A stretch of 64,000 bases of DNA. Source: Flavobacteriaceae bacterium NBU2973 (lineage in GTDB: Bacteria > Bacteroidota > Bacteroidia > Flavobacteriales > Flavobacteriaceae). The stretch lies in assembly GCA_026162565.1 (NCBI GenBank), contig JAOEIQ010000002.1, positions 310,001 to 374,000 on the forward strand, in the 5' to 3' direction. The notes under the pieces are model-generated. The model saw only the letters and a program-made list of their open reading frames with translations, was not told the DNA's origin and searched no databases. Each line of letters begins with the position of its first letter. Positions within the stretch are counted from its first letter, which is position 1. Below are positions 1 to 64,000 of the stretch, piece after piece. Position numbers and translations under genes: made by a program.

Positions 1-1502
1 AAGCGTTAAATGTAGCTTCTGTTTGGAACTTACCAGTTATATTTTGTATTGAAAATAATGGTTATGGTTTGTCTACTCCTACAAACGAACAATATAATTG
101 TGAACATTTAGCGCATAGAGGAAAAGGTTATGGAATGGAATCTCATATTATTGATGGAAATAATATTATAGAGGTTTATACTAAAGTATCAAAAATAGCA
201 GATAGTATTCGTAAAGAGCCAAGGCCAGTTTTAATAGAGTTTAAAACTTTTAGAATGCGTGGGCACGAAGAAGCCAGCGGAACTAAATATGTGCCACAAG
301 ATCTTATGGATGAATGGGCTGCCAAAGATCCTATCAATAACTTCAAGGATTATTTGCAAAATGAAGGTATTTTATCTGATGAGCAGGATGAGGCATTTAA
401 AGAGGTAATTACTGAAGAAATTAATGACAGTCTTAAAAAAGCTGCTGATGAAGAAGCCATACGTCCTAATTTAACTACCGAATTAGATGATGTATGTCAA
501 CCGTTTAATTATCAAGATTTTAAACCAAATAATACTACTGAAGAAATACGTTTTATAGATGCTGTTTCTGAAGGTTTAAAGCAAAGCATGGAACGTCATG
601 ATGACTTGGTTATCATGGGACAAGATATTGCAGAATATGGAGGTGTTTTTAAAATAACCGATGGTTTTGTAGAAGCGTTTGGTAGAGAACGAGTTCGCAA
701 TACGCCTATTTGTGAATCTGCTATTGTTGAAGCAGGAATGGGTTTATCCATTGCTGGAATGAAAAGCGTAGTCGAAATGCAGTTTGCCGATTTTGTATCC
801 TCTGGTTTTAATCCTATTGTTAACTATCTGGCTAAAGTACATTATCGTTGGAATCAAAATGCCGATGTCGTTGTACGAATGCCTTGTGGAGCAGGAGTAG
901 GAGCTGGACCTTTTCATAGTCAAACAAATGAAGCTTGGTTTACTAAAACTCCAGGATTAAAAGTAGTTTATCCAGCATTTCCTTATGATGCTAAGGGATT
1001 ATTAGCTACTGCCATTAACGATCCTAATCCTGTTATGTTCTTTGAGCATAAGGCTTTGTATAGAAGTATTCGTCAAGAAGTACCAACAGATTATTACACA
1101 CTGCCATTTGGTAAGGCATCGCTTTTACAAGAAGGAAATGACATCACTATTATTACTTATGGAGCAGGAGTACATTGGGCTTTAAACACATTAGAAAATA
1201 ATCCTGCTATATCTGCAGATTTATTAGACCTACGAACTTTACAACCATTAGATACTGAAGCGATTTTTAATTCTGTAAAAAAGACAGGAAAAGCTATTAT
1301 ATTGCAAGAAGACTCCATGTTTGGTGGTATTGCGAGTGATATCTCCTCATTAATAATGGAAAACTGTTTCGAACAATTAGATGCACCAGTAAAACGTGTG
1401 GCAAGTATCGAAACACCAATTCCATTTATTGGCCAATTAGAAGATCAGTATTTAGCTAAAGGACAATTTGAAGGTGAATTAAGAAAGCTTTTGGAATATT
1501 AA
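1..1502 (+). CDS. 2-oxoacid dehydrogenase E1, fused alpha and beta subunits (5' end outside window)
   Basis: This is the thiamine-diphosphate E1 component of a branched-chain 2-oxoacid or pyruvate-type dehydrogenase complex, which decarboxylates the 2-oxoacid and passes the acyl group to E2 lipoate. The reading frame is open from base 3 through the left edge, so the gene starts upstream; the TTG at 69 is internal. The visible part opens with the end of the alpha thiamine site (IENNGYGLSTPTNEQ), followed by the alpha C-terminus with RMRGHEEASGT. After a linker of about 30 residues comes a complete beta subunit, starting near TEEIRFIDAVSEGL, with ESAIVEAGMGLSIAG, EMQFADFV and GAGPFHSQTNEAWF. 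Having alpha and beta in one chain is common in Bacteroidota. The exact substrate cannot be told from this fragment. A palindromic intergenic repeat lies just after the stop. Confidence 0.9.
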   Translation, partial: ALNVASVWNLPVIFCIENNGYGLSTPTNEQYNCEHLAHRGKGYGMESHIIDGNNIIEVYTKVSKIADSIRKEPRPVLIEFKTFRMRGHEEASGTKYVPQDLMDEWAAKDPINNFKDYLQNEGILSDEQDEAFKEVITEEINDSLKKAADEEAIRPNLTTELDDVCQPFNYQDFKPNNTTEEIRFIDAVSEGLKQSMERHDDLVIMGQDIAEYGGVFKITDGFVEAFGRERVRNTPICESAIVEAGMGLSIAGMKSVVEMQFADFVSSGFNPIVNYLAKVHYRWNQNADVVVRMPCGAGVGAGPFHSQTNEAWFTKTPGLKVVYPAFPYDAKGLLATAINDPNPVMFFEHKALYRSIRQEVPTDYYTLPFGKASLLQEGNDITIITYGAGVHWALNTLENNPAISADLLDLRTLQPLDTEAIFNSVKKTGKAIILQEDSMFGGIASDISSLIMENCFEQLDAPVKRVASIETPIPFIGQLEDQYLAKGQFEGELRKLLEY

Positions 1503-1505
1503 AGA

Positions 1506-1577
1506 TGTCATTCAGAGCATAGCAACGAATCTTTAAATTATAGATTCCTCATGTCACTGCGTTCTTTCAGAATGACA
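1506..1577. repeat. Palindromic REP-like intergenic element
   Basis: The ends are an inverted repeat, TGTCATTC at 1506-1513 and GAATGACA at 1570-1577. Inside, AGCAACGAATCT and AGATTCCTC are partly complementary, so the element can fold into one long hairpin. It sits between two convergent genes. Similar TGTCATTC...GAATGACA elements are common between genes in Flavobacteriaceae (recalled, not searched). It may act as a bidirectional terminator or mRNA stabiliser, although neither side has a long T tract. Confidence 0.6.
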
Positions 1578-1584
1578 ATCAAAT

Positions 1585-2895
1585 TTAACCTTCAGATTGA
1601 ATTTGTTTAGCAATTGCTTGACACTCATCTAATACACGTAATAAGTTTCCACTCCAAAGCAGACTAATTTCTTCTTCAGTATAGCCACGACGTACTAATT
1701 CTAGAGTAACATTAAAGGTTTCTGATGCATCAGACCAACCTTCAATTCCACCTCCACCATCAAAATCACTACTAATACCTACATGTTTCAATCCTATTTT
1801 ATCAACCAAATAATCTATATGATCTACAAAATCGCCAACATCTGCAGCAGGAGGAAGGTCTGTCATTGTTTTACTTTTCTCATCAACTATTTTTCTCATC
1901 TCCATATATGTCTCAATATAAGCTTCACGTTCAGCTTCTGGCATACTTCTAATCTCACTTCTTTCAACTAATTTTTCACCTAAAGAATCCATAACAATGG
2001 CTTCAATCTCTTTCAGCTTTTTATTACGTGTTTCAAATTTTTCAGTATTCAAGTACGATTTAAAAGCTACGGTCTGCACGACACCTCCATTTTGTTTCAT
2101 CAACTCTAGCTGTTCATCATCTAAATTTCTACTGTGATTACACAAAGCTCTAGCTGATGAATGAGAAGCAATAATTGGCGCTTTACTCAAGGCAATCATT
2201 TGCTTCATCGCTTCTTTTGATGGATGAGAGACATCGATCATCATGCCATATTTATTCATTTCTTTAATCACTTCTTTACCTAAATCACTCACACCATTAT
2301 GTAACCAAACGTCATCTGATTCTCCAGTATTACTATCGCACAACTGACTATGTCCATTATGAGATAATGACATGTATCGCGCTCCTAAATCGTAGAACTT
2401 TTTTACGTTACTGATATCTGTTCCAATTGGATAACCATTCTCAATACCAATCATGGCACCCTTTTTACCTTTGGCAATTATTCGTCTTACATCATCAGAA
2501 GTAGTAGCCAATTCAATATCGTTTGGCGCAATGTCATTACATAATTTATGAATGGCATCAAATTTAGACATGGCATTATCATAGGCTTTTGCATAACCAG
2601 ATTCTGTTAAGGAATCTTGACCAGTGTAAACAATAAACCAAGGCACATCTAAACCACCTTCTTTCATTTTTGGTAAGTTTACTTGATTGTCTAGACGCTG
2701 ACTGTAGTTAATAGAGTCTGTAAAGTTTTTGACATTAATATCACAATGTGTATCTAGTACAATAACACGATCATGTATGCCTTTAGCTTTGGCTATTAAT
2801 TGTTCTTCAGAGAGTGTTTCTGATTTCGATTCGTTACAAGAGTTTAACATAAAAAATGACAATAAAAGATAGAATGAGCACTTTAGAAGTTTCAT
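1585..2895 (-). CDS. Membrane dipeptidase (renal dipeptidase family, peptidase M19), lipoprotein
   Basis: A zinc metallodipeptidase of the M19 family, which hydrolyses dipeptides. It is probably anchored in the envelope, because the N-terminus is a lipoprotein signal ending in the lipobox LNSC near residue 20. The expected ligand motifs are all present: DTHCDI near residue 48, GIENGYPIG, IDVSHPS, IASHSSARALCNHSRN, and VGISSDFDGGG near the C-terminus. At 436 residues it is slightly longer than the minimal family, with an extra charged segment around residues 290-345 that carries no catalytic motif. It is convergent with the E1 gene. A minus-strand -7 box lies at 2955-2962. The general activity is well supported; the physiological substrate is unknown. 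Confidence 0.9.
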   Translation of the reverse strand: MKLLKCSFYLLLSFFMLNSCNESKSETLSEEQLIAKAKGIHDRVIVLDTHCDINVKNFTDSINYSQRLDNQVNLPKMKEGGLDVPWFIVYTGQDSLTESGYAKAYDNAMSKFDAIHKLCNDIAPNDIELATTSDDVRRIIAKGKKGAMIGIENGYPIGTDISNVKKFYDLGARYMSLSHNGHSQLCDSNTGESDDVWLHNGVSDLGKEVIKEMNKYGMMIDVSHPSKEAMKQMIALSKAPIIASHSSARALCNHSRNLDDEQLELMKQNGGVVQTVAFKSYLNTEKFETRNKKLKEIEAIVMDSLGEKLVERSEIRSMPEAEREAYIETYMEMRKIVDEKSKTMTDLPPAADVGDFVDHIDYLVDKIGLKHVGISSDFDGGGGIEGWSDASETFNVTLELVRRGYTEEEISLLWSGNLLRVLDECQAIAKQIQSEG

Positions 2896-2954
2896 AATAC
2901 AGTGGTTGGTTAATAGATTATAAATATACTAATTAAAAGTGTTCGGACTAATTA

Positions 2955-2962
2955 CAAATTTA
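2955..2962 (-). promoter_or_regulatory. Bacteroidota -7 promoter box for the M19 dipeptidase
   Basis: On the minus strand this reads TAAATTTG, matching the TAnnTTTG consensus of the Bacteroidota primary sigma factor. It lies about 60 bases upstream of the ATG at 2895. I see no convincing -33 TTG element, so this is a fair but not certain call. Confidence 0.4.
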
Positions 2963-3031
2963 GGCACACTTCTTGTGAAAGTTTTAGCAGAAATTATAGA
3001 CAATATTAACAGTACTAATAATTTCTATTAG

Positions 3032-3039
3032 TACATTTG
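3032..3039 (+). promoter_or_regulatory. Bacteroidota -7 promoter box (TACATTTG)
   Basis: TACATTTG matches TAnnTTTG and lies 17 bases upstream of the ATG at 3057. The 5' leader would then be only about 10 bases. This supports the ATG at 3057 over the TTG at 3048, which would lie almost on the predicted transcription start. Confidence 0.55.
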
Positions 3040-3056
3040 TATATCGATTGCTTAAA

Positions 3057-3737
3057 ATGAAAAACTTATTTTTTGTATTTGCTTTACTGTGTTTTGCTTC
3101 AAATCTGCAGGCTCAAATTGATAGTCAAGAATCGTCTATCACTATAGCAGTGGAAGAAAACGACAATTCTAATACCACAACTCCTTTACCACAAATTGAG
3201 AAACCTAACTCAAATGTTGGTTTAAGCAACACCAACGAGAATACGATTAATGGTATATCTGTAAATCCCACTAATACCGATTTAAGTGAGAATAAAGAAT
3301 TTTCAATGGTTTACAAAAGTGAGTTAATAGATCCAGGGACAATTTTTGAGAAAAAGTGGGCTAAAGAAAAAAAAGATAAGTCTGTAGAACCAAAATATCT
3401 TGGAGACCAACATCTTGGTGATTTTAGAAGTGATGGAAAATTTGTAACAATTGTTTGTAGAGATCACCAATTTCCTGATGGAGATCGCGTTCGTATTTAT
3501 GCAAATGATGATGTTATACTTCCAAATGTTTTGCTTTCAACTTCCTACAAATCGTTTAAATTAGATTTACATCTAGGCTTTAATAAAATAGATTTTCAAG
3601 CGCTTAATCAAGGTGAGTCTGGACCCAATACGGCAGAACTTATCGTCTATGATGATAAAGGTAAGATCGTATCATCAAACGAATGGAATTTATCAACAGG
3701 TGCTAAAGCAACCATCGTAGTTGTAAAAGAACACTAA
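3057..3737 (+). CDS. Secreted protein of unknown function
   Basis: I do not recognise this family. The protein has a clear Sec signal peptide (MKNLFFVFALLCFASNLQAQ), then about 90 residues of low-complexity Asn/Thr/Ser/Pro-rich linker. A compact C-terminal domain of about 130 residues follows, rich in beta-strand-like segments (DGKFVTIVCRDHQFPDGDRVRIYANDDVIL...). That domain resembles an immunoglobulin or carbohydrate-binding-type beta sandwich, but no catalytic motif is evident. The start was set at ATG 3057 because a TAnnTTTG box lies just upstream and the signal peptide begins there. The gene is monocistronic between the M19 gene and the methyltransferase. Confidence 0.7.
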   Translation: MKNLFFVFALLCFASNLQAQIDSQESSITIAVEENDNSNTTTPLPQIEKPNSNVGLSNTNENTINGISVNPTNTDLSENKEFSMVYKSELIDPGTIFEKKWAKEKKDKSVEPKYLGDQHLGDFRSDGKFVTIVCRDHQFPDGDRVRIYANDDVILPNVLLSTSYKSFKLDLHLGFNKIDFQALNQGESGPNTAELIVYDDKGKIVSSNEWNLSTGAKATIVVVKEH

Positions 3738-3776
3738 TGCTAAATTAATAAGCCTATTATATCTAAAATGATTTCG

Positions 3777-3784
3777 TACCTTTG
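3777..3784 (+). promoter_or_regulatory. Bacteroidota -7 promoter box (TACCTTTG) for the methyltransferase-helicase operon
   Basis: TACCTTTG matches TAnnTTTG and is followed directly by GC. It ends 14 bases before the TTG start at 3799, giving a very short leader, and there is no in-frame ATG near the start. The same octamer is used before the TTG-start gene at 59427. Confidence 0.55.
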
Positions 3785-3798
3785 CAAAAACGATACTT

Positions 3799-5028
3799 TT
3801 GCAACCTTTTTCTAACGAAATTTCATCTCAATTACTACCCAAGCGACTGGCTATAAAATTGACAGCTCAAGGTGAAAAAAGTGTGCTTCAAAAACACCCT
3901 TGGGTTTTTTCCAACAGTATAGTTAAAGTCAATAAAGATGGTAATTCTGGAGATATAGTTATTGTATTTTCAAAAAATAAAAATACCGTTATTGGCATTG
4001 GTCTTTATGATCCGAAATCGCCGATTAGAATTAAAATGATTCATTTTGGAGATTCCGTTACAATAGACGATGAATTCTTCCACGCTAAAATTAAAACTGC
4101 TTTTAGCAAAAGAGACCAATTACTAAAGACTAATACCAATAGCTATCGTTTATTATTTGGTGAGAATGATGGATTTCCTGGGTTAATTGCTGATGTTTAT
4201 GCACATGTTTTAGTTGTAAAGCTATACTCTGAAATTTGGATACCGTATCTAGAAGTAATTTTAAAAGAATTAATTGCTGTTACAAACTCTGAAGTAGTTG
4301 TTATACGATTAAGTAGAAACCTTCAAAATTCAAGCAGTATTACTTTACAAGATGGAGAGATTGTTTATGGAGAATTAGATAATGAGGTCGTCAATTTTAC
4401 AGAACATGGCGTTCAGTTTTCAGCCAATGTTGTTAAAGGTCATAAAACTGGTTATTTTTTAGACCATAGACACAATAGAAAACGCGTAGGTGAGTTAAGT
4501 ACAAACAAAACTGTATTAGATGTTTTCTCGTATGCAGGCGGATTTTCAGTGCATGCGTTAGCTAATCAAGCGAAAGCTGTAACAAGTCTAGATATTAGTG
4601 CTCAAGCTCTTGAAATTGCTAAAAAAAATGGTAAACTAAACACCTATTCTGGTGTACATAACATAATTGTTGGTGATGCTTTTGAAGAACTTCAAAAGCT
4701 AATTGACTCAAAACAGTTTTTTGATGTTGTAGTTATCGATCCTCCAAGTTTTGCAAAACAACAAATAGATATAAAAATTGCCAAGAAAAAATATGCGCAA
4801 TTAGCCAAATTAGGTTGTAAATTAGCGGCAAAAAATGGCATACTTGTTTTAGCATCTTGCTCATCGAGAGTTATTGCCGAGGATTTTTTTAGTATCAACA
4901 CTTTCAATCTAAAACAATCTAATAGAACTTTTAAAACCATATTGAAAACCACACACGATATAGATCATCCTATTAGCTTTAAAGAAGGTGCTTATTTAAA
5001 GTGTGGATACTATCAATTTATAGATTAA
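3799..5028 (+). CDS. Class I SAM-dependent rRNA large-subunit methyltransferase, RlmI/YccW family
   Basis: Predicted to methylate a cytosine in 23S rRNA, as RlmI does (m5C). The N-terminal ~80 residues form a PUA-like RNA-binding domain (KLTAQGEKSVLQKHPWVFSNSI). A short mixed segment follows, then a Rossmann methyltransferase with motif I VLDVFSYAGGFSVHAL (about residues 235-250), the acidic SLDISAQALEIAKKNGKLN, and motif IV DPPSFAKQ. Length (about 409) fits the family. There is no in-frame ATG at the N-terminus; the TTG at 3799 is chosen because a promoter box ends at 3784 and the domain begins soon after. The helicase gene follows 3 bases after the stop, so the three plus-strand genes 3799-7727 probably form one operon for RNA handling. 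Confidence 0.88.
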   Translation: MQPFSNEISSQLLPKRLAIKLTAQGEKSVLQKHPWVFSNSIVKVNKDGNSGDIVIVFSKNKNTVIGIGLYDPKSPIRIKMIHFGDSVTIDDEFFHAKIKTAFSKRDQLLKTNTNSYRLLFGENDGFPGLIADVYAHVLVVKLYSEIWIPYLEVILKELIAVTNSEVVVIRLSRNLQNSSSITLQDGEIVYGELDNEVVNFTEHGVQFSANVVKGHKTGYFLDHRHNRKRVGELSTNKTVLDVFSYAGGFSVHALANQAKAVTSLDISAQALEIAKKNGKLNTYSGVHNIIVGDAFEELQKLIDSKQFFDVVVIDPPSFAKQQIDIKIAKKKYAQLAKLGCKLAAKNGILVLASCSSRVIAEDFFSINTFNLKQSNRTFKTILKTTHDIDHPISFKEGAYLKCGYYQFID

Positions 5029-5031
5029 TTA

Positions 5032-6591
5032 ATGATAAAAATAAAGGAAGAAGACGTAGTAGAAGAAAAAATTGGTAAAGACCTCTATGCTTACCAAAAA
5101 GGAGCCATCAGCAAAATATTTAAAAGTTTTGATGAAGAGGCTGAAAACTACCATTTACTATATCAATTACCAACAGGAGGAGGGAAGACGGTTATTTTTT
5201 CTGAAATAATTAGGCAATACCTCAAAAATCATGATAAGAAAGCACTTATTATGACCCATCGTATTGAGTTGAGTAATCAAACCTCAAAGATGTTAACCGA
5301 ATTTGGAGTGGTCAACAAAAAAATAAATAGCACAGCAAATCTTGATGATCAAGATGAGTATTCATGTTTTGTGGCTATGGTTGAAACATTAAATAATCGC
5401 TTAAACGAAGATAAGCTAGATATTACCAATGTTGGTTTAGTGATTATTGATGAAGCCCACTACAATTCGTTTACAAAGCTATTTAAGTTTTTTGAAAACT
5501 CCTTTATACTTGGTGTTACGGCGACGCCTTTAAGCTCCAATATGAAGCTTCCAATGAAAAACAATTACAATGAGTTAATTGTAGGAGAATCTATTGCTTC
5601 ATTAATTGAAAACAAGTTTTTAGCACGAGCCGAAATCTATTCGTATAATGTTGGATTAACCTCATTGGTTGTTGGATCTAATGGTGACTACACCGTAAAA
5701 TCATCTGAAGATTTATATACAAACTTTAATATGCTTAACAAGTTAATGCAAGCATATGAGGAAAGAGCTAAAGGAAAAAAGACGCTTATTTTTAATAATG
5801 GTATCACCACATCGTTACATGTTTACGATACCTTTAGAGCAGCAGGTTATCCGATTGCGCACCTAGATAATACAAATTCTAAAAAAGAACGTAAAGCCAT
5901 TTTAAAGTGGTTTAAAGAAACACCAGACGCTATTTTAACATCTGTTAGCATTTTAACTACTGGATTTGATGAACCTACTGTTGAAGCTATTATATTGAAT
6001 AGAGCTACAAAATCTCTAACGCTATATTACCAAATGATTGGTCGTGGTTCCCGTGTTTTAGACAATAAAGACTCCTTTACGGTTGTAGATTTAGGAAATA
6101 ACTTTCATCGATTTGGAACTTGGGGAGCTGATCTCGATTGGCAAAAGATTTTTAGATATCCCGATTATTATTTAGATAAATTACTAGATGACGAAGCCAT
6201 TGAAAGTAATTTTGTTTACGAAATGCCAGAAGAATTACGAGCTTTGTTTAGTAAAACTGACGATGTAACTTTTGATGTTAAACAAACCTATGTTGAGTCT
6301 ATTAAAGCTGGAGAATCTTCTAAAGTTGTTTTACAACGTTCTATAGAACATCATGCGAAAATCTGTATAGAAAATAGTGAAGATGTCTATGATGCATTAG
6401 ATTTAATGAAACGTTTAGACGATTCTATTGATCATCGTATTTTGCGCTACAGCCAATGTATTAGTAAAAGTACGCATAACTTTATTGCTTGGTTAACTGA
6501 AGATTACAAGCGTAAATTACGTGCTTACATTCGTGAAAATTTTGATCGTGTTTTCGAAGATATTTTTGGTCATCCTCCAATAGAAGAATAA
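5032..6591 (+). CDS. DEAD/DEAH-box superfamily 2 helicase (Ssl2/RadD-like)
   Basis: A superfamily 2 ATP-dependent helicase or translocase. Visible motifs are Walker A PTGGGKT near residue 47, motif Ia MTHRIELS, DEAH (IIDEAHYN) near residue 140, motif III TATPLS, and motif VI YQMIGRGSRVL near residue 335. The last ~140 residues are not part of the helicase core and may be a substrate-binding domain. Overall layout resembles RadD/XPB-type (COG1061) proteins, which act on DNA or RNA substrates. It is tightly packed between the rRNA methyltransferase and a DEAD-box RNA helicase, which favours a role in RNA or ribosome metabolism, but this is only inference from context. Confidence 0.85.
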   Translation: MIKIKEEDVVEEKIGKDLYAYQKGAISKIFKSFDEEAENYHLLYQLPTGGGKTVIFSEIIRQYLKNHDKKALIMTHRIELSNQTSKMLTEFGVVNKKINSTANLDDQDEYSCFVAMVETLNNRLNEDKLDITNVGLVIIDEAHYNSFTKLFKFFENSFILGVTATPLSSNMKLPMKNNYNELIVGESIASLIENKFLARAEIYSYNVGLTSLVVGSNGDYTVKSSEDLYTNFNMLNKLMQAYEERAKGKKTLIFNNGITTSLHVYDTFRAAGYPIAHLDNTNSKKERKAILKWFKETPDAILTSVSILTTGFDEPTVEAIILNRATKSLTLYYQMIGRGSRVLDNKDSFTVVDLGNNFHRFGTWGADLDWQKIFRYPDYYLDKLLDDEAIESNFVYEMPEELRALFSKTDDVTFDVKQTYVESIKAGESSKVVLQRSIEHHAKICIENSEDVYDALDLMKRLDDSIDHRILRYSQCISKSTHNFIAWLTEDYKRKLRAYIRENFDRVFEDIFGHPPIEE

Positions 6592-6608
6592 CAAGTAAAA
6601 TAATATAT

Positions 6609-7727
6609 ATGTCTTCGTTTTTAGATTTAGGAGTACAAAAGCAGTATGTAAAATCCTTGAAAGAATTAGGTATAAAAACACCTACCGAAATTCAGGAACA
6701 AGCCATACCTTTACTACTACATAATCAAACTGATTTTGTTGGATTAGCTCAAACTGGTACAGGAAAAACAGCAGCCTATGGCTTGCCTGTTTTGCATAAA
6801 ATTGATACTAGAAAAAACCATGTACAAGCGTTAATTTTATCTCCAACACGTGAGTTGGTTCAGCAAATAAAAAAACAACTGTTTAAGTTTACTAAATACA
6901 ATGACTCAAAAATATTTTGTGAAGGCGTTTATGGAGGCGAAAAGATTGATATCCAAATTAAAAACTTAAGCCGAACGACTCATATTATAGTCGCGACTCC
7001 AGGACGATTAGTAGACTTGATTAGCAGAAATAAAGTAGAACTAAAACATATTCATACTTTGGTTTTAGATGAAGCTGATGAAATGTTAAGCATGGGTTTT
7101 AAACATGATTTAACAACTATTTTAAAAACCACTAAAGGCTCAAAAAACACGTGGTTATTTTCGGCAACTATGCCAGAAGATTTAAAGGTAATTGTTAAAC
7201 GTTACATCAGTGATAATTCTATACGTTTAGAGGTTAATAGAAACAGCTTAGTTAATGCTAACATCTCACATTACTTTGTAGAGACGTCTATTCAAAATAA
7301 AATGGACCGTTTGGTAACACTTTTAGAGCAAAGAGAAGAGGAGAGAGGCATTATATTCTGTAGAACTAAAGCTGGAACTCAAGCACTAAAGCATCAATTA
7401 ATTCAGGAAGGTTTTAATGTGGATGCTCTTGAAGGCGATATGCCTCAAAAAGAACGTGAAAAAGTCATGCGTGCGTTTAAAAATACGAGCTTGCAAATTT
7501 TAATATCTACAGATGTTTCTGCTAGAGGAATCGATGTTAATAATCTAGGATTTGTCATTCATCATCAATTACCAGAACATTTAGAATATTACACACATCG
7601 ATCAGGTAGAACAGCGAGAGCAGGTAAAACAGGGGAGTCTATAGCACTCGTATTACCAAATGAACTACATCGCATTCAAGAAATTGAAAAAGCTCTAGGT
7701 ATACAGATTAAACAAAAAACGTTATAA
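6609..7727 (+). CDS. DEAD-box ATP-dependent RNA helicase, core only
   Basis: All DEAD-box motifs are present: Q motif near TPTEIQEQAIPLLL, motif I AQTGTGKT, Ia PTRELVQQ, Ib TPGR, II DEAD, III SAT, IV IIFCRTKAGT, V ARGIDVNNL and VI HRSGRTARAG. At 372 residues it ends almost directly after motif VI and lacks the basic or RNA-binding C-terminal tail found in RhlE or DbpA-type proteins. It is probably the last gene of the operon that starts with the methyltransferase. Its 3' end overlaps the convergent VTT gene by 6 bases. A role in ribosome assembly or RNA turnover is likely from the family. Confidence 0.9.
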   Translation: MSSFLDLGVQKQYVKSLKELGIKTPTEIQEQAIPLLLHNQTDFVGLAQTGTGKTAAYGLPVLHKIDTRKNHVQALILSPTRELVQQIKKQLFKFTKYNDSKIFCEGVYGGEKIDIQIKNLSRTTHIIVATPGRLVDLISRNKVELKHIHTLVLDEADEMLSMGFKHDLTTILKTTKGSKNTWLFSATMPEDLKVIVKRYISDNSIRLEVNRNSLVNANISHYFVETSIQNKMDRLVTLLEQREEERGIIFCRTKAGTQALKHQLIQEGFNVDALEGDMPQKEREKVMRAFKNTSLQILISTDVSARGIDVNNLGFVIHHQLPEHLEYYTHRSGRTARAGKTGESIALVLPNELHRIQEIEKALGIQIKQKTL

Positions 7728-8339
7728 AACGTTAAAAATTAAAAGGCCGTAAATAGCAAATCGCACCAAACGTAGCGATCCATAAATCATAACATTATTA
7801 AATGGAAACTTAATCAGGCCAGCAGCCATACAAGCAATTGAAAAGGGCAGAGGCAGTAGTGCTCCAGCCATAATTAAAAAACCACCCCATTTTTTTGAGT
7901 TTTTTAATTGCTTCGCCATTTTCACTTCTAAATAATTATGCACAGAAGGGATTTTAGTAAAAAACCGTCCAATCCAGTAGGAAATTAAACCACCTAAATA
8001 TGATAGTAAAGCTAAAACAGATAGGTAAACCCAAGGACTAGATAGCTTGCCAGACCAAGCAATAAATATTTCTGGCGGAATTAAACCTAATAAGGTTTCT
8101 GATATAAAAAATACCGATAATACTCCAGGAATTGGCAACACTTCTGTTAGTTTTACCAATGAAGCATTAATATCGTAATAATGATTAACTATTAAGATAG
8201 CAGCAATTAAAACAACCACATAAGGAAATACTTTTTTTACTGATTGCCAGACAAAGGCATAAAAACCAGTATAACCGTAGTATTGATGTAGTAGTTGCAA
8301 ACGAGATTTCCCCGTTTTAGATTTCGATTTAGGCTTCAT
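7722..8339 (-). CDS. VTT-domain (DedA/YqaA-like) integral membrane protein
   Basis: About five hydrophobic segments are visible: residues ~38-52, ~66-85, ~100-120, and two between ~150 and 205. The central sequence FISETLLGLIPPEIFIAWSG and a GG-rich loop followed by a membrane segment match the VTT/SNARE-associated family. Members of this superfamily are implicated in lipid scrambling or transport, for example DedA proteins moving undecaprenyl phosphate; this short member is not characterised. The basic N-terminus (KPKSKSKTGKSR) is likely cytoplasmic. It is a single gene, overlapping the DEAD-box helicase tail by 6 bases. Confidence 0.75.
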   Translation of the reverse strand: MKPKSKSKTGKSRLQLLHQYYGYTGFYAFVWQSVKKVFPYVVVLIAAILIVNHYYDINASLVKLTEVLPIPGVLSVFFISETLLGLIPPEIFIAWSGKLSSPWVYLSVLALLSYLGGLISYWIGRFFTKIPSVHNYLEVKMAKQLKNSKKWGGFLIMAGALLPLPFSIACMAAGLIKFPFNNVMIYGSLRLVRFAIYGLLIFNVL

Positions 8340-8474
8340 TTTCTTAATAGCAATTTTAAGAATTACAAATATAAGCCTGTAAACACCCTTATAAAAGAAA
8401 TTCTTGACAATTAAATGTTAATTAACAATTTGTCGTTTAGATAAATAGAATATTACAATGCAATTTAATTAATC

Positions 8475-8507
8475 AAAAAAAACCTTGATAATTAAATACT
8501 ATCAAGG
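8475..8507 (-). terminator. Intrinsic terminator on the minus strand
   Basis: The stem is CCTTGATA (8483-8490) with TATCAAGG (8500-8507) around a 9-base loop. Read on the minus strand it is followed by eight Ts (8482 down to 8475). This is a textbook intrinsic terminator. The only minus-strand ORF just upstream is the 32-codon ORF at 8539-8637, so a short transcript probably ends here. Confidence 0.75.
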
Positions 8508-8538
8508 GATTTAAAAACTAACACTACTATAGTATTTA

Positions 8539-8637
8539 TTAATGTCTAAAAGCATAGTTGCTACCAATTGCTAATTCTTTTAATAAATTGTTTAGGTACT
8601 GTAATTTTCTTTTCAAGAATTCTTTAATCTTTTTCAT
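8539..8637 (-). CDS. Small ORF, 32-residue basic amphipathic peptide
   Basis: Not a known family to me. An ATG at 8637 opens a 32-codon frame ending in TAA at 8539. The N-terminal half (KKIKEFLKRKLQYLNNLLK) is strongly basic with Leu/Ile/Phe spaced as an amphipathic helix; the tail is ELAIGSNYAFRH. It stands alone in a 464-base intergenic region and is followed 32 bases later by an intrinsic terminator in the same direction, which argues for a real short transcript. It could be a small membrane-associated peptide, a leader peptide, or a small RNA that happens to contain an ORF. No clear -7 box was found upstream on the minus strand. Confidence 0.45.
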   Translation of the reverse strand: MKKIKEFLKRKLQYLNNLLKELAIGSNYAFRH

Positions 8638-8758
8638 AGTCTTAAATTTTAATTAAACAGTCTCTTTATGTATTAGACGTATTACTTACCAAAAGGTTGT
8701 GCCTATATATGCTAAAGTTTTACTAAATCTTTTAGGATAAGACATGTATGATATTTTA

Positions 8759-8792
8759 AACTAAATAATTAGTTTTAACTAATTATTTAGTT
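8759..8792. promoter_or_regulatory. 34-bp near-perfect palindrome overlapping a promoter (candidate operator)
   Basis: Two 16-base arms, AACTAAATAATTAGTT and AACTAATTATTTAGTT, are separated by TT. The right arm touches the -7 box at 8792-8799, so a bound dimer would cover the -33 region of the 8804 gene. It is not followed by a T run, so a terminator is less likely. The regulator is unknown. Confidence 0.5.
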
Positions 8793-8799
8793 ATATTTG
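8792..8799 (+). promoter_or_regulatory. Bacteroidota -7 promoter box (TATATTTG), nearly leaderless gene
   Basis: TATATTTG matches TAnnTTTG. It ends only 4 bases before the ATG at 8804, so transcription would begin within or just after the start codon. Either the mRNA is leaderless or the true start is a later codon. Confidence 0.45.
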
Positions 8800-8803
8800 T
8801 TTT

Positions 8804-10684
8804 ATGAAACATTTGCAATCATTAGTATTTATTCTATTAATACTTATTAATACTAGTACTACAGTAGCACAAAACGTAAAAGAAGATCCTAATCTGCAAG
8901 CTGCATTTCAGGCTCATGGTGCATTAAAGCTTACAGAAGCTAAATCTTATTTTGAAACAGTAGCACAAAATAGAGAAGCATCTAAAAAAGATCGTTGTGA
9001 GGCTTTAAGACAACTTGCATTATTAGAATGGAAGCATTACAGAAATTATAACACTTCTATTAATCTATTAAAACAAGCCGATAGCATAGGAGATTATAAA
9101 TCTGAAACACATTTAGTACTATTACGAGTAGAAGAGGAATCAAAAAATTTTGAAAAAGCCCTTATCGCTGGTGATAAGGCAATAGAATTAGCAAAGTCTA
9201 AAGGCGATAAGAATTACTCAAAATATAAATTCTCTAAAGTAGTTTTAAGTCATGCTACTAGCCAATTTTTAGCTAACAACCCTATAAATAACCAATTAGT
9301 TACTAAAGCAAAACTACTATTAGAAGAGGTTTTGAATACTAATCCAACAAATGTAAATGCTGCAGATGTGCTATTTGGTTTATCGTTACTTCAAAAAGAT
9401 GGAGCTAATGCTCTAAAATCCTGGTTGGCTTATTATAGATTTAATACTCCTGAAAGTGCTTATAAATATTTACAACCAACAGCAATTAAACTAAACAGAT
9501 TATTAAACAAATGGAATTCTGAAACACTTACTAATTCAGAGGAAACTGAATTAATTAAAGCCATTGGCAGTTCTAGATTCTATAAATACGTAAACATTTT
9601 AGCAAAGCATTTTAATAGTAAGGCAACGCCAATTATAGAATATGCAAACTATATGAAAGATATGGAGGCATTAACAAACAACTATTACAGATTAGTAAGC
9701 ATTGATAAAGCTGACTCTGGAGACTTTTTAAATTCTATTCGATTAAAAAATGAAGCGTTTTACAATACCATTACATCTGATTCTGATACACCATTTGAGC
9801 CCAATAACTTTAGAGACTTATTACGTGAAAAATTTGGAACTGTATTAATTGTTTCTAGTTCAAGTGCCTCAAGACAAGTAGGATTAGTATTTGGGCATAT
9901 TGTTAACGAGCGTATACGAAACATAGAACAGTATGGCCATAGTGCAGATTTCACCTTTACCGAATTAGATATGATGATTTCTAATGGTTATCCAAGTTGG
10001 TTTTGGGAAGATAGAGGAGCAGGAGGTTATGCGTTAAGAGGTGGCTTTTTAAGAATAAAAACTATGTTTAAGTATCTAGCAATTAGTGCTTGGGAAAAAG
10101 TAACCGACTCTGTAAAGCGTCAAAAAATTGAGCAAAGTATACAAGCGAATTTATTAGAATCTGATTTACAAACAGATATTAAAGTTATACGAGCAGCTGT
10201 AGCAAAAAAAATAGAATTAGATGCATTAGATGCACTATATAAAAAGCTTGTCTCTAAAGGTTATAATGGTATTGAACTGCAATTAAAATTTATAGAGCAA
10301 TATGAACTATATAGAGATAATGCTACCATGTTTGCTCACGAAGGTAGACATTCTATAGATAGAGTTGTGCTTGGAGATCAATATAGAGCACTAGGCTCTA
10401 AGTTAATTGAATACAGAGGTCGCTTATCGCAAATAGCATTTAGTGAATCTCCAAAACTGGAATTGGCCAATATGCTATCTGGAGTATCATCAACACCAAC
10501 TGGGCAATCTAATAAAATGATTATCGATGTTATTGAGAATTGGATTATTAATAATGTAAAATCTATAACAGATTATAACACTAAACAATTACCATTAGCA
10601 CAAATTTATAAACTAACAGACGCACAAATTATTTCTGCTATACAAGCAGTAGATCCATTTTATATTGACTTTATAAAGAATTAA
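8804..10684 (+). CDS. Secreted protein with TPR-like N-terminus and an HEGRH motif
   Basis: I do not recognise the family. It has a Sec signal peptide (ending near STTVAQ) and an alpha-helical N-terminal half with TPR-like features (LQAAFQAHGALKLTEAKSYFETVAQ; ALIAGDKAIELAKSKGDKNY). In the C-terminal half, AHEGRHSIDR contains an HExxH-type zinc-protease signature at residues 512-516, and the following helix is rich in Glu (KLIEYRGRLSQIAFSE) that could supply a third ligand. A metallopeptidase role is therefore possible but unproven. The gene is monocistronic, with a palindrome and -7 box just upstream. It is 626 residues, and no lipobox or T9SS sorting domain is seen. Confidence 0.6.
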   Translation: MKHLQSLVFILLILINTSTTVAQNVKEDPNLQAAFQAHGALKLTEAKSYFETVAQNREASKKDRCEALRQLALLEWKHYRNYNTSINLLKQADSIGDYKSETHLVLLRVEEESKNFEKALIAGDKAIELAKSKGDKNYSKYKFSKVVLSHATSQFLANNPINNQLVTKAKLLLEEVLNTNPTNVNAADVLFGLSLLQKDGANALKSWLAYYRFNTPESAYKYLQPTAIKLNRLLNKWNSETLTNSEETELIKAIGSSRFYKYVNILAKHFNSKATPIIEYANYMKDMEALTNNYYRLVSIDKADSGDFLNSIRLKNEAFYNTITSDSDTPFEPNNFRDLLREKFGTVLIVSSSSASRQVGLVFGHIVNERIRNIEQYGHSADFTFTELDMMISNGYPSWFWEDRGAGGYALRGGFLRIKTMFKYLAISAWEKVTDSVKRQKIEQSIQANLLESDLQTDIKVIRAAVAKKIELDALDALYKKLVSKGYNGIELQLKFIEQYELYRDNATMFAHEGRHSIDRVVLGDQYRALGSKLIEYRGRLSQIAFSESPKLELANMLSGVSSTPTGQSNKMIIDVIENWIINNVKSITDYNTKQLPLAQIYKLTDAQIISAIQAVDPFYIDFIKN

Positions 10685-10765
10685 AATTTAATATTTACAT
10701 ACGAATATAGAGTAGACATCAAAATATTATATTTTACATAATATTAATTATAGAACATTTATATA

Positions 10766-10856
10766 ATTTACGTAATAGCGTATGTAATGCGCTATTTGAT
10801 ATAATCGTGTTATAATTCTTTAGAATTATAATATACCGATTATGTGCAAGTAAATT
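10766..10856. repeat. Structured dispersed repeat, copy A (MITE/REP-like, ~91 bp)
   Basis: The ends AATTTAC and GTAAATT are inverted. Inside are two hairpins: AATAGCGTAT with ATGCGCTATT, and TTATAATTC with GAATTATAA within a longer stem closed by ATAATCG and CGATTAT. Copy C at 16663 has the same layout with base changes that keep pairing, and a partial copy lies at 10888. No transposase gene is nearby. It marks the left edge of the accessory island. Confidence 0.7.
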
Positions 10857-10887
10857 ATATTTATGTATATGTTACGATGCTGCCTAT

Positions 10888-10942
10888 AAATCGTGTTATA
10901 GTTCTTTAGAATTATAACTCATACGATTATGTCAAGTAAATT
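10888..10942. repeat. Structured dispersed repeat, partial copy B (second hairpin only)
   Basis: It repeats the right half of copy A: AATCGTGTTATAGTTCTTTAG..., then GATTATGTCAAGTAAATT at the end. It starts about 32 bases after copy A ends and lacks the first hairpin. It probably arose by tandem duplication or partial insertion of the same element. Confidence 0.65.
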
Positions 10943-11120
10943 ATACTAGAAACTTAATTTATACTAACTGCGTATAAATTGAATATTCTGTACAAAGATC
11001 AAGAAATTATTTTTTAAACGATTCTCATGAACTTGCCACAAGAGCATAAATTTTAAGAAAAATAAAATTCTATGCACTTGTTATATTTAGAACTTCAATT
11101 AATCCTTTTTTTAATGTTTC

Positions 11121-11206
11121 ATTATCTTTTGTCTTGAAACAAAAGAAACAAAAATTCAAGGCTGCATATAATTTTGGAAACAATTAACGGCTCACTCGCT
11201 ATATTT
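11121..11206. repeat. Possible intergenic repeat element in the 10685-11346 gap
   Basis: The stretch contains TCTTTTGTCTTGAAACAAAA followed by GAAACAAAAATTCAAGG and, further on, ACGGCTCACTCGCTA. A short inverted repeat CTTTTGT/ACAAAAG is visible. I recall closely similar strings as recurrent intergenic elements in other flavobacteria, but this was not searched. The rest of the 662-base gene-free stretch, outside this and repeats A and B, shows only AT-rich sequence with no ORF. Confidence 0.35.
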
Positions 11207-11346
11207 TAGGAAACATTGTAACTGGTTAACATTGCTATGAAATCCATTTTATAATTAAAACTCTTAAGAAACTGTATACTAAACCCCTAAAATATTGACG
11301 CTCATTTCACCTATTGTTTTACCAAAATTATATGAGGCCAAGAAAA

Positions 11347-12837
11347 TTATAAACTAAACATTGAATTTATTGATTCTTTCAAAAAAGTGTAAAATCCTTT
11401 ACTTTTCTTTTTAAGCAACGAATTCTCATACTTAATTCTGCTGTTTTCAGCAACTAAATGTTTAATAATTAATGACTTATTTGTATCATCTGCACTACCA
11501 ATTATGTCATTAGAAATTGCACAATCTTTTCTGCAATTAGCGTCAAAATCGAAATCTATATTTCCTGTATTGAAATCCATTTCTTTTGGACCATAATAAA
11601 TTCCTCTAGGTTTCAAAATCAAGGATAAGAATTGTTGTATTTCCATTCCTGCCAAACTCAAACTAAAACCAAAAACATTTTCACCTCTATTAATAAAATG
11701 ATTTTTTGGTAAGCCTTTAATATAATTTGGATTATCCAATTCTCCAGACATTTCCAATGCAGCATCTTCGGGTTTATATTGCCCTAAACATTGCATACAG
11801 ATTCTTTCAGGACCTATTGTGTGAGCCTTCCATCTTGCTTGATCTATATTTGATAAATCTTCCATTGGATTTGTATCAATTCCACCATCAATTACTGGAA
11901 TTAAATTCGCAAACGACAAGCAATCTAAAGTGTATCTTGGTAATGGCATGTCTACACAAGAAAATAAAACATCGCAATCTAGAGCTGCTTCTTGTCCTTC
12001 TTTTTCGGTAATACTATATGGTACAGCAATAATGGTTAAACCCGAAATGAGTTCGGTTTTTAATAGACGCTCTTTTTGAATTTGTACTTTATATTTACCA
12101 ATATCAGCTTTATTTATTGCTAATAATCTATCTAAATTTTTCAACTCAACTAAATCAAAATCAATAAGCGTTAAATTCTTAACACCTGTTCTCAAAATAG
12201 CTTCAGCTACTATAGAACCAACACTACCTAAACCTACTATTCCAATTTTTAGTCTAGAAATTTCTTGTTGCTTTAAATCTCCCCAAGATGAAATAGTCCG
12301 TTTAAACTCTTCTCCGAAACTAGACTTTGGAAAAATATCATCGCAGAAATAGGTTTTTAGGGACTTCCCTACTACCCTTATCGATTCACACCAATATCGC
12401 TCATATGTATTTGGAGCTTCTTTTATCCAAAAGCGTGCACTCCAATAATTATCTGTTCCGATTGTCATTCCAATTAGAGGTAATCCCGTAACTGCCTTAA
12501 CTCTTGGAGCTAACATTTTCTCTGCTTCTATATCGTCAAAACTCATTCCTTGCCAACCTGGATAGGGATGACTATGAATAAAACAGATTCCTAAATTATT
12601 AGCTAAAGCATAAGACGTTACTTTATCAAAGTAAGATGAATTAAAACTTACATTTCCATGTACATTTCTGTCCTCAAATTCTGGCAAAATCACTTCATTA
12701 ATCACTCCTGTTTTTCTAGATTTTCCAGAAGATAATTTATAAAAAGCAAAGCATAAATCTTCTTGACCATCCTCTCTAATGAGGTGTTCAAAAAATATCC
12801 TATTGACATTTTCTGTCATGGTTACACTATACTTCAT
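11347..12837 (-). CDS. JAB/JAMM peptidase-ThiF (E1-like) fusion of a prokaryotic ubiquitin-like conjugation system
   Basis: The N-terminal ~140 residues are a JAB/JAMM metalloprotease: Glu17, then HSHP at 88-91 with Ser99 and Asp102, giving an intact zinc site for isopeptidase or Ubl-processing activity. Residues ~190-410 are a ThiF/E1 adenylation domain with GLGSVG (202-207), the nucleotide-binding LIDFDLVE (224-231), NLDR, and IDGGI near 320. Cysteine pairs CMQC (347-350) and CRKDC (435-439) look like a structural zinc site. The C-terminus is a short basic coiled-coil-like tail. It should activate the C-terminus of the tandem-Ubl protein and may also remove it. The start overlaps the E2 stop by 4 bases, so it is the third gene of the operon. 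JAB-ThiF fusions are known in Multi_ubiq gene neighbourhoods. Confidence 0.88.
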   Translation of the reverse strand: MKYSVTMTENVNRIFFEHLIREDGQEDLCFAFYKLSSGKSRKTGVINEVILPEFEDRNVHGNVSFNSSYFDKVTSYALANNLGICFIHSHPYPGWQGMSFDDIEAEKMLAPRVKAVTGLPLIGMTIGTDNYWSARFWIKEAPNTYERYWCESIRVVGKSLKTYFCDDIFPKSSFGEEFKRTISSWGDLKQQEISRLKIGIVGLGSVGSIVAEAILRTGVKNLTLIDFDLVELKNLDRLLAINKADIGKYKVQIQKERLLKTELISGLTIIAVPYSITEKEGQEAALDCDVLFSCVDMPLPRYTLDCLSFANLIPVIDGGIDTNPMEDLSNIDQARWKAHTIGPERICMQCLGQYKPEDAALEMSGELDNPNYIKGLPKNHFINRGENVFGFSLSLAGMEIQQFLSLILKPRGIYYGPKEMDFNTGNIDFDFDANCRKDCAISNDIIGSADDTNKSLIIKHLVAENSRIKYENSLLKKKSKGFYTFLKESINSMFSL

Positions 12838-13193
12838 TCGAAATCTAATAAAGTTCTTAAGAATGCTAAATAATCATCCGCAGTCATACCAGAAGTCCAT
12901 CCTCTAAAAGGTCGACTCCAATACTGATATTCTGGTGTCGGAACTTTTCTATCATGTATTCCTCCAAAAGGATGAGTACCTCCACCACCTGAAATTGGAA
13001 GTAAATGCGGTTTAATATGTGGACCTGAAGGTGGTAACAATGGAAATTGTTGACCTTGTAAAGCTATTTCAATTTCTTGACCTTTAAACCTTCCTAAAGG
13101 AACGATAAACTTGAAGCACACAAAGTTATTTGTGTGCATCCAAGTTTCGAGTCCTTTGCTTTGCAACTGACTCATTAACTCTTGATTTCCCAT
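12834..13193 (-). CDS. E2/UBC-like conjugating protein (Prok-E2 family), catalytic Cys not at usual site
   Basis: A 119-residue protein with the E2 signature order: a beta-strand region (VCFKFIVPLGRFKGQEIEIA), FPLLPPSGPH, then a Gly-rich loop with HPFGGIHDR, YQYWSRP, and a C-terminal helix DDYLAFLRTLL. Alignment by eye to classical E2s (FPxxPP, HPNI, G-x-I-C, W-x-P) puts His80 where the thioester Cys would be. The only Cys is at position 26, in an early strand. It may use a non-thioester mechanism, or act as an adaptor. Two bases separate it from the Ubl gene and it overlaps the E1-JAB gene by 4, so the three form one operon. I place it in a bacterial E2-like family associated with tandem Ubl genes; the exact Pfam family needs a search. 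Confidence 0.8.
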   Translation of the reverse strand: MGNQELMSQLQSKGLETWMHTNNFVCFKFIVPLGRFKGQEIEIALQGQQFPLLPPSGPHIKPHLLPISGGGGTHPFGGIHDRKVPTPEYQYWSRPFRGWTSGMTADDYLAFLRTLLDFE

Positions 13194-13195
13194 AA

Positions 13196-13639
13196 CTACG
13201 AAACAGTTGTAGGTTCAAGTTTACAAGAACTAAATTTTAAACCATTTTTAATGGCAATTTTATGTTCTCTATCATTCTTGTAACTAATTTCCTTATGTCC
13301 ACTAATTTGTTTTAAATAAAACCCATTGGCATTTTTTCCAGCAGCAGTTAATATTTCATTTGGTGTCATGAAACATTCATCAACTTCTACAGGTTCGTCA
13401 TCTACATAAATTATTAGCTTCTTATAAGGTTTGGCAAAAAAACCTTCAATTCCAGCTCCTTTTAAATCAATTTCTTCATCTAATTGAACTGGTTCGAAAC
13501 CTTTTTCGTTTACCTTAATTAATAATTCGTAATCTTCTACAGGCAACAAATTTGCATTTTCTAAAATTTCTTTTCCTGTAATAATTGCGTTAACAGTTTC
13601 AAATTTCTCTCTGTTAACTTTGTAAATAAAATTTTTCAT
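13196..13639 (-). CDS. Tandem ubiquitin-like (multiubiquitin) protein
   Basis: Two beta-grasp ubiquitin-like repeats of about 70 residues lie head to tail. Repeat 1: FIYKVNREKFETVNAIITG followed by KEIL, LLPVEDYELLI and LDEEIDLKGAGIEGFF. Repeat 2: KLIIYVDDEPVEVDECFMTP, NEILTAAGK, and a closing HKIAIKNGLKFSS. The pattern (ITG-x-x-IL, DE-x-x-DL-x-x-G) fits the prokaryotic multi-ubiquitin family. The C-terminus is LEPTTVS, with no Gly-Gly. The frame continues up to 13672, but ATG 13639 (MKNFIYKV) fits the domain start and is preferred. It is the first gene of the operon and the presumed modifier that the E1-JAB and E2 proteins handle. Confidence 0.85.
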   Translation of the reverse strand: MKNFIYKVNREKFETVNAIITGKEILENANLLPVEDYELLIKVNEKGFEPVQLDEEIDLKGAGIEGFFAKPYKKLIIYVDDEPVEVDECFMTPNEILTAAGKNANGFYLKQISGHKEISYKNDREHKIAIKNGLKFSSCKLEPTTVS

Positions 13640-13689
13640 TGTAATAATTATATTAAATATTAATGTTCTCATTTATTCTAGCAGTATGA

Positions 13690-13878
13690 GAACTGTTACT
13701 GCTTTGACGTTCCTGACAACAAAACTTGTGTAATATTTAAAAAATCATTACCATTGTAGTACAGTACAAAGGGAGTTATAAGGTGGATAAACCTTATATT
13801 ATAGAGTCCGTCAAAACTTTAAATCCCATTTTATAATCCAATTTATTGTTCAAGCAATAGATTGGATTTTTTTATTTA
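13690..13878 (+). ncRNA. Candidate small transcript ending in a strong terminator (function unknown)
   Basis: The gap 13640-14160 has no ORF, but it contains a hairpin TATAAGGT/ACCTTATA (13777-13784 with 13791-13798) and then a strong plus-strand terminator at 13835-13878. With no plus-strand gene upstream to terminate, the simplest reading is a short RNA made from this gap, divergent from the Ubl operon. No promoter box is clear and no known RNA family is recognised; the 5' end given is a guess. The remainder of the gap (13879-14120) is very AT-rich with nothing recognisable. Confidence 0.3.
13835..13878 (+). terminator. Strong intrinsic terminator on the plus strand, no gene upstream
   Basis: A 14-bp stem with one G-T wobble pairs AATCCAATTTATTG (13835-13848) with CAATAGATTGGATT (13855-13868) around the loop TTCAAG, followed by seven Ts. 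Orientation is plus, towards the XRE-ImmA gene. It would insulate that gene from upstream transcription or end a small RNA. Confidence 0.75.
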
Positions 13879-14126
13879 ATTATTTATCCATTATTGGTTT
13901 AAAAATTATACGAGACAAATATAATTAATAATAATGGTTAAATAGATTAAACTTATTAACATTTATGCAGATTATATGTTAATATAAAATAATTAACAAA
14001 TTTGTTAATTATTATTAATATAAGTAAACTCTTAATTTGTATACTATATATCATAATTGATAATATTTTTTTTATAAAAATATAATTAGTTATTAACATT
14101 TTAATGAATTACTAATAATGTTTTAC

Positions 14127-14134
14127 TATATTTG
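14127..14134 (+). promoter_or_regulatory. Bacteroidota -7 promoter box (TATATTTG) for the XRE-ImmA gene
   Basis: TATATTTG followed by GC matches TAnnTTTG and lies 26 bases upstream of the ATG at 14161. The leader would be about 20 bases. No palindromic operator is obvious next to it. Confidence 0.55.
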
Positions 14135-14160
14135 CAGTCTTCAAAGCGGTCAAAAAAAAT

Positions 14161-15240
14161 ATGTCAAAAAACAATATTCATCCTGGTCTGATTCTTAATA
14201 AGGTATTAGAAGACAAGGGTTTGAGTCAAAAAGAACTAGCCTCAAAGATTAATGTCGCTCATTCTTTATTAAACAATATTTTAAAAGGAAAACGAAATAT
14301 TAATGTTAATATCGCTATTTCTCTTGAAGCTGCTGGATTAAATAAAGCAAGCTATTGGTTAACTAAACACATGGAATATCTTTTATACCAAGCAAAGAAT
14401 GATTCAAGTGTTAACAAAAAGAAAGAAGCTATAGAAACTTGGGATATAATAGAGAAAGAATCTTTAATACCATTAGATTACTTTAAAAAACATGTTAACA
14501 TAAATTCTTCTGACGATTTACAAACTGTTTTTGATATATATCAAGTAAAAAACATTCAAGAGTTAAAGGGTGTTCTTGATAATTATAGTCTTACATACTT
14601 TAGGAAATCTACAAAATTTGCTGAAAGTCGTAATAATGTAATTGCATGGTCTTTATTAGCCGAAATGAAAGCTAGTGAAATGGTAGTGAAGACTTTTGAT
14701 AAGTCCACAGAAAAAGCACTAATAAAAGAACTTAAGAAGTGTTTTAAAAAAAATAAAAATACAGTAATAAACACAAAACACATACTTGCAAATCATGGTA
14801 TTAAGTTCGATGTTTTAGATAGACCTCAAAAGACTCCTGTTGAAGGTAAATCTTTTATTTCCGGAAAAAACCCAGCTATATTTTTAAGTTTAAAATATAA
14901 AAGGTTAGATAATTTTGCTTTTACCATTATGCATGAGTTGGGTCATGTGTATAAACACCTCACGAAATCTAAATATAAAGGAGCTAGTTTCTTCATTAAT
15001 AACGCTAATATGAAATTAGAAGAGTTTGAAGCTGATAACTATGCACAAAATAATTTAATTGAGCTTGATATATGGAATGAGTTCTATATGTCAAATGAGG
15101 AGTTTGATGATGAAACAATTATTGAGTTTGCAGATAAATTAAATATCCATCCTGGAATAGTTAGAGGTCGTATTTGTTTTGAGAATCCAGAATACTACAG
15201 AAAAAGAACAATTATTAATAAAATGAATATTTTATCTTAA
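14161..15240 (+). CDS. XRE-family HTH regulator fused to an ImmA/IrrE-type (M78) metallopeptidase
   Basis: Residues ~8-65 form a HigA/XRE-like helix-turn-helix (LSQKELASKINVAHSLLNNI). Residues ~225-310 form a zinc peptidase of the ImmA/IrrE family with MHELGHVYKHL; His258, Glu259 and His262 fit HExxH, and EEFEADNYA supplies the usual third ligand region. Proteins of this build often bind an operator and are inactivated, or cleave a partner repressor, on a stress or phage signal. It is divergent from the Ubl operon and convergent with the AbiEii toxin, whose 3' end it overlaps by 9 bases. It could control either neighbour. The middle ~120 residues are not assigned. Confidence 0.85.
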   Translation: MSKNNIHPGLILNKVLEDKGLSQKELASKINVAHSLLNNILKGKRNINVNIAISLEAAGLNKASYWLTKHMEYLLYQAKNDSSVNKKKEAIETWDIIEKESLIPLDYFKKHVNINSSDDLQTVFDIYQVKNIQELKGVLDNYSLTYFRKSTKFAESRNNVIAWSLLAEMKASEMVVKTFDKSTEKALIKELKKCFKKNKNTVINTKHILANHGIKFDVLDRPQKTPVEGKSFISGKNPAIFLSLKYKRLDNFAFTIMHELGHVYKHLTKSKYKGASFFINNANMKLEEFEADNYAQNNLIELDIWNEFYMSNEEFDDETIIEFADKLNIHPGIVRGRICFENPEYYRKRTIINKMNILS

Positions 15241-16020
15241 AAACCAAAAAGACTTTTTTCTTTTTTTCTTTGTTCTTGTAAAAGTCAAATCTTTAGATTT
15301 AGCAAGTAATTCAACTCTTTTTATCCATTTTTCTCTTAAATCTGGCCATGCAATTTTTAATTCAGAATCTTCAGTATAAACAATTCTGTTCCCTGGATTT
15401 TTTTTATCACCAGCATTATTATAATTACCTAATGGAGTTAGGTCTTTTTCTAGTCTATTGATAGGTTTACCTTGTTCTATATCAAAAATTGATTTATCTG
15501 TTTCCTTCGGGAAATTTATTTTTCTATTTTGAAGATTATCATAATATACTTCAAGTCTCATTTTCTCACTTAATAAGTAGAGATCATAAAAGTCTTTTTG
15601 GTGTCCTCTATCAGCTGCAGCTAAAAGTTTTAATGCTCCAATATCTATATCACTAATTAACCTTATTCCATCCTTTACTTCGTGTTTATGTAATAGTTTA
15701 AGATTTTGAATAATATCAAGCTTTATAGATTCCTTTTTTAATGTAATTTGGAGCCATGCGAATTGCTCTGAATTAAAATTTTGTTTATTAATTATTACGT
15801 TTTCAGAACCAAACTCTTTTTTAATGTATTCACAAATTAAATTAAGCTTTTCTGTACCTACAATTGAAGTAGAAAATAAATCAATATCTGTCGACTCTCT
15901 ATGATTATATTTAATTGCAAGATTTGTTCCACCTCCTAAAAGAAAGTCTTTTAATAATGGTTCATTCATAAGTTTCAGAATTACACTATATAATTCATCT
16001 GAAACCCCTTTTTTAAGCAT
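15232..16020 (-). CDS. AbiEii/AbiGii-type nucleotidyltransferase toxin
   Basis: A nucleotidyltransferase of the AbiEii family, the toxin of type IV abortive-infection/toxin-antitoxin systems, which transfer nucleotides to RNA targets. The diagnostic motif is LLGGGTNLAIKYNHRESTDI followed by DLF, around residues 27-48. A second conserved block is ISDIDIGALKLLAAADRGHQ, followed by KDFYDLYLL. At 262 residues it matches Bacteroidota members. It is preceded, with an 8-base overlap, by a small gene encoding the probable antitoxin. The C-terminus is strongly basic (RTKKKRKKSFWFLR). It overlaps the convergent XRE-ImmA gene by 9 bases, so 3' ends would produce antisense overlap. Confidence 0.87.
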   Translation of the reverse strand: MLKKGVSDELYSVILKLMNEPLLKDFLLGGGTNLAIKYNHRESTDIDLFSTSIVGTEKLNLICEYIKKEFGSENVIINKQNFNSEQFAWLQITLKKESIKLDIIQNLKLLHKHEVKDGIRLISDIDIGALKLLAAADRGHQKDFYDLYLLSEKMRLEVYYDNLQNRKINFPKETDKSIFDIEQGKPINRLEKDLTPLGNYNNAGDKKNPGNRIVYTEDSELKIAWPDLREKWIKRVELLAKSKDLTFTRTKKKRKKSFWFLR

Positions 16021-16348
16021 ATTTTAGATTGGGAAGATATTTTTTAAAACCCATAGGATCTAATCCATAGCGACTTGCCACAAATTCAATATTTTCATTG
16101 CCAAAAATTTCAGAACTGTTTTTAGCATATGATTTAATTATGTTTTTAGAATATAATTTTTCTAAATTTTCTAAATTTTCAATTTTATTCATATGTCTAG
16201 ACAATACTCTTTGGATAATAAAATCTTTATCTCTCTTTATAGATAAATCTTCCATTTTAACATCCCAAAACATTGCATGAGAATATAAGTCAGATAATCT
16301 GTATTTACCCGATTTAAAATTATTTGATATGTTGAATAAAATATTCAT
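16013..16348 (-). CDS. Probable antitoxin of the AbiEii toxin (DUF6922-like)
   Basis: An acidic-basic helical protein of 111 residues. The segment MFWDVKMEDLSIKRDKDFII followed by QRVLSRH and a C-terminal run ending in FKKYLPNL matches the small proteins (DUF6922-type) that precede AbiEii genes in Bacteroidota. The frame is open to 16429, but ATG 16348 is preferred because a -7 box (TATATTTG) ends 5 bases upstream. It overlaps the toxin by 8 bases, giving translational coupling. The family assignment is from memory of the motif; the antitoxin role is inferred from gene order. Confidence 0.72.
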   Translation of the reverse strand: MNILFNISNNFKSGKYRLSDLYSHAMFWDVKMEDLSIKRDKDFIIQRVLSRHMNKIENLENLEKLYSKNIIKSYAKNSSEIFGNENIEFVASRYGLDPMGFKKYLPNLKYA

Positions 16349-16353
16349 TTGTA

Positions 16354-16361
16354 CAAATATA
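16354..16361 (-). promoter_or_regulatory. Bacteroidota -7 promoter box (TATATTTG) for the AbiE operon
   Basis: On the minus strand TATATTTG ends 5 bases before the ATG at 16348, so the mRNA would be nearly leaderless. This decides the start of the antitoxin over the longer frame to 16429. Confidence 0.5.
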
Positions 16362-16606
16362 CTAATAATTTGATTCTCTTTAATGAAAAATTCAATTATT
16401 CGATATATTACATAATTATCAAAAAGCATTCCAAATCAGCAATTTATGACATAATATCAATTGTCATTCCACACACATTACACTACTCTCCTATTGTCGT
16501 TTCGTGTAAAGAGTGTTCCATTAACTGTAGTAATGAAACTTTTGGAGTAAAATTTTTAAAGAAACTGTAGTAAGAACTTTTCGCTTTTATCCAAAGCACA
16601 AGTTAC

Positions 16607-16630
16607 CCTTCGACTTCGCTCAGGATAAAC
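16607..16630. repeat. Fragment of an intergenic palindromic repeat
   Basis: CCTTCGACTTCGCTCAGG followed by ATAAAC is a short imperfect palindrome. I recall it as a recurrent sequence between genes of Flavobacteriaceae (not searched). It lies just before structured repeat copy C; the rest of the gap 16430-16662 shows no gene. Confidence 0.4.
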
Positions 16631-16662
16631 TCCACGCAAGTACATTATAGTGCAACTATATT

Positions 16663-16750
16663 AATTTACGTAATAGCGTATGCAATACGCTATTTGATAT
16701 AATCGTGTTATGATTCTAAAGAATTATAACACGTAGGATTATGTCAAGTA
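16663..16750. repeat. Structured dispersed repeat, copy C (right edge of island)
   Basis: Same layout and orientation as copy A at 10766. Hairpin 1 is AATAGCGTAT with ATACGCTATT. Hairpin 2 is GTGTTATGATTC with GAATTATAACAC, closed by ATAATC and GATTAT. Base changes relative to copy A (for example ATGCGC to ATACGC) mostly keep pairing. Copies A and C are direct repeats about 5.9 kb apart, enclosing the Ubl operon, XRE-ImmA and AbiE genes. Confidence 0.7.
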
Positions 16751-16780
16751 ATGAGTAAAATTTTATGAAGTGCATAATCT

Positions 16781-18580
16781 CTAATCCTGATAACCACCAA
16801 AGAACTTAACTGGCGACCAAGCTGGAATAGGTTCTGGTATATCTGGACTCAAATTCTTAAAATCGTCTGCACCATAAACGATCTTTCCATTAACTATAGT
16901 TAATACTGATTTAATAGTTTTTATTTGTGATTCTGGAACCGAAAAATAATCGTCTGAAAGAATCGCTAAATCAGCATACATTCCATTTTCTAAAGAACCT
17001 TTAACGTCCTCTTCTTTAGAAACCCAAGCACTGCCTTTTGTATATAAATGTAGAGCTTCTTCTCTACTCAACTTATTTGATGAGTTACTCAATTGAAAAT
17101 CACCTACTGTTTTACCACTAACCAACCAATATAATGCTGGCCAAGGATTATAACTTGCAACTCGTGTACCATCAGTTCCTGCTCCAATAGGAATTCCCAT
17201 GTCCATAATTTTCTTGACAGGTGGCGCTTCTTCAGCTTTTTTTGCTCCATATCGTTCTACAAAATATTCGCCTGCATAGGCCATCCTTGCTTGAATAGCA
17301 ATACCTCCATTTAAAGATTTTATCCTTTTAAGTTCTCTTTTGGTGACCGTTTCAGCATGATCAAACAACCATCTCTGTGACGCTAATTTTCCATTTGTTT
17401 CAGCATTTACCTCTTCAAACACATCTAACATGTTTGAAATAGTTTCTCCATAAGTAGCATGAATTCGGAATGGCCAACCTTTGTCTACATGTAATTTCAC
17501 TATTCGTTTTAAATCAGATCGCCAAGTAGGCCGATCTTCAAGCATTGGTTGAGGCGCTAAAAAATTTTCATAATCTCCGGCACTCCACGCTAAAAATTCT
17601 CCACCTCCTTCTAACTCATAACCATGATCTAAATGAATCTCACCATTATGACCAACCTCATTAGTTGCCATCCAATCTTGAAACTCTTGATACTCATCAC
17701 CTTTATTTTGTGGAAACAAATAGTAAGATAATCGAATAGGCATTTCCCCTTTTTGGGCAAGTGACTTTGTTCCTGAATAGTCTTTTGGAAACTTGTGTCC
17801 TCCTCCACCTGCGTCAATTCCAGAGGTAATACCAAAACTATTTAGTTCTCTATAAAACTGAATAGTTGAGTTAATCATTTGATCTTCAGTTAGTGAAGGC
17901 AATGCTCCTATACTCATATACAATATTGTTGGATTAGGTTCAGCGAATAAAACTCCTGTTAGTTTACCATTTTCGTCTTTTTCAAACGAACTTCCTTTAG
18001 GTGCAATAGTTTTTTCATCAATTCCTCTTGCTTTAAGTCCAGCTTTATTTAGCCAACCTCTACTGTATAGAAATGAAATGAATGTTGGCACATTACCTGT
18101 TGCGCTCTCAATTTCTTCCATCGTAGGAAATCTATTTTCCTCAAATTGATAAGGACTCCAACCACCAATTACGCGAACCCATTGTCCTTCAGGTGTTCGC
18201 TTGGCTTGTTCTTTTAGCATTTCAAGTGCACGTTTAAGGGAAGTAACACCATCCCAACGTAATTCAGAATTATAGAAACGACCACCTCGTGTTAAATGTA
18301 AATGACTATCATTTAAACCTGGAATAACTGTTCTGCCTTTTGCATCAATTAATCTTGTAGTCTCAATTCTGTATTTCAACATATCTTGATTTGTACCAGA
18401 GGCCAATACTTTTCCATCTCGAATAGCCAATGCTTGTACAATAGTTTGCTTGGTGTCCATTAATGCAATGTTTCCATTTGTAATAATCAGATCAGCTTCA
18501 AAAATTATTGATTCTTTTTTAGTATCATTCTTACAACTAATTAATAATAGTAATAAGATAATATGTGCTATGTTTTTCAT
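16781..18580 (-). CDS. Amidohydrolase family 3 protein (YtcJ-like), lipoprotein
   Basis: A metal-dependent hydrolase of the amidohydrolase superfamily, YtcJ type. The N-terminus MKNIAHIILLLLLISCKN is a lipoprotein signal. Family landmarks are ITNGNIALMDTKQTIVQALA, DAKGRTVIPGLNDSHLHLTR (metal-binding HxH region), and near the end GAGTDGTR and NGMYADLAIL. Length after the start correction is 599. The frame is open to 18637, but ATG 18580 begins the signal peptide and avoids overlap with the upstream gene. It is the last gene of the run headed by the MarR regulator (22-10 base spacings in this end). The substrate cannot be inferred; the alginate-export-like porin nearby suggests uptake or detoxification of an organic compound. 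Confidence 0.85.
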   Translation of the reverse strand: MKNIAHIILLLLLISCKNDTKKESIIFEADLIITNGNIALMDTKQTIVQALAIRDGKVLASGTNQDMLKYRIETTRLIDAKGRTVIPGLNDSHLHLTRGGRFYNSELRWDGVTSLKRALEMLKEQAKRTPEGQWVRVIGGWSPYQFEENRFPTMEEIESATGNVPTFISFLYSRGWLNKAGLKARGIDEKTIAPKGSSFEKDENGKLTGVLFAEPNPTILYMSIGALPSLTEDQMINSTIQFYRELNSFGITSGIDAGGGGHKFPKDYSGTKSLAQKGEMPIRLSYYLFPQNKGDEYQEFQDWMATNEVGHNGEIHLDHGYELEGGGEFLAWSAGDYENFLAPQPMLEDRPTWRSDLKRIVKLHVDKGWPFRIHATYGETISNMLDVFEEVNAETNGKLASQRWLFDHAETVTKRELKRIKSLNGGIAIQARMAYAGEYFVERYGAKKAEEAPPVKKIMDMGIPIGAGTDGTRVASYNPWPALYWLVSGKTVGDFQLSNSSNKLSREEALHLYTKGSAWVSKEEDVKGSLENGMYADLAILSDDYFSVPESQIKTIKSVLTIVNGKIVYGADDFKNLSPDIPEPIPAWSPVKFFGGYQD

Positions 18581-18590
18581 TTCCTTGGTT

Positions 18591-19634
18591 TTAGTTAATT
18601 TGTATTTTAAGTTTGATGATTTTACCTTCTTTGTCATATTTTAAGTCACCAAATTCATGATCAAATAAGCCGTTTAAGTTATTTCCCGAAGGATCAGCTA
18701 ATCGACTATTAATGTAAAGTTGGTAGTCACCATTTTCCCATTTATGATGAGGTATGAAATGCCATGATTTTTCAGTATTAGTAATTTCAATTTTACCATG
18801 GACAATTTGATTATTTACGTCTAATACTTGAATTCTATTTTTAAGTGACATCATGTCTACTGCATCAGTAAAATCAATCTTCAAAGTATCATGAGTTTTA
18901 GGTTTTGGCTTATGAATCTGCCATAAACTTATGTCTGGTGACCTCTTGTCTTCAGATTCTACAATGAATGTTTTGGTATGCGCATTTTTCATTTTATTTC
19001 CATAAATATCCTGAAGGTGGTCAATAGTTAAATGATACGTTTTATTGGGTTGTAAGGCTCTACCATAACTTTCATGAGCTAGTAATCCTGTTTTTACTCT
19101 AGCTGGATCAAAAATGATAGTTAATTGAGTTTGTTCATCATTCCACAGTTCATATACGTTATTAAAAATGGCTCCTTTTATTACTTCCCCTTTGTCGTTT
19201 GTAAGTGAAATGTGTTCGAGGTTATTAATCGTTTTCATTGGTTGAGAAAACTGAATATACATTCGTAATAGATTTTCTGGTAATTTATTTGAAGAAGGAT
19301 ATATTGCTGTTACTACAGGACTTTGAAGATTCTTATCTTGAAGAGAAAAATACTTGATATCATTTTTGAATTGAGCCATATACTCAACATTTGAAAGCAA
19401 TGGAAACTCTGGTGTAAAAACTAACTCACCTATTTTTTTGTCAAATGATCCTTTTATTATTATGTCTTCACCCTTTTTAACTGAAGACAAAAGATATATA
19501 ACTGGAGTTGCATCTTCAAACGGTATATTTTTAAATACTACAGATTGTTTAGTAACAATAATATTGTTCTCTTGACTATTGGATGAAATAGAGACGAATA
19601 GAACTAATAAATAAAGAAACAATGTGCGTTGCAT
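18591..19634 (-). CDS. Secreted protein with Ig-like domains
   Basis: The 347-residue protein starts with a signal peptide (MQRTLFLYLLVLFVSISSNSQ). The remainder is beta-rich, with SbsA/Ig-like features: PSSNKLPENLLRMYIQFSQP, LQPNKTYHLTID, and HKWENGDYQLYINSRLADPS. These look like two Ig-like (Big-5 type) domains of bacterial surface proteins. I cannot assign a function. It sits 10 bases upstream of the amidohydrolase and after a hairpin-bearing 53-base gap from the lipoprotein gene, so it is probably co-transcribed. Confidence 0.65.
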   Translation of the reverse strand: MQRTLFLYLLVLFVSISSNSQENNIIVTKQSVVFKNIPFEDATPVIYLLSSVKKGEDIIIKGSFDKKIGELVFTPEFPLLSNVEYMAQFKNDIKYFSLQDKNLQSPVVTAIYPSSNKLPENLLRMYIQFSQPMKTINNLEHISLTNDKGEVIKGAIFNNVYELWNDEQTQLTIIFDPARVKTGLLAHESYGRALQPNKTYHLTIDHLQDIYGNKMKNAHTKTFIVESEDKRSPDISLWQIHKPKPKTHDTLKIDFTDAVDMMSLKNRIQVLDVNNQIVHGKIEITNTEKSWHFIPHHKWENGDYQLYINSRLADPSGNNLNGLFDHEFGDLKYDKEGKIIKLKIQIN

Positions 19635-19648
19635 AATAATAAAATTTA

Positions 19649-19678
19649 TAGAGCAGATAAGACTTCTTACCTGCTCTA
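19649..19678 (-). terminator. Intergenic hairpin, weak terminator or RNA-processing site
   Basis: TAGAGCAG (19649-19656) pairs with CTGCTCTA (19671-19678), extended by TAAG/CTTA after one mismatch. On the minus strand it is followed by TAAATTTTATT rather than a continuous T run. It lies between genes in the same operon, so it may attenuate or separate expression of the two downstream genes. Confidence 0.45.
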
Positions 19679-19687
19679 TTGTATCAT

Positions 19688-20968
19688 TTAATTTTTGCGC
19701 ACTAATTCAGGATAACCTTCAATAGGTTTTACCATATTATGGAAATCTTGCCAAGGTTCGGTTTCAGTGTATTTATAATCAGGGAATTCATATTCACTAT
19801 CAAAATTGCTTAATCGGAAATAAGCGCCTTTTAGTTCTGATACTAAATTGACACTTCCAGAATCTATATCACGTTCTAGTGAAGCGAGCATCATCACATT
19901 TTGTTCTGCGATATGCATGGTTCCAGACATTGGTACTGGAAAAATTTTTGTCCCTTCAGGACCCATAGAAAACCCTTTCATTCCATCACCTTTATTAGAT
20001 TCTGCAAAATCTTTTAAGGAAATTAGACTTGCACTACGTTCCTTATTAATTATTAACAGTTTTCTATCATAAGAACCATCTTGCTCTTGGGCTGTAAATG
20101 TGATCATATCTATTGGAGTATTTCCGTAACCTAATTCAGCTATAGTTTTAGCTTTGATATGGTTACCTTCCTTTATCTCTGATGTAGGAATGCTAACTAA
20201 AGGTGTACATGTATAAGCTGCAATTAAAGTAGACTCTCCATTAACTTCTTCAAATGTCATCGTTCTAATTGGTGCTCTTGTTTCATTTTGAATATGTACA
20301 GCATGATACATCTCTATACCTGCAACAGCTTCTTGTTTATCTGAAAATGGATATGCTATTTTTCGGAGTGTAGAAGCAAATTCACCGTTTGTTAATCCAG
20401 CAACATAAACATAACCATCGTGATAGTCTATATCTGTGATGTTTAGTCGCTCTGAAGGCCTTCCATATAATTCAAAATCATCTGTTCTGATGTTTTTAAT
20501 CTTAATTTGAGTCATTTTACTCAAATCAACTAAACTGATATTTCCATCTGAAGGGCTTACTTTAACTATTACAGATTCAGCATCTGGAGCAAAACCTCTT
20601 TTTACAGAAATATAAGCTTCTTGAGTTTGAGGATGCACTTGCATATCATTAAAAATCAAGTCAGACGCAGAAACACCTAAAGTTTTAGCAATACTTCTAT
20701 CAATACCATTTAAATTAAATGCCACTGGATCTTTAAGTTCATTTCCTGATGTTTCGATAGCATAAAGTATACCTGTTTTACTATCACCAACAAATAATAC
20801 ATTGTTGGGACCAAAAGCCATTACTGAAGCTCCTGGTAAGGTGTTATTGCTTGATGAATTTGTATTTACAATTTCATTTGGATTTGGTCCTGCTGTTTGT
20901 TGTGCTTTGCAACTTGTAAAACACAATACAGCAACTAACATAATTGATAATCTTCTTATTGTTTTCAT
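19688..20968 (-). CDS. Lipoprotein, probable beta-propeller fold, unknown function
   Basis: It has a lipoprotein signal with FTSCKAQQ near residue 20. The body shows repeated propeller-like strands: SVMAFGPNNVLFVGDSKTGI, DMQVHPQTQEAYISVKRG, and TDIDYHDGYVYVAGLTNGEF. These suggest a six- or seven-bladed propeller. No active-site motif is seen. It is located between the alginate-export-like porin (33 bases upstream) and the Ig-like gene in the MarR-headed run, so it may be a surface binding or sensing partner for the same substrate. Confidence 0.6.
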   Translation of the reverse strand: MKTIRRLSIMLVAVLCFTSCKAQQTAGPNPNEIVNTNSSSNNTLPGASVMAFGPNNVLFVGDSKTGILYAIETSGNELKDPVAFNLNGIDRSIAKTLGVSASDLIFNDMQVHPQTQEAYISVKRGFAPDAESVIVKVSPSDGNISLVDLSKMTQIKIKNIRTDDFELYGRPSERLNITDIDYHDGYVYVAGLTNGEFASTLRKIAYPFSDKQEAVAGIEMYHAVHIQNETRAPIRTMTFEEVNGESTLIAAYTCTPLVSIPTSEIKEGNHIKAKTIAELGYGNTPIDMITFTAQEQDGSYDRKLLIINKERSASLISLKDFAESNKGDGMKGFSMGPEGTKIFPVPMSGTMHIAEQNVMMLASLERDIDSGSVNLVSELKGAYFRLSNFDSEYEFPDYKYTETEPWQDFHNMVKPIEGYPELVRKN

Positions 20969-21001
20969 TTTTTGAATATTTATTGATTATTGATTATTGA
21001 T

Positions 21002-22429
21002 TTAAAATTTATAACTCATAGTTGGTGCAATATGAAATATGTTATCACCACTTCCGCTCAACTTTTGAAAGTCACCAGCAATGAAATAGCTAATGTCCAT
21101 ATCAAAAGATAAATGACGATTCAATTCATATGAAGCTTGAAAACCAAACTGGCTTCCTAAATCTCTTTCTGTAATACCATTAGATGGTCTACTAAGAAAC
21201 CTTGGTGGTCTGTATAAACCATCATTCTCTGAAGCTCTCCAGAAAACTCCCCATTCAACATATAATTTCAAGTTTTCTAACGGTGTTGCACTTATCGAAG
21301 GATGAATTGAGATTAGGTTTGCTGGTGTAATTGTAGCAGCAAGACTGTAATATGCAGGATTTACAAACAAAGGGTTAAACGTATTTAGCTTCTCATCTCC
21401 CAATGCTCGATCTCCACTGGTATATTCTAATTTTAATCCTGGATTCCATTTCCAAGATGAATTTATTAGCTTGTAATGCCAGTTACCTTCGAGATTAAAC
21501 GCACTTATTGTTGCATTACCTATCTTTCCAAATTGGTAAATTGCTTCAGTATTATAGGTAAATCGTTTTCCAATCTTTCCAAAACGCCTTAAACCAATAG
21601 AATGTCTGCTTTCTTTTCCAGAGACATCATTGATGGTAGAGTTTTGATTTTGATACCCTAAATAATATAACTCATTCATACCGTTAAATCCCTTTATTTT
21701 AAATTGATTATATAATCCCCATAGTTTAGGATTTAAAGCGTCTCCATCAAATAGAGCAAATTGATTATCAAAGGCAAAAATTGTTGGTCTTACCTCTTTA
21801 CTATAAAAAGCTTGGATGTTAGTATTACCAGATTTAAAAATGGTTCTTATAGCATCAAATGTTCTTCTGATATTTGGCCCTTCTCTTAAACCTACTAAAC
21901 GTGCCGAACCATAGGCTAACTCTTGTCTTCCAGCTAGAACAGATAAATCTGCATTTGATTTTAGTTTGAAATCTAATTGCAAAAAGGCTTGATGAATGTC
22001 TATTTCATCATTTTCAACAAATTCTCTTTCATGACTAGTATAACCATGATATAACTCGGTAAAAACTCTAAAGTTTTTTCCTAAATGTAAATCTGTATGA
22101 AAAGCCAATCTCTGCGAATAGAAATCCTGATCCACATTTTCTTCCCAAAATCGATTTGAATAATGCTCGAAACGTGTTCTTATTTGTCCACCTAATGATA
22201 GGTAAATGCTTTTCTCTTTATTTAAAGAAATGAATTTGAGAGGATCTGACCAATCCCTTTCATAAGGATTATCATTCTTTAAATAGTCATAATTTTCAGA
22301 CGCTCTAAATAAGCTATATCTAGGAGGCTCATCATATTCACCATCATTTTCTTGAGCGTTTAATGAATGAAAGCTTACAATAAAAGTTATCAATGAAAAG
22401 TATCTTATAATGTCATTCAATTTTATCAT
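21002..22429 (-). CDS. Alginate-export-like outer-membrane beta-barrel
   Basis: A predicted outer-membrane porin of the alginate export family (AlgE-like beta barrel). The signal peptide ends near FHSLNAQ. The mature protein has the typical motifs LGGQIRTRFEHYSNRFWEEN, QRLAFHTDLHLGKNFRVFTE, LSVLAGRQELAYGSARLVG, and alternating barrel strands ending in Phe (TMSYKF). In Bacteroidota such proteins need not transport alginate; many serve as porins for small organic compounds. It is 5 bases downstream of the TMEM175-like gene. Function beyond a porin is uncertain. Confidence 0.8.
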   Translation of the reverse strand: MIKLNDIIRYFSLITFIVSFHSLNAQENDGEYDEPPRYSLFRASENYDYLKNDNPYERDWSDPLKFISLNKEKSIYLSLGGQIRTRFEHYSNRFWEENVDQDFYSQRLAFHTDLHLGKNFRVFTELYHGYTSHEREFVENDEIDIHQAFLQLDFKLKSNADLSVLAGRQELAYGSARLVGLREGPNIRRTFDAIRTIFKSGNTNIQAFYSKEVRPTIFAFDNQFALFDGDALNPKLWGLYNQFKIKGFNGMNELYYLGYQNQNSTINDVSGKESRHSIGLRRFGKIGKRFTYNTEAIYQFGKIGNATISAFNLEGNWHYKLINSSWKWNPGLKLEYTSGDRALGDEKLNTFNPLFVNPAYYSLAATITPANLISIHPSISATPLENLKLYVEWGVFWRASENDGLYRPPRFLSRPSNGITERDLGSQFGFQASYELNRHLSFDMDISYFIAGDFQKLSGSGDNIFHIAPTMSYKF

Positions 22430-22434
22430 AGTTA

Positions 22435-23010
22435 TTATTCTTTTATATTTTGCTCAATTTTTTTTTCTGGAACAATCCAAATTATTGCGACTATGATATA
22501 GCATAAAACAGCCATCCAAGAGTTAATGAAGCTCAAGATCAAACCAACGAGATATAATACTGTAGAAATTTTTCCTTTTAAATTTTTCCCAATGATCTTT
22601 CGTAAAGGAAAATTATCATCGTGATAATGAATTATAACTGTTTGTAAAATAAAGTATGCAACTGCACTCATTAAAAGAATAAAGCCGTAGAATGCAATTG
22701 GTCCAGATTCAAGATGGTTCTCTCCTACCCAAGATGTTGCAAATGGAATCAAGGATAACCAGAACAATAGGTTAAGATTAGCCCAAAGAACTTTACCATT
22801 TACCTTTTCTGCTATTTGGAATAGATGGTGATGATTATTCCAATAAATACCCAAGTATACAAAGCTTATAAAGTAACTTATAAATATTGGTAACAGTGGT
22901 AATAAAGATTCAATGCTAATCTCTTCTGGTGCTTTTAATTCTAATACCATTATGGTTATTATTATGGCTAATACACCATCACTAAATGCTTCGAGTCTAT
23001 TTGTTTTCAT
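22435..23010 (-). CDS. TMEM175/DUF1211 family potassium-channel-like membrane protein
   Basis: The N-terminus MKTNRLEAFSDGVLAIIITI continuing MVLELKAP is the family signature; FSDG is the conserved filter-proximal motif. Six hydrophobic segments are visible across 191 residues. Bacterial members are weakly K+-selective channels. The start is 23 bases from operator-like sequence GTTGTT-TTA-AACAAC at 23033, just downstream of the marR gene. It is the first gene after marR in what looks like a MarR-controlled operon. Confidence 0.85.
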   Translation of the reverse strand: MKTNRLEAFSDGVLAIIITIMVLELKAPEEISIESLLPLLPIFISYFISFVYLGIYWNNHHHLFQIAEKVNGKVLWANLNLLFWLSLIPFATSWVGENHLESGPIAFYGFILLMSAVAYFILQTVIIHYHDDNFPLRKIIGKNLKGKISTVLYLVGLILSFINSWMAVLCYIIVAIIWIVPEKKIEQNIKE

Positions 23011-23032
23011 TTTAAATATGTTTCAAACTATT

Positions 23033-23047
23033 GTTGTTTTAAACAAC
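23033..23047. promoter_or_regulatory. MarR-type operator copy 2 (GTTGTT-TTA-AACAAC)
   Basis: A palindrome with 6-bp arms and a 3-base centre lies between the marR stop-side and the TMEM175 start. It repeats the arms found at 23526-23540. Flanking bases are also alike (ACTATT on one side, ACTATT/AATAGT on the other). It probably controls the downstream run separately from marR itself. Confidence 0.6.
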
Positions 23048-23063
23048 TATTAATATAAAAAAT

Positions 23064-23516
23064 TTAAATTTCTACTTTATTAAGTATTCTAAATAATTCT
23101 TTTGCATCTTCTTTAGAAATATTTGTTTCAAAATAATCATTAACTGATGCTTTAGCGGCTTTATGTATTTTAAAAAATTCCTCTATACCCAAATCAGTAA
23201 CGTTAATATCTATTTTTCTTCTGTTATCTGGACAAGTACTTCTAGTTACAAATTCTTTCTTAACTAATCTATCTAATAAGCGCGTTAAATCAGGACTTGG
23301 AACAATCAACTTATCTTTTAATGTTTTAGCATCCATTGGTGAAGGATGATTTCTTACTAATTGATTTAACACATTAAGTTGAGCATGTGTAACTCCATAC
23401 GCGCTTAATGTTTTTTTTAGTTTAACATCTACTTGACCGCTTAATTTCAAGAACTTAAAGTATGCCCTAGCATGCCAATTCTTGGATTCATTTGAAAAAT
23501 ATTCTTCGACTTTCAT
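23064..23516 (-). CDS. MarR-family transcriptional regulator
   Basis: A 150-residue winged-helix regulator. Landmarks are LSAYGVTHAQLNVLNQLVRN (helices 2-3), LKDKLIVPSPDLTRLLDRLV (recognition helix region), and the wing STCPDNRRKIDINVTDLG. It likely represses its own gene and the genes to its left, because the same inverted repeat occurs upstream of its start and again downstream before TMEM175. MarR proteins usually respond to small aromatic or oxidant ligands. No ligand can be named here. Confidence 0.88.
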   Translation of the reverse strand: MKVEEYFSNESKNWHARAYFKFLKLSGQVDVKLKKTLSAYGVTHAQLNVLNQLVRNHPSPMDAKTLKDKLIVPSPDLTRLLDRLVKKEFVTRSTCPDNRRKIDINVTDLGIEEFFKIHKAAKASVNDYFETNISKEDAKELFRILNKVEI

Positions 23517-23525
23517 TAAACAATA

Positions 23526-23540
23526 GTTGTTTACAACAAC
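23526..23540. promoter_or_regulatory. MarR-type operator copy 1 (GTTGTT-TAC-AACAAC)
   Basis: A palindrome with the same 6-bp arms as copy 2, lying directly downstream of the -7 box (23540-23547, minus strand). It would cover the transcription start of marR, consistent with autorepression. Confidence 0.65.
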
Positions 23541-23547
23541 AAAAGTA
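23540..23547 (-). promoter_or_regulatory. Bacteroidota -7 promoter box (TACTTTTG) for marR
   Basis: On the minus strand TACTTTTG matches TAnnTTTG and abuts the operator. Transcription would start inside the palindrome, about 15 bases before the ATG at 23516. Confidence 0.5.
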
Positions 23548-23669
23548 AAGAATTATATTAAATATTAAAAATAATTGATAAATAAATCATCTTCTAAACT
23601 ATTACATTCCCATGATTAGAGGAAATAATCAATTTGACCTCTTAATGAAAAGATGCTCCAGAAAAGAAA

Positions 23670-25691
23670 TTACCAAATTTTAATACGTTCCTCTTCTGTT
23701 CTGTAGTTTACTTCCCCAGGTTTTACATTAAAAGCTTCATAAAACGGCGTGAAATTCATTAAAGGGCCATTTACACGCCAAATTGGGGGCGAATGTGGAT
23801 CTGTAGCTACATAATTACGTAAAAATTCATCACGTGTTTTTACGCGCCAAATATTAGCAATTGATAAAAAGAAACGTTGATCTGGTGTGTAACCACCAAT
23901 TTTTGTAGTGTCTTGTCCTTGTTCTGTCATTTTAAAAGCATCATAAGCAATAGCAATTCCGCCATTATCTGCTGTATTTTCACCAACGGTTAAAGCACCT
24001 TTTAAATGCACACTATCTAACACAGTAAAGGCATCATATTGTTCAATAATCTGGTTGGTTTTAGCTTTAAATTTTTTATAGTCATCATCTGTCCACCAAT
24101 TTTTAACATTGCCATCTTTATCGTATTGCGCACCTTGATCATCAAACGCATGTGTAAATTCATGACCAATTACCATACCTATACCTCCATAATTCACAGC
24201 ATCATCAGCAAATAAATCAAAATAAGGTGCTTGTAAAATACCAGCCGGAAATACAATTTCATTTAGCGATGGATTATAATAAGCTGTAACTGTAGAGGGT
24301 GTTGTTCCCCAGCGATCGCGATTTGGCGGTTTATGTAATTGGTTTAATTGGTATTGATAAGCATCTTTACGTAAGGCTACGACGTTTTCAAAAAACTTAT
24401 CGCGATCGATAGTAACATCGTATGTTCTCCAAACATCTGGATACCCAATTTTTTTATTAATAGCATAGAGTTTATCTTTTGCTTTTACTTTGGTGCTATC
24501 ACTCATCCAATCTAAATTATCAATACGCTTTTCTAATGCTTTTTGAAAATTATTTACCAAATCTAGAGCACGCTTTTTAGCATCTTCATTAAAATAGCGC
24601 TTAACATATAATTGTCCTAAAGCAAAGCCGATTTGTCTATCCACTCTCCTAACCATACGTTTAGTCCTCGATTGTTGAACAGACTGACCAGACAGTACTT
24701 TTGAATAGTTAAAAGCAGCATCCTGAAACGGTTTGCTTAAAATACCATCATGAGACCCTATTGAATTGGCTTTTAAATACAGTTTCCAATCTGATAAAGG
24801 AGTCGTCTCTAGCATACTATTCAACCTTTCATAATAGGCTGTTTGACCAACATCAACAGAATCTACCTCTGCTCCTAGCGTTTCTAACATCGATTGCCAA
24901 CCCATATTTTTTTGATTAGCGTCTAAATCGGAAACAGCAAGTTTGTTATAGTTATCCTTAATAACACGACGTTGGATTCGTGTTTTATGAGATTCGGCTA
25001 ATTGCTTTTCTATAGCATATACTGTTTCGGCATGAGCTTTTGCATCTGTATCACCAACTAATTCAAAAATGGTAGTTAAGTACGTTTTATAAGCATCTTG
25101 TATAGCTGTTACTGAAGCATCGTCTTTAAAATAATAATCGCGATCTGGTAAGCCCAATCCTGTTTGAGAAAAATGTAAAATATTAATCGTACTATCTTCT
25201 TGATCTGGAGAAATATAAGGACTAACTAAAGAGTAATCGCCAGATTTAATTTGCGTAGCCACAAAGTTCATTAAGGATGGTACATCTGAAATAGCATCTA
25301 TACGATCTAAAATAGGTTGAATAGGTTTGATACCACGATTATCAATGCTTAAAGTGTCCATACCAGAAGCAAAAAAATCACCTACTTTTTGCTCAATACT
25401 ACCTTTTGGATGTTCTTGTTGAGAAACCTCTTCTAAAATATTTTTTAATAATTCTTGCTGCGGAATGTTTAAAAATCGGTAAGCTCCTACTCCAACCTGA
25501 TCATCAGCGATAACAGCATTATCCATCCATGTTTTATTAACATGGCTAAAAAAATCGTCACCAGGTTTTATAGTTGGATCGATTCCATCAAAAACTACAG
25601 GTTCAGGATTATTGTTGTTTGCAGTATCTGAATCTTTTTTACAAGATGCCACTAAAAAAAGTACTAGAAGAAAAAAATGGTAAGGCTTCAT
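23670..25691 (-). CDS. M13 family (neprilysin/PepO-like) zinc metallopeptidase, lipoprotein
   Basis: A zinc endopeptidase of the M13 family, cleaving short peptides outside the cytoplasmic membrane. The N-terminus MKPYHFFLLVLFLVASCKKD is a lipoprotein signal; the frame is open to 25715 but ATG 25691 fits the signal and is preferred. Catalytic motifs: VIGHEFTHAFDDQGAQYD (HExxH) and GENTADNGGIAIAY (ExxAD-type glutamate ligand). The substrate-binding NPSLNEIVFPAGILQAPYF and C-terminal NGPLMNFTPFYEAF are also present; the protein ends in IKIW, equivalent to the family C-terminal CxVW. Length 673 is standard. It is single, separated from marR by about 150 bases. Confidence 0.92.
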   Translation of the reverse strand: MKPYHFFLLVLFLVASCKKDSDTANNNNPEPVVFDGIDPTIKPGDDFFSHVNKTWMDNAVIADDQVGVGAYRFLNIPQQELLKNILEEVSQQEHPKGSIEQKVGDFFASGMDTLSIDNRGIKPIQPILDRIDAISDVPSLMNFVATQIKSGDYSLVSPYISPDQEDSTINILHFSQTGLGLPDRDYYFKDDASVTAIQDAYKTYLTTIFELVGDTDAKAHAETVYAIEKQLAESHKTRIQRRVIKDNYNKLAVSDLDANQKNMGWQSMLETLGAEVDSVDVGQTAYYERLNSMLETTPLSDWKLYLKANSIGSHDGILSKPFQDAAFNYSKVLSGQSVQQSRTKRMVRRVDRQIGFALGQLYVKRYFNEDAKKRALDLVNNFQKALEKRIDNLDWMSDSTKVKAKDKLYAINKKIGYPDVWRTYDVTIDRDKFFENVVALRKDAYQYQLNQLHKPPNRDRWGTTPSTVTAYYNPSLNEIVFPAGILQAPYFDLFADDAVNYGGIGMVIGHEFTHAFDDQGAQYDKDGNVKNWWTDDDYKKFKAKTNQIIEQYDAFTVLDSVHLKGALTVGENTADNGGIAIAYDAFKMTEQGQDTTKIGGYTPDQRFFLSIANIWRVKTRDEFLRNYVATDPHSPPIWRVNGPLMNFTPFYEAFNVKPGEVNYRTEEERIKIW

Positions 25692-25947
25692 ATTATTAAG
25701 GTGTTGGTTCCTCAAATATAAAGATTTAAAGAGCTCACTCCTTTTAAAATTGTGTTAAGACAAAAATTAAACCAATAAGGTACATAAGTAAAATAATCGA
25801 AGTCCTTTACAGTAAATTGTATGTTTTAAGTTAAAATTTGTCCATTTCATACTTTTTATTCAAAAAGCAATAGCTCTATAGTAGTAATTTTTGTGCTTAA
25901 ACTTTAAAAGTTAATAAATCAGTCATTAAACAAATAATTTTAATAGT

Positions 25948-27408
25948 ATGAAAAAAATAGTTTTAGCATTAGCTATATTCGTAACGTTTCAAGCCTATTC
26001 ACAAACAAAATCCATTTTTCGCTATGCTTGCGATGGTAATATTGAAAAGGTGGACTCTTTATTACAAACGGTGGATATAAATACAAAGAGTGAGAACAAT
26101 TCTAATTTATTACATTTTGCCACTTATTGTAAACAAGAAAAACTTTTCGATATTCTAATAGAGAAAGGAATTGACATTAATGCGAAAAATAACTTTGGAG
26201 ATACGCCTCTAATGTATGCTGTTTTAAGAAGAGATGTTAAAACAACAAAAAAGCTATTACAAAAAGGTGCTGAAGTAAATACTATAAATAAAGACACTTT
26301 AACGCCTTTGTTTAATGCTGTGCAATCTGATAATAAAGAACTTGTAAATCTTCTTTTAAATGCGAATGCCGATGTTAATTTAGGTACTTCACTACTCCAC
26401 AAAGCCGTATTAAATAATAGTTTAGAGGTTTTAAAAAAACTAATTACTACTACAAAAGACATTGAAATTAAAAACGATTATGGCAACACGCCTCTAGCAT
26501 TAGCAATAAGAGAAAACAATCCAGAAATAGCCGAATTTTTAATTACTCAAGGTGCTGACATAAAAAATGTGCCTAAATACGAACTAAAGGGCTCTTATTT
26601 AGGTCAAAAAATACCAGACAGTATACCATTATTGTTTGCTAAAGGTTTTATTAGTACTGAAAACTTTGTGCATAGCCCAACGTTTTCATCAGATGGTAAT
26701 GAGATGTATTATACTGTTGAATCTTGGCGTTATCATGCAGGAACTATATTTGTAACTAAACAAGAAAATGGTGTTTGGTCGCAACCAAAACCTGAAATGA
26801 TTGATGGCGATTATAGAGAAATAGATCCCTTTTTATCATCCGATAATAATACCATGTATTATTGTACAGATAGACCTTTAGTTGAAGGAGATTCTACTCG
26901 TAACAATTGCGATATGTGGATGCTAAAAAGGGAGCAAAACTCATGGAGTAAACCAATACATCTTGGTAATAAGGTAAATAATGTAGAGCATCATGATTGG
27001 TTTCCAACAGTATCTAGTGATAGAACATTATATTATTCTACTGGACCAAATCGGTCCAGTAATATTGTACTTTCCCAATTAAAAAATGGCATCTATCAAG
27101 AGCCTTCAGATTTAGGAACAGCAATTAATTCTGAAAGTAGAGATTATGACCCAACCATAGCACCTGATAAAAGTTTTATAATTTTTTCGTCCAATAGACC
27201 AGGTGGATTTGGATCTGTAGATTTATACATAAGCTTCAAGGATGAATCAAATAATTGGACTAAAGCTAAAAATATGGGATCTGTTATTAATACAAAAGAA
27301 ATTGAGTTTGCTCCTAGAATATCTCCTGATGGAAAATTTTTATTTTTTAACAGAGGAGCAAGTATTTTCTGGGTGTCTATGCAAAGCGTTTATAAATTAA
27401 AAGATTAA
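25948..27408 (+). CDS. Secreted ankyrin-repeat and PD40 beta-propeller protein
   Basis: Signal peptide MKKIVLALAIFVTFQAYSQ. Residues ~25-210 carry five to six ankyrin repeats (LIEKGIDINAKNNFGDTPLM; LLQKGAEVNTINKDTLTPLF; NDYGNTPLALAIRENN). Residues ~225-480 carry PD40/WD40-like strands (SPTFSSDGNEMYYTVESW; DPFLSSDNNTMYYCTDRP; DPTIAPDKSFIIFSSNRPGG). Both are protein-interaction folds, and such PD40 modules are found in OmpA-linked flavobacterial proteins. The histidine kinase gene begins 35 bases after the stop, so it may be part of the same signalling operon, for instance as a periplasmic sensing partner. That link is inference. Confidence 0.78.
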   Translation: MKKIVLALAIFVTFQAYSQTKSIFRYACDGNIEKVDSLLQTVDINTKSENNSNLLHFATYCKQEKLFDILIEKGIDINAKNNFGDTPLMYAVLRRDVKTTKKLLQKGAEVNTINKDTLTPLFNAVQSDNKELVNLLLNANADVNLGTSLLHKAVLNNSLEVLKKLITTTKDIEIKNDYGNTPLALAIRENNPEIAEFLITQGADIKNVPKYELKGSYLGQKIPDSIPLLFAKGFISTENFVHSPTFSSDGNEMYYTVESWRYHAGTIFVTKQENGVWSQPKPEMIDGDYREIDPFLSSDNNTMYYCTDRPLVEGDSTRNNCDMWMLKREQNSWSKPIHLGNKVNNVEHHDWFPTVSSDRTLYYSTGPNRSSNIVLSQLKNGIYQEPSDLGTAINSESRDYDPTIAPDKSFIIFSSNRPGGFGSVDLYISFKDESNNWTKAKNMGSVINTKEIEFAPRISPDGKFLFFNRGASIFWVSMQSVYKLKD

Positions 27409-27442
27409 TGTTTTTATAATACATTAGCGAAAAATCAAGCTC

Positions 27443-28492
27443 GTGAAGAATAAATCAAGTTATATATGGCACATAGTGGTAGCAGCAATTGTTATTACCT
27501 TACTCGCAAATATTGGTTTATTTAATCATTTTCATAAGCTCCATACCATGCAAGATCCAACTCCAGAAAGTTTAGAGCAATACTATTTTACTGTTAGAAT
27601 TGGTTCGGTTGGAGTAGTTAGCGAGTTATTAATGCTAATTATTTTTGCCTTTTTTAATTATTCATGGAAAGATAAACTATTTAGTAAAAATAATATAGTA
27701 CTAATAATAGTGAGCAATGTAATAATACTATCTATTTTTATTGCCTTGGATATGGTAATTTTTAAATATGTAGTTAAAACACATCCAAATTTAGTGCTTA
27801 ATTGGTTTTACTTAAAAGATTACTTAATTAATCATTCTTTGGTTTTAACTATTGCCATCGTTGCTCCTTACATGCTATTAAAAATGGAAAAGACTAGAGA
27901 AATGGAACTGAATGTTTTACAACTAAAAGAGGAAAAGTCCGTAGCAGAACTATCTGCTTTAAAAGAGCAGATTAGTCCACATTTCTTCTTTAATACATTA
28001 AGTACTTTAAGCACCATTGTACGAAAAGATAGTAAGGAGGCTAGTCTCGAATTTATTGATGATATTTCGAGTACCTATCGTTATTCGCTATCCTCTACAA
28101 AAAAAGATTTAGTAACACTAAAAGAAGAGCTAGATTTTATAAAATCGTATGCAGATTTACTACAAAAACGTTTTGGAAAAAAGCTGAAAATTCTATTAAA
28201 CGTTAGTGCAGATAATAATGAAGCTAATATACCTCCAATGTCAATACAACTACTAATAGAGAATGCTATACAACATAATGTTATTACAACAGAAAGACCC
28301 TTAAATATAAGTATTTATAATGAAGAAGAATTTATTTACGTTACAAATAGTTTGCACGAGAAAAAAGAAGTTGAAAGCTTTGGTATTGGACTTATGAACC
28401 TAAATAATCGTTTTAAACTTATTGCTAATAAAGAAATTTATATTGAGAGAAAACATAACGAGTTTTTAGTTAAACTGCCACTTTTAAAATGA
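27443..28492 (+). CDS. LytS-type sensor histidine kinase (His_kinase/HATPase)
   Basis: Four or so N-terminal membrane segments (residues ~8-150) are followed by a short coiled coil and the LytS-type His_kinase domain with LKEQISPHFFFNTLSTLSTI (phosphoacceptor His in PHFFFN), then RYSLSSTKKDLVTLKEELDF and the ATPase domain with N-box IQLLIENAIQHN and FGIGLMNL. The start is GTG at 27443; no in-frame ATG is better. It overlaps the response regulator by 4 bases and likely phosphorylates it. Its signal is unknown. Confidence 0.88.
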   Translation: MKNKSSYIWHIVVAAIVITLLANIGLFNHFHKLHTMQDPTPESLEQYYFTVRIGSVGVVSELLMLIIFAFFNYSWKDKLFSKNNIVLIIVSNVIILSIFIALDMVIFKYVVKTHPNLVLNWFYLKDYLINHSLVLTIAIVAPYMLLKMEKTREMELNVLQLKEEKSVAELSALKEQISPHFFFNTLSTLSTIVRKDSKEASLEFIDDISSTYRYSLSSTKKDLVTLKEELDFIKSYADLLQKRFGKKLKILLNVSADNNEANIPPMSIQLLIENAIQHNVITTERPLNISIYNEEEFIYVTNSLHEKKEVESFGIGLMNLNNRFKLIANKEIYIERKHNEFLVKLPLLK

Positions 28493-29265
28493 ATGTAGTA
28501 ATTATTGAAGATGAAGCGAGTGTAGCACAGAATTTATGTGATTTATTATTAGAAATTAATCCGCAGATTACTGTTTTAGTTGTTCTAGAAACAATAAAAG
28601 ATAGCCTTAAGTGGTTTAAACAAAATACAGCACCTGATATTGCTTTTTTTGATATTAAAATTGCTGATGGAAGTTCGTTTGAAATTTTAGAAAAAACACC
28701 TTTAAACTTTCCAATAATTTTCACAACTGCTTATGATGAATATGCTCTAAAGGCCTTTAAATACAATAGTATTGACTATCTATTAAAACCAATAAATAAA
28801 TCTAAACTAGAAAAGGCTTTATCAAAATATCAAAACCTATACACTCAAGATAAAATAATTCTTGATAACAATTATAAGTTAATTGAGACTCTAAAAAAGA
28901 TAAAAGAGTCAACTCACAAAAACATATATAAAAGTTCTTATTTAGTGAATTATAGAAATCAATTAATCCCTATTGACGTCAATACTATTGCTTATTTTTA
29001 TTTGGAAAACAAAATGGTTTACTGTAAAACGATAGACAATAAAACTTATAAAATTTCAAAAACATTAGAAAAATTACAAATTGAACTAAATCCTGATCTT
29101 TTTTTTAGAGCGAACAGACAATTTGTAGTTTCAAGAATAGCTGTAAAATCGGCAACTTTGATTGCTAACAGAAAACTCAAAATTAACTTAAAGCCTGTAT
29201 CTTCAGTAGATGTTATTATAAGCAAATTAAAAGTTACTGATTTTAAAAATTGGTTTAAACACTAA
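28489..29265 (+). CDS. LytTR-family response regulator
   Basis: Receiver domain at residues 1-120: MNVVIIEDEASVAQ, phosphoacceptor Asp in PDIAFFDIKIADG, TAYDEYALKAFKYNSIDYLL and the conserved LLKPINK. A LytTR DNA-binding domain occupies residues ~155-258 (YRNQLIPIDVNTIAYFYLEN; FFRANRQFVVSRIAVKS). It forms a coupled pair with the upstream LytS kinase (ATGA overlap). Target genes are unknown; the next gene is convergent and separated by a terminator. Confidence 0.92.
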   Translation: MNVVIIEDEASVAQNLCDLLLEINPQITVLVVLETIKDSLKWFKQNTAPDIAFFDIKIADGSSFEILEKTPLNFPIIFTTAYDEYALKAFKYNSIDYLLKPINKSKLEKALSKYQNLYTQDKIILDNNYKLIETLKKIKESTHKNIYKSSYLVNYRNQLIPIDVNTIAYFYLENKMVYCKTIDNKTYKISKTLEKLQIELNPDLFFRANRQFVVSRIAVKSATLIANRKLKINLKPVSSVDVIISKLKVTDFKNWFKH

Positions 29266-29314
29266 AGTCCATTTAAAAAATAGTGAGTACTAACCTAACA
29301 TCTTTTCAAAAAAT

Positions 29315-29349
29315 ATAAAAAACCACTTCAAAAATTGAAGTGGTTTTTC
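29315..29349. terminator. Bidirectional intrinsic terminator
   Basis: AACCACTTCAA (29321-29331) pairs with TTGAAGTGGTT (29335-29345) around AAA, with Ts after it on the plus strand and As before it, so it works both ways. It lies between the LytTR gene and the convergent 29379 gene. Confidence 0.85.
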
Positions 29350-29378
29350 AAATTACACTGTTTAATTAGGGGATTTTT

Positions 29379-29978
29379 TTATTTTGAATTACAACTACTA
29401 AAGTCAAGTATAATATCCTTTTTGGCTACTAATAAATTACCTTCTTTTTGTAATTTCAAAATTCTAGAAGGATCACTTTTTTTAGCAATTTGTCTGCGAC
29501 ATCTTTTAGTAAGCAACGGATCATCATCAAAAAGAAAACTAGCTATTTCATAAGTTTCTTTGGACGGTTCAGTTATTCTAGGAAATAATTGCTGTAATTG
29601 GTTGTAGCGTCTATCGTTTCCTGGCAAAAAAGTATAAATTGTATACTGTCCGTTTTCATCTGTCTTAATAGAAGCGTTATGGTATACATATTTTTCACCA
29701 TTATCTTTTCTAACATCAAAGTCACCAAACTCATTAGCTTGCTCAATATATAAAACAACATCACTAGCTGGAGTTACACCATCACTTTTATATATCGTTC
29801 CAGAAATTTTAATCTTATTGTCTTTTGACTCATAATCAGGAATAGTAGCAACATTAGTTAGATCTTGCTGTGTATAACCAGAAAATGATAAATCATTAGT
29901 TACAGAAGTTTGTGCACTTAAAGCATACGTAGAGATTAATAGTACACAAAATGATAGGATTAGTTTAAAATTTTTCAT
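29379..29978 (-). CDS. Secreted intradiol-dioxygenase-like beta-sandwich protein
   Basis: Signal peptide ends near ALSAQ. The core ISGTIYKSDGVTPASDVVLY followed by IKTDENGQYTIYTFLPG resembles the intradiol ring-cleavage dioxygenase C-terminal fold or a carboxypeptidase-regulatory-like domain. The iron-binding PaHIH region expected after the proline-glycine turn is not present; the corresponding stretch reads RITEPSKETYEIASFLFDDD. It is therefore probably a structural relative and not an active dioxygenase. It ends with a Cys near the C-terminus. Function unknown. Confidence 0.55.
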   Translation of the reverse strand: MKNFKLILSFCVLLISTYALSAQTSVTNDLSFSGYTQQDLTNVATIPDYESKDNKIKISGTIYKSDGVTPASDVVLYIEQANEFGDFDVRKDNGEKYVYHNASIKTDENGQYTIYTFLPGNDRRYNQLQQLFPRITEPSKETYEIASFLFDDDPLLTKRCRRQIAKKSDPSRILKLQKEGNLLVAKKDIILDFSSCNSK

Positions 29979-30286
29979 GGGGCTAAACTTTTAAGTTTTC
30001 CAAAATTCATTGATTTTAAGCTAATTCTATTTTTTTTAGTACGAAATGCATCTTTTTTTGATTAACCGTAAAAACCTGCAAATAATTACGATAAAATGAT
30101 AGTTTTTCATCAAAAAATATAGATGGTATTCTATAAAATTCAATTGAAAAATCAGTTATAAAAGCGATATGTTTTTAAACGAATATATCTGCTTTTAATC
30201 TATATTTTAAACACTTAATCCGATATTTTTGCATTTCAAAGTGAAAAATAATTTGTAAAATTCCTTGTTTTTGTGAAATATTTATA
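29979..30286. other. Intergenic region with no recognised feature
   Basis: About 300 AT-rich bases lie between two divergent genes. Apart from the -7 box at its right end I see no ORF, hairpin terminator or repeat. Promoters for both neighbours must lie here. Confidence 0.5.
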
Positions 30287-30294
30287 TAGATTTG
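30287..30294 (+). promoter_or_regulatory. Bacteroidota -7 promoter box (TAGATTTG)
   Basis: TAGATTTG matches TAnnTTTG and lies 30 bases upstream of the ATG at 30325. It overlaps the alternative TTG at 30292, ruling that codon out as the start. Confidence 0.5.
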
Positions 30295-30324
30295 CTTTAC
30301 CTAGATAAAACTAAAACCTACAAA

Positions 30325-30777
30325 ATGAGAACCAAATCTACCCTACTTGTTGTTATGTTCCTTTGCGCAATTAGTCTGACTTTTGCTCAAAAAAATAAGA
30401 AAGCAATGAGTATTATTACTGGAAAAGTTAGTATCAAACAATACCATAGTTTTGAAGAATTAGATAAGATGCCCAAAGGTAAATTACTTGATTTATATAT
30501 AGAACGTATTGAAGTCATAGTAAATATCTTGCCAAATATAGCTTTTGCTACAAAACCAGGTATTACTATGACAGATCTTGGAATTCCTGAAACGAAAGAA
30601 AATATTAAAGCGCTAGAAAATAATCGTGAAGCATCAGTTGAGTATTTTGATAGTACAGTAGAGTTTCAAAGGACTATACTGCCCTATTCTGATTCTCGAG
30701 ATTTGATATCTGCTATACTATTTTATGAAGACACTTTAAAATCATTACACACTTATAACGATTTTAAATCAGATTAA
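30325..30777 (+). CDS. Small secreted protein of unknown function
   Basis: No known family recognised. Signal peptide MRTKSTLLVVMFLCAISLTFAQ, then a helical body of about 125 residues with HSFEELDKMPKGKLLDLYIE, VIVNILPNIAFATKPGITMT and FQRTILPYSDSRDLISAILF. No cysteines or catalytic motif are seen in the mature part. A -7 box is just upstream and an intrinsic terminator just downstream, so it is a self-contained monocistronic gene, probably periplasmic. Confidence 0.65.
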   Translation: MRTKSTLLVVMFLCAISLTFAQKNKKAMSIITGKVSIKQYHSFEELDKMPKGKLLDLYIERIEVIVNILPNIAFATKPGITMTDLGIPETKENIKALENNREASVEYFDSTVEFQRTILPYSDSRDLISAILFYEDTLKSLHTYNDFKSD

Positions 30778-30802
30778 TAATCAACTAACTAAAACTAATG
30801 TA

Positions 30803-30835
30803 GCCTTAACCTAACAGTTAAGGCTTTTTTATTTT
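30803..30835 (+). terminator. Intrinsic terminator
   Basis: GCCTTAAC (30803-30810) pairs perfectly with GTTAAGGC (30817-30824) around CTAACA, followed by six Ts and further T-rich sequence. It ends the 30325 gene. Confidence 0.9.
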
Positions 30836-30924
30836 CCCATATGTCGTAAAACTATTTTTATCAGAATAATCTTACTTTTTATTGTAATTCAACGATAATA
30901 TTTGCGTTTCATAACTATATATTA

Positions 30925-30932
30925 TATGTTTG
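30925..30932 (+). promoter_or_regulatory. Bacteroidota -7 promoter box (TATGTTTG) for the surface-protein cluster
   Basis: TATGTTTG matches TAnnTTTG and lies 47 bases upstream of the ATG at 30980. It could drive the run of plus-strand genes from 30980, whose intergenic spacings are small up to 45469. Confidence 0.45.
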
Positions 30933-30979
30933 ATTTGTAGATACAATTACCCAATTAATCTAAAAAAACGTAACCTACT

Positions 30980-32284
30980 ATGAAAAAAATTACATTAGCT
31001 ACTCTATTCATTTTTATTACTTTATGTAGCTCTTCAGCACAGCAAGAAAAAGGTATTATTGGCTATAACAATTGGTTAAATCCTTGGACAGAATTTAGAC
31101 CTAATCAAACAGATTATGGAAAGCCGACTCAAATTATAAGTGGTAATATCACAAAAGACACGAGACTACTCAAAAGAGAGATATATTTATTAGTTGGAGA
31201 TGTGTTTGTAACGGATAGCACTACTCTAACTATCGAACCAGGAACAGTTATAATTGGTGATTTTGATACAAAAGCATCTTTGGTTGTAACCAATGGCTCT
31301 ACTCTATATGCACAAGGTACTAATACAGATCCTATAGTATTTACATCAAGTAAAAAAGTAAAAAAACCAGGAGACTGGGGAGGCATATTTGTTCTTGGTG
31401 ATGCGCCAACCAATCATTTTGGAAACATGTCCTCATTAGAATATGGTTTAAAACCCAAATCGAATACTGATATAAGTTATGGTGGTAAAAATCCTGATAG
31501 CTTTTCTGGTGTAATCTCTCATGTTAGAATTGAATATGCTGGAAAAAGAACAAAACGATATGGTTATTATAACGGTTTAACACTTGCTGGAGTTGGAAAA
31601 GAAACTGTAGTCGAAAATGTTATGGTTAGCTACTGTAAAGGAAACTCATTTGCAATTTTAGGAGGTAATTTATTATTAGACAAAATGGTGTCCTACAAAT
31701 CTCATATTAATGATTACAAATTTAATTATGGTACGCAATGTGAAATTATTAACTCATTAGCTATTAAATCACCATATATATCTGGTTCAGAAAAATCTAG
31801 ATGTTTAGTCATTTCAAATCATGACGATGTTGAAGACACAGATTTTAGTAATAATCAAACATTAGTTGAATCAGAAAACCTAACCCTTATAAACTTAAGT
31901 AATGATTTAGAATATGATATTAAAATTGGACTGGTAAACGAAGCCATTTTTGTTGATGAAGACTCTGCATTTTCAACTGATAAAAGTGTTATTTCTGGTT
32001 TTAATCCAGCTGTAATTTTAGATAGTAAAATTAAACTTAACAATAGTAATTTAGAGAACATTCAGTTTACTAGATCTTATTTTAATAACTGCAATGGTAA
32101 TATTTTTAAAGAAGGCATAACAAATAATGATGATTTAGAAAACTGGTATGGCAGTAGAGCATACAATAATGTCTATTCTAAAGGACAAGATTCAGAAACA
32201 TTTATTAATGCTAATGATGATAGACGACCGGATTTTAGATTAAAAATTAATGGAATTATTGCCTCAACAGATGATGATGACTAA
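30980..32284 (+). CDS. Secreted beta-helix-like surface protein
   Basis: Signal peptide MKKITLATLFIFITLCSSSAQ. The body shows repeated short strands: TTLTIEPGTVIIGDFDTKAS, LVVTNGSTLYAQGTNTDPIV, FTSSKKVKKPGDWGGIFVLG and SHVRIEYAGKRTKRYGYYNG. These look like rungs of a right-handed beta helix, of the kind found in large flavobacterial surface proteins (EPGTvI...G...L.aqGt...PI.FTs). No T9SS C-terminal domain is evident; the end is acidic (STDDDD). It opens the surface cluster and may be co-transcribed with the next gene, 70 bases on. Confidence 0.7.
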   Translation: MKKITLATLFIFITLCSSSAQQEKGIIGYNNWLNPWTEFRPNQTDYGKPTQIISGNITKDTRLLKREIYLLVGDVFVTDSTTLTIEPGTVIIGDFDTKASLVVTNGSTLYAQGTNTDPIVFTSSKKVKKPGDWGGIFVLGDAPTNHFGNMSSLEYGLKPKSNTDISYGGKNPDSFSGVISHVRIEYAGKRTKRYGYYNGLTLAGVGKETVVENVMVSYCKGNSFAILGGNLLLDKMVSYKSHINDYKFNYGTQCEIINSLAIKSPYISGSEKSRCLVISNHDDVEDTDFSNNQTLVESENLTLINLSNDLEYDIKIGLVNEAIFVDEDSAFSTDKSVISGFNPAVILDSKIKLNNSNLENIQFTRSYFNNCNGNIFKEGITNNDDLENWYGSRAYNNVYSKGQDSETFINANDDRRPDFRLKINGIIASTDDDD

Positions 32285-32354
32285 AACCCCAAATTAAACC
32301 CAAATAGAACGTAACCTAAATATAAACTTATAGACTAAAATTACTCAAACTTCA

Positions 32355-33815
32355 ATGCTTTCTTTAAAAAATGCACATACATTCGTATTGGGCTTTTGTT
32401 GTTTCATTATATCACAACATTATATCACAGCTCAAATTGTAATTGGCACACCAAGTCTTGGCTTTAGTCAAGCATGTGCTAGTGATACCTTTAATTCTTA
32501 TGATGCTACTTTTGTATTTTCTCCAGAAAGCGGAATAACTAGTTCAAATCAATTTATAGTGGAACTGTCAGATGCTGATGGAGATTTTTCCACTCCTGAA
32601 GTTATATATACTTCAAATCAAGGAGAGATTACAACTAGTCCAGCAACTATTTCATTTTCTATTCCTACAACCACTGCTGGTGAGAACTATAAAATTAGAA
32701 TAAAAAGCACCTCACCTGTTGCAACAAGTACTAGTTCTACTGCCTTTGCAGCTTATTATAAATTACAAGATTCACCTTTTACAATCAATAATTTAATTGA
32801 TACAGCAGTTTTTTGTGCTGGAGCCAGTTATATCTTAACTATTGATAATCCCGGTAATAACAATAACGATTCACCTTTAAATTACCCTAGTCTTACATTT
32901 AATTGGTTTAAGGAAACTGGACCTACAACATCAGTTTTTATTGCAGAAGGTGAAACTTTAGAAGTCAATGAAGAAGGAACCTATTTTGTAGAAACTAACT
33001 ATGGGACTTGCACATCTAATTCATTTTCTAATCGAGTAACAATTACTGAAGTTGTATCTGGCGAAGCAGATGCAGGTATTTCTTCTAGCTTAGGAAATCC
33101 ATACTGTCCTGGATCAGGAACAACCAGATTAAGTACTATAGACGGAATTAGCTACCAATGGTTTAAAGATGGTGAAAGTATTGAAGGCGCTACAAATCAA
33201 ATGTTTGAAACAAACGAATCAGGAATCTTTTCTGTGCTAGTGGATTTAGGAGACTGCTCTGCTGTTGGGTCTATAGATCTAATTAGTGAACTATTTGATG
33301 CTTTTATAGATGTAGATAATGACAATGAAATTGAAGAAGGAGAAACATTAACAATTCAAGTAACTGATACAGCGACCAATCCAGAATATCAATGGTTTTA
33401 TAATAACACACTTATTACTGGAGAAATAGACGATAATTATACAGCTTCAGAATTTGGTGACTACAAGGTAATCGTTTCTGAAACAACAGGTTGTATTGGC
33501 ACAAGAGAGTTTGAATTCACTATTTCAGAAGAACTAGATCTATTTCCAGATGTAGAAAATATTCCAAATATAGTTAGTCCAAATGGCGATACTATAAACG
33601 ATACTTGGATTCTACCAACTAAATATGTTACTGGTACTAATACTGAAATACTCATCATGACTAATCAAGGAAAAGTTGTTTATAAAACCAATGATTATTT
33701 AAACAATTGGCCACAAAGTGATTTTAAAGTTACAGGAGTTAATCAGGTGTTTTACTATGTAATTACTACTGAAAATAATGAAAGAAAAAAGGGAACAATA
33801 ACCATCATACGATAG
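32355..33815 (+). CDS. Gliding-motility-associated C-terminal-domain (type B T9SS) secreted protein
   Basis: Signal peptide ends near YITAQ. Mid-region has two Ig/PKD-like beta domains (SYQWFKDGESIEGATNQMFE; EYQWFYNNTLITGEIDDNYT). The C-terminal ~85 residues match the gliding-motility-associated C-terminal domain (CHU_C): NIVSPNGDTINDTWILPTKY, then YYVITTENNERKKGTITIIR. That is the type B sorting signal for T9SS secretion, usually requiring a PorP/SprF-type partner. The very next gene, one base after the stop, encodes such a protein. Confidence 0.88.
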   Translation: MLSLKNAHTFVLGFCCFIISQHYITAQIVIGTPSLGFSQACASDTFNSYDATFVFSPESGITSSNQFIVELSDADGDFSTPEVIYTSNQGEITTSPATISFSIPTTTAGENYKIRIKSTSPVATSTSSTAFAAYYKLQDSPFTINNLIDTAVFCAGASYILTIDNPGNNNNDSPLNYPSLTFNWFKETGPTTSVFIAEGETLEVNEEGTYFVETNYGTCTSNSFSNRVTITEVVSGEADAGISSSLGNPYCPGSGTTRLSTIDGISYQWFKDGESIEGATNQMFETNESGIFSVLVDLGDCSAVGSIDLISELFDAFIDVDNDNEIEEGETLTIQVTDTATNPEYQWFYNNTLITGEIDDNYTASEFGDYKVIVSETTGCIGTREFEFTISEELDLFPDVENIPNIVSPNGDTINDTWILPTKYVTGTNTEILIMTNQGKVVYKTNDYLNNWPQSDFKVTGVNQVFYYVITTENNERKKGTITIIR

Positions 33816-33816
33816 C

Positions 33817-36141
33817 ATGAAAATTCAATTATTGGTCATATTATTTTGTATGTGTATATCACAACTAATCTTTTCGCAAGAAGAGAATGGTGTGGTATCT
33901 TACAATTTACCAATAAGAAATTCTCTAACATTTAATCGTTTTGTAGTAAATCCAACATTCAGTTTTGTAAGAGAGCAGCATAAATACATAAGTGTATACA
34001 ACAGACGCGAATGGGTTCAATTTGACAACGCTCCTATCACCTATTTGGCTAGTTATTCTGGAAGGTTTGCTGAAAATATTGGTGCAGGATTAGGTGTGTT
34101 TCAGCAAAATTATGGTGTACTCACAACCTTTGGTGGGACACTAAACTTTGCATATAATGTAAATTTGGATAGAGACAGTAATTTAACTTTTGGTGTTAAT
34201 ATTGGAGCCTATAAAAGCGGATTAAATTCAGGAAATGTCGTTACTAATTTTGATGATCCAGCCTTACAGAATATACCAGACAACTTTCTATTAACTATAA
34301 ATCCAGGAATAAACTATGGTTTAGCCTTTATCGATTTAGGCTTTTCTATAAATAATTTAGCACTTTACAATTTAGAGACATCATCTATAATTGAAGATGA
34401 TTCAGAGCAAAGTATACAAGCACACATGCTTTATACAGGCTATATGGATAGTCGAGGCTTTTTTGATGAAAGTAAATTTACTGGTTTAATCACTTCAGAC
34501 TTTACTCAAGATAAAACAATTATAGCTGCAATGGCAATGCTTACAGTACCTAAAGGAATTTGGGCACAAGTAGGATACAATACACTATATGGTATTTCAG
34601 GCGGAATAGGCTTAAATATCACCTCTCAAATTGCTATGGAATATAATTATGAAAAAGCAATAGGTGATTTAGCAAATTTTGGATCCTCACATACTATAAC
34701 GCTTGGCTATAGATTTAAAAATAATAATTACTACGATTACAGTAATGCTGATGAGGTAACAGGATTATTTGAAAGTAATAAACCAATACTAGCACGATCA
34801 AGTAAAACTAAATCGAACCCAGAATTACGTGCAAAAAGAAAAGCGGAGATAGAAGCACAACGTCTAGCAAAATTAGAAGCGAAACAAGAAAACGAGACTC
34901 AAGCTAAACTTGTAGCAGAACAAAAAGTAAAAGAAGAAGCTGAAGCACAAGCTAAACTAGTAGCAGAACAAAAAGCTAAAGAAGAAGCTGAAGCACAAGC
35001 TAAACTAGTAGCAGATCAAAAAGCTAAAGAAGAGACTGAAGCACAAGCTAAACTTGCAGTTGAGCAAAAAGCAAAGGAAGAAGCTGAAGCACAAGCTAAA
35101 CTAGTAGCTGAACAAAAAGCTAAAGAAGAAGCCGAAGCGCAAGCTAAACTAATAGCTGAACAAAAAGCTAAAGAAGAAGCTGAAGCACAAGCAAAACTAA
35201 TAGCAGAGCAGAAAGCTAAAGAAGAAACTAATGAGCGAGCTAAAGAAGAGATTGCTCCAGAGTCTAATACTCAAGCACCTAAAGCCCTTAATGAGTTAAC
35301 AAATGAAACAGAAGCTATTGGTGAGTTACAGAATCAATTAATTCAACAATATAAAGACATAATTGATATTAAAGATCAAGATTTAAAAGATTTAAAAGAA
35401 GAAAACGATTTAAGTGAGCAAGGTATTACAGTAGAACCAAAACCATTTAAAAGTATATCTGAAGAAAATAGACGTCTTTTAGCAATCAAAGCAAATTTAG
35501 ATGCTGCTATAGAAGAACGTAGTAAAAAGATCAGTGAACTTAAAAAACTGTATGACGATAGTGTAGATGAAGTAGACACAATAGTCCTGGATGAAGTGTA
35601 TGTTTATTACAGAAACAAAATAAATAAGCTTGAAAACGAACAATTAGCAGCCTTAAAAGTTAGAGCGCAACTAGAAAAACGATTAGAGCAAATTAATGTA
35701 GCAACTACGTTCGAGCGTAACAGACGTATTAAGCGAGCAGCTTTTGATAACGAACAAGATCGTTACTCTCAAGATAGAGCAACTCTAGAAAACATTAAGA
35801 ATACAACAGAAGTTTTAAATGAACCACTGACAGTCAATGAATTTGATTTTGGTGAAGAACGAACTGGTAATATTCAGATAATAAAGAATATTAATACTAT
35901 TGAAAGCGGTTATTACTTATTGCTTGCAGTTCATAGTGATATAAAGTCTAGAGATGAGTTTGTTAAGAAAGTAGTAGCCTCTGGAGGTAAAGATGTAGAC
36001 TTCTTTTATGATGCAAGTACGAGTAAGTATTACATATACTATTCAAAATACAGCACTATACAGTCTGCAAATCAAGGACTTGAATCAAATAAAGACGAAC
36101 CATATAAGCAAAAAATGTCTCTAATTAAAATAGAGAATTAA
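33817..36141 (+). CDS. PorP/SprF-family outer-membrane protein with repeat/coiled-coil region and SPOR-like C-terminus
   Basis: Signal peptide then a PorP/SprF-type barrel domain over residues ~20-305 (YNLPIRNSLTFNRFVVNPTF; GLGVFQQNYGVLTTFGGTLN; HTITLGYRFK). Residues ~345-475 are a charged tract with seven tandem 16-residue units, AKLVAEQKAKEEAEAQ being the consensus. Residues ~480-690 are coiled coil, and the last ~80 (SGYYLLLAVHSDIKSRDEFV, then YYIYYSKYSTIQSANQGLES) resemble a SPOR-type peptidoglycan-binding domain. PorP/SprF proteins help type B T9SS cargo attach and exit. The fusion suggests anchoring of the outer-membrane part to the cell wall. The upstream T9SS type B protein ends one base before. 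Confidence 0.8.
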   Translation: MKIQLLVILFCMCISQLIFSQEENGVVSYNLPIRNSLTFNRFVVNPTFSFVREQHKYISVYNRREWVQFDNAPITYLASYSGRFAENIGAGLGVFQQNYGVLTTFGGTLNFAYNVNLDRDSNLTFGVNIGAYKSGLNSGNVVTNFDDPALQNIPDNFLLTINPGINYGLAFIDLGFSINNLALYNLETSSIIEDDSEQSIQAHMLYTGYMDSRGFFDESKFTGLITSDFTQDKTIIAAMAMLTVPKGIWAQVGYNTLYGISGGIGLNITSQIAMEYNYEKAIGDLANFGSSHTITLGYRFKNNNYYDYSNADEVTGLFESNKPILARSSKTKSNPELRAKRKAEIEAQRLAKLEAKQENETQAKLVAEQKVKEEAEAQAKLVAEQKAKEEAEAQAKLVADQKAKEETEAQAKLAVEQKAKEEAEAQAKLVAEQKAKEEAEAQAKLIAEQKAKEEAEAQAKLIAEQKAKEETNERAKEEIAPESNTQAPKALNELTNETEAIGELQNQLIQQYKDIIDIKDQDLKDLKEENDLSEQGITVEPKPFKSISEENRRLLAIKANLDAAIEERSKKISELKKLYDDSVDEVDTIVLDEVYVYYRNKINKLENEQLAALKVRAQLEKRLEQINVATTFERNRRIKRAAFDNEQDRYSQDRATLENIKNTTEVLNEPLTVNEFDFGEERTGNIQIIKNINTIESGYYLLLAVHSDIKSRDEFVKKVVASGGKDVDFFYDASTSKYYIYYSKYSTIQSANQGLESNKDEPYKQKMSLIKIEN
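34903..35238 (+). repeat. 48-bp tandem repeat within the PorP-fusion gene (7 units, last one partial)
   Basis: Seven in-frame units of 48 bases encode AKLVAEQKAKEEAEAQ with few changes (V/I, A/V, D/E, T/A), the last being degenerate. High DNA identity between units makes this prone to slippage, so repeat number may vary between strains and change the length of the charged tract. Confidence 0.85.
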
Positions 36142-36211
36142 ATAAAAACATTAGGCAACTTCTTCTTTCAATAACTGCTATTTGAGAAAGAAGATTATAA
36201 AAATATATATT

Positions 36212-39200
36212 ATGAAAAAACCTACTTTTTCTAGAATAGCAATCACAATCCTATTTATTATAATAGGCTTGCACTCATACTCTCAAAACTATGTTCCTTT
36301 TACACCAAGATTTAATGAAGATTTAAAAGGAGATATTGTTCTAATCGGTAATAATATACTTGGGCCAGATAATAATGCCTTTAATGATGATAGTGTTTAC
36401 AATCACAACGTAAATATGCAATATATTGATATAGATGGAGATGCATCAACTTTTAGTTCATCTAGCGCCGATTTAGAAATACCAAATCCAAATTGTTATA
36501 GAATAATACATGCCAGCTTATATTGGGGAGCTGTAAATCCAGGAAGCGCTCCCATAACAGAAGTAAAAATTAAAGGGCCAACTGGAGCATATAATGATAT
36601 TACAGGAACTATAATATTTAATGCTGGAGGCAGCTCAATTGATGGTGGCGATAGTTTTAGTTATGCGTGTTTTGCTGATGTCACCGCTTTTGTTACTAGT
36701 TTTGGCTCTGGATCAGATTTAGGAACCTACACAGTGGCAAATGTATCGTCTGCTGAAGGTGAAACTGCACAAAATGATCCTTTTAATGGAACAGGTCATT
36801 CAGCTGGTTGGTCATTATTTGTGGTCTATGAAGATCCTACTCTACCTGGAAAATCAATTACCAGTTTTGATGGATTTAGTGCTATTAGTGTTCCTGGTGG
36901 CAATCCAAATTTAGATATTCCTGTTGATGGATTTAGAACTGTGCCTGCTCCTGCACCAGTTAGAGCAAATTTTGCTTTTGCTACACTAGAAGGTGATAGT
37001 CCAATTTTAGGAGATCAATTATTATTAAATGGCACTAACTTATCAACAGTAGATAGACCAGCAACGAACTTCTTTAATAGCTCAGTAACACAATTAGATG
37101 CAACACCAGTAAATAATAGAGTACCAAATAGTACAAACACTCTTGGTTTTGATACAGGTGTAATTGCTGTACCTAACCCAGGAAATTCAATAATAGCAAA
37201 TGACGCAACAAATGCTGTAATAAGTCTTGATACCGAAGGAGATACTTATTTTCCTTATTTCTTTGCCTTTGCTGTAGAAATTATTGAACCAGATATTGTA
37301 CTAACAAAAACTGTGGAAGACGATGCAGGTAATGACATTGGTGGACAACTGGTTGGACTTGGTTCATCTTTGAATTATGTTATTGGTTTTCAAAATGTTG
37401 GTAATGATAATGCTACCAATTTTCAAATACGAGATATATTACCAATTAATATTATCTATAATCATCCAACCGATTTAATTTTGCCTTCAGGAGTTACTGT
37501 GGCAAGTTATGATCCAACAACAAGAGAATTAATTTTAGACATTGAGGATTCTTTAGTTGAAGAAAACGATCCCCGTTATGAGATTAGAATTGAGGTTCAA
37601 GTAGTAGATGAGTGTAATCAATTAGCTGATGCCTGTTCAAATATTATCAATAATCAAGCATTTGCAACTTACAATGGCTTTTTTAATCCTACTTTTCTTG
37701 TTACAGATGACCCTAGTTTAAATAGCAATACAGGTTGTTTATTAACACCTCAAGCAACTAACTTTTTAGCAGATTTAGACTGTACTTTTATAGAGGAAAT
37801 TGTTCTCTGTGGTGATAGTGTTGATCTTACTGCTGCAAATGGATATGATTCTTATTCTTGGTCTACAAGTCCATCAGGAACTCCTGTTATAGGAACTACA
37901 CAAACCATAACCGTAAATGCAACTGGAACCTACTATTCATTTAATACAGCAACAGCGCCTTGTCAATCTATAACGCAACAATTTGATGTTACTCTATTTG
38001 GTGGTAACACTACTAATCCTGTAATTCCTTTCGCAGATGAAGTTGTTATCTGTCCAAATGATGGAAAAGAACTACCAAATATTTTCTTATGTGGAGCAAA
38101 TGATTCAAGAGAAATAATTACTAACATAGCTGGAGTAACTTCAATAATTTGGGAACAATTAGATGAGTCTAGCTGTCCTGCAGTTTCTGATCCTGATTGT
38201 GCTAATGAAGATGCTTCTTGTACTTGGAATGAAGTTGCTACAGGACCAAGTTATATTGCTAATACTTCTGGACAATTTAGATTAACTATTAATTATCAAG
38301 GTGGTTGTTTTGAGCAGTTTTATTTCAACGTCTATCAAAATGTGTTAAATCCAACAGTTACTGCAACAGATATTATCTGTACGACTCCAGGATCAATCAC
38401 AGTAAATGATGTACCAAGTGGTTATGAATTTAGCTTAGATAATGTTAATTATCAAGCAAGTAATGTTTTTACAATTAATACACCTGGAACCTACACTGTT
38501 TATATTAGACAAATTGGTGTATCAACAAATCCTTGTATTTTTTCAGTTCCAGATGTTCTAATTAGAGCTCGTGATTTTACTACTGACGTAACGGTTACGC
38601 AACCATTATGTTATGGAGATAAAGGGAGTATTCAGTTAGCAGCAAATGATGTGGAACCACAATATTTCTTTTCAATATCTCTTGGTGGAACTTTAGTAAA
38701 TAGTGTTGGACCAATAACTGAAAATACATATCTATTTGATAATCTAAATCCCGGAGTCTTTACAGTTTTAATTGAAACTGAAGATGGTTGTACACATACA
38801 GAAGATGTTGAAATTATTGAACCACCTTTATTAACTGTAACTGCTGCATTAACGAATCCACTTACATGTAATGATGGAGAAATAACTATTTATCCTGAAG
38901 GCGGAACTCCTCCATACTTTTATTATATAAATAGCACTACAGATTTTCAAACAGTACCAGAATATACCGTTACAGCTCCTGGAACTTATGATATTTTGGT
39001 TATAGACTCTAACAACTGTTCTGCTACTACTAGTATTATAGTTGATGAAGTTCCATCACCAGAATTTACAGTCGCTACAACAAACATAGATTGTGCTGGA
39101 GATTCAAACGGAACCATAACTTTCAACGTAACCAATACAAATGGTAATACTCTTCAATTTAGTATAGATGGAGGAACAACTTTTAGTAGTTCGTCAGTTT

Positions 39201-42200
39201 TCACAGGTCTTACAGCTGGAGATTACAATGTAGTTGTTCAATATTCTGTTGGGAATTCTGTTTGTGTAACAGACCCACAAACAGTAACTATTACATCAGT
39301 TGATGCTATTTCTGGAACTGCAGAATTAACTTCAGATTATGATTGTAATGGTACAGGAACTATTACAGTTACTGGTGTTACTGGAGGAACACCTCCTTAT
39401 AGCTATAGTATTGATGGAACAAACTTTCAAGCGAGTAATATATTTTCAAATTTAACAGCTGGAACCTATACAATCACAATATTAGATAATAGCGATTGTT
39501 CTTTTATAACTAATGAAATTACTCTAGATGCATTAAACCCTCCAACAGATATGGAGTTTGATAATACTCCTATAACCTGTCCGGCAAGTACTTCAGATAT
39601 AACCATAACGTCAGTAACAGGAGGAGTTGGTACTTTAGAATATCAAATTATAGCTCCTGCATCTGCAGTAACAGCTTTTCAAACTTCTAATGTTTTTATT
39701 GGATTATTACCTGATACTTATACGTTTCAAGTAAGAGATGAAAATGATTGTACGTATATTGAATCATATACTATCAATCCAATTCCAACTCCAACAATAG
39801 CTATTGTTTTAACAGAAGGATTGGATTGTACTGCTTCACCAGATGCAATTATCACAGGAACTATAACTGGAACAGCTCCATACACCTATTCAGTTTCTAT
39901 AAATGGAGGTGCTTACACTTCCTTAGGAACTACACCAAATACATTTACTTATTCTACAAATACAGCTGGCACGTATCAGTTTCAAATTACTGATGCAAAT
40001 GGTTGTATTGCTGAATCATCAATTATAACAGTAGATGCAATTTCTCTACCTGAATTAAGTGCTATTGTACAATCACAACCAATACTTTGTAATGGAGACT
40101 CTAATGGTGCTATTGATATTACTATCGATACGACAGTTGGTGTACCTCCATTTACCATTAATGTTTTTAACACAACTACTAGTACTGATTTTGGGACTCA
40201 AACTTCTGGTTTACCTGCTGGAACTTATAACATTACAATTACAGATGCATTGTCATGTTCAACTACAGAAACAATAACACTAACAGAACCAGATGCCATT
40301 AATTTTGATTTAAGTAAGGTAGATATTACGTGTAATAACCCAGGAGGTTCTTCTTTAGGTTCTATTACAGTTGAAAACGTAACCGGAGGAACAACACCTT
40401 TTACGTATTATATATCAAATAATTTTGGTGATGTTATTGCAGGTAATCCATACAATGCAACAACAAATGAAGACCACACTTTCAACATTATTAATTTTGG
40501 TGTTTATACTATTACTGTTGTTGATGCCAATGGATGTAGTCTATCACAACAAATTACTATGGCATCTCCACCAGAAGATTTAGACATCAATATCAATGTT
40601 ACGGTGCCAGATTGTGCGTCTGGAGGAACAGCAGAAGTAACTGCAGTATCTGCTGTTGGTAGTGGTAGCTATGAGTTTGGTATTCTAGAATTTAATACAA
40701 TACCTTATACATCAACCTACTTTCCACCAGATACTCCAGGAGGAAATACAAGGACATTTACTAATTTAATTCCTGGTGTTGTTTACACCTTTGTAGTCCA
40801 TGATTTAGTAACTGATTGTTATTTTGTTAAATCCGCTGATGCGCCTATTGATCCTGCATCTACACTGACATCGAGTGTAGTTCCGAATAACGTTTCTTGT
40901 TTAGGAGATAATGATGGAAGCGTAACATTTACAATAGATAATTTTGATAGCACTACTACATCAGTTGACTATTCAATCTATACGGCTTTTGATAACCAAT
41001 TAGTAGATGGACCAACTAATTTACCTGTTACGTTTGGAGTGCCAGAAACTGTAACTACTCCTAATCCAGGAACATTAGCTCCTGGCCAATATTATTTAGT
41101 ATTTACTGAAAATGGAACTGGTTCGTTTAATGGTTGTAATTCAGCATCACAAATATTTGAAATATTAGAATCAGCTGTCCAATTAGACTTAATAGTCTCA
41201 ATAGATCAAAATGCAAATTGTAACGCAAACTCTGGAGTTATTAGTGCTATAGGACAAAATGGTACACCTCCTTATCAATACCAAGTAACTACCACTCCTA
41301 CTGCTCCATTGGTTACAGATCCAAATTGGAATACTACTAATGTTTTTAATTTAGATTCAGGAACCTACTATGTGCATGTTATTGATGATTATGGTTGTAT
41401 TATTAGTAGTCCTACTCAAATTTTACCAATGGATACATCACCTATTATTTCTGCTACAGTAGCTGATTCATGTATTGTTACAGATGGAAATTTTGAAATC
41501 GATGTTACTTTAAATACTCCAGGAGTAGCGCCTTATAGCTATAGTATTGATGGTGGAACTTTTCAAACATTAACAGCGCCATTTACTATATCAAATTTAT
41601 TTTCTGGAACTCATACTATAGAAATACAAGATTCAAACGGTTGTGGAAATTTAGTATCTGTAGATATTTTAGCTCCTACTGATATTTCTGCTGATATAAC
41701 AACTTTAGCAACTTGTAATAATGATGATGGAGAAATAACATTGAATCCATCTGGAGGATCTGGTTCATTTACATACACTATTAATCCAAATCCAGCATCT
41801 ATCTTGATTACAGGTAATGTTATCACTGGAGTGCCTTCTGGTACTTATATTATTACGTTAACAGATACAGTTACATCTTGTACAACTGATGTTTCTATTG
41901 TTATGCCAGAAGCTTTGGAGCCTAATATAAATCTTACACCAACAGCATCAATAATTTGTTTTGGAGATAATTCAGGATCATTTGAAATCGCTATAAATGG
42001 TTATACAGGAGCTTATACATACGAGGTTTTTGATACTACAGGAACTTCTGTTACTGGAGTAATTAATACAAATACTTCAACTAATCCAGTAACAGTTAAT
42101 GGAATGCTAGCTGGTACTTATACAGTTGTAATGACAGAAACAGAAAGTCCATTCTGTTCGACTTCAGGAACCGTTGTTATTGCTTCACCAAATGAAGCAT

Positions 42201-44437
42201 TAATGCTTACAACTACTGAAACCTCAAATGTAACTTGTGATAATAACAATGGTACAATTGTAGCAATCGCTGAAGGTGGTTGGGGAGATTATCAATATGA
42301 ACTTACTGGAGATGCTACAGTTCCTTTTTCAAATAACAATACATTCTCAAACTTATCAGCTGGTAATTATACAGTAAACGTAATAGATGCTGAAGGTTGT
42401 ATTGTTTCTTCAAACATCATATTAATCGAACCAAATCCAATTGATGCTACCTTTACTCCAAGCACTACAACATTAGCTTGTTTTGGAGATCAAAATGCCT
42501 CAATAACAATTACTAATGTAACTGGTGGACAAGGTTCAGAGTATCTATATACTTTAAACACTATTTTACCAACTCCAAGCACATCTGGACCACAAACATC
42601 TAATGCGTTTAATAATCTTGGAGCTGGAACCTATTCTGTGACTATTACAGATAGCTTCAATTGTATATCAACATCTAATGATATAATCATTCAAAATCCA
42701 AGTATTGTTGAAGCAGATTTAGTATTAGAAAGTTCTCAAACATGTTTAATAGAATCTACACTGACATTAAGTGCTACTGGAGGAACTGGACCATATGAGT
42801 ATAGTGATGATAGTTCTTTCATTACGATATTAGGAAATTTTGCTACTTCTATTAGTTTTTCTGTTCCACCTGGATCGTATGAATACTATGTTAGAGATGC
42901 CAATGGTTGTATTTCAAATGTGTCTAATGAAATTACTATTGATCCATTACCAGAACTGACTATAAATCTAGAGTCTGAAAACCCAACAATTAATTGTACT
43001 GGAGATAATACTGGAAGTATAGTTGCTTCAGCTGAAGGTGGATTAGGTAATTATATTTATACACTTCAAGATACAATGGGAAATACCATTACAGCTACTC
43101 AAAACTCTCCTGGCGTTTTTACAGAATTAGTTGCTGGTACGTATGTTGTAAATGTAGTAAGTGGCGATTGCAACGAAGACTCTCAATCTATAACCATTAC
43201 TGAACCAAATACACAACTAACAGTAAATTATAATATTAATAATATTACATGTAGTGGTAGTAACGATGGGTTTTTAGAAATATTGGCTACTGGAGGAACT
43301 GGAATAATTAAATATGCCATTTCACCGCAATTAGATCAATTTTTTGAAACTAATATTTTTGAAAATTTGGCACCAGGAAACTACGATGTAATTGTTCAAG
43401 ATGAATTAGGTTGTTATGAAACATTTAATTTTGATATTACAGATCCTGTTCCAGTTATTTTAACTATTGTTGCTGATTCCTTAATTGGTGAAACTTGTGA
43501 AGGAGAAGCAGATGGCGAATTCAGTATTGAAATTTCTGGAGGTACTTTACCTTACAGTGTGAGCTTGGATAACGAAAATGGTCCATTTACAACTGGAACT
43601 GCTAATCAAACAGTTTTTGACTTTACAAATTTAGTTGGTGGTGACCATATAGTTTACGTTAGAGATGCAGAAGGTTGTGAATCGCAATGGAATATTACTT
43701 TCCCAGACTCAACCAGTTTTAATCCAATATTAGAAATAGAATATGTTTGTGTTGATGATATTTTAAGTAATGTCGTTACAGTTCTTATAGAAGGTGATAA
43801 TGTAAACCTTTCAGATTTTGAATTTTCTTTCAATGGAGGCACCTATCAAGACAGTAATATGTTTGTGGATATTGTTCCAGGAACAGATTACTATATAGAT
43901 GTTAGACATACAGATGGCTGTATTCAACCAACAGAACTTTTTGATATTGAAGATTATCAGCCGTTAACTCTTGAACTTATTGAAGGCAATGAACCTGGCG
44001 AAATAATAGCAAATGTAACTGGAGGAGTTCCTCCATATCAATTTACACTTAATGGAGAAGATCAAGGCAGTAATAATGTATTTATAGTAACCGAAGAAGG
44101 CACTTATACAGTTACAGTTACAGATAGTGCTAGTTGTTTTGTTGAGGCATCTATAGAAATTACAATTATAGGACCATGTATACCTAATTACTTTACTCCA
44201 AATGGTGATGGCATACAAGAAGGTTGGGCTCCAGGATGTATTGAAGACTTCCCCCAACTAACATTCGATATTTTTGATAGATATGGACGTAAAGTTGCTA
44301 CGTACAGAGCAGGAGAATATTGGGACGGTAAATACAAAGGAAAAGAGCTACCTACTGGAGATTATTGGTATGTAGTGATGCCGAATAGCCCATTATTAGA
44401 AAAAGAATACGTCGGACACTTTACCCTCTACAGATAA
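36212..44437 (+). CDS. Giant SprB-like gliding/adhesin repeat protein with type B T9SS C-terminal domain
   Basis: The frame is 2741 residues from ATG 36212 (the TTG 36182 is upstream and inferior; the signal peptide MKKPTFSRIAITILFIIIGL ends near SYSQ). The first ~500 residues contain a non-repeated region and a DUF11-like part (VLTKTVEDDAGNDIGGQLVG). Then come many SprB-type repeats of about 75-90 residues, each with a pattern such as CNGDSNGAIDITI, GTYTVTVTD, C. Roughly twenty can be recognised by eye. The last ~85 residues (CIPNYFTPNGDGIQEGWAPG; GKELPTGDYWYVVMPNSPLL; GHFTLYR) are a gliding-associated CTD. It should be secreted by the T9SS and displayed as a mobile surface adhesin. A PorP/SprF partner follows after 24 bases. 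Confidence 0.88.
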   Translation: MKKPTFSRIAITILFIIIGLHSYSQNYVPFTPRFNEDLKGDIVLIGNNILGPDNNAFNDDSVYNHNVNMQYIDIDGDASTFSSSSADLEIPNPNCYRIIHASLYWGAVNPGSAPITEVKIKGPTGAYNDITGTIIFNAGGSSIDGGDSFSYACFADVTAFVTSFGSGSDLGTYTVANVSSAEGETAQNDPFNGTGHSAGWSLFVVYEDPTLPGKSITSFDGFSAISVPGGNPNLDIPVDGFRTVPAPAPVRANFAFATLEGDSPILGDQLLLNGTNLSTVDRPATNFFNSSVTQLDATPVNNRVPNSTNTLGFDTGVIAVPNPGNSIIANDATNAVISLDTEGDTYFPYFFAFAVEIIEPDIVLTKTVEDDAGNDIGGQLVGLGSSLNYVIGFQNVGNDNATNFQIRDILPINIIYNHPTDLILPSGVTVASYDPTTRELILDIEDSLVEENDPRYEIRIEVQVVDECNQLADACSNIINNQAFATYNGFFNPTFLVTDDPSLNSNTGCLLTPQATNFLADLDCTFIEEIVLCGDSVDLTAANGYDSYSWSTSPSGTPVIGTTQTITVNATGTYYSFNTATAPCQSITQQFDVTLFGGNTTNPVIPFADEVVICPNDGKELPNIFLCGANDSREIITNIAGVTSIIWEQLDESSCPAVSDPDCANEDASCTWNEVATGPSYIANTSGQFRLTINYQGGCFEQFYFNVYQNVLNPTVTATDIICTTPGSITVNDVPSGYEFSLDNVNYQASNVFTINTPGTYTVYIRQIGVSTNPCIFSVPDVLIRARDFTTDVTVTQPLCYGDKGSIQLAANDVEPQYFFSISLGGTLVNSVGPITENTYLFDNLNPGVFTVLIETEDGCTHTEDVEIIEPPLLTVTAALTNPLTCNDGEITIYPEGGTPPYFYYINSTTDFQTVPEYTVTAPGTYDILVIDSNNCSATTSIIVDEVPSPEFTVATTNIDCAGDSNGTITFNVTNTNGNTLQFSIDGGTTFSSSSVFTGLTAGDYNVVVQYSVGNSVCVTDPQTVTITSVDAISGTAELTSDYDCNGTGTITVTGVTGGTPPYSYSIDGTNFQASNIFSNLTAGTYTITILDNSDCSFITNEITLDALNPPTDMEFDNTPITCPASTSDITITSVTGGVGTLEYQIIAPASAVTAFQTSNVFIGLLPDTYTFQVRDENDCTYIESYTINPIPTPTIAIVLTEGLDCTASPDAIITGTITGTAPYTYSVSINGGAYTSLGTTPNTFTYSTNTAGTYQFQITDANGCIAESSIITVDAISLPELSAIVQSQPILCNGDSNGAIDITIDTTVGVPPFTINVFNTTTSTDFGTQTSGLPAGTYNITITDALSCSTTETITLTEPDAINFDLSKVDITCNNPGGSSLGSITVENVTGGTTPFTYYISNNFGDVIAGNPYNATTNEDHTFNIINFGVYTITVVDANGCSLSQQITMASPPEDLDININVTVPDCASGGTAEVTAVSAVGSGSYEFGILEFNTIPYTSTYFPPDTPGGNTRTFTNLIPGVVYTFVVHDLVTDCYFVKSADAPIDPASTLTSSVVPNNVSCLGDNDGSVTFTIDNFDSTTTSVDYSIYTAFDNQLVDGPTNLPVTFGVPETVTTPNPGTLAPGQYYLVFTENGTGSFNGCNSASQIFEILESAVQLDLIVSIDQNANCNANSGVISAIGQNGTPPYQYQVTTTPTAPLVTDPNWNTTNVFNLDSGTYYVHVIDDYGCIISSPTQILPMDTSPIISATVADSCIVTDGNFEIDVTLNTPGVAPYSYSIDGGTFQTLTAPFTISNLFSGTHTIEIQDSNGCGNLVSVDILAPTDISADITTLATCNNDDGEITLNPSGGSGSFTYTINPNPASILITGNVITGVPSGTYIITLTDTVTSCTTDVSIVMPEALEPNINLTPTASIICFGDNSGSFEIAINGYTGAYTYEVFDTTGTSVTGVINTNTSTNPVTVNGMLAGTYTVVMTETESPFCSTSGTVVIASPNEALMLTTTETSNVTCDNNNGTIVAIAEGGWGDYQYELTGDATVPFSNNNTFSNLSAGNYTVNVIDAEGCIVSSNIILIEPNPIDATFTPSTTTLACFGDQNASITITNVTGGQGSEYLYTLNTILPTPSTSGPQTSNAFNNLGAGTYSVTITDSFNCISTSNDIIIQNPSIVEADLVLESSQTCLIESTLTLSATGGTGPYEYSDDSSFITILGNFATSISFSVPPGSYEYYVRDANGCISNVSNEITIDPLPELTINLESENPTINCTGDNTGSIVASAEGGLGNYIYTLQDTMGNTITATQNSPGVFTELVAGTYVVNVVSGDCNEDSQSITITEPNTQLTVNYNINNITCSGSNDGFLEILATGGTGIIKYAISPQLDQFFETNIFENLAPGNYDVIVQDELGCYETFNFDITDPVPVILTIVADSLIGETCEGEADGEFSIEISGGTLPYSVSLDNENGPFTTGTANQTVFDFTNLVGGDHIVYVRDAEGCESQWNITFPDSTSFNPILEIEYVCVDDILSNVVTVLIEGDNVNLSDFEFSFNGGTYQDSNMFVDIVPGTDYYIDVRHTDGCIQPTELFDIEDYQPLTLELIEGNEPGEIIANVTGGVPPYQFTLNGEDQGSNNVFIVTEEGTYTVTVTDSASCFVEASIEITIIGPCIPNYFTPNGDGIQEGWAPGCIEDFPQLTFDIFDRYGRKVATYRAGEYWDGKYKGKELPTGDYWYVVMPNSPLLEKEYVGHFTLYR

Positions 44438-44461
44438 AAGCCCTAATTAAAAACCTACAAG

Positions 44462-45469
44462 ATGAAAAAAATCACACTCTATATATTTCTATTTTCTGTC
44501 TGCAGTATTTACGGACAAGAATTAAACCTACCTGTTTTTACACAATATTTAGCAGATAACGATTTTGTAATTTCTCCAACATTTGCAGGAATTGGTGATA
44601 ATTTAAAAGTAAGGGCCAATGGTTTAACTCAATGGGTTGGTATAAAAAATGCACCTGATAATCAAGCGATATATGCTGATTTCAGAATTTCTGAACGCTC
44701 TGGAGTTGGATTATCGTTTTACAATGATAAAAATGGTAATACAGAACAAAAAGGAGCAAAATTCTCTTATGCACATCATTTAACTTTAGATTATACATCT
44801 AAACAATTTTTATCACTTGGTCTTTCATATAACATAAATAGTTTCAGAATAGCTATTGAAGATTTTGATAATGGTGATGGCACTCCAATTGTAGATCCAA
44901 CAGTAACAGATGATAGAGCAGTTACCAATACAAATTTTGATGTAGGTTTTTTATATCGCTATGAAAACATGTACTTAAGTTTTAATGCTAATAATATTTT
45001 GAGTAAAGATTTAGATTTGTTTGTAGATCAAGAGCCAGGAGATTTATTAAACTTTCAAGTATTTTCTGGTATGGTTATAACGCCTAAATACAATAGAGAT
45101 ATTGAGTTTGAGCCATCAGTATTTTATCAAATGTTTTGGAGTGATAAACGCTCTAGCACAGATGTAAACTTACGTTTTAGAAGTTATAATAGAGATGGAG
45201 ATTATTTTATGCTAGGTGGTACGTATCGTTTTTTAAATGATCAATTTTTTAAGCCTTTAAATATCGGTCCAATGGCTGGCTTTATGAAGCATAAGTTTTA
45301 CATTGCTTATTCCTATCAATTTACTATTAATGATCTGTCACCTTATAATTCTGGAACTCACTCTGTAACAGTTGGTATTGACTTTTTGCAAGGTGCAAGT
45401 AATTGTGCTTGTACAAGAGGAACAAGTTATAGAAAACATAAAAATGATGGTAATAATAGGAAAAACTAA
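44462..45469 (+). CDS. PorP/SprF-family type IX secretion outer-membrane protein
   Basis: A 335-residue barrel of the PorP/SprF family, partner for the SprB-like protein immediately upstream. The signal peptide ends near IYGQE; then LPVFTQYLADNDFVISPTFA and LKVRANGLTQWVGIKNAPDN are the family N-terminal signature, with GVGLSFYNDKNGNTEQKGAK and later strands ending in Phe/Tyr. In Flavobacterium johnsoniae SprF is needed for SprB export and is encoded directly downstream of sprB; the same order occurs here. The tail after the barrel is short and carries three Cys-containing residues (SNCACTRGTSYRK). Confidence 0.9.
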   Translation: MKKITLYIFLFSVCSIYGQELNLPVFTQYLADNDFVISPTFAGIGDNLKVRANGLTQWVGIKNAPDNQAIYADFRISERSGVGLSFYNDKNGNTEQKGAKFSYAHHLTLDYTSKQFLSLGLSYNINSFRIAIEDFDNGDGTPIVDPTVTDDRAVTNTNFDVGFLYRYENMYLSFNANNILSKDLDLFVDQEPGDLLNFQVFSGMVITPKYNRDIEFEPSVFYQMFWSDKRSSTDVNLRFRSYNRDGDYFMLGGTYRFLNDQFFKPLNIGPMAGFMKHKFYIAYSYQFTINDLSPYNSGTHSVTVGIDFLQGASNCACTRGTSYRKHKNDGNNRKN

Positions 45470-45568
45470 TAATTCACCTGTTAATAAGTCTAACAATACA
45501 TTAACAAAAACTAACGTTAATAATAACTAAATTCGCAAAACCTAAAACATTGCTGATTAGTTATTAGA

Positions 45569-46474
45569 ATGAAAAACTTGTTATCCCTCATGCTATTTCT
45601 TTTCTGCATATTTGCTATTGGGCAAAATCCTATTAAAGATATAGTTGAATTTTCTGAAACTTTAAAACCTGTAATTCAAGATACCATAGAAGTAAATTCT
45701 GAATCCATTACAGAAAATATAGTAGACTTGAAATCAGAATTTTGGGATCATTTAGTTTACAATCCTTTTAAAGAAGTAGAAATAATATTTCCGTTAAAAT
45801 TAGAGTTTAAAGATTCCACTTACTTCTCTCCTATTGGAAAACAAAAAGTAATCACATCAAGATATGGTTGGCGTCGAGGCAGAGCACATCGAGGTATTGA
45901 TATTGACCTTATAACTGGAGATAGTATTTTTTCGATGTTTGATGGTATTGTTAGAATGTCTAGATATTCTAAAGGTCATGGAAGAACTGTTGTTGTTAGA
46001 CATTATAATGGACTGGAGACAACTTATGCGCACTTATCGAAATATGGAGTAAAAGAAAACGACACTATTAAAGGTGGTCAATACATTGGTAATGGTGGTG
46101 TTTCTGGTAATGCTAGAGGCAGCCATCTACATTTAGTAGTTAATTATAAAGGTATACCAATAAATCCAGAATATTTATTTGAGTTTAATGATACAAACAA
46201 AATTAGAGCTCAAGAAATCTGGATAACTAGAAAATGGACGCGACCAATTGCTCACAATTCAAGAAGGCAAAGTAAAATTAAATTGCTACAAACTGAAGAA
46301 GAAGCGCTACAAAGCTTAATCAAAAAGCAATCTATTTATGTCGTAAAACCTGGAGATACCTTATCAAGAATATCAAAAAGAAATAATGTTTCCATTGCAG
46401 CTTTATGTAAAACCAATTCAATAAGAAGAAATTCTGTAATTAGAGTTGGTCAAAAGTTAGTCATAGAAAATTAA
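45569..46474 (+). CDS. M23 family peptidoglycan endopeptidase with LysM domain
   Basis: Signal peptide (MKNLLSLMLFLFCIFAIGQ), then an M23 metallopeptidase domain (residues ~85-210) with SRYGWRRGRAHRGIDIDLIT (HxxxD zinc ligands) and GNARGSHLHLVVNYKG (HxH). A LysM domain follows (residues ~255-300): VYVVKPGDTLSRISKRNNVS-like with IRVGQKLVIEN. It should cut peptide crosslinks in peptidoglycan while bound to glycan. Its place after the SprB/SprF pair suggests wall remodelling during surface assembly. A separate transcription unit is possible, since the gap from the SprF gene is 99 bases. Confidence 0.9.
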   Translation: MKNLLSLMLFLFCIFAIGQNPIKDIVEFSETLKPVIQDTIEVNSESITENIVDLKSEFWDHLVYNPFKEVEIIFPLKLEFKDSTYFSPIGKQKVITSRYGWRRGRAHRGIDIDLITGDSIFSMFDGIVRMSRYSKGHGRTVVVRHYNGLETTYAHLSKYGVKENDTIKGGQYIGNGGVSGNARGSHLHLVVNYKGIPINPEYLFEFNDTNKIRAQEIWITRKWTRPIAHNSRRQSKIKLLQTEEEALQSLIKKQSIYVVKPGDTLSRISKRNNVSIAALCKTNSIRRNSVIRVGQKLVIEN

Positions 46475-46616
46475 GATTAAAAGGTAATTCTATCGTTTAT
46501 AAGTAACCCTAAATCCAATAAACGAATAAAAACTCCAATAAACTAACAATTTTTTTAAAGCTGTATATACTTCATACATTGTATATAGATTCCCTCGTCT
46601 AATAAACTATTATGAC

Positions 46617-46877
46617 ATGGAAACAAACTTCGCTTTATTCAATCAAATAAATAGTATATGTTACTGGTTATTAATCAGTAGTGACTACAGAACTAATGTA
46701 ATACTTGATGCAGAAAAAGACACTTACAGTGTTGAAATTAAAAAATACGGAATCGTTTTATACGAGAATTGCATTGAAGGATTTAGTAAACGAAATCCTC
46801 GTTTTTTACAATATGAACTAGATGCTATTGTAGCTGGTTTATTACATATAAAACTGAATGTAAATAAATCTGCTTAA
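46617..46877 (+). CDS. Small protein of unknown function (86 aa)
   Basis: No family recognised. It is cytoplasmic by appearance (no signal, no long hydrophobic stretch). Visible features are DYRTNVILDAEKDTYSVEIK, a short beta-like start, and NPRFLQYELDAIVAGLLHIK, a helix. It begins at ATG 46617, 142 bases after the M23 gene, and ends one base before the convergent winged-helix gene. Coding potential seems real because codon use is even and the frame is long for the local AT content. Confidence 0.5.
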   Translation: METNFALFNQINSICYWLLISSDYRTNVILDAEKDTYSVEIKKYGIVLYENCIEGFSKRNPRFLQYELDAIVAGLLHIKLNVNKSA

Positions 46878-46878
46878 A

Positions 46879-47739
46879 CTATTGCAATTCTAGTTTGTAA
46901 CCTACACCATGAACATTGGTTAGCTTAATAGATTTATCATCTTGTAGTTTTTTTCGAAGTTTAGAGATATATGTATCAAGACTTCTGCCAACTATTACGC
47001 CATTATCTTCCCAAACCCTTTTGGTTAGTTCATCACGCGTTATTATTTGATTAGGACGAGACACAAAAATCTCTAAAATCTCACATTCTTTTTTAGATAG
47101 ACTTATCTCTATTGCAGATTTTACAAGTTTATTTTGTTCTGGAAAAAATTTAAAACTTCCTATTTCATGACTTGCCGCAGAACTTTCTTTATCAATAGCT
47201 TGCTTCTTCTTATAAAAATATAATAGTAATAAACTGATTATAAATAGTATATATAAATGAAAAAGTATCTTTTTGGTTAAGGATAATGGTTTAACATCAA
47301 GAAATTTAACTTCAATTCTGTAACAACTAAATGGTAAAACTCTACCTGAACATGGCAAAATAGATTTATCACTTTCAGAATTTATTTCACAACTATAAGC
47401 GACTTCATTATTCTCACATTGAATTACCTCTATCCTATAATTTTCTGGTAAAGCCGAATTTTTAAAACTTGTATCAATTATAGACACTAAACTATCAGGA
47501 TCAAAAGCTAAACTTGAGCCAAATTCTAAACTGTATTTATAATTACCAATCTTTTTTACAGGCAACACAAGAGATGTTGAATCCTGAGCAGATAATAAAA
47601 TTTTATTTCCTGCATCCCTCAAAGCTATTTTTGTAACATCAGAAAAATCGTCATTCGCATCATTACAACTTACAGACAAAGTCAGAACTGATATAACAAA
47701 AAACAGAACTAATAATTTTATATCAAGGTATTTCTTCAT
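46879..47739 (-). CDS. Transmembrane winged-helix (OmpR/PhoB-type) transcriptional regulator
   Basis: An envelope-spanning regulator with a hydrophobic N-terminus (LLVLFFVISVLTLSVSC, possible lipobox), a periplasmic domain of ~130 residues, a second membrane segment (LFHLYILFIISLLLLYFY, about residues 165-185) and a C-terminal OmpR-type winged helix (LSKKECEILEIFVSRPNQII; VGRSLDTYISKLRKKLQDDK; VHGVGYKLELQ). Topology is reversed compared with ToxR/CadC, whose wHTH is N-terminal. The frame is open to 47790; ATG 47739 is preferred because the signal or anchor starts there. Divergent from the YceI gene, with direct repeats TTGACAC between them, so it likely controls one or both. Confidence 0.85.
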   Translation of the reverse strand: MKKYLDIKLLVLFFVISVLTLSVSCNDANDDFSDVTKIALRDAGNKILLSAQDSTSLVLPVKKIGNYKYSLEFGSSLAFDPDSLVSIIDTSFKNSALPENYRIEVIQCENNEVAYSCEINSESDKSILPCSGRVLPFSCYRIEVKFLDVKPLSLTKKILFHLYILFIISLLLLYFYKKKQAIDKESSAASHEIGSFKFFPEQNKLVKSAIEISLSKKECEILEIFVSRPNQIITRDELTKRVWEDNGVIVGRSLDTYISKLRKKLQDDKSIKLTNVHGVGYKLELQ

Positions 47740-47783
47740 AATCTGCTGTAAATAACATATAATTTTATGACATTTTACAACTC

Positions 47784-47812
47784 TTGACACATCTTTTACA
47801 TTTTTTTGACAC
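47784..47812. promoter_or_regulatory. Direct repeats TTGACAC, 22 bp apart (candidate binding site of the wHTH regulator)
   Basis: TTGACAC occurs at 47784-47790 and again at 47806-47812, giving a 22-bp period, and a related TGACA occurs at 47768-47772. OmpR/PhoB-type winged helices bind direct repeats with 11-bp half-site periods, so the spacing of two turns fits. Lies in the 181-base gap between the divergent regulator and YceI genes. Confidence 0.5.
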
Positions 47813-47920
47813 TTTTAAAAGTACTTGGTTCTAGTTTTACTCAAAATTAATTATCAAAAAAACGAACACATGAATTTTTTAAAGAATAATCACGAACGCC
47901 TTATAAAAAATATAAGTAAA

Positions 47921-48487
47921 ATGAGTAAAAAAAATATAATATTACTAGTTATTGCGATGTCAGGTATTGTAAATTCTTATGCACAAGAGACGTTAAATAT
48001 TGACACATCTAAAAGCGACATAAAATGGTTTGGAGAATACACTTTCTATTTTGGAGGTCACAATGGAACTATTGATTTTAAGGAAGGTTATTTTATAAAA
48101 ACTAACGATGTTATTACAGGAGGAGAATTTGTAATAGATATGAATTCTATTAAATGTCTTGATATAGAAAACGAAGAAGGAAAAGAAGGCTTGGTGAACC
48201 ATTTAAAAGACCCAGACTTTTTTGATGTAGCAAATTATGAACAAGCAAAATTAGTTATTACGAAAGTTGAATACCATAATCAAACTGAAATGCGAATAGA
48301 AGCCGATTTAACGATAAAAGGAATAACGTTACCTATTAATTTTCGAGCTAAAGTAAACTTTAGTAACAAGCAAATGACCACACGTTTTAAAATAGACAGA
48401 ACTCGTTGGGGCATTAATTACAATAGCAACATAAAAGATAATGCTATTTCAGATGCTATTGGGTTTGAAGTGTTATTAAGTTTATAA
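47921..48487 (+). CDS. YceI family periplasmic protein
   Basis: A YceI-like lipocalin-type protein, which binds isoprenoid or other amphiphilic lipids in the periplasm. The signal peptide starts at ATG 47921 (MSKKNIILLVIAMSGIVNSY, then AQ). Family motifs: NIDTSKSDIKWFGEYTF, HNGTIDFKEGYF, GEFVIDMNSIKC, HLKDPDFFDVANYEQAKLVI, and the end WGINYNSNIKDNAISDAIGF. The frame is open to 47825, with another ATG at 47870; these would add a basic tail before the signal and are less likely. It is 10 bases upstream of the next gene. Divergent regulator at 46879. Confidence 0.87.
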   Translation: MSKKNIILLVIAMSGIVNSYAQETLNIDTSKSDIKWFGEYTFYFGGHNGTIDFKEGYFIKTNDVITGGEFVIDMNSIKCLDIENEEGKEGLVNHLKDPDFFDVANYEQAKLVITKVEYHNQTEMRIEADLTIKGITLPINFRAKVNFSNKQMTTRFKIDRTRWGINYNSNIKDNAISDAIGFEVLLSL

Positions 48488-48496
48488 ATTTACATT

Positions 48497-49075
48497 ATGA
48501 AAAAATCACTCATCATTCTTATTATTCTCGCTACATCTCTAATTAGAGCACAACAAGAGCATACAAAAGAAATTTTTCAAGTAGATAGTACTTGGTTTAA
48601 GGAATCTATTAAATTTCCCATAAACTTTGCAAAAGAAATCCCTTATCAAGGTCACGCAGAATTACGTTTTGCACCTGGATTTACTAAAAAAGATAGCCCA
48701 GAACTTTGGTCCTATATTTGGGCTTGGGTAATTACAAATAAAAAAGAGTTTACAGAAACAGAACTCGAAAAAAATATACAGCTTTATTTTGATGGCTTAC
48801 TCGGACTCGATCCAGAACATCATAAAAACGTAAAACAACAAACTAATGCCGTATTTTTAAAAAGCAAAAACAACAAATATGTTGGCAAAGTCAAAACTTT
48901 TGATACACGTTACACCAATCAATCATTAACTTTAAATATAACCGTTGAAGAATTGTATTGCCAAACAACAAACAACATAATTTTAATATTTAGATTATCT
49001 CCTCAAGATTTTGAAAGCAAAGTCTGGAAAGTATTAAATAAAATTACTCTTAAAACAGATTTCTGTGATAACTAA
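48497..49075 (+). CDS. Secreted protein of unknown function, paired with YceI
   Basis: A 192-residue protein with signal peptide MKKSLIILIILATSLIRAQ. No family is recognised. The mature part has ELWSYIWAWVITNKKEFTET, a Trp-rich stretch, and ends LKTDFCDN; ICLDP-like lipid-binding motifs are absent. Two or three Cys could form a disulfide. It follows the YceI gene after 9 bases, so it is almost certainly co-transcribed and probably acts with it in the periplasm. Confidence 0.6.
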   Translation: MKKSLIILIILATSLIRAQQEHTKEIFQVDSTWFKESIKFPINFAKEIPYQGHAELRFAPGFTKKDSPELWSYIWAWVITNKKEFTETELEKNIQLYFDGLLGLDPEHHKNVKQQTNAVFLKSKNNKYVGKVKTFDTRYTNQSLTLNITVEELYCQTTNNIILIFRLSPQDFESKVWKVLNKITLKTDFCDN

Positions 49076-49101
49076 TAGTTTAAAAAACTATATGCTTACA
49101 T

Positions 49102-49155
49102 AAATACAACCATTCTATTTTAAATTAGCATGCCAACTCTCTAATGGTTGTATTT
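49102..49155. repeat. Inverted repeat in a convergent intergenic region
   Basis: A 13-base arm AAATACAACCATT (49102-49114) pairs with AATGGTTGTATTT (49143-49155), with a 28-base loop. No T run follows. It lies between the 48497 gene and the convergent 49202 gene, so it may end transcripts from both sides by a non-canonical mechanism, or be a remnant of a mobile element. Confidence 0.5.
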
Positions 49156-49201
49156 GTATATTCCCTATGCATTTTTTCGATTATTAATTTATAGATGGTT
49201 A

Positions 49202-51133
49202 TTATTCAATTTCAAGAAAAAACTTATTGTCTTCAAAAACATATTTTAAGTTATTATTATTTTGATATTTTAAATCTGCTGTTCCAGGACTTAAAATCAA
49301 ATTATCTATTGTAAAACTAAACTCTATGCGATTATTTATTTCCTTTATTTCAACAAACTCTGTTAGATACAAATCTTCTTCATTGGCTTCTACATCAAGT
49401 GTACCTATATGCTGAATTTTATCCTGTTTAAAAATAAATACTTCTCCTCCAAAGGGATATTCAAAAGCCATTTGGCAGATAATGATGGTTTTGTCCGAAG
49501 CATTGCTTTTAAAAAAATGGGGTTCAAACAAATAAGCATCACCAATACCATGCGATTGGTATGACATGTTATTGTTTTTATCTAATAGCAGTAGTCTGTC
49601 GCCCCAATCGGTTTCATTATCGGGTGCTACTATTTTGCCGTCTTTGGGTTGATAATTTCCAGAAATAATTTTAAAAGCATCTAATTGAAAGGCATTATCA
49701 ACATCAAAATTTGGTAGTGAAAAATTGGATATTTTTTCAGGTTGAAATTCAACATATTTGAAAATTTCTTCATCTGTTTGCTGCGTATTTAAATTATGTC
49801 TAGATGCATTTTTATATGTTTCTTCTTGATACTTCTTACCATTATATTTTAATACTGATAGGCTATTTATTAGGGTTTTATTATCAACACAATCGCTATT
49901 TTCATCTTCTAATGTTTTGGTATTTGTGTTTTCATGAATAACCATAAAATTTTTGAAACGGTTGGTTGTTTTATCTTTAACAATAAGCGCCTTTTTTTCT
50001 TCTAAAAATTCACCGTCACAGTCACCATCCCATTCACCTCGGTAACTTTTAATTTCATAATTATTCAAGATTTTTTTAAGAGCATTACCAGATTTAACGA
50101 ATAATGACAAGGTTTCGCTTGAGTAGGGATTTACTCTAGATGAACCCATAAAACTAACACGAATACCAAAAGCGTTACTGTTTTCTGACAATGGGTAAGG
50201 GCTTGTATCAATTTGAATGTTTTCTAAACGTATCGCATCCGAAGTCCAATCGTTAGTTTTAGAAGATTCAAAAAACCTGTGCATGGTTTCGCCAGAATTG
50301 CCGTTTATAATGAGGATGTGGCTGTTTAGCTCAAAATACATTACGCCTTCATCCACAATTTCAGGAATAACGATAATATAGTCATCTGGATTATCGGTAT
50401 GTGGTTTGCTTCGTATTAAATCGGTTTTTACATTTAATATGTTGATTTTTAATTCTTCTAATGCCAAGGTTATCATTGGCCAATTATCAATGCTATTGTT
50501 GAGATATTTGGTTTCTATTTTTTCTATTAATCCGTTAGGTTTTAGCTTAAAAGTTTCCTGCTCTATTTGTGTAATATTGTCGTATAATATATTGCTGGTG
50601 GTTATATAATCTTGTGTAATTTTTGACTCTATTCTGGACATACTTTCAGCAATTTCATCATAAGCAACTATTTGAGAGCTGATAATATTGCCGTTTTCCT
50701 TATAATTTATGAGTACCGTTTCCATTTCATGTTCGCCTTTTGTTACAGTAACCACAACGGTTTTAATATCTTTAAAAAGTTCTAGTCGATAGGCGTTTAT
50801 GGCTTTAAACATGTAGTTTTCATCATAATACTCGGGGTATATTTTTTCTAGCATCAGGGCTTTGGCGTCTATGTTTTTGTAATCTTCGGGTTCAATAAAA
50901 CTGTCGAAGTTTGTGGTTTCCAAAAGTGGTACTGTCTTTACTGGAAAATCAGCTACATTAAAGATGCTATTTGCGCTTGCTTCAGCATTGCTTTCATCTA
51001 TTGTTTCGTTACTTGTACTTTTAGCGTCTTCAACCTCAACAGAAGTTTTTTCTTTAGTACTTGATACTTGCTCCTCTTTTGTATTCTTACAAGCGATTAA
51101 TAGAATTAGGATTAAGATATAAGTATGTTTCAT
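49202..51133 (-). CDS. Large lipoprotein of unknown function
   Basis: A 643-residue lipoprotein (MKHTYILILILLIACKNTKE, lipobox LIAC), then a Ser/Glu/Thr-rich linker to about residue 65. A central domain of about 200 residues (residues ~235-450) is homologous to the 263-residue lipoprotein encoded next (LIINGNSGETMHRFFE with LIINNKTGKITHQYYE; DTSPYPLSENSNAFGI with DTTAYPLQKSHQAFAI; GSSRVNPYSSETLSLF with GSSQPNPYNETQLSLY). The C-terminal ~180 residues are unique. No active-site motif is seen. It is probably the last gene of a minus-strand run of membrane-associated proteins. Confidence 0.6.
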   Translation of the reverse strand: MKHTYILILILLIACKNTKEEQVSSTKEKTSVEVEDAKSTSNETIDESNAEASANSIFNVADFPVKTVPLLETTNFDSFIEPEDYKNIDAKALMLEKIYPEYYDENYMFKAINAYRLELFKDIKTVVVTVTKGEHEMETVLINYKENGNIISSQIVAYDEIAESMSRIESKITQDYITTSNILYDNITQIEQETFKLKPNGLIEKIETKYLNNSIDNWPMITLALEELKINILNVKTDLIRSKPHTDNPDDYIIVIPEIVDEGVMYFELNSHILIINGNSGETMHRFFESSKTNDWTSDAIRLENIQIDTSPYPLSENSNAFGIRVSFMGSSRVNPYSSETLSLFVKSGNALKKILNNYEIKSYRGEWDGDCDGEFLEEKKALIVKDKTTNRFKNFMVIHENTNTKTLEDENSDCVDNKTLINSLSVLKYNGKKYQEETYKNASRHNLNTQQTDEEIFKYVEFQPEKISNFSLPNFDVDNAFQLDAFKIISGNYQPKDGKIVAPDNETDWGDRLLLLDKNNNMSYQSHGIGDAYLFEPHFFKSNASDKTIIICQMAFEYPFGGEVFIFKQDKIQHIGTLDVEANEEDLYLTEFVEIKEINNRIEFSFTIDNLILSPGTADLKYQNNNNLKYVFEDNKFFLEIE

Positions 51134-51155
51134 TATTATTGTGTTTAGTTTTTAA

Positions 51156-51947
51156 TTACTCATCAATAGTCAATTTTTCTCTATTTTGAATGTATTGCTT
51201 CCTATTAAATTTCAACATTGATGTTTGAATTTGAACAATACTATCTTTTGGGTTACAATCGCCTGTATGGTCAATCTGGTAATTAGAATGAATTTTAGTT
51301 TCGGTTACCAAAATATTATTTAGGCTATTGGTTTTTTCTGGGCTCATACTCAATTGTCGTTCTATTCGCTCAAAGTGAGCAGAACACGTGTCTATGTTTA
51401 CATTAACCTCTCCTACCGATTCGTAAATGGTAAAGTTATCTACTACCTTTTTTAAAGATTTATTGGTTTTTGTATATAGAGACAGCTGGGTTTCGTTGTA
51501 TGGATTTGGCTGCGAACTACCTCTATAATGTACCAATATTGCAAAAGCCTGATGTGATTTTTGTAATGGATAAGCCGTTGTATCAATTGCAATATAGTCG
51601 ATAAAAATAGCATCCGTACTCCAACCTGTTTGTTCGGCATCTTCATAGTATTGATGGGTTATTTTTCCTGTTTTATTATTTATAATGAGTAGATGGCAAT
51701 TTAAATCATATACCTCTTCGTTTAAGATTTCATAATTCGCTTCTGTAATTAAAGCAATACTTTCATCTGGGCTATCTGGAAATGGTTTTAACAATACATC
51801 ATCTGGTGTTAATTCTTCTTTGTTTAAGTGTTTTAATACGTTGGTTTTTAGTTGCTTATTGGAAAATACAGAAGTACCATAAATTGCTTTTGGTTTTGGC
51901 GCACAGGATGCGATGATGATTACTAAAAAGATGACTAACAATCTCAT
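51156..51947 (-). CDS. Lipoprotein of unknown function, paralogue of the 643-aa protein
   Basis: A 263-residue lipoprotein with signal MRLLVIFLVIIIASCAPKPK. Residues ~65-260 share a domain with the middle of the neighbouring 643-residue lipoprotein, with many identities in LIINNKTGKITHQYYE and GSSQPNPYNETQLSLY. It is therefore a tandem duplicate with gain or loss of flanking domains. It overlaps the upstream gene by 4 bases and lies 22 bases from the 643-aa gene, so the three are probably co-expressed. Confidence 0.6.
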   Translation of the reverse strand: MRLLVIFLVIIIASCAPKPKAIYGTSVFSNKQLKTNVLKHLNKEELTPDDVLLKPFPDSPDESIALITEANYEILNEEVYDLNCHLLIINNKTGKITHQYYEDAEQTGWSTDAIFIDYIAIDTTAYPLQKSHQAFAILVHYRGSSQPNPYNETQLSLYTKTNKSLKKVVDNFTIYESVGEVNVNIDTCSAHFERIERQLSMSPEKTNSLNNILVTETKIHSNYQIDHTGDCNPKDSIVQIQTSMLKFNRKQYIQNREKLTIDE

Positions 51948-52546
51948 TGTTTTGTTTTATGGTATCCTTTGAGGTTTAACATAGTTTCGGTTTTTACGAA
52001 TTCTCCTTGTTCAAAATAATCTATGTTGCCACAATATAAAGCACTATCGGTTTGGCAGTTTTCATAATAAAACTCTGCCAATCGATACTCGGTATACATG
52101 CCCAATTCTTCGGACACAAAACCGCCTAAATCTTCTTCCTGGTCTATAAAATAACCAGTACCTGCTTCGGCAATAAAACCGAGGGTAAAACCACCCAATT
52201 CATAAAAATAAATGCCGTTTTCTGTTTTATATGCTAATGGTTTACCGGTTTTATACTCGGTTTTTAGGTGTTCTGCTATTTTCTGTTTAATTGCTTGATG
52301 CACTAAACCTTGGTCTTTTTCAAGGTGTTTTACAAGATATAAATTGGGATATACCTGACTTTGAATAAATTCCATCTTTACAAAAAAGAGTTGGTTGATG
52401 GTAATTACTAAAAATCCAAAAGTTAAGAGCATTAAACAAAAAACACTTCTGGTTTTTTTGGCTAAAACCCATCGCAGTAGTTTGTATAGCAGGTATAAAC
52501 TTGCTAATGCTATTATTAATAGTATGATAATGAATAGTATGGACAT
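51944..52546 (-). CDS. Membrane protein of unknown function
   Basis: Two N-terminal membrane segments (LFIIILLIIALASLYLLYKL and LMLLTFGFLVITINQLFFVK) are followed by an approximately 130-residue soluble domain with YFYELGGFTLGFIAEAGTGY-like sequence and three Cys. The domain has repeated beta-like strands but no recognised family. It overlaps the downstream lipoprotein by 4 bases, so the pair may work together at the inner membrane. Confidence 0.5.
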   Translation of the reverse strand: MSILFIIILLIIALASLYLLYKLLRWVLAKKTRSVFCLMLLTFGFLVITINQLFFVKMEFIQSQVYPNLYLVKHLEKDQGLVHQAIKQKIAEHLKTEYKTGKPLAYKTENGIYFYELGGFTLGFIAEAGTGYFIDQEEDLGGFVSEELGMYTEYRLAEFYYENCQTDSALYCGNIDYFEQGEFVKTETMLNLKGYHKTKQ

Positions 52547-52622
52547 TTTTTGTTTTAACTCTTATATGCTGTAATACATTTTCATTTTTAAAAAATTTCT
52601 CTACCAAAGACTTTAGCTTTAA

Positions 52623-52964
52623 TCAAATTAAGTCTAACCATTTTTCAAGGATATAATGTAAAGCTATAACTATTGTGACTACCAACACTATTAATAATAC
52701 TCTTTTAGTAATTATTGATGTTCTGGATAACTGTTGTGTTTTTATTATTTTTCTATCTATTAGAATAAAAAGCAAAGCTATAAAAACACCTATTAGCGCA
52801 CCAATACCTACTGTGCCATATCCTAAAAACACTTCTTGAATAAAACCAAAATCAGAATCAATAGTTTGATGCGGTTTTAACAACAAAAACATATACCCAA
52901 TGCCAATGATTAAGGCGAAAACAAACCATGGAATATAGTTGCGTAATAGTTTTAAGGCTCTCAT
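52623..52964 (-). CDS. Small integral membrane protein of unknown function
   Basis: A 113-residue protein with three hydrophobic segments: WFVFALIIGIGYMFLLLKP, LGYGTVGIGALIGVFIALLF, and VLLIVLVVTIVIALHYILEK. Not recognised. It is 2 bases after the nitrilase-GNAT gene stop-side and in the same operon orientation. It resembles small accessory membrane proteins, but no more can be said. Confidence 0.5.
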   Translation of the reverse strand: MRALKLLRNYIPWFVFALIIGIGYMFLLLKPHQTIDSDFGFIQEVFLGYGTVGIGALIGVFIALLFILIDRKIIKTQQLSRTSIITKRVLLIVLVVTIVIALHYILEKWLDLI

Positions 52965-52966
52965 TT

Positions 52967-54199
52967 TTAGTCGATAAGTATTTCTTTTTCCATAGCATAA
53001 AATGCTTCTTCTCGTCCTGGAAAATGTATGTTGCCTCTAGTAATATAGTCTCTATTTTGATATAACTTAATGGCTTTTAGGTTTTTACTAAATACATCCA
53101 ATCTTATGGTATTGCACAACTGTTTTTTGGCAAAATCTTCGGCAAAATTCATTATTATGCTGGCATATCCCTTACCAAGTTGTTTTGGATGTACAACTAA
53201 CCTATGAATGACCAATGCCTTGATATTATTAAATTGCCAATTGATGGTTTGATAAGCTTCTTCCTGTTGGTGGCTTAAACAGATGGCGCCAATTATTTTA
53301 GTGTTACTTTTTAAAACATAGAGTTCTTTATTTTTTAGGTCATTTTCGATAATGGCAAGGGTTGGGTAGGTTTTAATCCATTGATAAATCCCATTATTAT
53401 TTAGATGTTTTCTTCCTTTTGAATACAATTGGAAAATAGCTTCGAGATCTGATAATTGTCCTATTTCAATGATTGGCTGATGAATTTCTGCGGAATTAGA
53501 TATGGTATCGTAAATGAGTAATCCTTGATGCTGTTCGTTTAGTTGCCCAACACATTCCCCATTTTTATTCCAGATGGCGCTATGTCCATTACTCACAAAA
53601 TTATCGCAATAACCAACAGCATTTGCCATTAAAATTGGTGTACTGTACTGCTTTGCCATTGTTGAAAAATAAGCATAGGCCTTATCTGTTCCTTTTTTTG
53701 ATTTGGCTACGCTAGCGATGTAAATAGTGGCATTATTTTCTTTTGCCTTTAGAAAGTGTTCTTCTTGCAATGTTTCGTAGCATATCCCTAAAGCAATTTT
53801 TTGTCCCTTAATTGTTAAAAAAGGTTGGTTTTTACCACATACAAAAAAGGGCAACTCATCATCATATAGCAAGGTTTTAGAGTATATCGTCCGTTCTTTA
53901 TTGGGACTAAAAATTAGCATACTAATATTAATACCATCATCGGCAAGTGTTGGCATGCCTTCTCCAATGGTAATTTTACCTTTATTTGCTAATGCCTCAA
54001 AAGGCTTAAAAATACTGTGTTTAATATTTGTTGCATATTTTTTTGCCGATTCGGGTTCGTAATTGATAATGGACAATTCGGGAAAAACAATTATATCAGC
54101 ATTTAAATCTATGGCACACTTAATTTGGTTCAAGTGATTTTTGATATTCACTGGGATATTTCCTTTTAAGGATTGTATTTGTGCTACACAAATTTTCAT
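52967..54199 (-). CDS. Nitrilase-superfamily amidohydrolase fused to a GNAT acetyltransferase
   Basis: Residues ~1-240 are a carbon-nitrogen hydrolase with the Glu-Lys-Cys triad: Glu in VFPELSIINYEP (near 41), Lys in YSKTLLYDDELPF, Cys in GICYETLQEE. Residues ~255-410 are a GNAT N-acetyltransferase with IHRLVVHPKQLGKGYASIIM (acetyl-CoA P-loop QLGKGY) and LDVFSKNLKAIKLYQNRDY. The fusion suggests coupled hydrolysis of an amide and acetylation of an amine, but the substrate is unknown. Both active sites appear intact. It lies in a minus-strand run with uncharacterised membrane proteins. Confidence 0.82.
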   Translation of the reverse strand: MKICVAQIQSLKGNIPVNIKNHLNQIKCAIDLNADIIVFPELSIINYEPESAKKYATNIKHSIFKPFEALANKGKITIGEGMPTLADDGINISMLIFSPNKERTIYSKTLLYDDELPFFVCGKNQPFLTIKGQKIALGICYETLQEEHFLKAKENNATIYIASVAKSKKGTDKAYAYFSTMAKQYSTPILMANAVGYCDNFVSNGHSAIWNKNGECVGQLNEQHQGLLIYDTISNSAEIHQPIIEIGQLSDLEAIFQLYSKGRKHLNNNGIYQWIKTYPTLAIIENDLKNKELYVLKSNTKIIGAICLSHQQEEAYQTINWQFNNIKALVIHRLVVHPKQLGKGYASIIMNFAEDFAKKQLCNTIRLDVFSKNLKAIKLYQNRDYITRGNIHFPGREEAFYAMEKEILID

Positions 54200-54210
54200 A
54201 GTGTAATATA

Positions 54211-55293
54211 TTAATATTTGCCAATAGCTTCCATTTGGCAGGTTTTATCTCTATTGGTTTCATCTGGCATCTCATTTAATTTAAAACTTTTATACGCGCT
54301 CATGTTTAAACCCTGTTTAACGTTGCACATATAAACAAAAGCATCCTCTTGATTGCTCGATTTTGTTTTATAAATGGTGTGGGTTAGTATCCAATTGCTA
54401 TTCTTAAAAGAAACATAATAAAGAGCTTCTAAAAAACCACCATCAGGAAATGCGGTAAAAATTTCAAAACCTGTTTTAGTAGGACGAATATCTTGAATTT
54501 GATTGCCACCATCTTGCGAAAAATTAGTGGTTTTTAATACAAATTTGTAATTATTACCTTCATTTACAAAAAGGTAGAGCTCGTCGCCTTGGTATGTCTC
54601 TGCACTTACTACTTTGTCTAAAACACCATCGTTGTTAATGTCTATATCTTTTATAAAATAGTGTTCTGTACCCTCAAAATCTGAAAGTTTGGGTTCTACA
54701 ATAGTAGTATTTTCATCAAAAATTGGATCCGGATTTTCATTATCATCATAAAAATCGGTTTCAAACAGTTCTTCGAGAATTACTTTCTTTGAAGGACTTA
54801 AAAGCGAGGCAAAATTGGTGTCGGGTTTTGGGTGTGGTCCATTAAAAAGAAAAAACAAAACAGATTGTGCTTCTGCATCGCTCAAATTATTTATTAAGTG
54901 AGACTTGTTTTGTTTTTTGATATATTTCAAAACCTTGTCTTGCAAATAATTCACTGCATCAGGCTCCCAACTACCATGTTTGCAAAGTGCTATAAGCTTG
55001 TTTACGTATTTAGGATATTTTTCTATGAGATCAAACCAATAATCAACATAACTATTGGCATCGTTGTACAGTTCTTGCGGTTTGTCCTCTACAAAATCCC
55101 AACCAAAATAAATTCTATATTCATCAAATTCTTTAGGGAATTGATGTAAAAATTCGGCCTCATCTTTAGCCAAATAGCTTTCCTTTAAATTAAAAGCTGT
55201 ACGCTCTTTGGCTTCTTTTTTATTGGGCTTACAAGCAGTAAATGCTAAACTCAACAAAAATAAAACACGCAGAAACCCTCTAATGTGTTTCAT
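54211..55293 (-). CDS. Lipoprotein of unknown function with an EF-hand-like calcium loop
   Basis: Lipoprotein signal (LLSLAFTACKPNKK), 360 residues. The N-terminal half is helical with LPSDAEAQ-like runs; the C-terminal half is beta-rich, with DIDINNDGVLDKVVSAETYQ resembling a VCBS/EF-hand-type calcium loop (D-x-N-x-D-G). No catalytic motif is recognised. It is 11 bases upstream of the nitrilase-GNAT gene in the same orientation and may present a surface-binding function for the operon. Confidence 0.5.
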   Translation of the reverse strand: MKHIRGFLRVLFLLSLAFTACKPNKKEAKERTAFNLKESYLAKDEAEFLHQFPKEFDEYRIYFGWDFVEDKPQELYNDANSYVDYWFDLIEKYPKYVNKLIALCKHGSWEPDAVNYLQDKVLKYIKKQNKSHLINNLSDAEAQSVLFFLFNGPHPKPDTNFASLLSPSKKVILEELFETDFYDDNENPDPIFDENTTIVEPKLSDFEGTEHYFIKDIDINNDGVLDKVVSAETYQGDELYLFVNEGNNYKFVLKTTNFSQDGGNQIQDIRPTKTGFEIFTAFPDGGFLEALYYVSFKNSNWILTHTIYKTKSSNQEDAFVYMCNVKQGLNMSAYKSFKLNEMPDETNRDKTCQMEAIGKY

Positions 55294-55304
55294 GGCAACA
55301 CAGC

Positions 55305-55691
55305 TTAAGCTAAAGCCTTACTAACGGCTGTTTGCAGCTCGTTAAAAGCATTTTTTTGCGGTCCTGCCATAATACCGCCCACAATTTTACTTACAATAAT
55401 TTCAATAATATTTTTATGGCGCTCGCCACCATGGCCAAAATAAGCGTTCATTACTTTGCTTGGTACAATGTAGCTTACTTTGGCATTGTTCTCGCCAGTT
55501 AAATAAACTTTTACACCATGCATTCCACTTTTTTTAAGTACTACGCATTGCTCCATTTGGCCGTTAACATCTGTACGTTGCTCCCAAATATCATACTCTT
55601 TAGTACAAGCATAATCGGTGTTTTGTTGTAGACGTTTACAAATCGCATCTAAAGAATTATAACTAGTATTAATGTTCATAATTGCTTTCAT
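55305..55691 (-). CDS. Cytoplasmic protein of unknown function (128 aa)
   Basis: No signal peptide or membrane segment and no recognised family. Sequence includes DAICKRLQQNTDYACTKEYD, MHGVKVYLTGENNAKVSYIV and IEIIVSKIVGGIMAGPQKNA. A Gly-rich C-terminal helix (IVSKIVGGIMAGP) could be membrane-associated or pack in a protein interface. It lies 11 bases upstream of the lipoprotein gene and 19 bases downstream of a membrane-anchored helical protein. Confidence 0.5.
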   Translation of the reverse strand: MKAIMNINTSYNSLDAICKRLQQNTDYACTKEYDIWEQRTDVNGQMEQCVVLKKSGMHGVKVYLTGENNAKVSYIVPSKVMNAYFGHGGERHKNIIEIIVSKIVGGIMAGPQKNAFNELQTAVSKALA

Positions 55692-55710
55692 AATTTTGTT
55701 TTTAGTGGTT

Positions 55711-56655
55711 TTAATCTTCCCAATAATCTGTTATTAGGCTCTTATAATGTTTTTCTAGAGGTTTATTTTCAAGATTATTCGCAAGCCAGTACAACAATAA
55801 GTATAATTCGTATCTAAACAGGTTTTCATTGTTAATAGTATTGGATCTTACAGTTTCCATAAACTGTTGTATTTTACCGTCTTGATCTTTGTAATTATAT
55901 AAGTGAACTAAATCAAAATAGTATTGTGCTAAAATCAAATCTTGAATAAATGGTGATTTTGAGTTTAGTTCATTCATATACCTATTTAATTCATCTTCTG
56001 AAGCGCCCCATTTTGGTGATATAAACGAAAAATAGTTTAAGTGCAACTCGGCATCATTAGGAAATTCTTCAATAGTTCTTTGAAAAAGTTGATGCGTATT
56101 TTCTCTATTGACCTCTATAGCCTTATAAATTTTCAATAAGGATGATACGCAATTGTTTTTGTAAATAGTGTTATTTTGGTCAACTTTTAAAAGAACTGCT
56201 TCGGCTTTTTTTAAGTAGCTCTTAAAGGTATTTTGGTTTTGGTTGGATACAGTGTCAATGGTATCTCTACCTCTAACTTCCCAAGCTTTATGAATCAATT
56301 GATAACCCTTTATGATTTTTGGTAAATCGTTATTTGGTTCCTTTGCGAGCCACGCATCGCTTATTGTAACATCGGTATATTGTCCAAGACTTTTAAAGGC
56401 AAAAGCGCGATAACTAGCATTCAAACTTTTTAAGGTTTGCTCTACATTATGATACTCACTATTGTTAAAATAGCCTATTAGCTGTTTTAACTTTGGATTA
56501 TCGAGATGGCTTTGCATCTTGAATTTATATTTCCCTCTTCGATTTAATAAATTATCTATTGGACTAAAGATCCCATACTTATCTAAAAAGTACAGTACTC
56601 CAAATCCTGCTAAAATCCATTTAGCGATTGCGTATTGGTTAAAAAAATCTAACAT
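55711..56655 (-). CDS. Membrane-anchored helical-repeat (TPR-like) protein
   Basis: A short N-terminal membrane segment (AIAKWILAGFGVLYFLDKYG) is followed by about 280 residues of helical repeats (NSEYHNVEQTLKSLNASYRA; LLKVDQNNTIYKNNCVSSLL; RTIEEFPNDAELHLNYFSFI). The pattern resembles TPR-like solenoids used for protein interaction. Cytoplasmic or periplasmic side is uncertain. It is the first gene of the block of seven minus-strand genes extending to 49202. No enzymatic motif is seen. Confidence 0.55.
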   Translation of the reverse strand: MLDFFNQYAIAKWILAGFGVLYFLDKYGIFSPIDNLLNRRGKYKFKMQSHLDNPKLKQLIGYFNNSEYHNVEQTLKSLNASYRAFAFKSLGQYTDVTISDAWLAKEPNNDLPKIIKGYQLIHKAWEVRGRDTIDTVSNQNQNTFKSYLKKAEAVLLKVDQNNTIYKNNCVSSLLKIYKAIEVNRENTHQLFQRTIEEFPNDAELHLNYFSFISPKWGASEDELNRYMNELNSKSPFIQDLILAQYYFDLVHLYNYKDQDGKIQQFMETVRSNTINNENLFRYELYLLLYWLANNLENKPLEKHYKSLITDYWED

Positions 56656-56727
56656 AAGTATGGTGTTTACCTTGCTAACTAATTGTTATTATAATTTTAA
56701 TTTTCAAGACTATTTTGATTATACATT

Positions 56728-56817
56728 TTATCTTGTCGTGCCGATACCAACTTGAGCATAACCTTTTATCACTAATACAAAAAATATAAAACTTAAAACA
56801 CCTCCATATTTAGCCAT
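56728..56817 (-). pseudogene. Remnant of a secreted protein: signal peptide then QVGIGTT, truncated
   Basis: A 29-codon frame reads MAKYGGVLSFIFFVLVIKGY, then AQVGIGTTR and a stop. The string AQVGIGTT(T)P is the familiar start of the mature region of many flavobacterial secreted or tail-fibre-like proteins, and here it follows a hydrophobic signal. The frame stops after GTTR and further stops follow, so only the N-terminus survives. It appears to be a decayed 5' end of a secreted protein, possibly deleted when the neighbouring T9SS genes arrived. Confidence 0.5.
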
Positions 56818-56931
56818 AATAATTATTTCTAGAAAATTTTAATTATTAAAAACTAACAGAAATAATACTGCGTAAAACATTACTAGAAATAGTTCTAATT
56901 TATATTTGTTAAATCGCCTTATCATTGTGTT

Positions 56932-57711
56932 CTATTTGAGTATGACCTTTTTAATTAAAACACCTCTATCAAAATTTAATTTCAAAACATAAATACCTTT
57001 AGATAAAGAAGCTGTAGAAATTTTAATATCAGTTCCTGAATTTACTTTAACACCATTAATGCTATAAATAGTGTAATTTTTTAATGTTATTAGGTTACTA
57101 GATATTATTCTAATAAAATGAGAACTTGGACTCATTTCTAACCTAACACTATCTTCCAAAACAAATGCCTCATTATGCAAAGTAGATGCAGTCCAATTAA
57201 TATCATCGATACCTAAATTAGCGAGGTCAGTAGATGTAATCACTATCTTATCAACATCGTCAAAACTTGAATTAGACGAAAAAACACTGTTAAGCCCACT
57301 AGTTGTAAATGCTTGACTTCCAGTAGAAATATTATTTTTAAATCCTTCAATAGTCAGTGAATATTCAAAAGCAAAACAACCAAATACATTATCAAATCGT
57401 AAAGTTCCTAAATCTATTTCATTACCACTAACTGTTTCTATAGTCCAAGTGGTTGCAGAAAATGTTCCAGCAGTGATATGGCCTAAACCAGAACTACTAC
57501 AACTATTTTCTTGTGTAACGTATCTATGCTGTGTAGCTGGATTAGTATTGCCAGAAATTGTAAATAAAAAGGTCTCTCCATTATTTGCTATAGTGTATGG
57601 ATTTCCTAAATTTTGACTATTGCTATATCCTTGATCATCAAAAGTGATAATTTGCGCTATACAAGGTATAACGCAAATTAACATAGTTATAAGTGTTAGT
57701 GCTTTTTTCAT
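56932..57711 (-). CDS. Secreted protein with type A T9SS sorting domain
   Basis: Signal peptide ends near CIAQ; 259 residues. The body (NSQNLGNPYTIANNGETFLF; TIETVSGNEIDLGTLRFDNV) looks like a carbohydrate- or ligand-binding beta domain common in flavobacterial exoproteins. The C-terminal ~70 residues (LKNYTIYSINGVKVNSGTDI, KGIYVLKLNFDRGVLIKKVI) match the type A T9SS C-terminal domain. It should be exported and attached to the surface. Its C-terminal domain is closely alike to that of the neighbouring leucine-rich-repeat protein (KGIYVLKLNFDRG vs RGIYILKLDFDRG), pointing to tandem origin. Cargo function unknown. Confidence 0.8.
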   Translation of the reverse strand: MKKALTLITMLICVIPCIAQIITFDDQGYSNSQNLGNPYTIANNGETFLFTISGNTNPATQHRYVTQENSCSSSGLGHITAGTFSATTWTIETVSGNEIDLGTLRFDNVFGCFAFEYSLTIEGFKNNISTGSQAFTTSGLNSVFSSNSSFDDVDKIVITSTDLANLGIDDINWTASTLHNEAFVLEDSVRLEMSPSSHFIRIISSNLITLKNYTIYSINGVKVNSGTDIKISTASLSKGIYVLKLNFDRGVLIKKVILK

Positions 57712-57719
57712 TTAAGTAA

Positions 57720-59156
57720 TTAATTGATGATTATTTTTTTTGAGACAGTGCCTCTATCAAAATCAAGTTTTAAAATATAAATACCTCTAGCCCAAGTTTC
57801 AGTTGATATACTATTTGTATAACCTGTAGCTATTTTGGCACCAGTAAGCGCATATACTTCATAATGTTGTAATTGAGCATTGGCATGAGTAATAACTTTT
57901 ATACTACCGTCTGATGTGATGATTTTAACAGTGCTAGCTAAATCAAATTCTTCAATACTTAAAGCATCTTCAGTTACTGAATTAAAACCTGTCCATAAAG
58001 CTCCTGCATCTGTTACGTAGGCACCAGTTGTTCCAGGTGGAATGTGTAAATTAATGTTGCCGCGTGGACCAAAAGTATCATTTGTGCCTGTTATTATTGT
58101 TGGTGGTATAGTTGCTAGCGAAAAAACATCAGTTAAAGTTGGATTGTTACCAAAGGATATGAAACCAATATCTGTAACAGTATTTGGTATAGTAACACTC
58201 ACTAATTGATTTTGACTAAAAGCAAGATTACCAACACTAGTAACACTAAATACTTCGTTACTATAGGAAACATTAGCTGGTATACTAACTACAGAACCTC
58301 CAGCCATATCATAATCAATTGCTTCTACTTCATTAGGTGAGAGTGACGTAATTTCATAAGTGATAAAATTATCGACAAAGGTATCACCAACTTGAGCTCC
58401 TCCAGATTCAGTAATCGAATTAAAACCTGTCCAACCATTAGCAAGGTAATCATTAGTCGTTCCTACCGGAACAGTTAAATCTATTCCACTCCTATCAGCT
58501 GCAAAAGTGTCTTGGCCACCATTACCAGGTGTTGTTGTAATAGCAGGAGGTGTAGTAGCTAATGAAGTGATAGTTGCTAAAAAACTGCTCATAAAAGCTC
58601 TCATTCCTATACTCGTTACAGTACTTGGTATGATTACATCATTAAGTTGACAATTTAAAAAAGCATCATTTCCAATACTGTTTAAACCTTCAGGTAATGA
58701 AACACTCGCTAATTGATTATTATTTAAAAATGCATTATTGCCAATAGATATAACGTTGTTGGGAATTGTAACACTCGTTAATTGATTAATGGCAAAAGCA
58801 TTATTACTAATACTTGTGATACTATTTGGGATTGTAACACTTGTTAGCGCATTATTCTGTAAAGCACCAACTCCAATACTAGTAATACTATTTGGAATAA
58901 CAACACTGGTTAATCCATTACCCAAAAGGGCAACATTACCAATACCGGTTACATCATATGTCGTGGCATTATGAGAAATTGTTGTTGGAATGTCAACATC
59001 AGTTCCGCCGGAAATATAATCCTTGACCTCAACTGTTGTTGAAGAGGTTACATTAAATTCCAAAGTATTGTTATTATTGTCGAGTGCTGTAAATGTTTGA
59101 GAAAACCCGATGAAAGAAATACATAGGGCAATTAGAGTAAGTAGTTGTTTATTCAT
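57720..59156 (-). CDS. BspA-like leucine-rich-repeat surface protein with T9SS sorting domain
   Basis: Signal peptide ends near GFSQ. About five BspA/LRR_5-type units are seen from residue ~85 (LTSVVIPNSITSIGVGALQN; LTSVTIPNSITSISNNAFAI; LTSVTIPNNVISIGNNAFLN; LASVSLPEGLNSIGNDAFLN), interrupted by two GxT repeats (VPVGTTNDYLANGWTGFNSI; IPPGTTGAYVTDAGALWTGF). The type A T9SS C-terminal domain (YEVYALTGAKIATGYTNSIS; RGIYILKLDFDRGTVSKKII) closes the protein. Such proteins bind host or environmental surfaces. It is upstream of, and close to, the 56932 gene, 8 bases apart. The divergent LytTR regulator may control it. Confidence 0.85.
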   Translation of the reverse strand: MNKQLLTLIALCISFIGFSQTFTALDNNNNTLEFNVTSSTTVEVKDYISGGTDVDIPTTISHNATTYDVTGIGNVALLGNGLTSVVIPNSITSIGVGALQNNALTSVTIPNSITSISNNAFAINQLTSVTIPNNVISIGNNAFLNNNQLASVSLPEGLNSIGNDAFLNCQLNDVIIPSTVTSIGMRAFMSSFLATITSLATTPPAITTTPGNGGQDTFAADRSGIDLTVPVGTTNDYLANGWTGFNSITESGGAQVGDTFVDNFITYEITSLSPNEVEAIDYDMAGGSVVSIPANVSYSNEVFSVTSVGNLAFSQNQLVSVTIPNTVTDIGFISFGNNPTLTDVFSLATIPPTIITGTNDTFGPRGNINLHIPPGTTGAYVTDAGALWTGFNSVTEDALSIEEFDLASTVKIITSDGSIKVITHANAQLQHYEVYALTGAKIATGYTNSISTETWARGIYILKLDFDRGTVSKKIIIN

Positions 59157-59234
59157 GATTTAAGGTTTTAAAAATTAAATTCTGGATCGAATATATTTTT
59201 AGATGACAACAAAAGCATCAGTAAATAGTACTTT

Positions 59235-59269
59235 GTGACAAAACCTACATCAAAAAGTGACAAAGCCTA
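59235..59269. promoter_or_regulatory. Two 13-bp direct repeats GTGACAAA(A/G)CCTA, 22 bp apart
   Basis: The copies are at 59235-59247 and 59257-59269. A related inverted copy, GGCTTTGTGAC, lies at 59330-59340. LytTR proteins usually bind direct repeats with a period close to 22 bp, and the divergent gene at 59427 encodes a LytTR protein. The minus-strand version TAGG(T/C)TTTG also resembles a -7 box with one extra base, so a promoter role is possible. Confidence 0.55.
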
Positions 59270-59402
59270 AATATCATGTTTACATAATAATAAGCACAAA
59301 AAACAACTCTAAAATCTCTTTGTTTACAAGGCTTTGTGACGAATACTATTAAAATAGTGATGAATTCTAAAATGCGCATAATAGCTCTAATTATAATAAT
59401 AG

Positions 59403-59410
59403 TACCTTTG
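59403..59410 (+). promoter_or_regulatory. Bacteroidota -7 promoter box (TACCTTTG) for the propeller-LytTR gene
   Basis: TACCTTTG matches TAnnTTTG, and is followed by GC. It ends 16 bases before the TTG start at 59427, so transcription would begin roughly 10 bases before the start codon. It is the same octamer as at 3777. Confidence 0.6.
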
Positions 59411-59426
59411 CTTAAAACCTATTGTA

Positions 59427-61970
59427 TTGAAATTTATAGCCTACTTATTTTGTTTACTTTTTTGTCTTCAAATTGCTTATTCACAAGACTATATTTACCA
59501 ACATTTTGGTGTGGATGAAGGGCTACCGAGTTCTGAAGTTTATGATGTATACCAAGATAAATTAGGGTATATTTGGTTTGCTACTGACAAAGGTTTATCA
59601 CGTTACAACGGTTACGAATTCGAAAACTTCACCACCAAAGATGGCCTACCCGGAAATACCATCTTAAATTTCTATCCTCAAATTGATGGTCGTGTGTTTT
59701 GTTATGAATACCATAGCCAAAGTCTTTTTTATTTCCATGAAGAATTCAAAGGATTTGTCAATTACTCCTATAACGAAGCACTAAAAAAACATCTAAAAAA
59801 AAGTGTCGTTGTAAAAAACCTCATAATGGATACTAACCAAACCTTAACTATTTCTGGATACCATTTAGAAGGTTATATAGAAATTGATAAAGATGGTGTT
59901 GCAAAAACATATTTTAATAAAGACACGTATGAGACTTCCAAAGATTCAAGAGATGGAGTGAACCTTGGTTTGCTACGAAAAAATAATTTCTTTTTTTATG
60001 TAGAACATAATTATCCTAGCTCAAAGGATGTTATGTTTATTAACATTAAAAAAAGTGTTACTGGTCGCATGGATTTTGTAACACTAAATGATAATAAAAC
60101 AGTCTTTATCGATTCTCAACTTGGTATATTATCTAAAGATGGTACTGTAGTCTATGATGAAACTGAACAATATCCAATAGGTATTAAAAAGATAAATAGT
60201 GAATCGTTTTTTGTTGGTTATTATAGCAAAGGTGCCGAAATTAAGAATGTTTCAGGAGATGTAATTTATTCATTTTTACCTAATAAATCGGTTTCAAATT
60301 TTTTAATAGATACGGAAGAGAGCATTTGGTTCACAACTTTAGATGATGGTGTTTTTTATATAAAAAACCCAAACATCAAAACGTTTACAGAACAGCATAT
60401 ATCATCAATTGTAAAAGACAATTATGAGCAATTATTTCTTGGCTTTGAAAATGGTAATATAGGGCAAATAAAAAATGATTCAATCTATATTTCATACCAT
60501 GGGTTAAGCAGAAATGCATCCATTGTAGAATTTGACAAAACCAATAACCTCATATTTGGTTATGGCGATGGCTATCTCAAAGACTATACTAATAATTATC
60601 TATCTTATAATCTTGGTGTAAACAAACTACCAGAAAATATACACGACAGTTTATTGGGCTCTTCGGGAACTGGATATCATAAGCTTGAAAATGATATTGT
60701 TAAATTCAGAAAGATTAACAATAGAGTTAACGATGTGTGTTTATATAATAACCAACTATTAATAGGTACATCCTCTGGTTTATTCGTTGAAAAAAATGAC
60801 TCTATTCTAAAATTTCAGCCAAACGCAATGCTTGCCTCACGAATTGACGATATTGACATAAGTAACAATAAGAAAACTGTTTTCATGGCTACTCAAGGAG
60901 AAGGTGTAATAGTTTTCAATAATAGTATTTATAGTGTCAATACTAAAGATGGTTTAACAAGCAATATAGTTAATGAAGTTCACATTGAAAATGATTCCAT
61001 AGTTTGGGCATGTACCAACACTGGATTAAATAGAATTGTTTTTAACCCAAATAAGACATTTAGTATCACAACTATTACAAAAGCTGATGGTTTATTAAGT
61101 AATGATATTGAAGATGTTGAAATAATTAATGATACCATTTGGGTCGCTACAAAAAAAGGTCTGTGTTTTTTTAACAAAGATGTTTTAAGGCAACAAGAAA
61201 CTTCAAATGTTCAATCATTAACATTGAAAGAGATTTCTGTAAATAACAAACGAATTTTTGATAATAATATTCGTTTAAAACATGATGAGAATAACATTGA
61301 TTTTAAACTACAAGCCATTTCACATAAAAATACAGATAATATTGTTTATTCGTATCGCTTAAAAGAAATTGACACCGCTTGGTCTAGAACTACAAATAGA
61401 GTCATAAATTTTCCATCCTTATCATCAGGAAATTACACCTTTGAAGCTAAAGCGAGCATATTTGACAACCCAAATGAGCTTATAACTTCATATAGTTTTA
61501 AAATATTACCGCCTTTTTGGAAAAGTTGGTGGTTTTTTGGACTTTGTTTCTTCTTACTTACTGGACTTGTTTATGTGTTTTTTAGAGTTCGTGTATTAAC
61601 CTATAATCAAGATGTTTTTAGAGAATTGATACGTTTAGCTATTAAACGTCTAAAACGAAAAGAACAATTTTACAAATTCAGGTCTAATGGCGAGGACTTT
61701 AAAATTCCGACGCATGATATCTTATATATCAATTCTCAAGGAAATTATTTAGATATCATCACAAAAAAGAAAACCTATACAATTCGTTGCAAAATAGGTG
61801 ATTTTATAGATTCTGCACCAGATGCATTAGAGTATTTAAGAGTACATCGTTCCTACATAATCAGAATAGATCAAGTAACTAGTAAAGGGAAAAATTGGGT
61901 AACCATTAAAGATCAAAAAATACCTGTTGGTGAAACGTATTTAAAAGAATTAGATAAAATTCACTTTTAA
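59427..61970 (+). CDS. Membrane propeller-type regulator with LytTR DNA-binding domain
   Basis: A one-protein sensor-regulator. The signal peptide (MKFIAYLFCLLFCLQIAYSQ, TTG start at 59427) leads to two-component-regulator propeller repeats over residues ~25-610 (GVDEGLPSSEVYDVYQDKLG; IWFATDKGLSRYNGYEF; LSNDIEDVEIINDTIWVATK). A Y_Y_Y domain follows (YRLKEIDTAWSRTTNRVINF), then one membrane segment (SWWFFGLCFFLLTGLVYVFF near 700), and a cytoplasmic LytTR domain (FKIPTHDILYINSQGNYLDI; YLRVHRSYIIRIDQVTSKGK). It lacks the kinase and receiver of hybrid two-component systems, so it must act by direct transmembrane signalling. Divergent from the LRR protein, with direct repeats between, so it probably regulates that surface protein and itself. 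Confidence 0.88.
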   Translation: MKFIAYLFCLLFCLQIAYSQDYIYQHFGVDEGLPSSEVYDVYQDKLGYIWFATDKGLSRYNGYEFENFTTKDGLPGNTILNFYPQIDGRVFCYEYHSQSLFYFHEEFKGFVNYSYNEALKKHLKKSVVVKNLIMDTNQTLTISGYHLEGYIEIDKDGVAKTYFNKDTYETSKDSRDGVNLGLLRKNNFFFYVEHNYPSSKDVMFINIKKSVTGRMDFVTLNDNKTVFIDSQLGILSKDGTVVYDETEQYPIGIKKINSESFFVGYYSKGAEIKNVSGDVIYSFLPNKSVSNFLIDTEESIWFTTLDDGVFYIKNPNIKTFTEQHISSIVKDNYEQLFLGFENGNIGQIKNDSIYISYHGLSRNASIVEFDKTNNLIFGYGDGYLKDYTNNYLSYNLGVNKLPENIHDSLLGSSGTGYHKLENDIVKFRKINNRVNDVCLYNNQLLIGTSSGLFVEKNDSILKFQPNAMLASRIDDIDISNNKKTVFMATQGEGVIVFNNSIYSVNTKDGLTSNIVNEVHIENDSIVWACTNTGLNRIVFNPNKTFSITTITKADGLLSNDIEDVEIINDTIWVATKKGLCFFNKDVLRQQETSNVQSLTLKEISVNNKRIFDNNIRLKHDENNIDFKLQAISHKNTDNIVYSYRLKEIDTAWSRTTNRVINFPSLSSGNYTFEAKASIFDNPNELITSYSFKILPPFWKSWWFFGLCFFLLTGLVYVFFRVRVLTYNQDVFRELIRLAIKRLKRKEQFYKFRSNGEDFKIPTHDILYINSQGNYLDIITKKKTYTIRCKIGDFIDSAPDALEYLRVHRSYIIRIDQVTSKGKNWVTIKDQKIPVGETYLKELDKIHF

Positions 61971-61975
61971 AACTT

Positions 61976-63328
61976 CTAACGTTTATTTCGCTTATTATAA
62001 TTTTTATCACCTCTAGTTTTAGGTTTTTTGTATTTAGCTTTTATTTTTCTTTGGTAAGATCCACCTTGGTTAGTTTTACTATTCTTTTCTGATTTTTCAT
62101 GAAAGCTAGCACCTATTTCAGATTCTGCAGGTAATTTTAATGGATTGTTACGTTCCTTAATTTTAGGTTGCTCATCATAAGTAAGCTGTTTTGATATCTC
62201 AACTGAATCTGGAATTAACAACTGTTTAATTTCCATTTTCATGAGTCGCTCAATCGCATTTTTATAGTCAACTTCTTTGTCTGTAAAAAACAAAAACGAA
62301 TGTCCTTCATTTTCAGCACGTCCTGTTCTACCAATACGATGCATATAATTCTCTGGAAAAATTGGCGTATCAAAATTGATAACATGAGAGATTTCTTTTA
62401 AATCCAAACCACGAGCCATAACATCCGTAGTGACAAGAACCCTCTTCTCACCTTTATCAAATTGATTGATAGATCGTAATCTGTAATTTTGAGTTTTATT
62501 AGAATGAATGACACAGGCCTCATCTTTATAAAATTCTTGAATAGCATTAAACAGTAGATCCGCAGATCGTTTGTTAGACACAAAAACAAGTACTTTATGA
62601 TATTTATCATTATCAGCAAGTAAGTGAACTAACAAATTTACTTTGGTATAAAAATTTGTTACAGCATAACAGCTTTGAGAAATATTTTCTAATGGAGTAC
62701 CACTAACAGCAATAGAAATTTTTTTAGCAACTTTAAAAAAATTAGATATAAGTAAATTAACATCATCTGTCATAGTAGCAGAAAACATAATGTTTTGGCG
62801 ACGTTGCGGCAATAAGTCAAAAATATTACTTAACTGAAACCTAAAACCCAAGTCCAACATGACATCTACTTCGTCAATAACTAACCTTTTTATAGATTTT
62901 AATTGCAATGCTCTACTAACAACTAAATCATACAATCGTCCTGGTGTCGCAACAATTATATCTTGACCCAGAGCAACTTCAGCTTTTTGAGTATTAATAT
63001 TGGTTCCACCAAAAACTCCAATAACACGGTTGTTAATGTACTTACTAAATTTTTTAATCTCATCAACTGTTTGAACCACTAATTCACGAGTCGGCACTAA
63101 AATTAACACTCTTGGATGTTTTTCTTTTGAAAATTTTAAGCCTTGTAAAATAGGTAACATATAAGCAAATGTCTTACCTGTTCCTGTTTGCGCAATACCA
63201 ACAACATCTTTTCCAGAAGATATTACAGGAAAAGCTTTGACCTGAATAGGTGTTGGTTTTTCATAACCTAAATCAGTAATAGCATACTGTAATTGTTTGG
63301 ATATTTTAAAATCTTCAAAAGATTGCAT
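61976..63328 (-). CDS. DEAD-box RNA helicase, RhlE-like, with basic C-terminal tail
   Basis: Complete DEAD-box core: Q motif (YEKPTPIQVKAFPVI), I AQTGTGKT, Ia PTRELVVQ, TPGR, II written DEVD (VIDEVDVMLDLGFRF, so Val replaces the usual Ala), III SAT, V MARGLDLKEI, VI HRIGRTGRAENEG. The last ~75 residues are rich in Lys/Arg/Gly/Asn (KAKYKKPKTRGDKNYNKRNK) and probably bind RNA. Motif II DEVD is seen in some RhlE-type proteins. It is likely involved in ribosome biogenesis or RNA decay at low temperature. It converges with the LytTR gene, 5 bases apart, with no terminator between. Confidence 0.9.
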   Translation of the reverse strand: MQSFEDFKISKQLQYAITDLGYEKPTPIQVKAFPVISSGKDVVGIAQTGTGKTFAYMLPILQGLKFSKEKHPRVLILVPTRELVVQTVDEIKKFSKYINNRVIGVFGGTNINTQKAEVALGQDIIVATPGRLYDLVVSRALQLKSIKRLVIDEVDVMLDLGFRFQLSNIFDLLPQRRQNIMFSATMTDDVNLLISNFFKVAKKISIAVSGTPLENISQSCYAVTNFYTKVNLLVHLLADNDKYHKVLVFVSNKRSADLLFNAIQEFYKDEACVIHSNKTQNYRLRSINQFDKGEKRVLVTTDVMARGLDLKEISHVINFDTPIFPENYMHRIGRTGRAENEGHSFLFFTDKEVDYKNAIERLMKMEIKQLLIPDSVEISKQLTYDEQPKIKERNNPLKLPAESEIGASFHEKSEKNSKTNQGGSYQRKIKAKYKKPKTRGDKNYNKRNKR

Positions 63329-63375
63329 GATAATAGGTATTTAATGCAAAAGTAGCTATTACTCTCAATTCTATA

Positions 63376-63407
63376 AATAAAAAAGGCGTAATTAAAAATT
63401 ACGCCTT
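63376..63407 (-). terminator. Intrinsic terminator for the M16 peptidase gene (minus strand)
   Basis: AAGGCGTAATT (63383-63393) pairs perfectly with AATTACGCCTT (63397-63407). Read on the minus strand the hairpin is followed by a T run (63384 down to about 63379). It separates the peptidase gene from the helicase gene that follows in the same orientation. Confidence 0.85.
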
Positions 63408-63429
63408 AACTATAAACTTAAAAAACTAT

Positions 63430-64000
63430 TTATAAAGGGTTTCCATAAATATCTAATTCGATAACTGGTTTTCCTAATTTTTTAACCTCACTTAATTGTG
63501 TTTCTTTATCACCTACAACCAAATAAATCATATCTTTTTCTTGTAAGTAAGTATTTATAATATTCTTGTAATCTTCTAAAGACATATTAACCAACTCTGC
63601 TTGATCTTTTTCTGCGTAATCTGAAGGCTTATCGTATTTACTCATATTCCTCACCATTCCTAGTTTAGCACCTAAACTCTCGAAAGCTCTAGTATCTGCC
63701 TTTAGTAATTTATTTTTAGTAAGCTCCACGTCAGCTTCAGTAAAATTTTTAGAATAATCCTGTAACATGTTTTGAATTATTTCAAGCGATTTTAATGTAG
63801 CATTTGCTCTTACACTGGTTCTAACAGCAAAAGGAGCTATTTCTAAACTATTACTGAATCCTGAATACGCACCATAAGTGTAACCTTTTTCAATACGTAA
63901 TGTTTGAAATAGACGTCCACTTGATCCTCCTCCTAAAATTTCATTGGCAAAATCTAAATTATTAGCATTATCATCTGTGGCAGATAATACTAATTTACCA
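63430..64000 (-). CDS. M16 family zinc metallopeptidase, C-terminal part (5' end outside window)
   Basis: The frame is open through the right edge, so only the C-terminal ~190 residues are seen. The sequence upstream of the internal ATG 63768 reads LVLSATDDNANNLDFANEIL, then GGGSSGRLFQTLRIEKGYTY, then GAYSGFSN. The GGGSSGRLFQTLR-E-KGYTYG motif is the conserved core of the non-catalytic half of M16 peptidases (insulinase/processing-peptidase-like). The C-terminus is VELDIYGNPL-like (KPVIELDIYGNPL), usual for flavobacterial secreted M16B proteins. It should degrade peptides in the periplasm. An intrinsic terminator follows. Confidence 0.87.
   Translation of the reverse strand, partial: GKLVLSATDDNANNLDFANEILGGGSSGRLFQTLRIEKGYTYGAYSGFSNSLEIAPFAVRTSVRANATLKSLEIIQNMLQDYSKNFTEADVELTKNKLLKADTRAFESLGAKLGMVRNMSKYDKPSDYAEKDQAELVNMSLEDYKNIINTYLQEKDMIYLVVGDKETQLSEVKKLGKPVIELDIYGNPL

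Follow-up and report, generated by a model that had tools for sequence, protein, structure and literature searches.

A variant Bub-type ubiquitin-like operon with a divergent conserved RNA gene in a Flavobacteriaceae bacterium

Eukaryotic ubiquitination has bacterial relatives in the Bub systems, for which, to our knowledge, no trigger has been established. A gene set encoding a ubiquitin-like (Ubl) protein, an E2-like protein and a JAMM (JAB)-E1 fusion, located in the 64,000-nucleotide stretch of DNA analysed here (the window) from Flavobacteriaceae bacterium NBU2973, raises the question of which kind of protein-modification system it encodes and what could control it. We read the locus as a putative system for reversible protein tagging that lies among defence genes and includes a small divergent RNA not previously recognised as one of its components. 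To this reading as a whole, comprising a variant-clade Bub operon, a serine-ester tagging cycle, control by RNA and a link to defence, we assign a probability of roughly 0.75.

The operon and its relatives

The preliminary description of this DNA had proposed a single three-gene operon and located its minus-strand open reading frames correctly:

11347 to 12837, minus strand: BubCD-like JAMM peptidase-E1 fusion (496 aa; ThiF, 6.2e-30)
12834 to 13193, minus strand: BubB-like E2-fold protein without a catalytic Cys, S93 in a WSR motif (119 aa)
13196 to 13639, minus strand: BubA-like tandem Ubl protein (147 aa; C-terminus ...EPTTVS)

The JAMM-E1 and E2 genes share 4 bases, and a 2-base gap separates the E2 and Ubl genes. 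The Ubl frame is open to 13672 (158 aa from the first ATG), and alignment with its relatives begins at the ATG at 13639, which is also the end point given in the preliminary description. Among 87 loci picked by their JAMM-E1 protein, the E2 gene was present in 86 and the Ubl gene in 84; the set is therefore not a chance assembly, and the operon proposal was borne out. The claimed kinship with Multi_ubiq/JAB/ThiF gene sets likewise held, through Pfam matches and through the sequence and fold of all three proteins, which resemble the Citrobacter Bub set (PDB 9ea4, 9ea5, 9ea8, 9eae, 9eav) in combining a multi-Ubl protein, an E2 fold with a WSR serine and a JAMM-E1 fusion. By these comparisons, the locus is a set of Bub homologues, namely BubA, BubB (E2 fold) and BubCD (JAMM fused to E1).

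Such a BubA/BubB/BubCD-type set was predicted in 2006 as row 6e of Iyer 2006 (PMC1779556). The parts of that paper devoted to this type describe a polyUbl protein, a Cys-less E2/RWD-like domain and a JAB-E1 protein, with the E2 gene in the middle, as in the window, whereas the metal-binding protein Y of type 6e is not present at the window locus.

The window operon differs from canonical Bub loci in lacking an adjoining DUF6527 gene, in the -Val-Ser or -Val-Ala end of the Ubl proteins of its clade and in the RNA gene upstream. No DUF6527 gene was found in the window, and only 1 of the 87 clade loci, 83 of which have at least 600 nt downstream, carries one, compared with 11 of 13 sampled canonical loci (plasmid loci, scored by annotation in a gene table that is possibly incomplete). 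Since the two remaining canonical loci also lack DUF6527 in that table, we treated this gene as usual rather than defining, and filed the window as a variant. The JAMM-E1 proteins of the clade are separate from six sampled canonical ones, and the window locus is a member of a widespread variant Bub clade. Neither the V-S/V-A tail nor an RNA beside such operons was reported among the open-licence literature matches listed; an earlier description beyond them is possible. Both the absence of DUF6527 and the conserved RNA gene had been overlooked in the preliminary description.

In the Bil system (BilABCD), E1 and JAMM are encoded by separate genes and the E2 has a cysteine, and type II CBASS (Cap2/Cap3) includes a cyclase (CD-NTase) and an effector. 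The window shares with both a bacterial Ubl or E1-E2-JAMM conjugation machinery. Unlike in Bil, its JAMM and E1 domains are fused and its E2 has no Cys at the site; unlike in type II CBASS, the six ORFs scanned gave no CD-NTase match, and the neighbours are HTH-M78, AbiEii and DUF6922 genes.

Conserved residues and the predicted tagging cycle

Pfam Multi_ubiq matched the Ubl protein in two stretches (E=2e-12), and an AlphaFold model (pLDDT 89.6, pTM 0.69) resembled Citrobacter BubA (9ea8_B, Z 11.6) and 8u38_A (Z 12.3), with each half matching beta-grasp structures, as expected from the tandem beta-grasp architecture first suggested. Instead of glycine, the tail is of the V-S/V-A type in 83 of 84 clade sequences, and all 12 Ubl-E2 fusions retain it where the Ubl meets the E2.

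The profile search that had been proposed succeeded for Multi_ubiq and ThiF and failed for Prok-E2_E (PF14462), which matched nothing in the genome at E 10; that family was rejected for the window E2, which lies outside the profile. The E2 of Pontibacter, by comparison, is a Prok-E2_E protein. As a single sequence the window E2 gave no match in Pfam, PADLOC or NCBIfam, and a profile of its family reached Citrobacter BubB in the PDB (3.6e-5). Its model (pLDDT 95.7) was closest to the same protein (9eae_C, Z 9.7) and then to eukaryotic E2s, in agreement with the E2-like assignment. Foldseek returned nothing at E ≤0.001 (best 0.026, most of the matches listed being E2s), so the kinship to BubB rests on the profile match and the second alignment.

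The E2 lacks a catalytic cysteine, a point on which the preliminary description was silent, so that a conventional cysteine relay from E1 to E2 is improbable; a cysteine-relay E2 was rejected on the alignment. All 86 relatives keep S93 amid variable neighbouring positions; this residue aligns with the serine of WSRH in Citrobacter BubB and is the likely acceptor of the Ubl. Ye reportedly found in 2026 that Bub conjugation proceeds through oxyester intermediates. Six actinobacterial-type E2s have a Cys 7 or 8 residues N-terminal of the Ser, an observation that counts against the serine reading, and two others (L009 and L099) have none there. The missing cysteine would also suit a catalytically dead RWD-type binder, with the E1 half modifying targets or itself directly, and the passages on this domain in Iyer 2006 (PMC1779556) call it inactive; the invariance of S93 and its alignment with BubB make this alternative improbable.

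The JAMM-E1 protein matched Citrobacter BubCD across residues 6–321 (1.6e-17). The JAMM residues are placed as first described and are nearly invariant over the 87 loci (H88 and H90 in 87, S99 in 85, D102 in 86); E26, conserved in 87 of 87, is likely the remaining one. The E1 residues are nearly invariant as well, with GLGSVG at 202, also as described, and CxxC at 347/350. The intact E1 and JAMM sites fit the proposal that a single polypeptide may both activate and remove the modifier.

The gene set probably serves to attach a ubiquitin-like label to proteins. In the cycle that we favour, through serine 93, the E1 half would adenylate the tandem Ubl at its C-terminal -Val-Ser, S93 of the Cys-less E2 would then receive the Ubl as an oxyester and hand it on to a target, and the JAMM half would take it off the target; in relatives with a Ubl-E2 fusion, the JAMM half could also free the Ubl.

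A conserved RNA gene and a likely divergent regulator in the intergenic region

Control over operon expression probably resides in the long divergent intergenic region, in and beyond which the following features lie:

13726 to 13756, plus strand: Bacteroidota-type promoter of the RNA, TTG-N20-TACCATTG (motif match)
13749 to 13877 (model span), plus strand, opposite to the operon: conserved structured noncoding RNA gene
13835 to 13876, plus strand: intrinsic terminator of the RNA (15-bp stem and T run)
14161 to 15240, plus strand: divergent HigA-type HTH and ImmA/IrrE (M78) metallopeptidase (HTH_3, 1.4e-8; Peptidase_M78, 1.2e-4)

Transcription of the RNA would start at its own promoter, head away from the operon and stop at its own terminator; for this ~115-nt gene we infer a transcript spanning ~13762–13873. 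The motif TTG-N19/20-TANNTTTG, which we take to be the Bacteroidota-type promoter consensus, occurred with at most one mismatch at the model start in all 11 RNAs of the 11-row set, and homology with four relatives stops at 13873–13883, at the terminator. Helix 1 of the model, which overlaps the promoter, is probably not RNA. Across 11 sequences, 19 of 38 pairs showed two-sided changes (0 of 500 shuffles), and the covariation score was 0.324, compared with at most 0.101 for slid structures. Rfam 15 listed no match up to E 1 at gathering score (window 10600–16900 and 7 loci).

The element might instead act as DNA or as a 5' leader of the operon. The minus strand of 13690–13875 folds too (z -3.29; plus strand, z -4.45), and one promoter-like site with a single mismatch lies on the operon strand at 13819. 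The T run, the promoter and the G-U wobbles (39 G-U versus 11 A-C cells), however, favour the plus strand, and two-sided changes were fewer on the operon strand (5 of 47 pairs versus 11 of 54, in six sequences and stretches of unlike length), so that we consider a DNA or leader function unlikely and retain a separate RNA.

The RNA lies upstream of a Ubl gene in 11 loci (in one of them a gene fragment), and a twelfth is likely. It is shared by two or three operon types, and the genes beyond it vary (HigA-ImmA, CapH-CapP, IetAS, MqsRA-like). The DUF6791/ThiF Bub-like operons of loci L130, L131, L156 and L157 share with the window a multi-Ubl gene preceded by the divergent RNA; they carry DUF6791 in place of JAMM (as a separate ORF in L156) and are unmatched by the window-clade E2 profile. 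DUF6527 was recognised by Pfam in L130, by profile in L156 and L157, and by eye only in L131. Of 299 sampled genomes, four bear the RNA and 12 have Multi_ubiq, and all four are among the 12 (chance 1.5e-6; 3.8e-5 without the window's own genome). The RNA model R1 found no match in 80 of the 87 clade sources, nor did the family sample show the RNA in 8 of its 12 genomes with Multi_ubiq; the RNA hence does not accompany every Bub system.

One good match (G348) has no adjoining Ubl gene. A weak match in L142 (E 0.063) was dropped. The Pontibacter match, whose 33 bits fall in the false-positive range, was kept only for where it lies, how it is oriented and a stem with compensatory change; the promoter motif fits it poorly, with 2 mismatches and a shift of 4. 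Three matches of 32–38 bits were dropped as tRNA plus terminator by eye, and G068 and a second match in G316 as plain terminators by eye. A related element lies upstream of a MazG-ThsB-Nmad2-ThsB-SLATT operon.

The divergent HTH-ImmA/IrrE protein, with an intact HELGH and PADLOC matches to PD-Lambda-2_B (1.3e-34) and capP (1.3e-6), is likely a regulator and would be a second element of the intergenic region in this genome. An HTH/ImmA-type gene lies upstream of the operon in 48 of 74 loci, versus downstream in 2 of 72. The portions of PMC13373217 dealing with control describe CapH+CapP and CapK+CapS (HTH plus ImmA-type peptidase) adjoining Bub operons; in the window, by contrast, a single HigA-like chain combines HTH and peptidase, and a structured RNA separates its gene from the operon.

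In the window and in L013, L130, L131 and L156, a regulator gene (HigA-ImmA or CapH-CapP) pointing the same way as the RNA is found downstream of it, an arrangement that a leader or attenuator of that gene would share. The RNA is nevertheless kept where the next gene, in the operon's direction, is IetS (L014, L157) or of the MqsA/Panacea type (L015), and L016 and L059 match L014 and L015 in gene sizes and directions, which renders a regulator leader very unlikely. Most likely, control of the operon falls to the RNA, which could bind a component or could act on the operon's 5' leader through antisense pairing or interference. A more tentative proposal, to which we give slightly less than even odds, is that this new ~115-nt family is a dedicated mobile component of Bacteroidota Bub operons across operon types whose enzymes and regulators differ, maybe a sensor or switch.

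Neighbourhood and possible role

Beyond the regulator gene lie two further genes:

15232 to 16020, minus strand: AbiEii nucleotidyltransferase (type IV toxin-antitoxin toxin family; Pfam AbiEii, 6.4e-13)
16013 to 16429, minus strand: DUF6922 protein beside AbiEii (Pfam DUF6922, 4.7e-10)

AbiEii also adjoins the HigA gene in L013 and, by annotation, in L007. A search for a small toxin gene beside the window HigA gene uncovered only short frames (26–47 aa) apart from those of Ubl and HigA. Defence-type neighbours across the loci include IetAS, AbiEii, HigA-ImmA and CapH-CapP, and this neighbourhood points to a possible role in phage defence. A general stress-response or housekeeping modification would accord with the account in PMC13373217, where, in the portions concerned with Bub operons, phage protection had not been demonstrated. 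The patchy spread (E2 in 2 of 395 genomes, the window's own included), the plasmid copies (16 records) and the defence neighbours argue against such a role, which we regard as rather doubtful; the probable function of the system is in stress or phage defence. A search of plasmids with the single E2 sequence returned none, a pattern scan of viral contigs revealed no JAMM-E1 relatives, and the flanking genes yielded no usable close relative for an empty-site comparison.

A structured RNA that accompanies Bub operons across types is a concrete candidate for a missing control element. The clade is also a natural experiment: its tail is Val-Ser/Ala, its E2 is of the serine type and the sole protease seen in the operon is JAMM, and it would show how far a glycine tail, a cysteine relay and a separate protease are dispensable within the logic of ubiquitin. 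If the proposed role of the RNA is true, an RNA, for example one titrated or destroyed by phage or stress, would control bacterial protein tagging, and the element upstream of the MazG-ThsB-Nmad2-ThsB-SLATT operon would extend RNA control to a second defence system.

Operon genes and catalytic sites

The operon under study comprises three genes:

13639(13672)-13196, minus strand, Ubl (BubA-like) gene; a start at 13639 agrees with relatives
13193-12834, minus strand, E2-like (BubB-like) gene
12837-11347, minus strand, JAB-E1 (BubCD-like) gene, a fusion of JAMM and E1 halves

The preliminary description had claimed a three-gene ubiquitin-like conjugation operon at 11347-13639. Each of these genes was found on the minus strand, their coordinates were confirmed, and the residues it named proved correct when checked on the sequence.

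Two stretches of the window Ubl matched Multi_ubiq (2e-12). Its predicted model (pLDDT 89.6) matched the bacterial multi-ubiquitin protein 8u38_A (Z 12.3, 139 aligned) with an rmsd of 10.9, which probably reflects a different mutual pose of the two domains. It also matched residues 155-229 of Citrobacter BubA (9ea8_B; Z 11.6, rmsd 2.5, 74 aligned), and its second half matched ubiquitin at Z about 7-8. Residues 6-321 of the window JAB-E1 matched Citrobacter BubCD (1.6e-17). The E2-like protein gave no match when searched as a single sequence against family libraries; its family profile retrieved Citrobacter BubB (3.6e-5), and its model (pLDDT 95.7) matched BubB 9eae_C with a Z of 9.7 (rmsd 3.1, 109 aligned), a tie with the next row (8.8) by the rule of the structure-comparison tool. 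Eukaryotic E2s were also matched by this model, for which Foldseek alone gave a best E of 0.026.

A JAB-E1 alignment scan of genome contigs yielded 129 relatives. Keeping 80 of these and adding the window and six plasmid loci gave a set of 87 loci, spread over many phyla. Iterated profiles found E2 in 86 of them and Ubl in 84; in 57, an HTH/ImmA-type protein occurred at some position in the locus. In a phylum sample of 395 genomes, a single-sequence search found E2 in 2, the window's own included. The JAMM residues E26, H88 and H90 are kept in 87/87 loci, S99 in 85/87 and D102 in 86/87; the E1 residues G202, G204, G207, D226, D228, N234, R237, K250 and D296 are each kept in 87/87, and the JAB-E1 cysteines C347, C350, C435 and C439 in 86, 85, 77 and 83 of 87, respectively. 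In E2, S93 is kept in 86/86, H59 in 78/86 and G34 in 85/86 (the sole exception is a gap; L036 is a fragment). The sole cysteine of the window E2, C26, lies in a strand near the N-terminus, away from the active site. The same serine, in a WSRH context, recurs in 12 of 13 canonical plasmid loci, that is, ordinary Bub operons, and canonical locus L123 has a serine in a different context, WHVHSW. This pattern suggests that the E2 serine would carry the Ubl; a cysteine seven or eight residues ahead of the serine in several actinobacterial-type E2s counts against this simple picture. Oxyester chemistry has reportedly been found in Bub.

Relatives, Ubl tail and neighbouring genes

In a quick JAB-E1 tree, whose long branches make finer claims unsafe, six canonical proteins all lie to the same side of a branch whose support is 100. 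The JAB-E1 of L025, filed under Williamsia (Actinomycetota, MAG), nests within Chitinophagaceae proteins, indicating a recent transfer or a mis-binned contig. Using tblastn, relatives were found on 16 plasmid records, with actinobacterial and haloarchaeal ones among the matches listed. The haloarchaeal matches (L011 and others) are distant archaeal JAB-E1 relatives of about 25-30% identity; two small genes precede JAB-E1 in L011, and neither is matched by the E2 or Ubl profile.

A five-sequence DUF6527 profile was positive in one of the 87 loci (L084, 2 kb away on the other strand); downstream DNA of at least 600 nt is available in 83 of them. The same profile does match in loci L156 and L157, and DUF6527 is annotated in 11 of the 13 canonical loci.

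The Ubl is unfused in 72 of the 84 Ubl loci, ending in -VS (48), -VA (18), -TS (1) or -AS (1); three further Ubls carry four residues after -GVS, and in one (L073) the tail is absent from the called frame. In all 12 Ubl-E2 fusions, [PT]V[SA] stands at the junction, so that a V-S/V-A-type tail, with TS and AS counted, occurs in 83/84 loci. The tails of the 13 canonical plasmid loci differ: TTTEG ends five of eight unfused Ubls and also stands at one fusion's junction. Since the tail is kept even when internal to the protein, it is a constrained feature; this suggests that it is recognised and, where Ubl and E2 are fused, may indicate cleavage there.

Among the 74 loci with enough upstream DNA, 48 carry an HTH/ImmA-type gene no more than 2.5 kb upstream of the Ubl gene (41 divergent, 7 in the same direction), versus 2/72 with one no more than 2.5 kb downstream of the operon. 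Of the 53 upstream proteins of this type from loci of any length, 49 keep HExxH, and the single-chain HigA-ImmA form occurs in the window, L007, L010, L013, L130 and, by profile, L131. The association is known in kind, since, according to passages of PMC13373217, 219 of 544 Bub operons adjoin CapW or CapH+CapP.

An 87% identical cassette in Arenibacter (L014) and Algibacter (L016) is preceded by 895-aa and 362-aa genes, which in L014 proved to be IetS (E=0) and IetA (3e-137); IetAS again lies ahead of a Bub-like operon in L157. The IetA-IetS pair (AAA ATPase and subtilase) adjoins Bub-type operons at L014:156-3933 and L157:6081-9632, and an annotated S8 peptidase and ATP-binding gene pair does so in Rhizobium sp. 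007 (L120:4749-7224). The Galbibacter neighbours are MqsA/Panacea-like and MqsR-like, the MqsR match being below the Pfam cut-off. Downstream of the window operon, two similar AT-rich palindromic repeats were seen by eye at 10790-10960, and a gene for a 626-aa protein (8804-10684) had only a single match, a weak one, among 25 related genomes.

A putative structured RNA upstream of the Ubl gene

Immediately upstream of the Ubl gene, intergenic DNA of the window and of Zobellia is near-identical. The cassette common to the window, L014, L016, L015 and L059 stops at window 13873-13883, right past a plus-strand intrinsic terminator (13835-13868 plus a T run; 1 found versus 0.2 expected). The plus strand of 13690-13875 folds with a z of -4.45, and none of 200 shuffles was as good. 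In an 11-sequence alignment of this putative RNA of about 115 nt, which was fitted to the model and so leans to structure, 92.6% of cells pair, and 19 of 38 pairs show two-sided changes (shuffles 7.4, 0/500 as high). The covariation score was 0.324; slid structures reached 0.101 at most. The excess of G-U over A-C cells (39 vs 11) favours the plus strand. With at most one mismatch, TTG-N19/20-TANNTTTG, which we take to be the Bacteroidota promoter consensus, stands at the model start in 11/11 sequences; L093 and L158 fit it less closely. Among 500 shuffled 100-nt sequences, 50 contained such a site at any position. In L014 and L157 the next gene has the same orientation as the operon, which argues against the RNA being just a divergent gene's leader. 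Rfam gave no match at the gathering score.

By eye, a CTGTTCAG/CTGCTCAGG-like element precedes the TTG box by roughly 20-30 nt at 8 of the 12 RNA loci (L014, L016, L015, L059, L129, L130, L131 and Pontibacter L093) and is not clear in the window, L013, L156 and L157; it is a possible operator.

Two search models, with rough E-values, were used. R1, trained on six sequences, recovered over 87 sources its training sites and Pontibacter site L093 3084-3200 (E 0.0018; 1.8e-5 within its own locus, filters off), besides weak echoes of the palindromic terminator, on the strand opposite to the training sites. Over 299 family genomes it was positive in four (the window's own, G554, G687 and G526), all of them among the 12 with Multi_ubiq. 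The probability of this by chance is 1.5e-6, and 3.8e-5 when the own genome is left out; the remaining eight Multi_ubiq genomes gave no R1 match. The Ubl frame of G554, 79 aa long, matches positions 1-47 of 69, and neither E2 nor JAB-E1 was found there. The operons of G687 and G526 differ in type: Ubl is followed by DUF6791-ThiF and next by DUF6527 (called by Pfam in G687, recognised by eye in G526), and HigA-ImmA lies on the far side of the RNA.

R2, trained on nine rows of the alignment, recovered nothing over 61 further sources beyond the known G554 site (L141, both strands), L093 and a weak match in L142, and was positive in 8 of 395 phylum genomes at E 0.05 or better. Besides the own genome, these include G316 (63.9 bits) and G154 (51.0), where the RNA is encoded upstream of Ubl/DUF6791/ThiF/DUF6527 operons, on the strand opposite to them; CapH-CapP and IetAS lie beyond it. 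The G348 match (L158:6155-6275, minus strand, 49.1 bits) is divergent upstream of a MazG - ThsB TIR - Nmad2 - ThsB TIR - SLATT operon, and no Ubl gene was found near it; the RNA family may serve a second defence system there. Other R2 matches (32-38 bits) resemble tRNAs or plain terminators on inspection by eye. Across both genome scans, five of six matches of at least 47 bits outside the own genome lie beside a Ubl gene.

Proposed tagging cycle

We read the window operon as a reversible Bub-type tagging cycle under RNA control. The E1 half would adenylate the Ubl, which would then be held on E2 Ser93 as an oxyester and passed to the target, and the JAMM half would remove it, making tagging reversible. 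The divergent RNA, presumably transcribed from its own promoter, would control operon expression or activity, together with the HTH-ImmA-type regulator where present. The operon may act in defence; passages of PMC13373217 state that phage protection by Bub operons had not been shown. The main text of that paper makes no mention of a noncoding or small RNA, and we believe the RNA to be a new part of the system.
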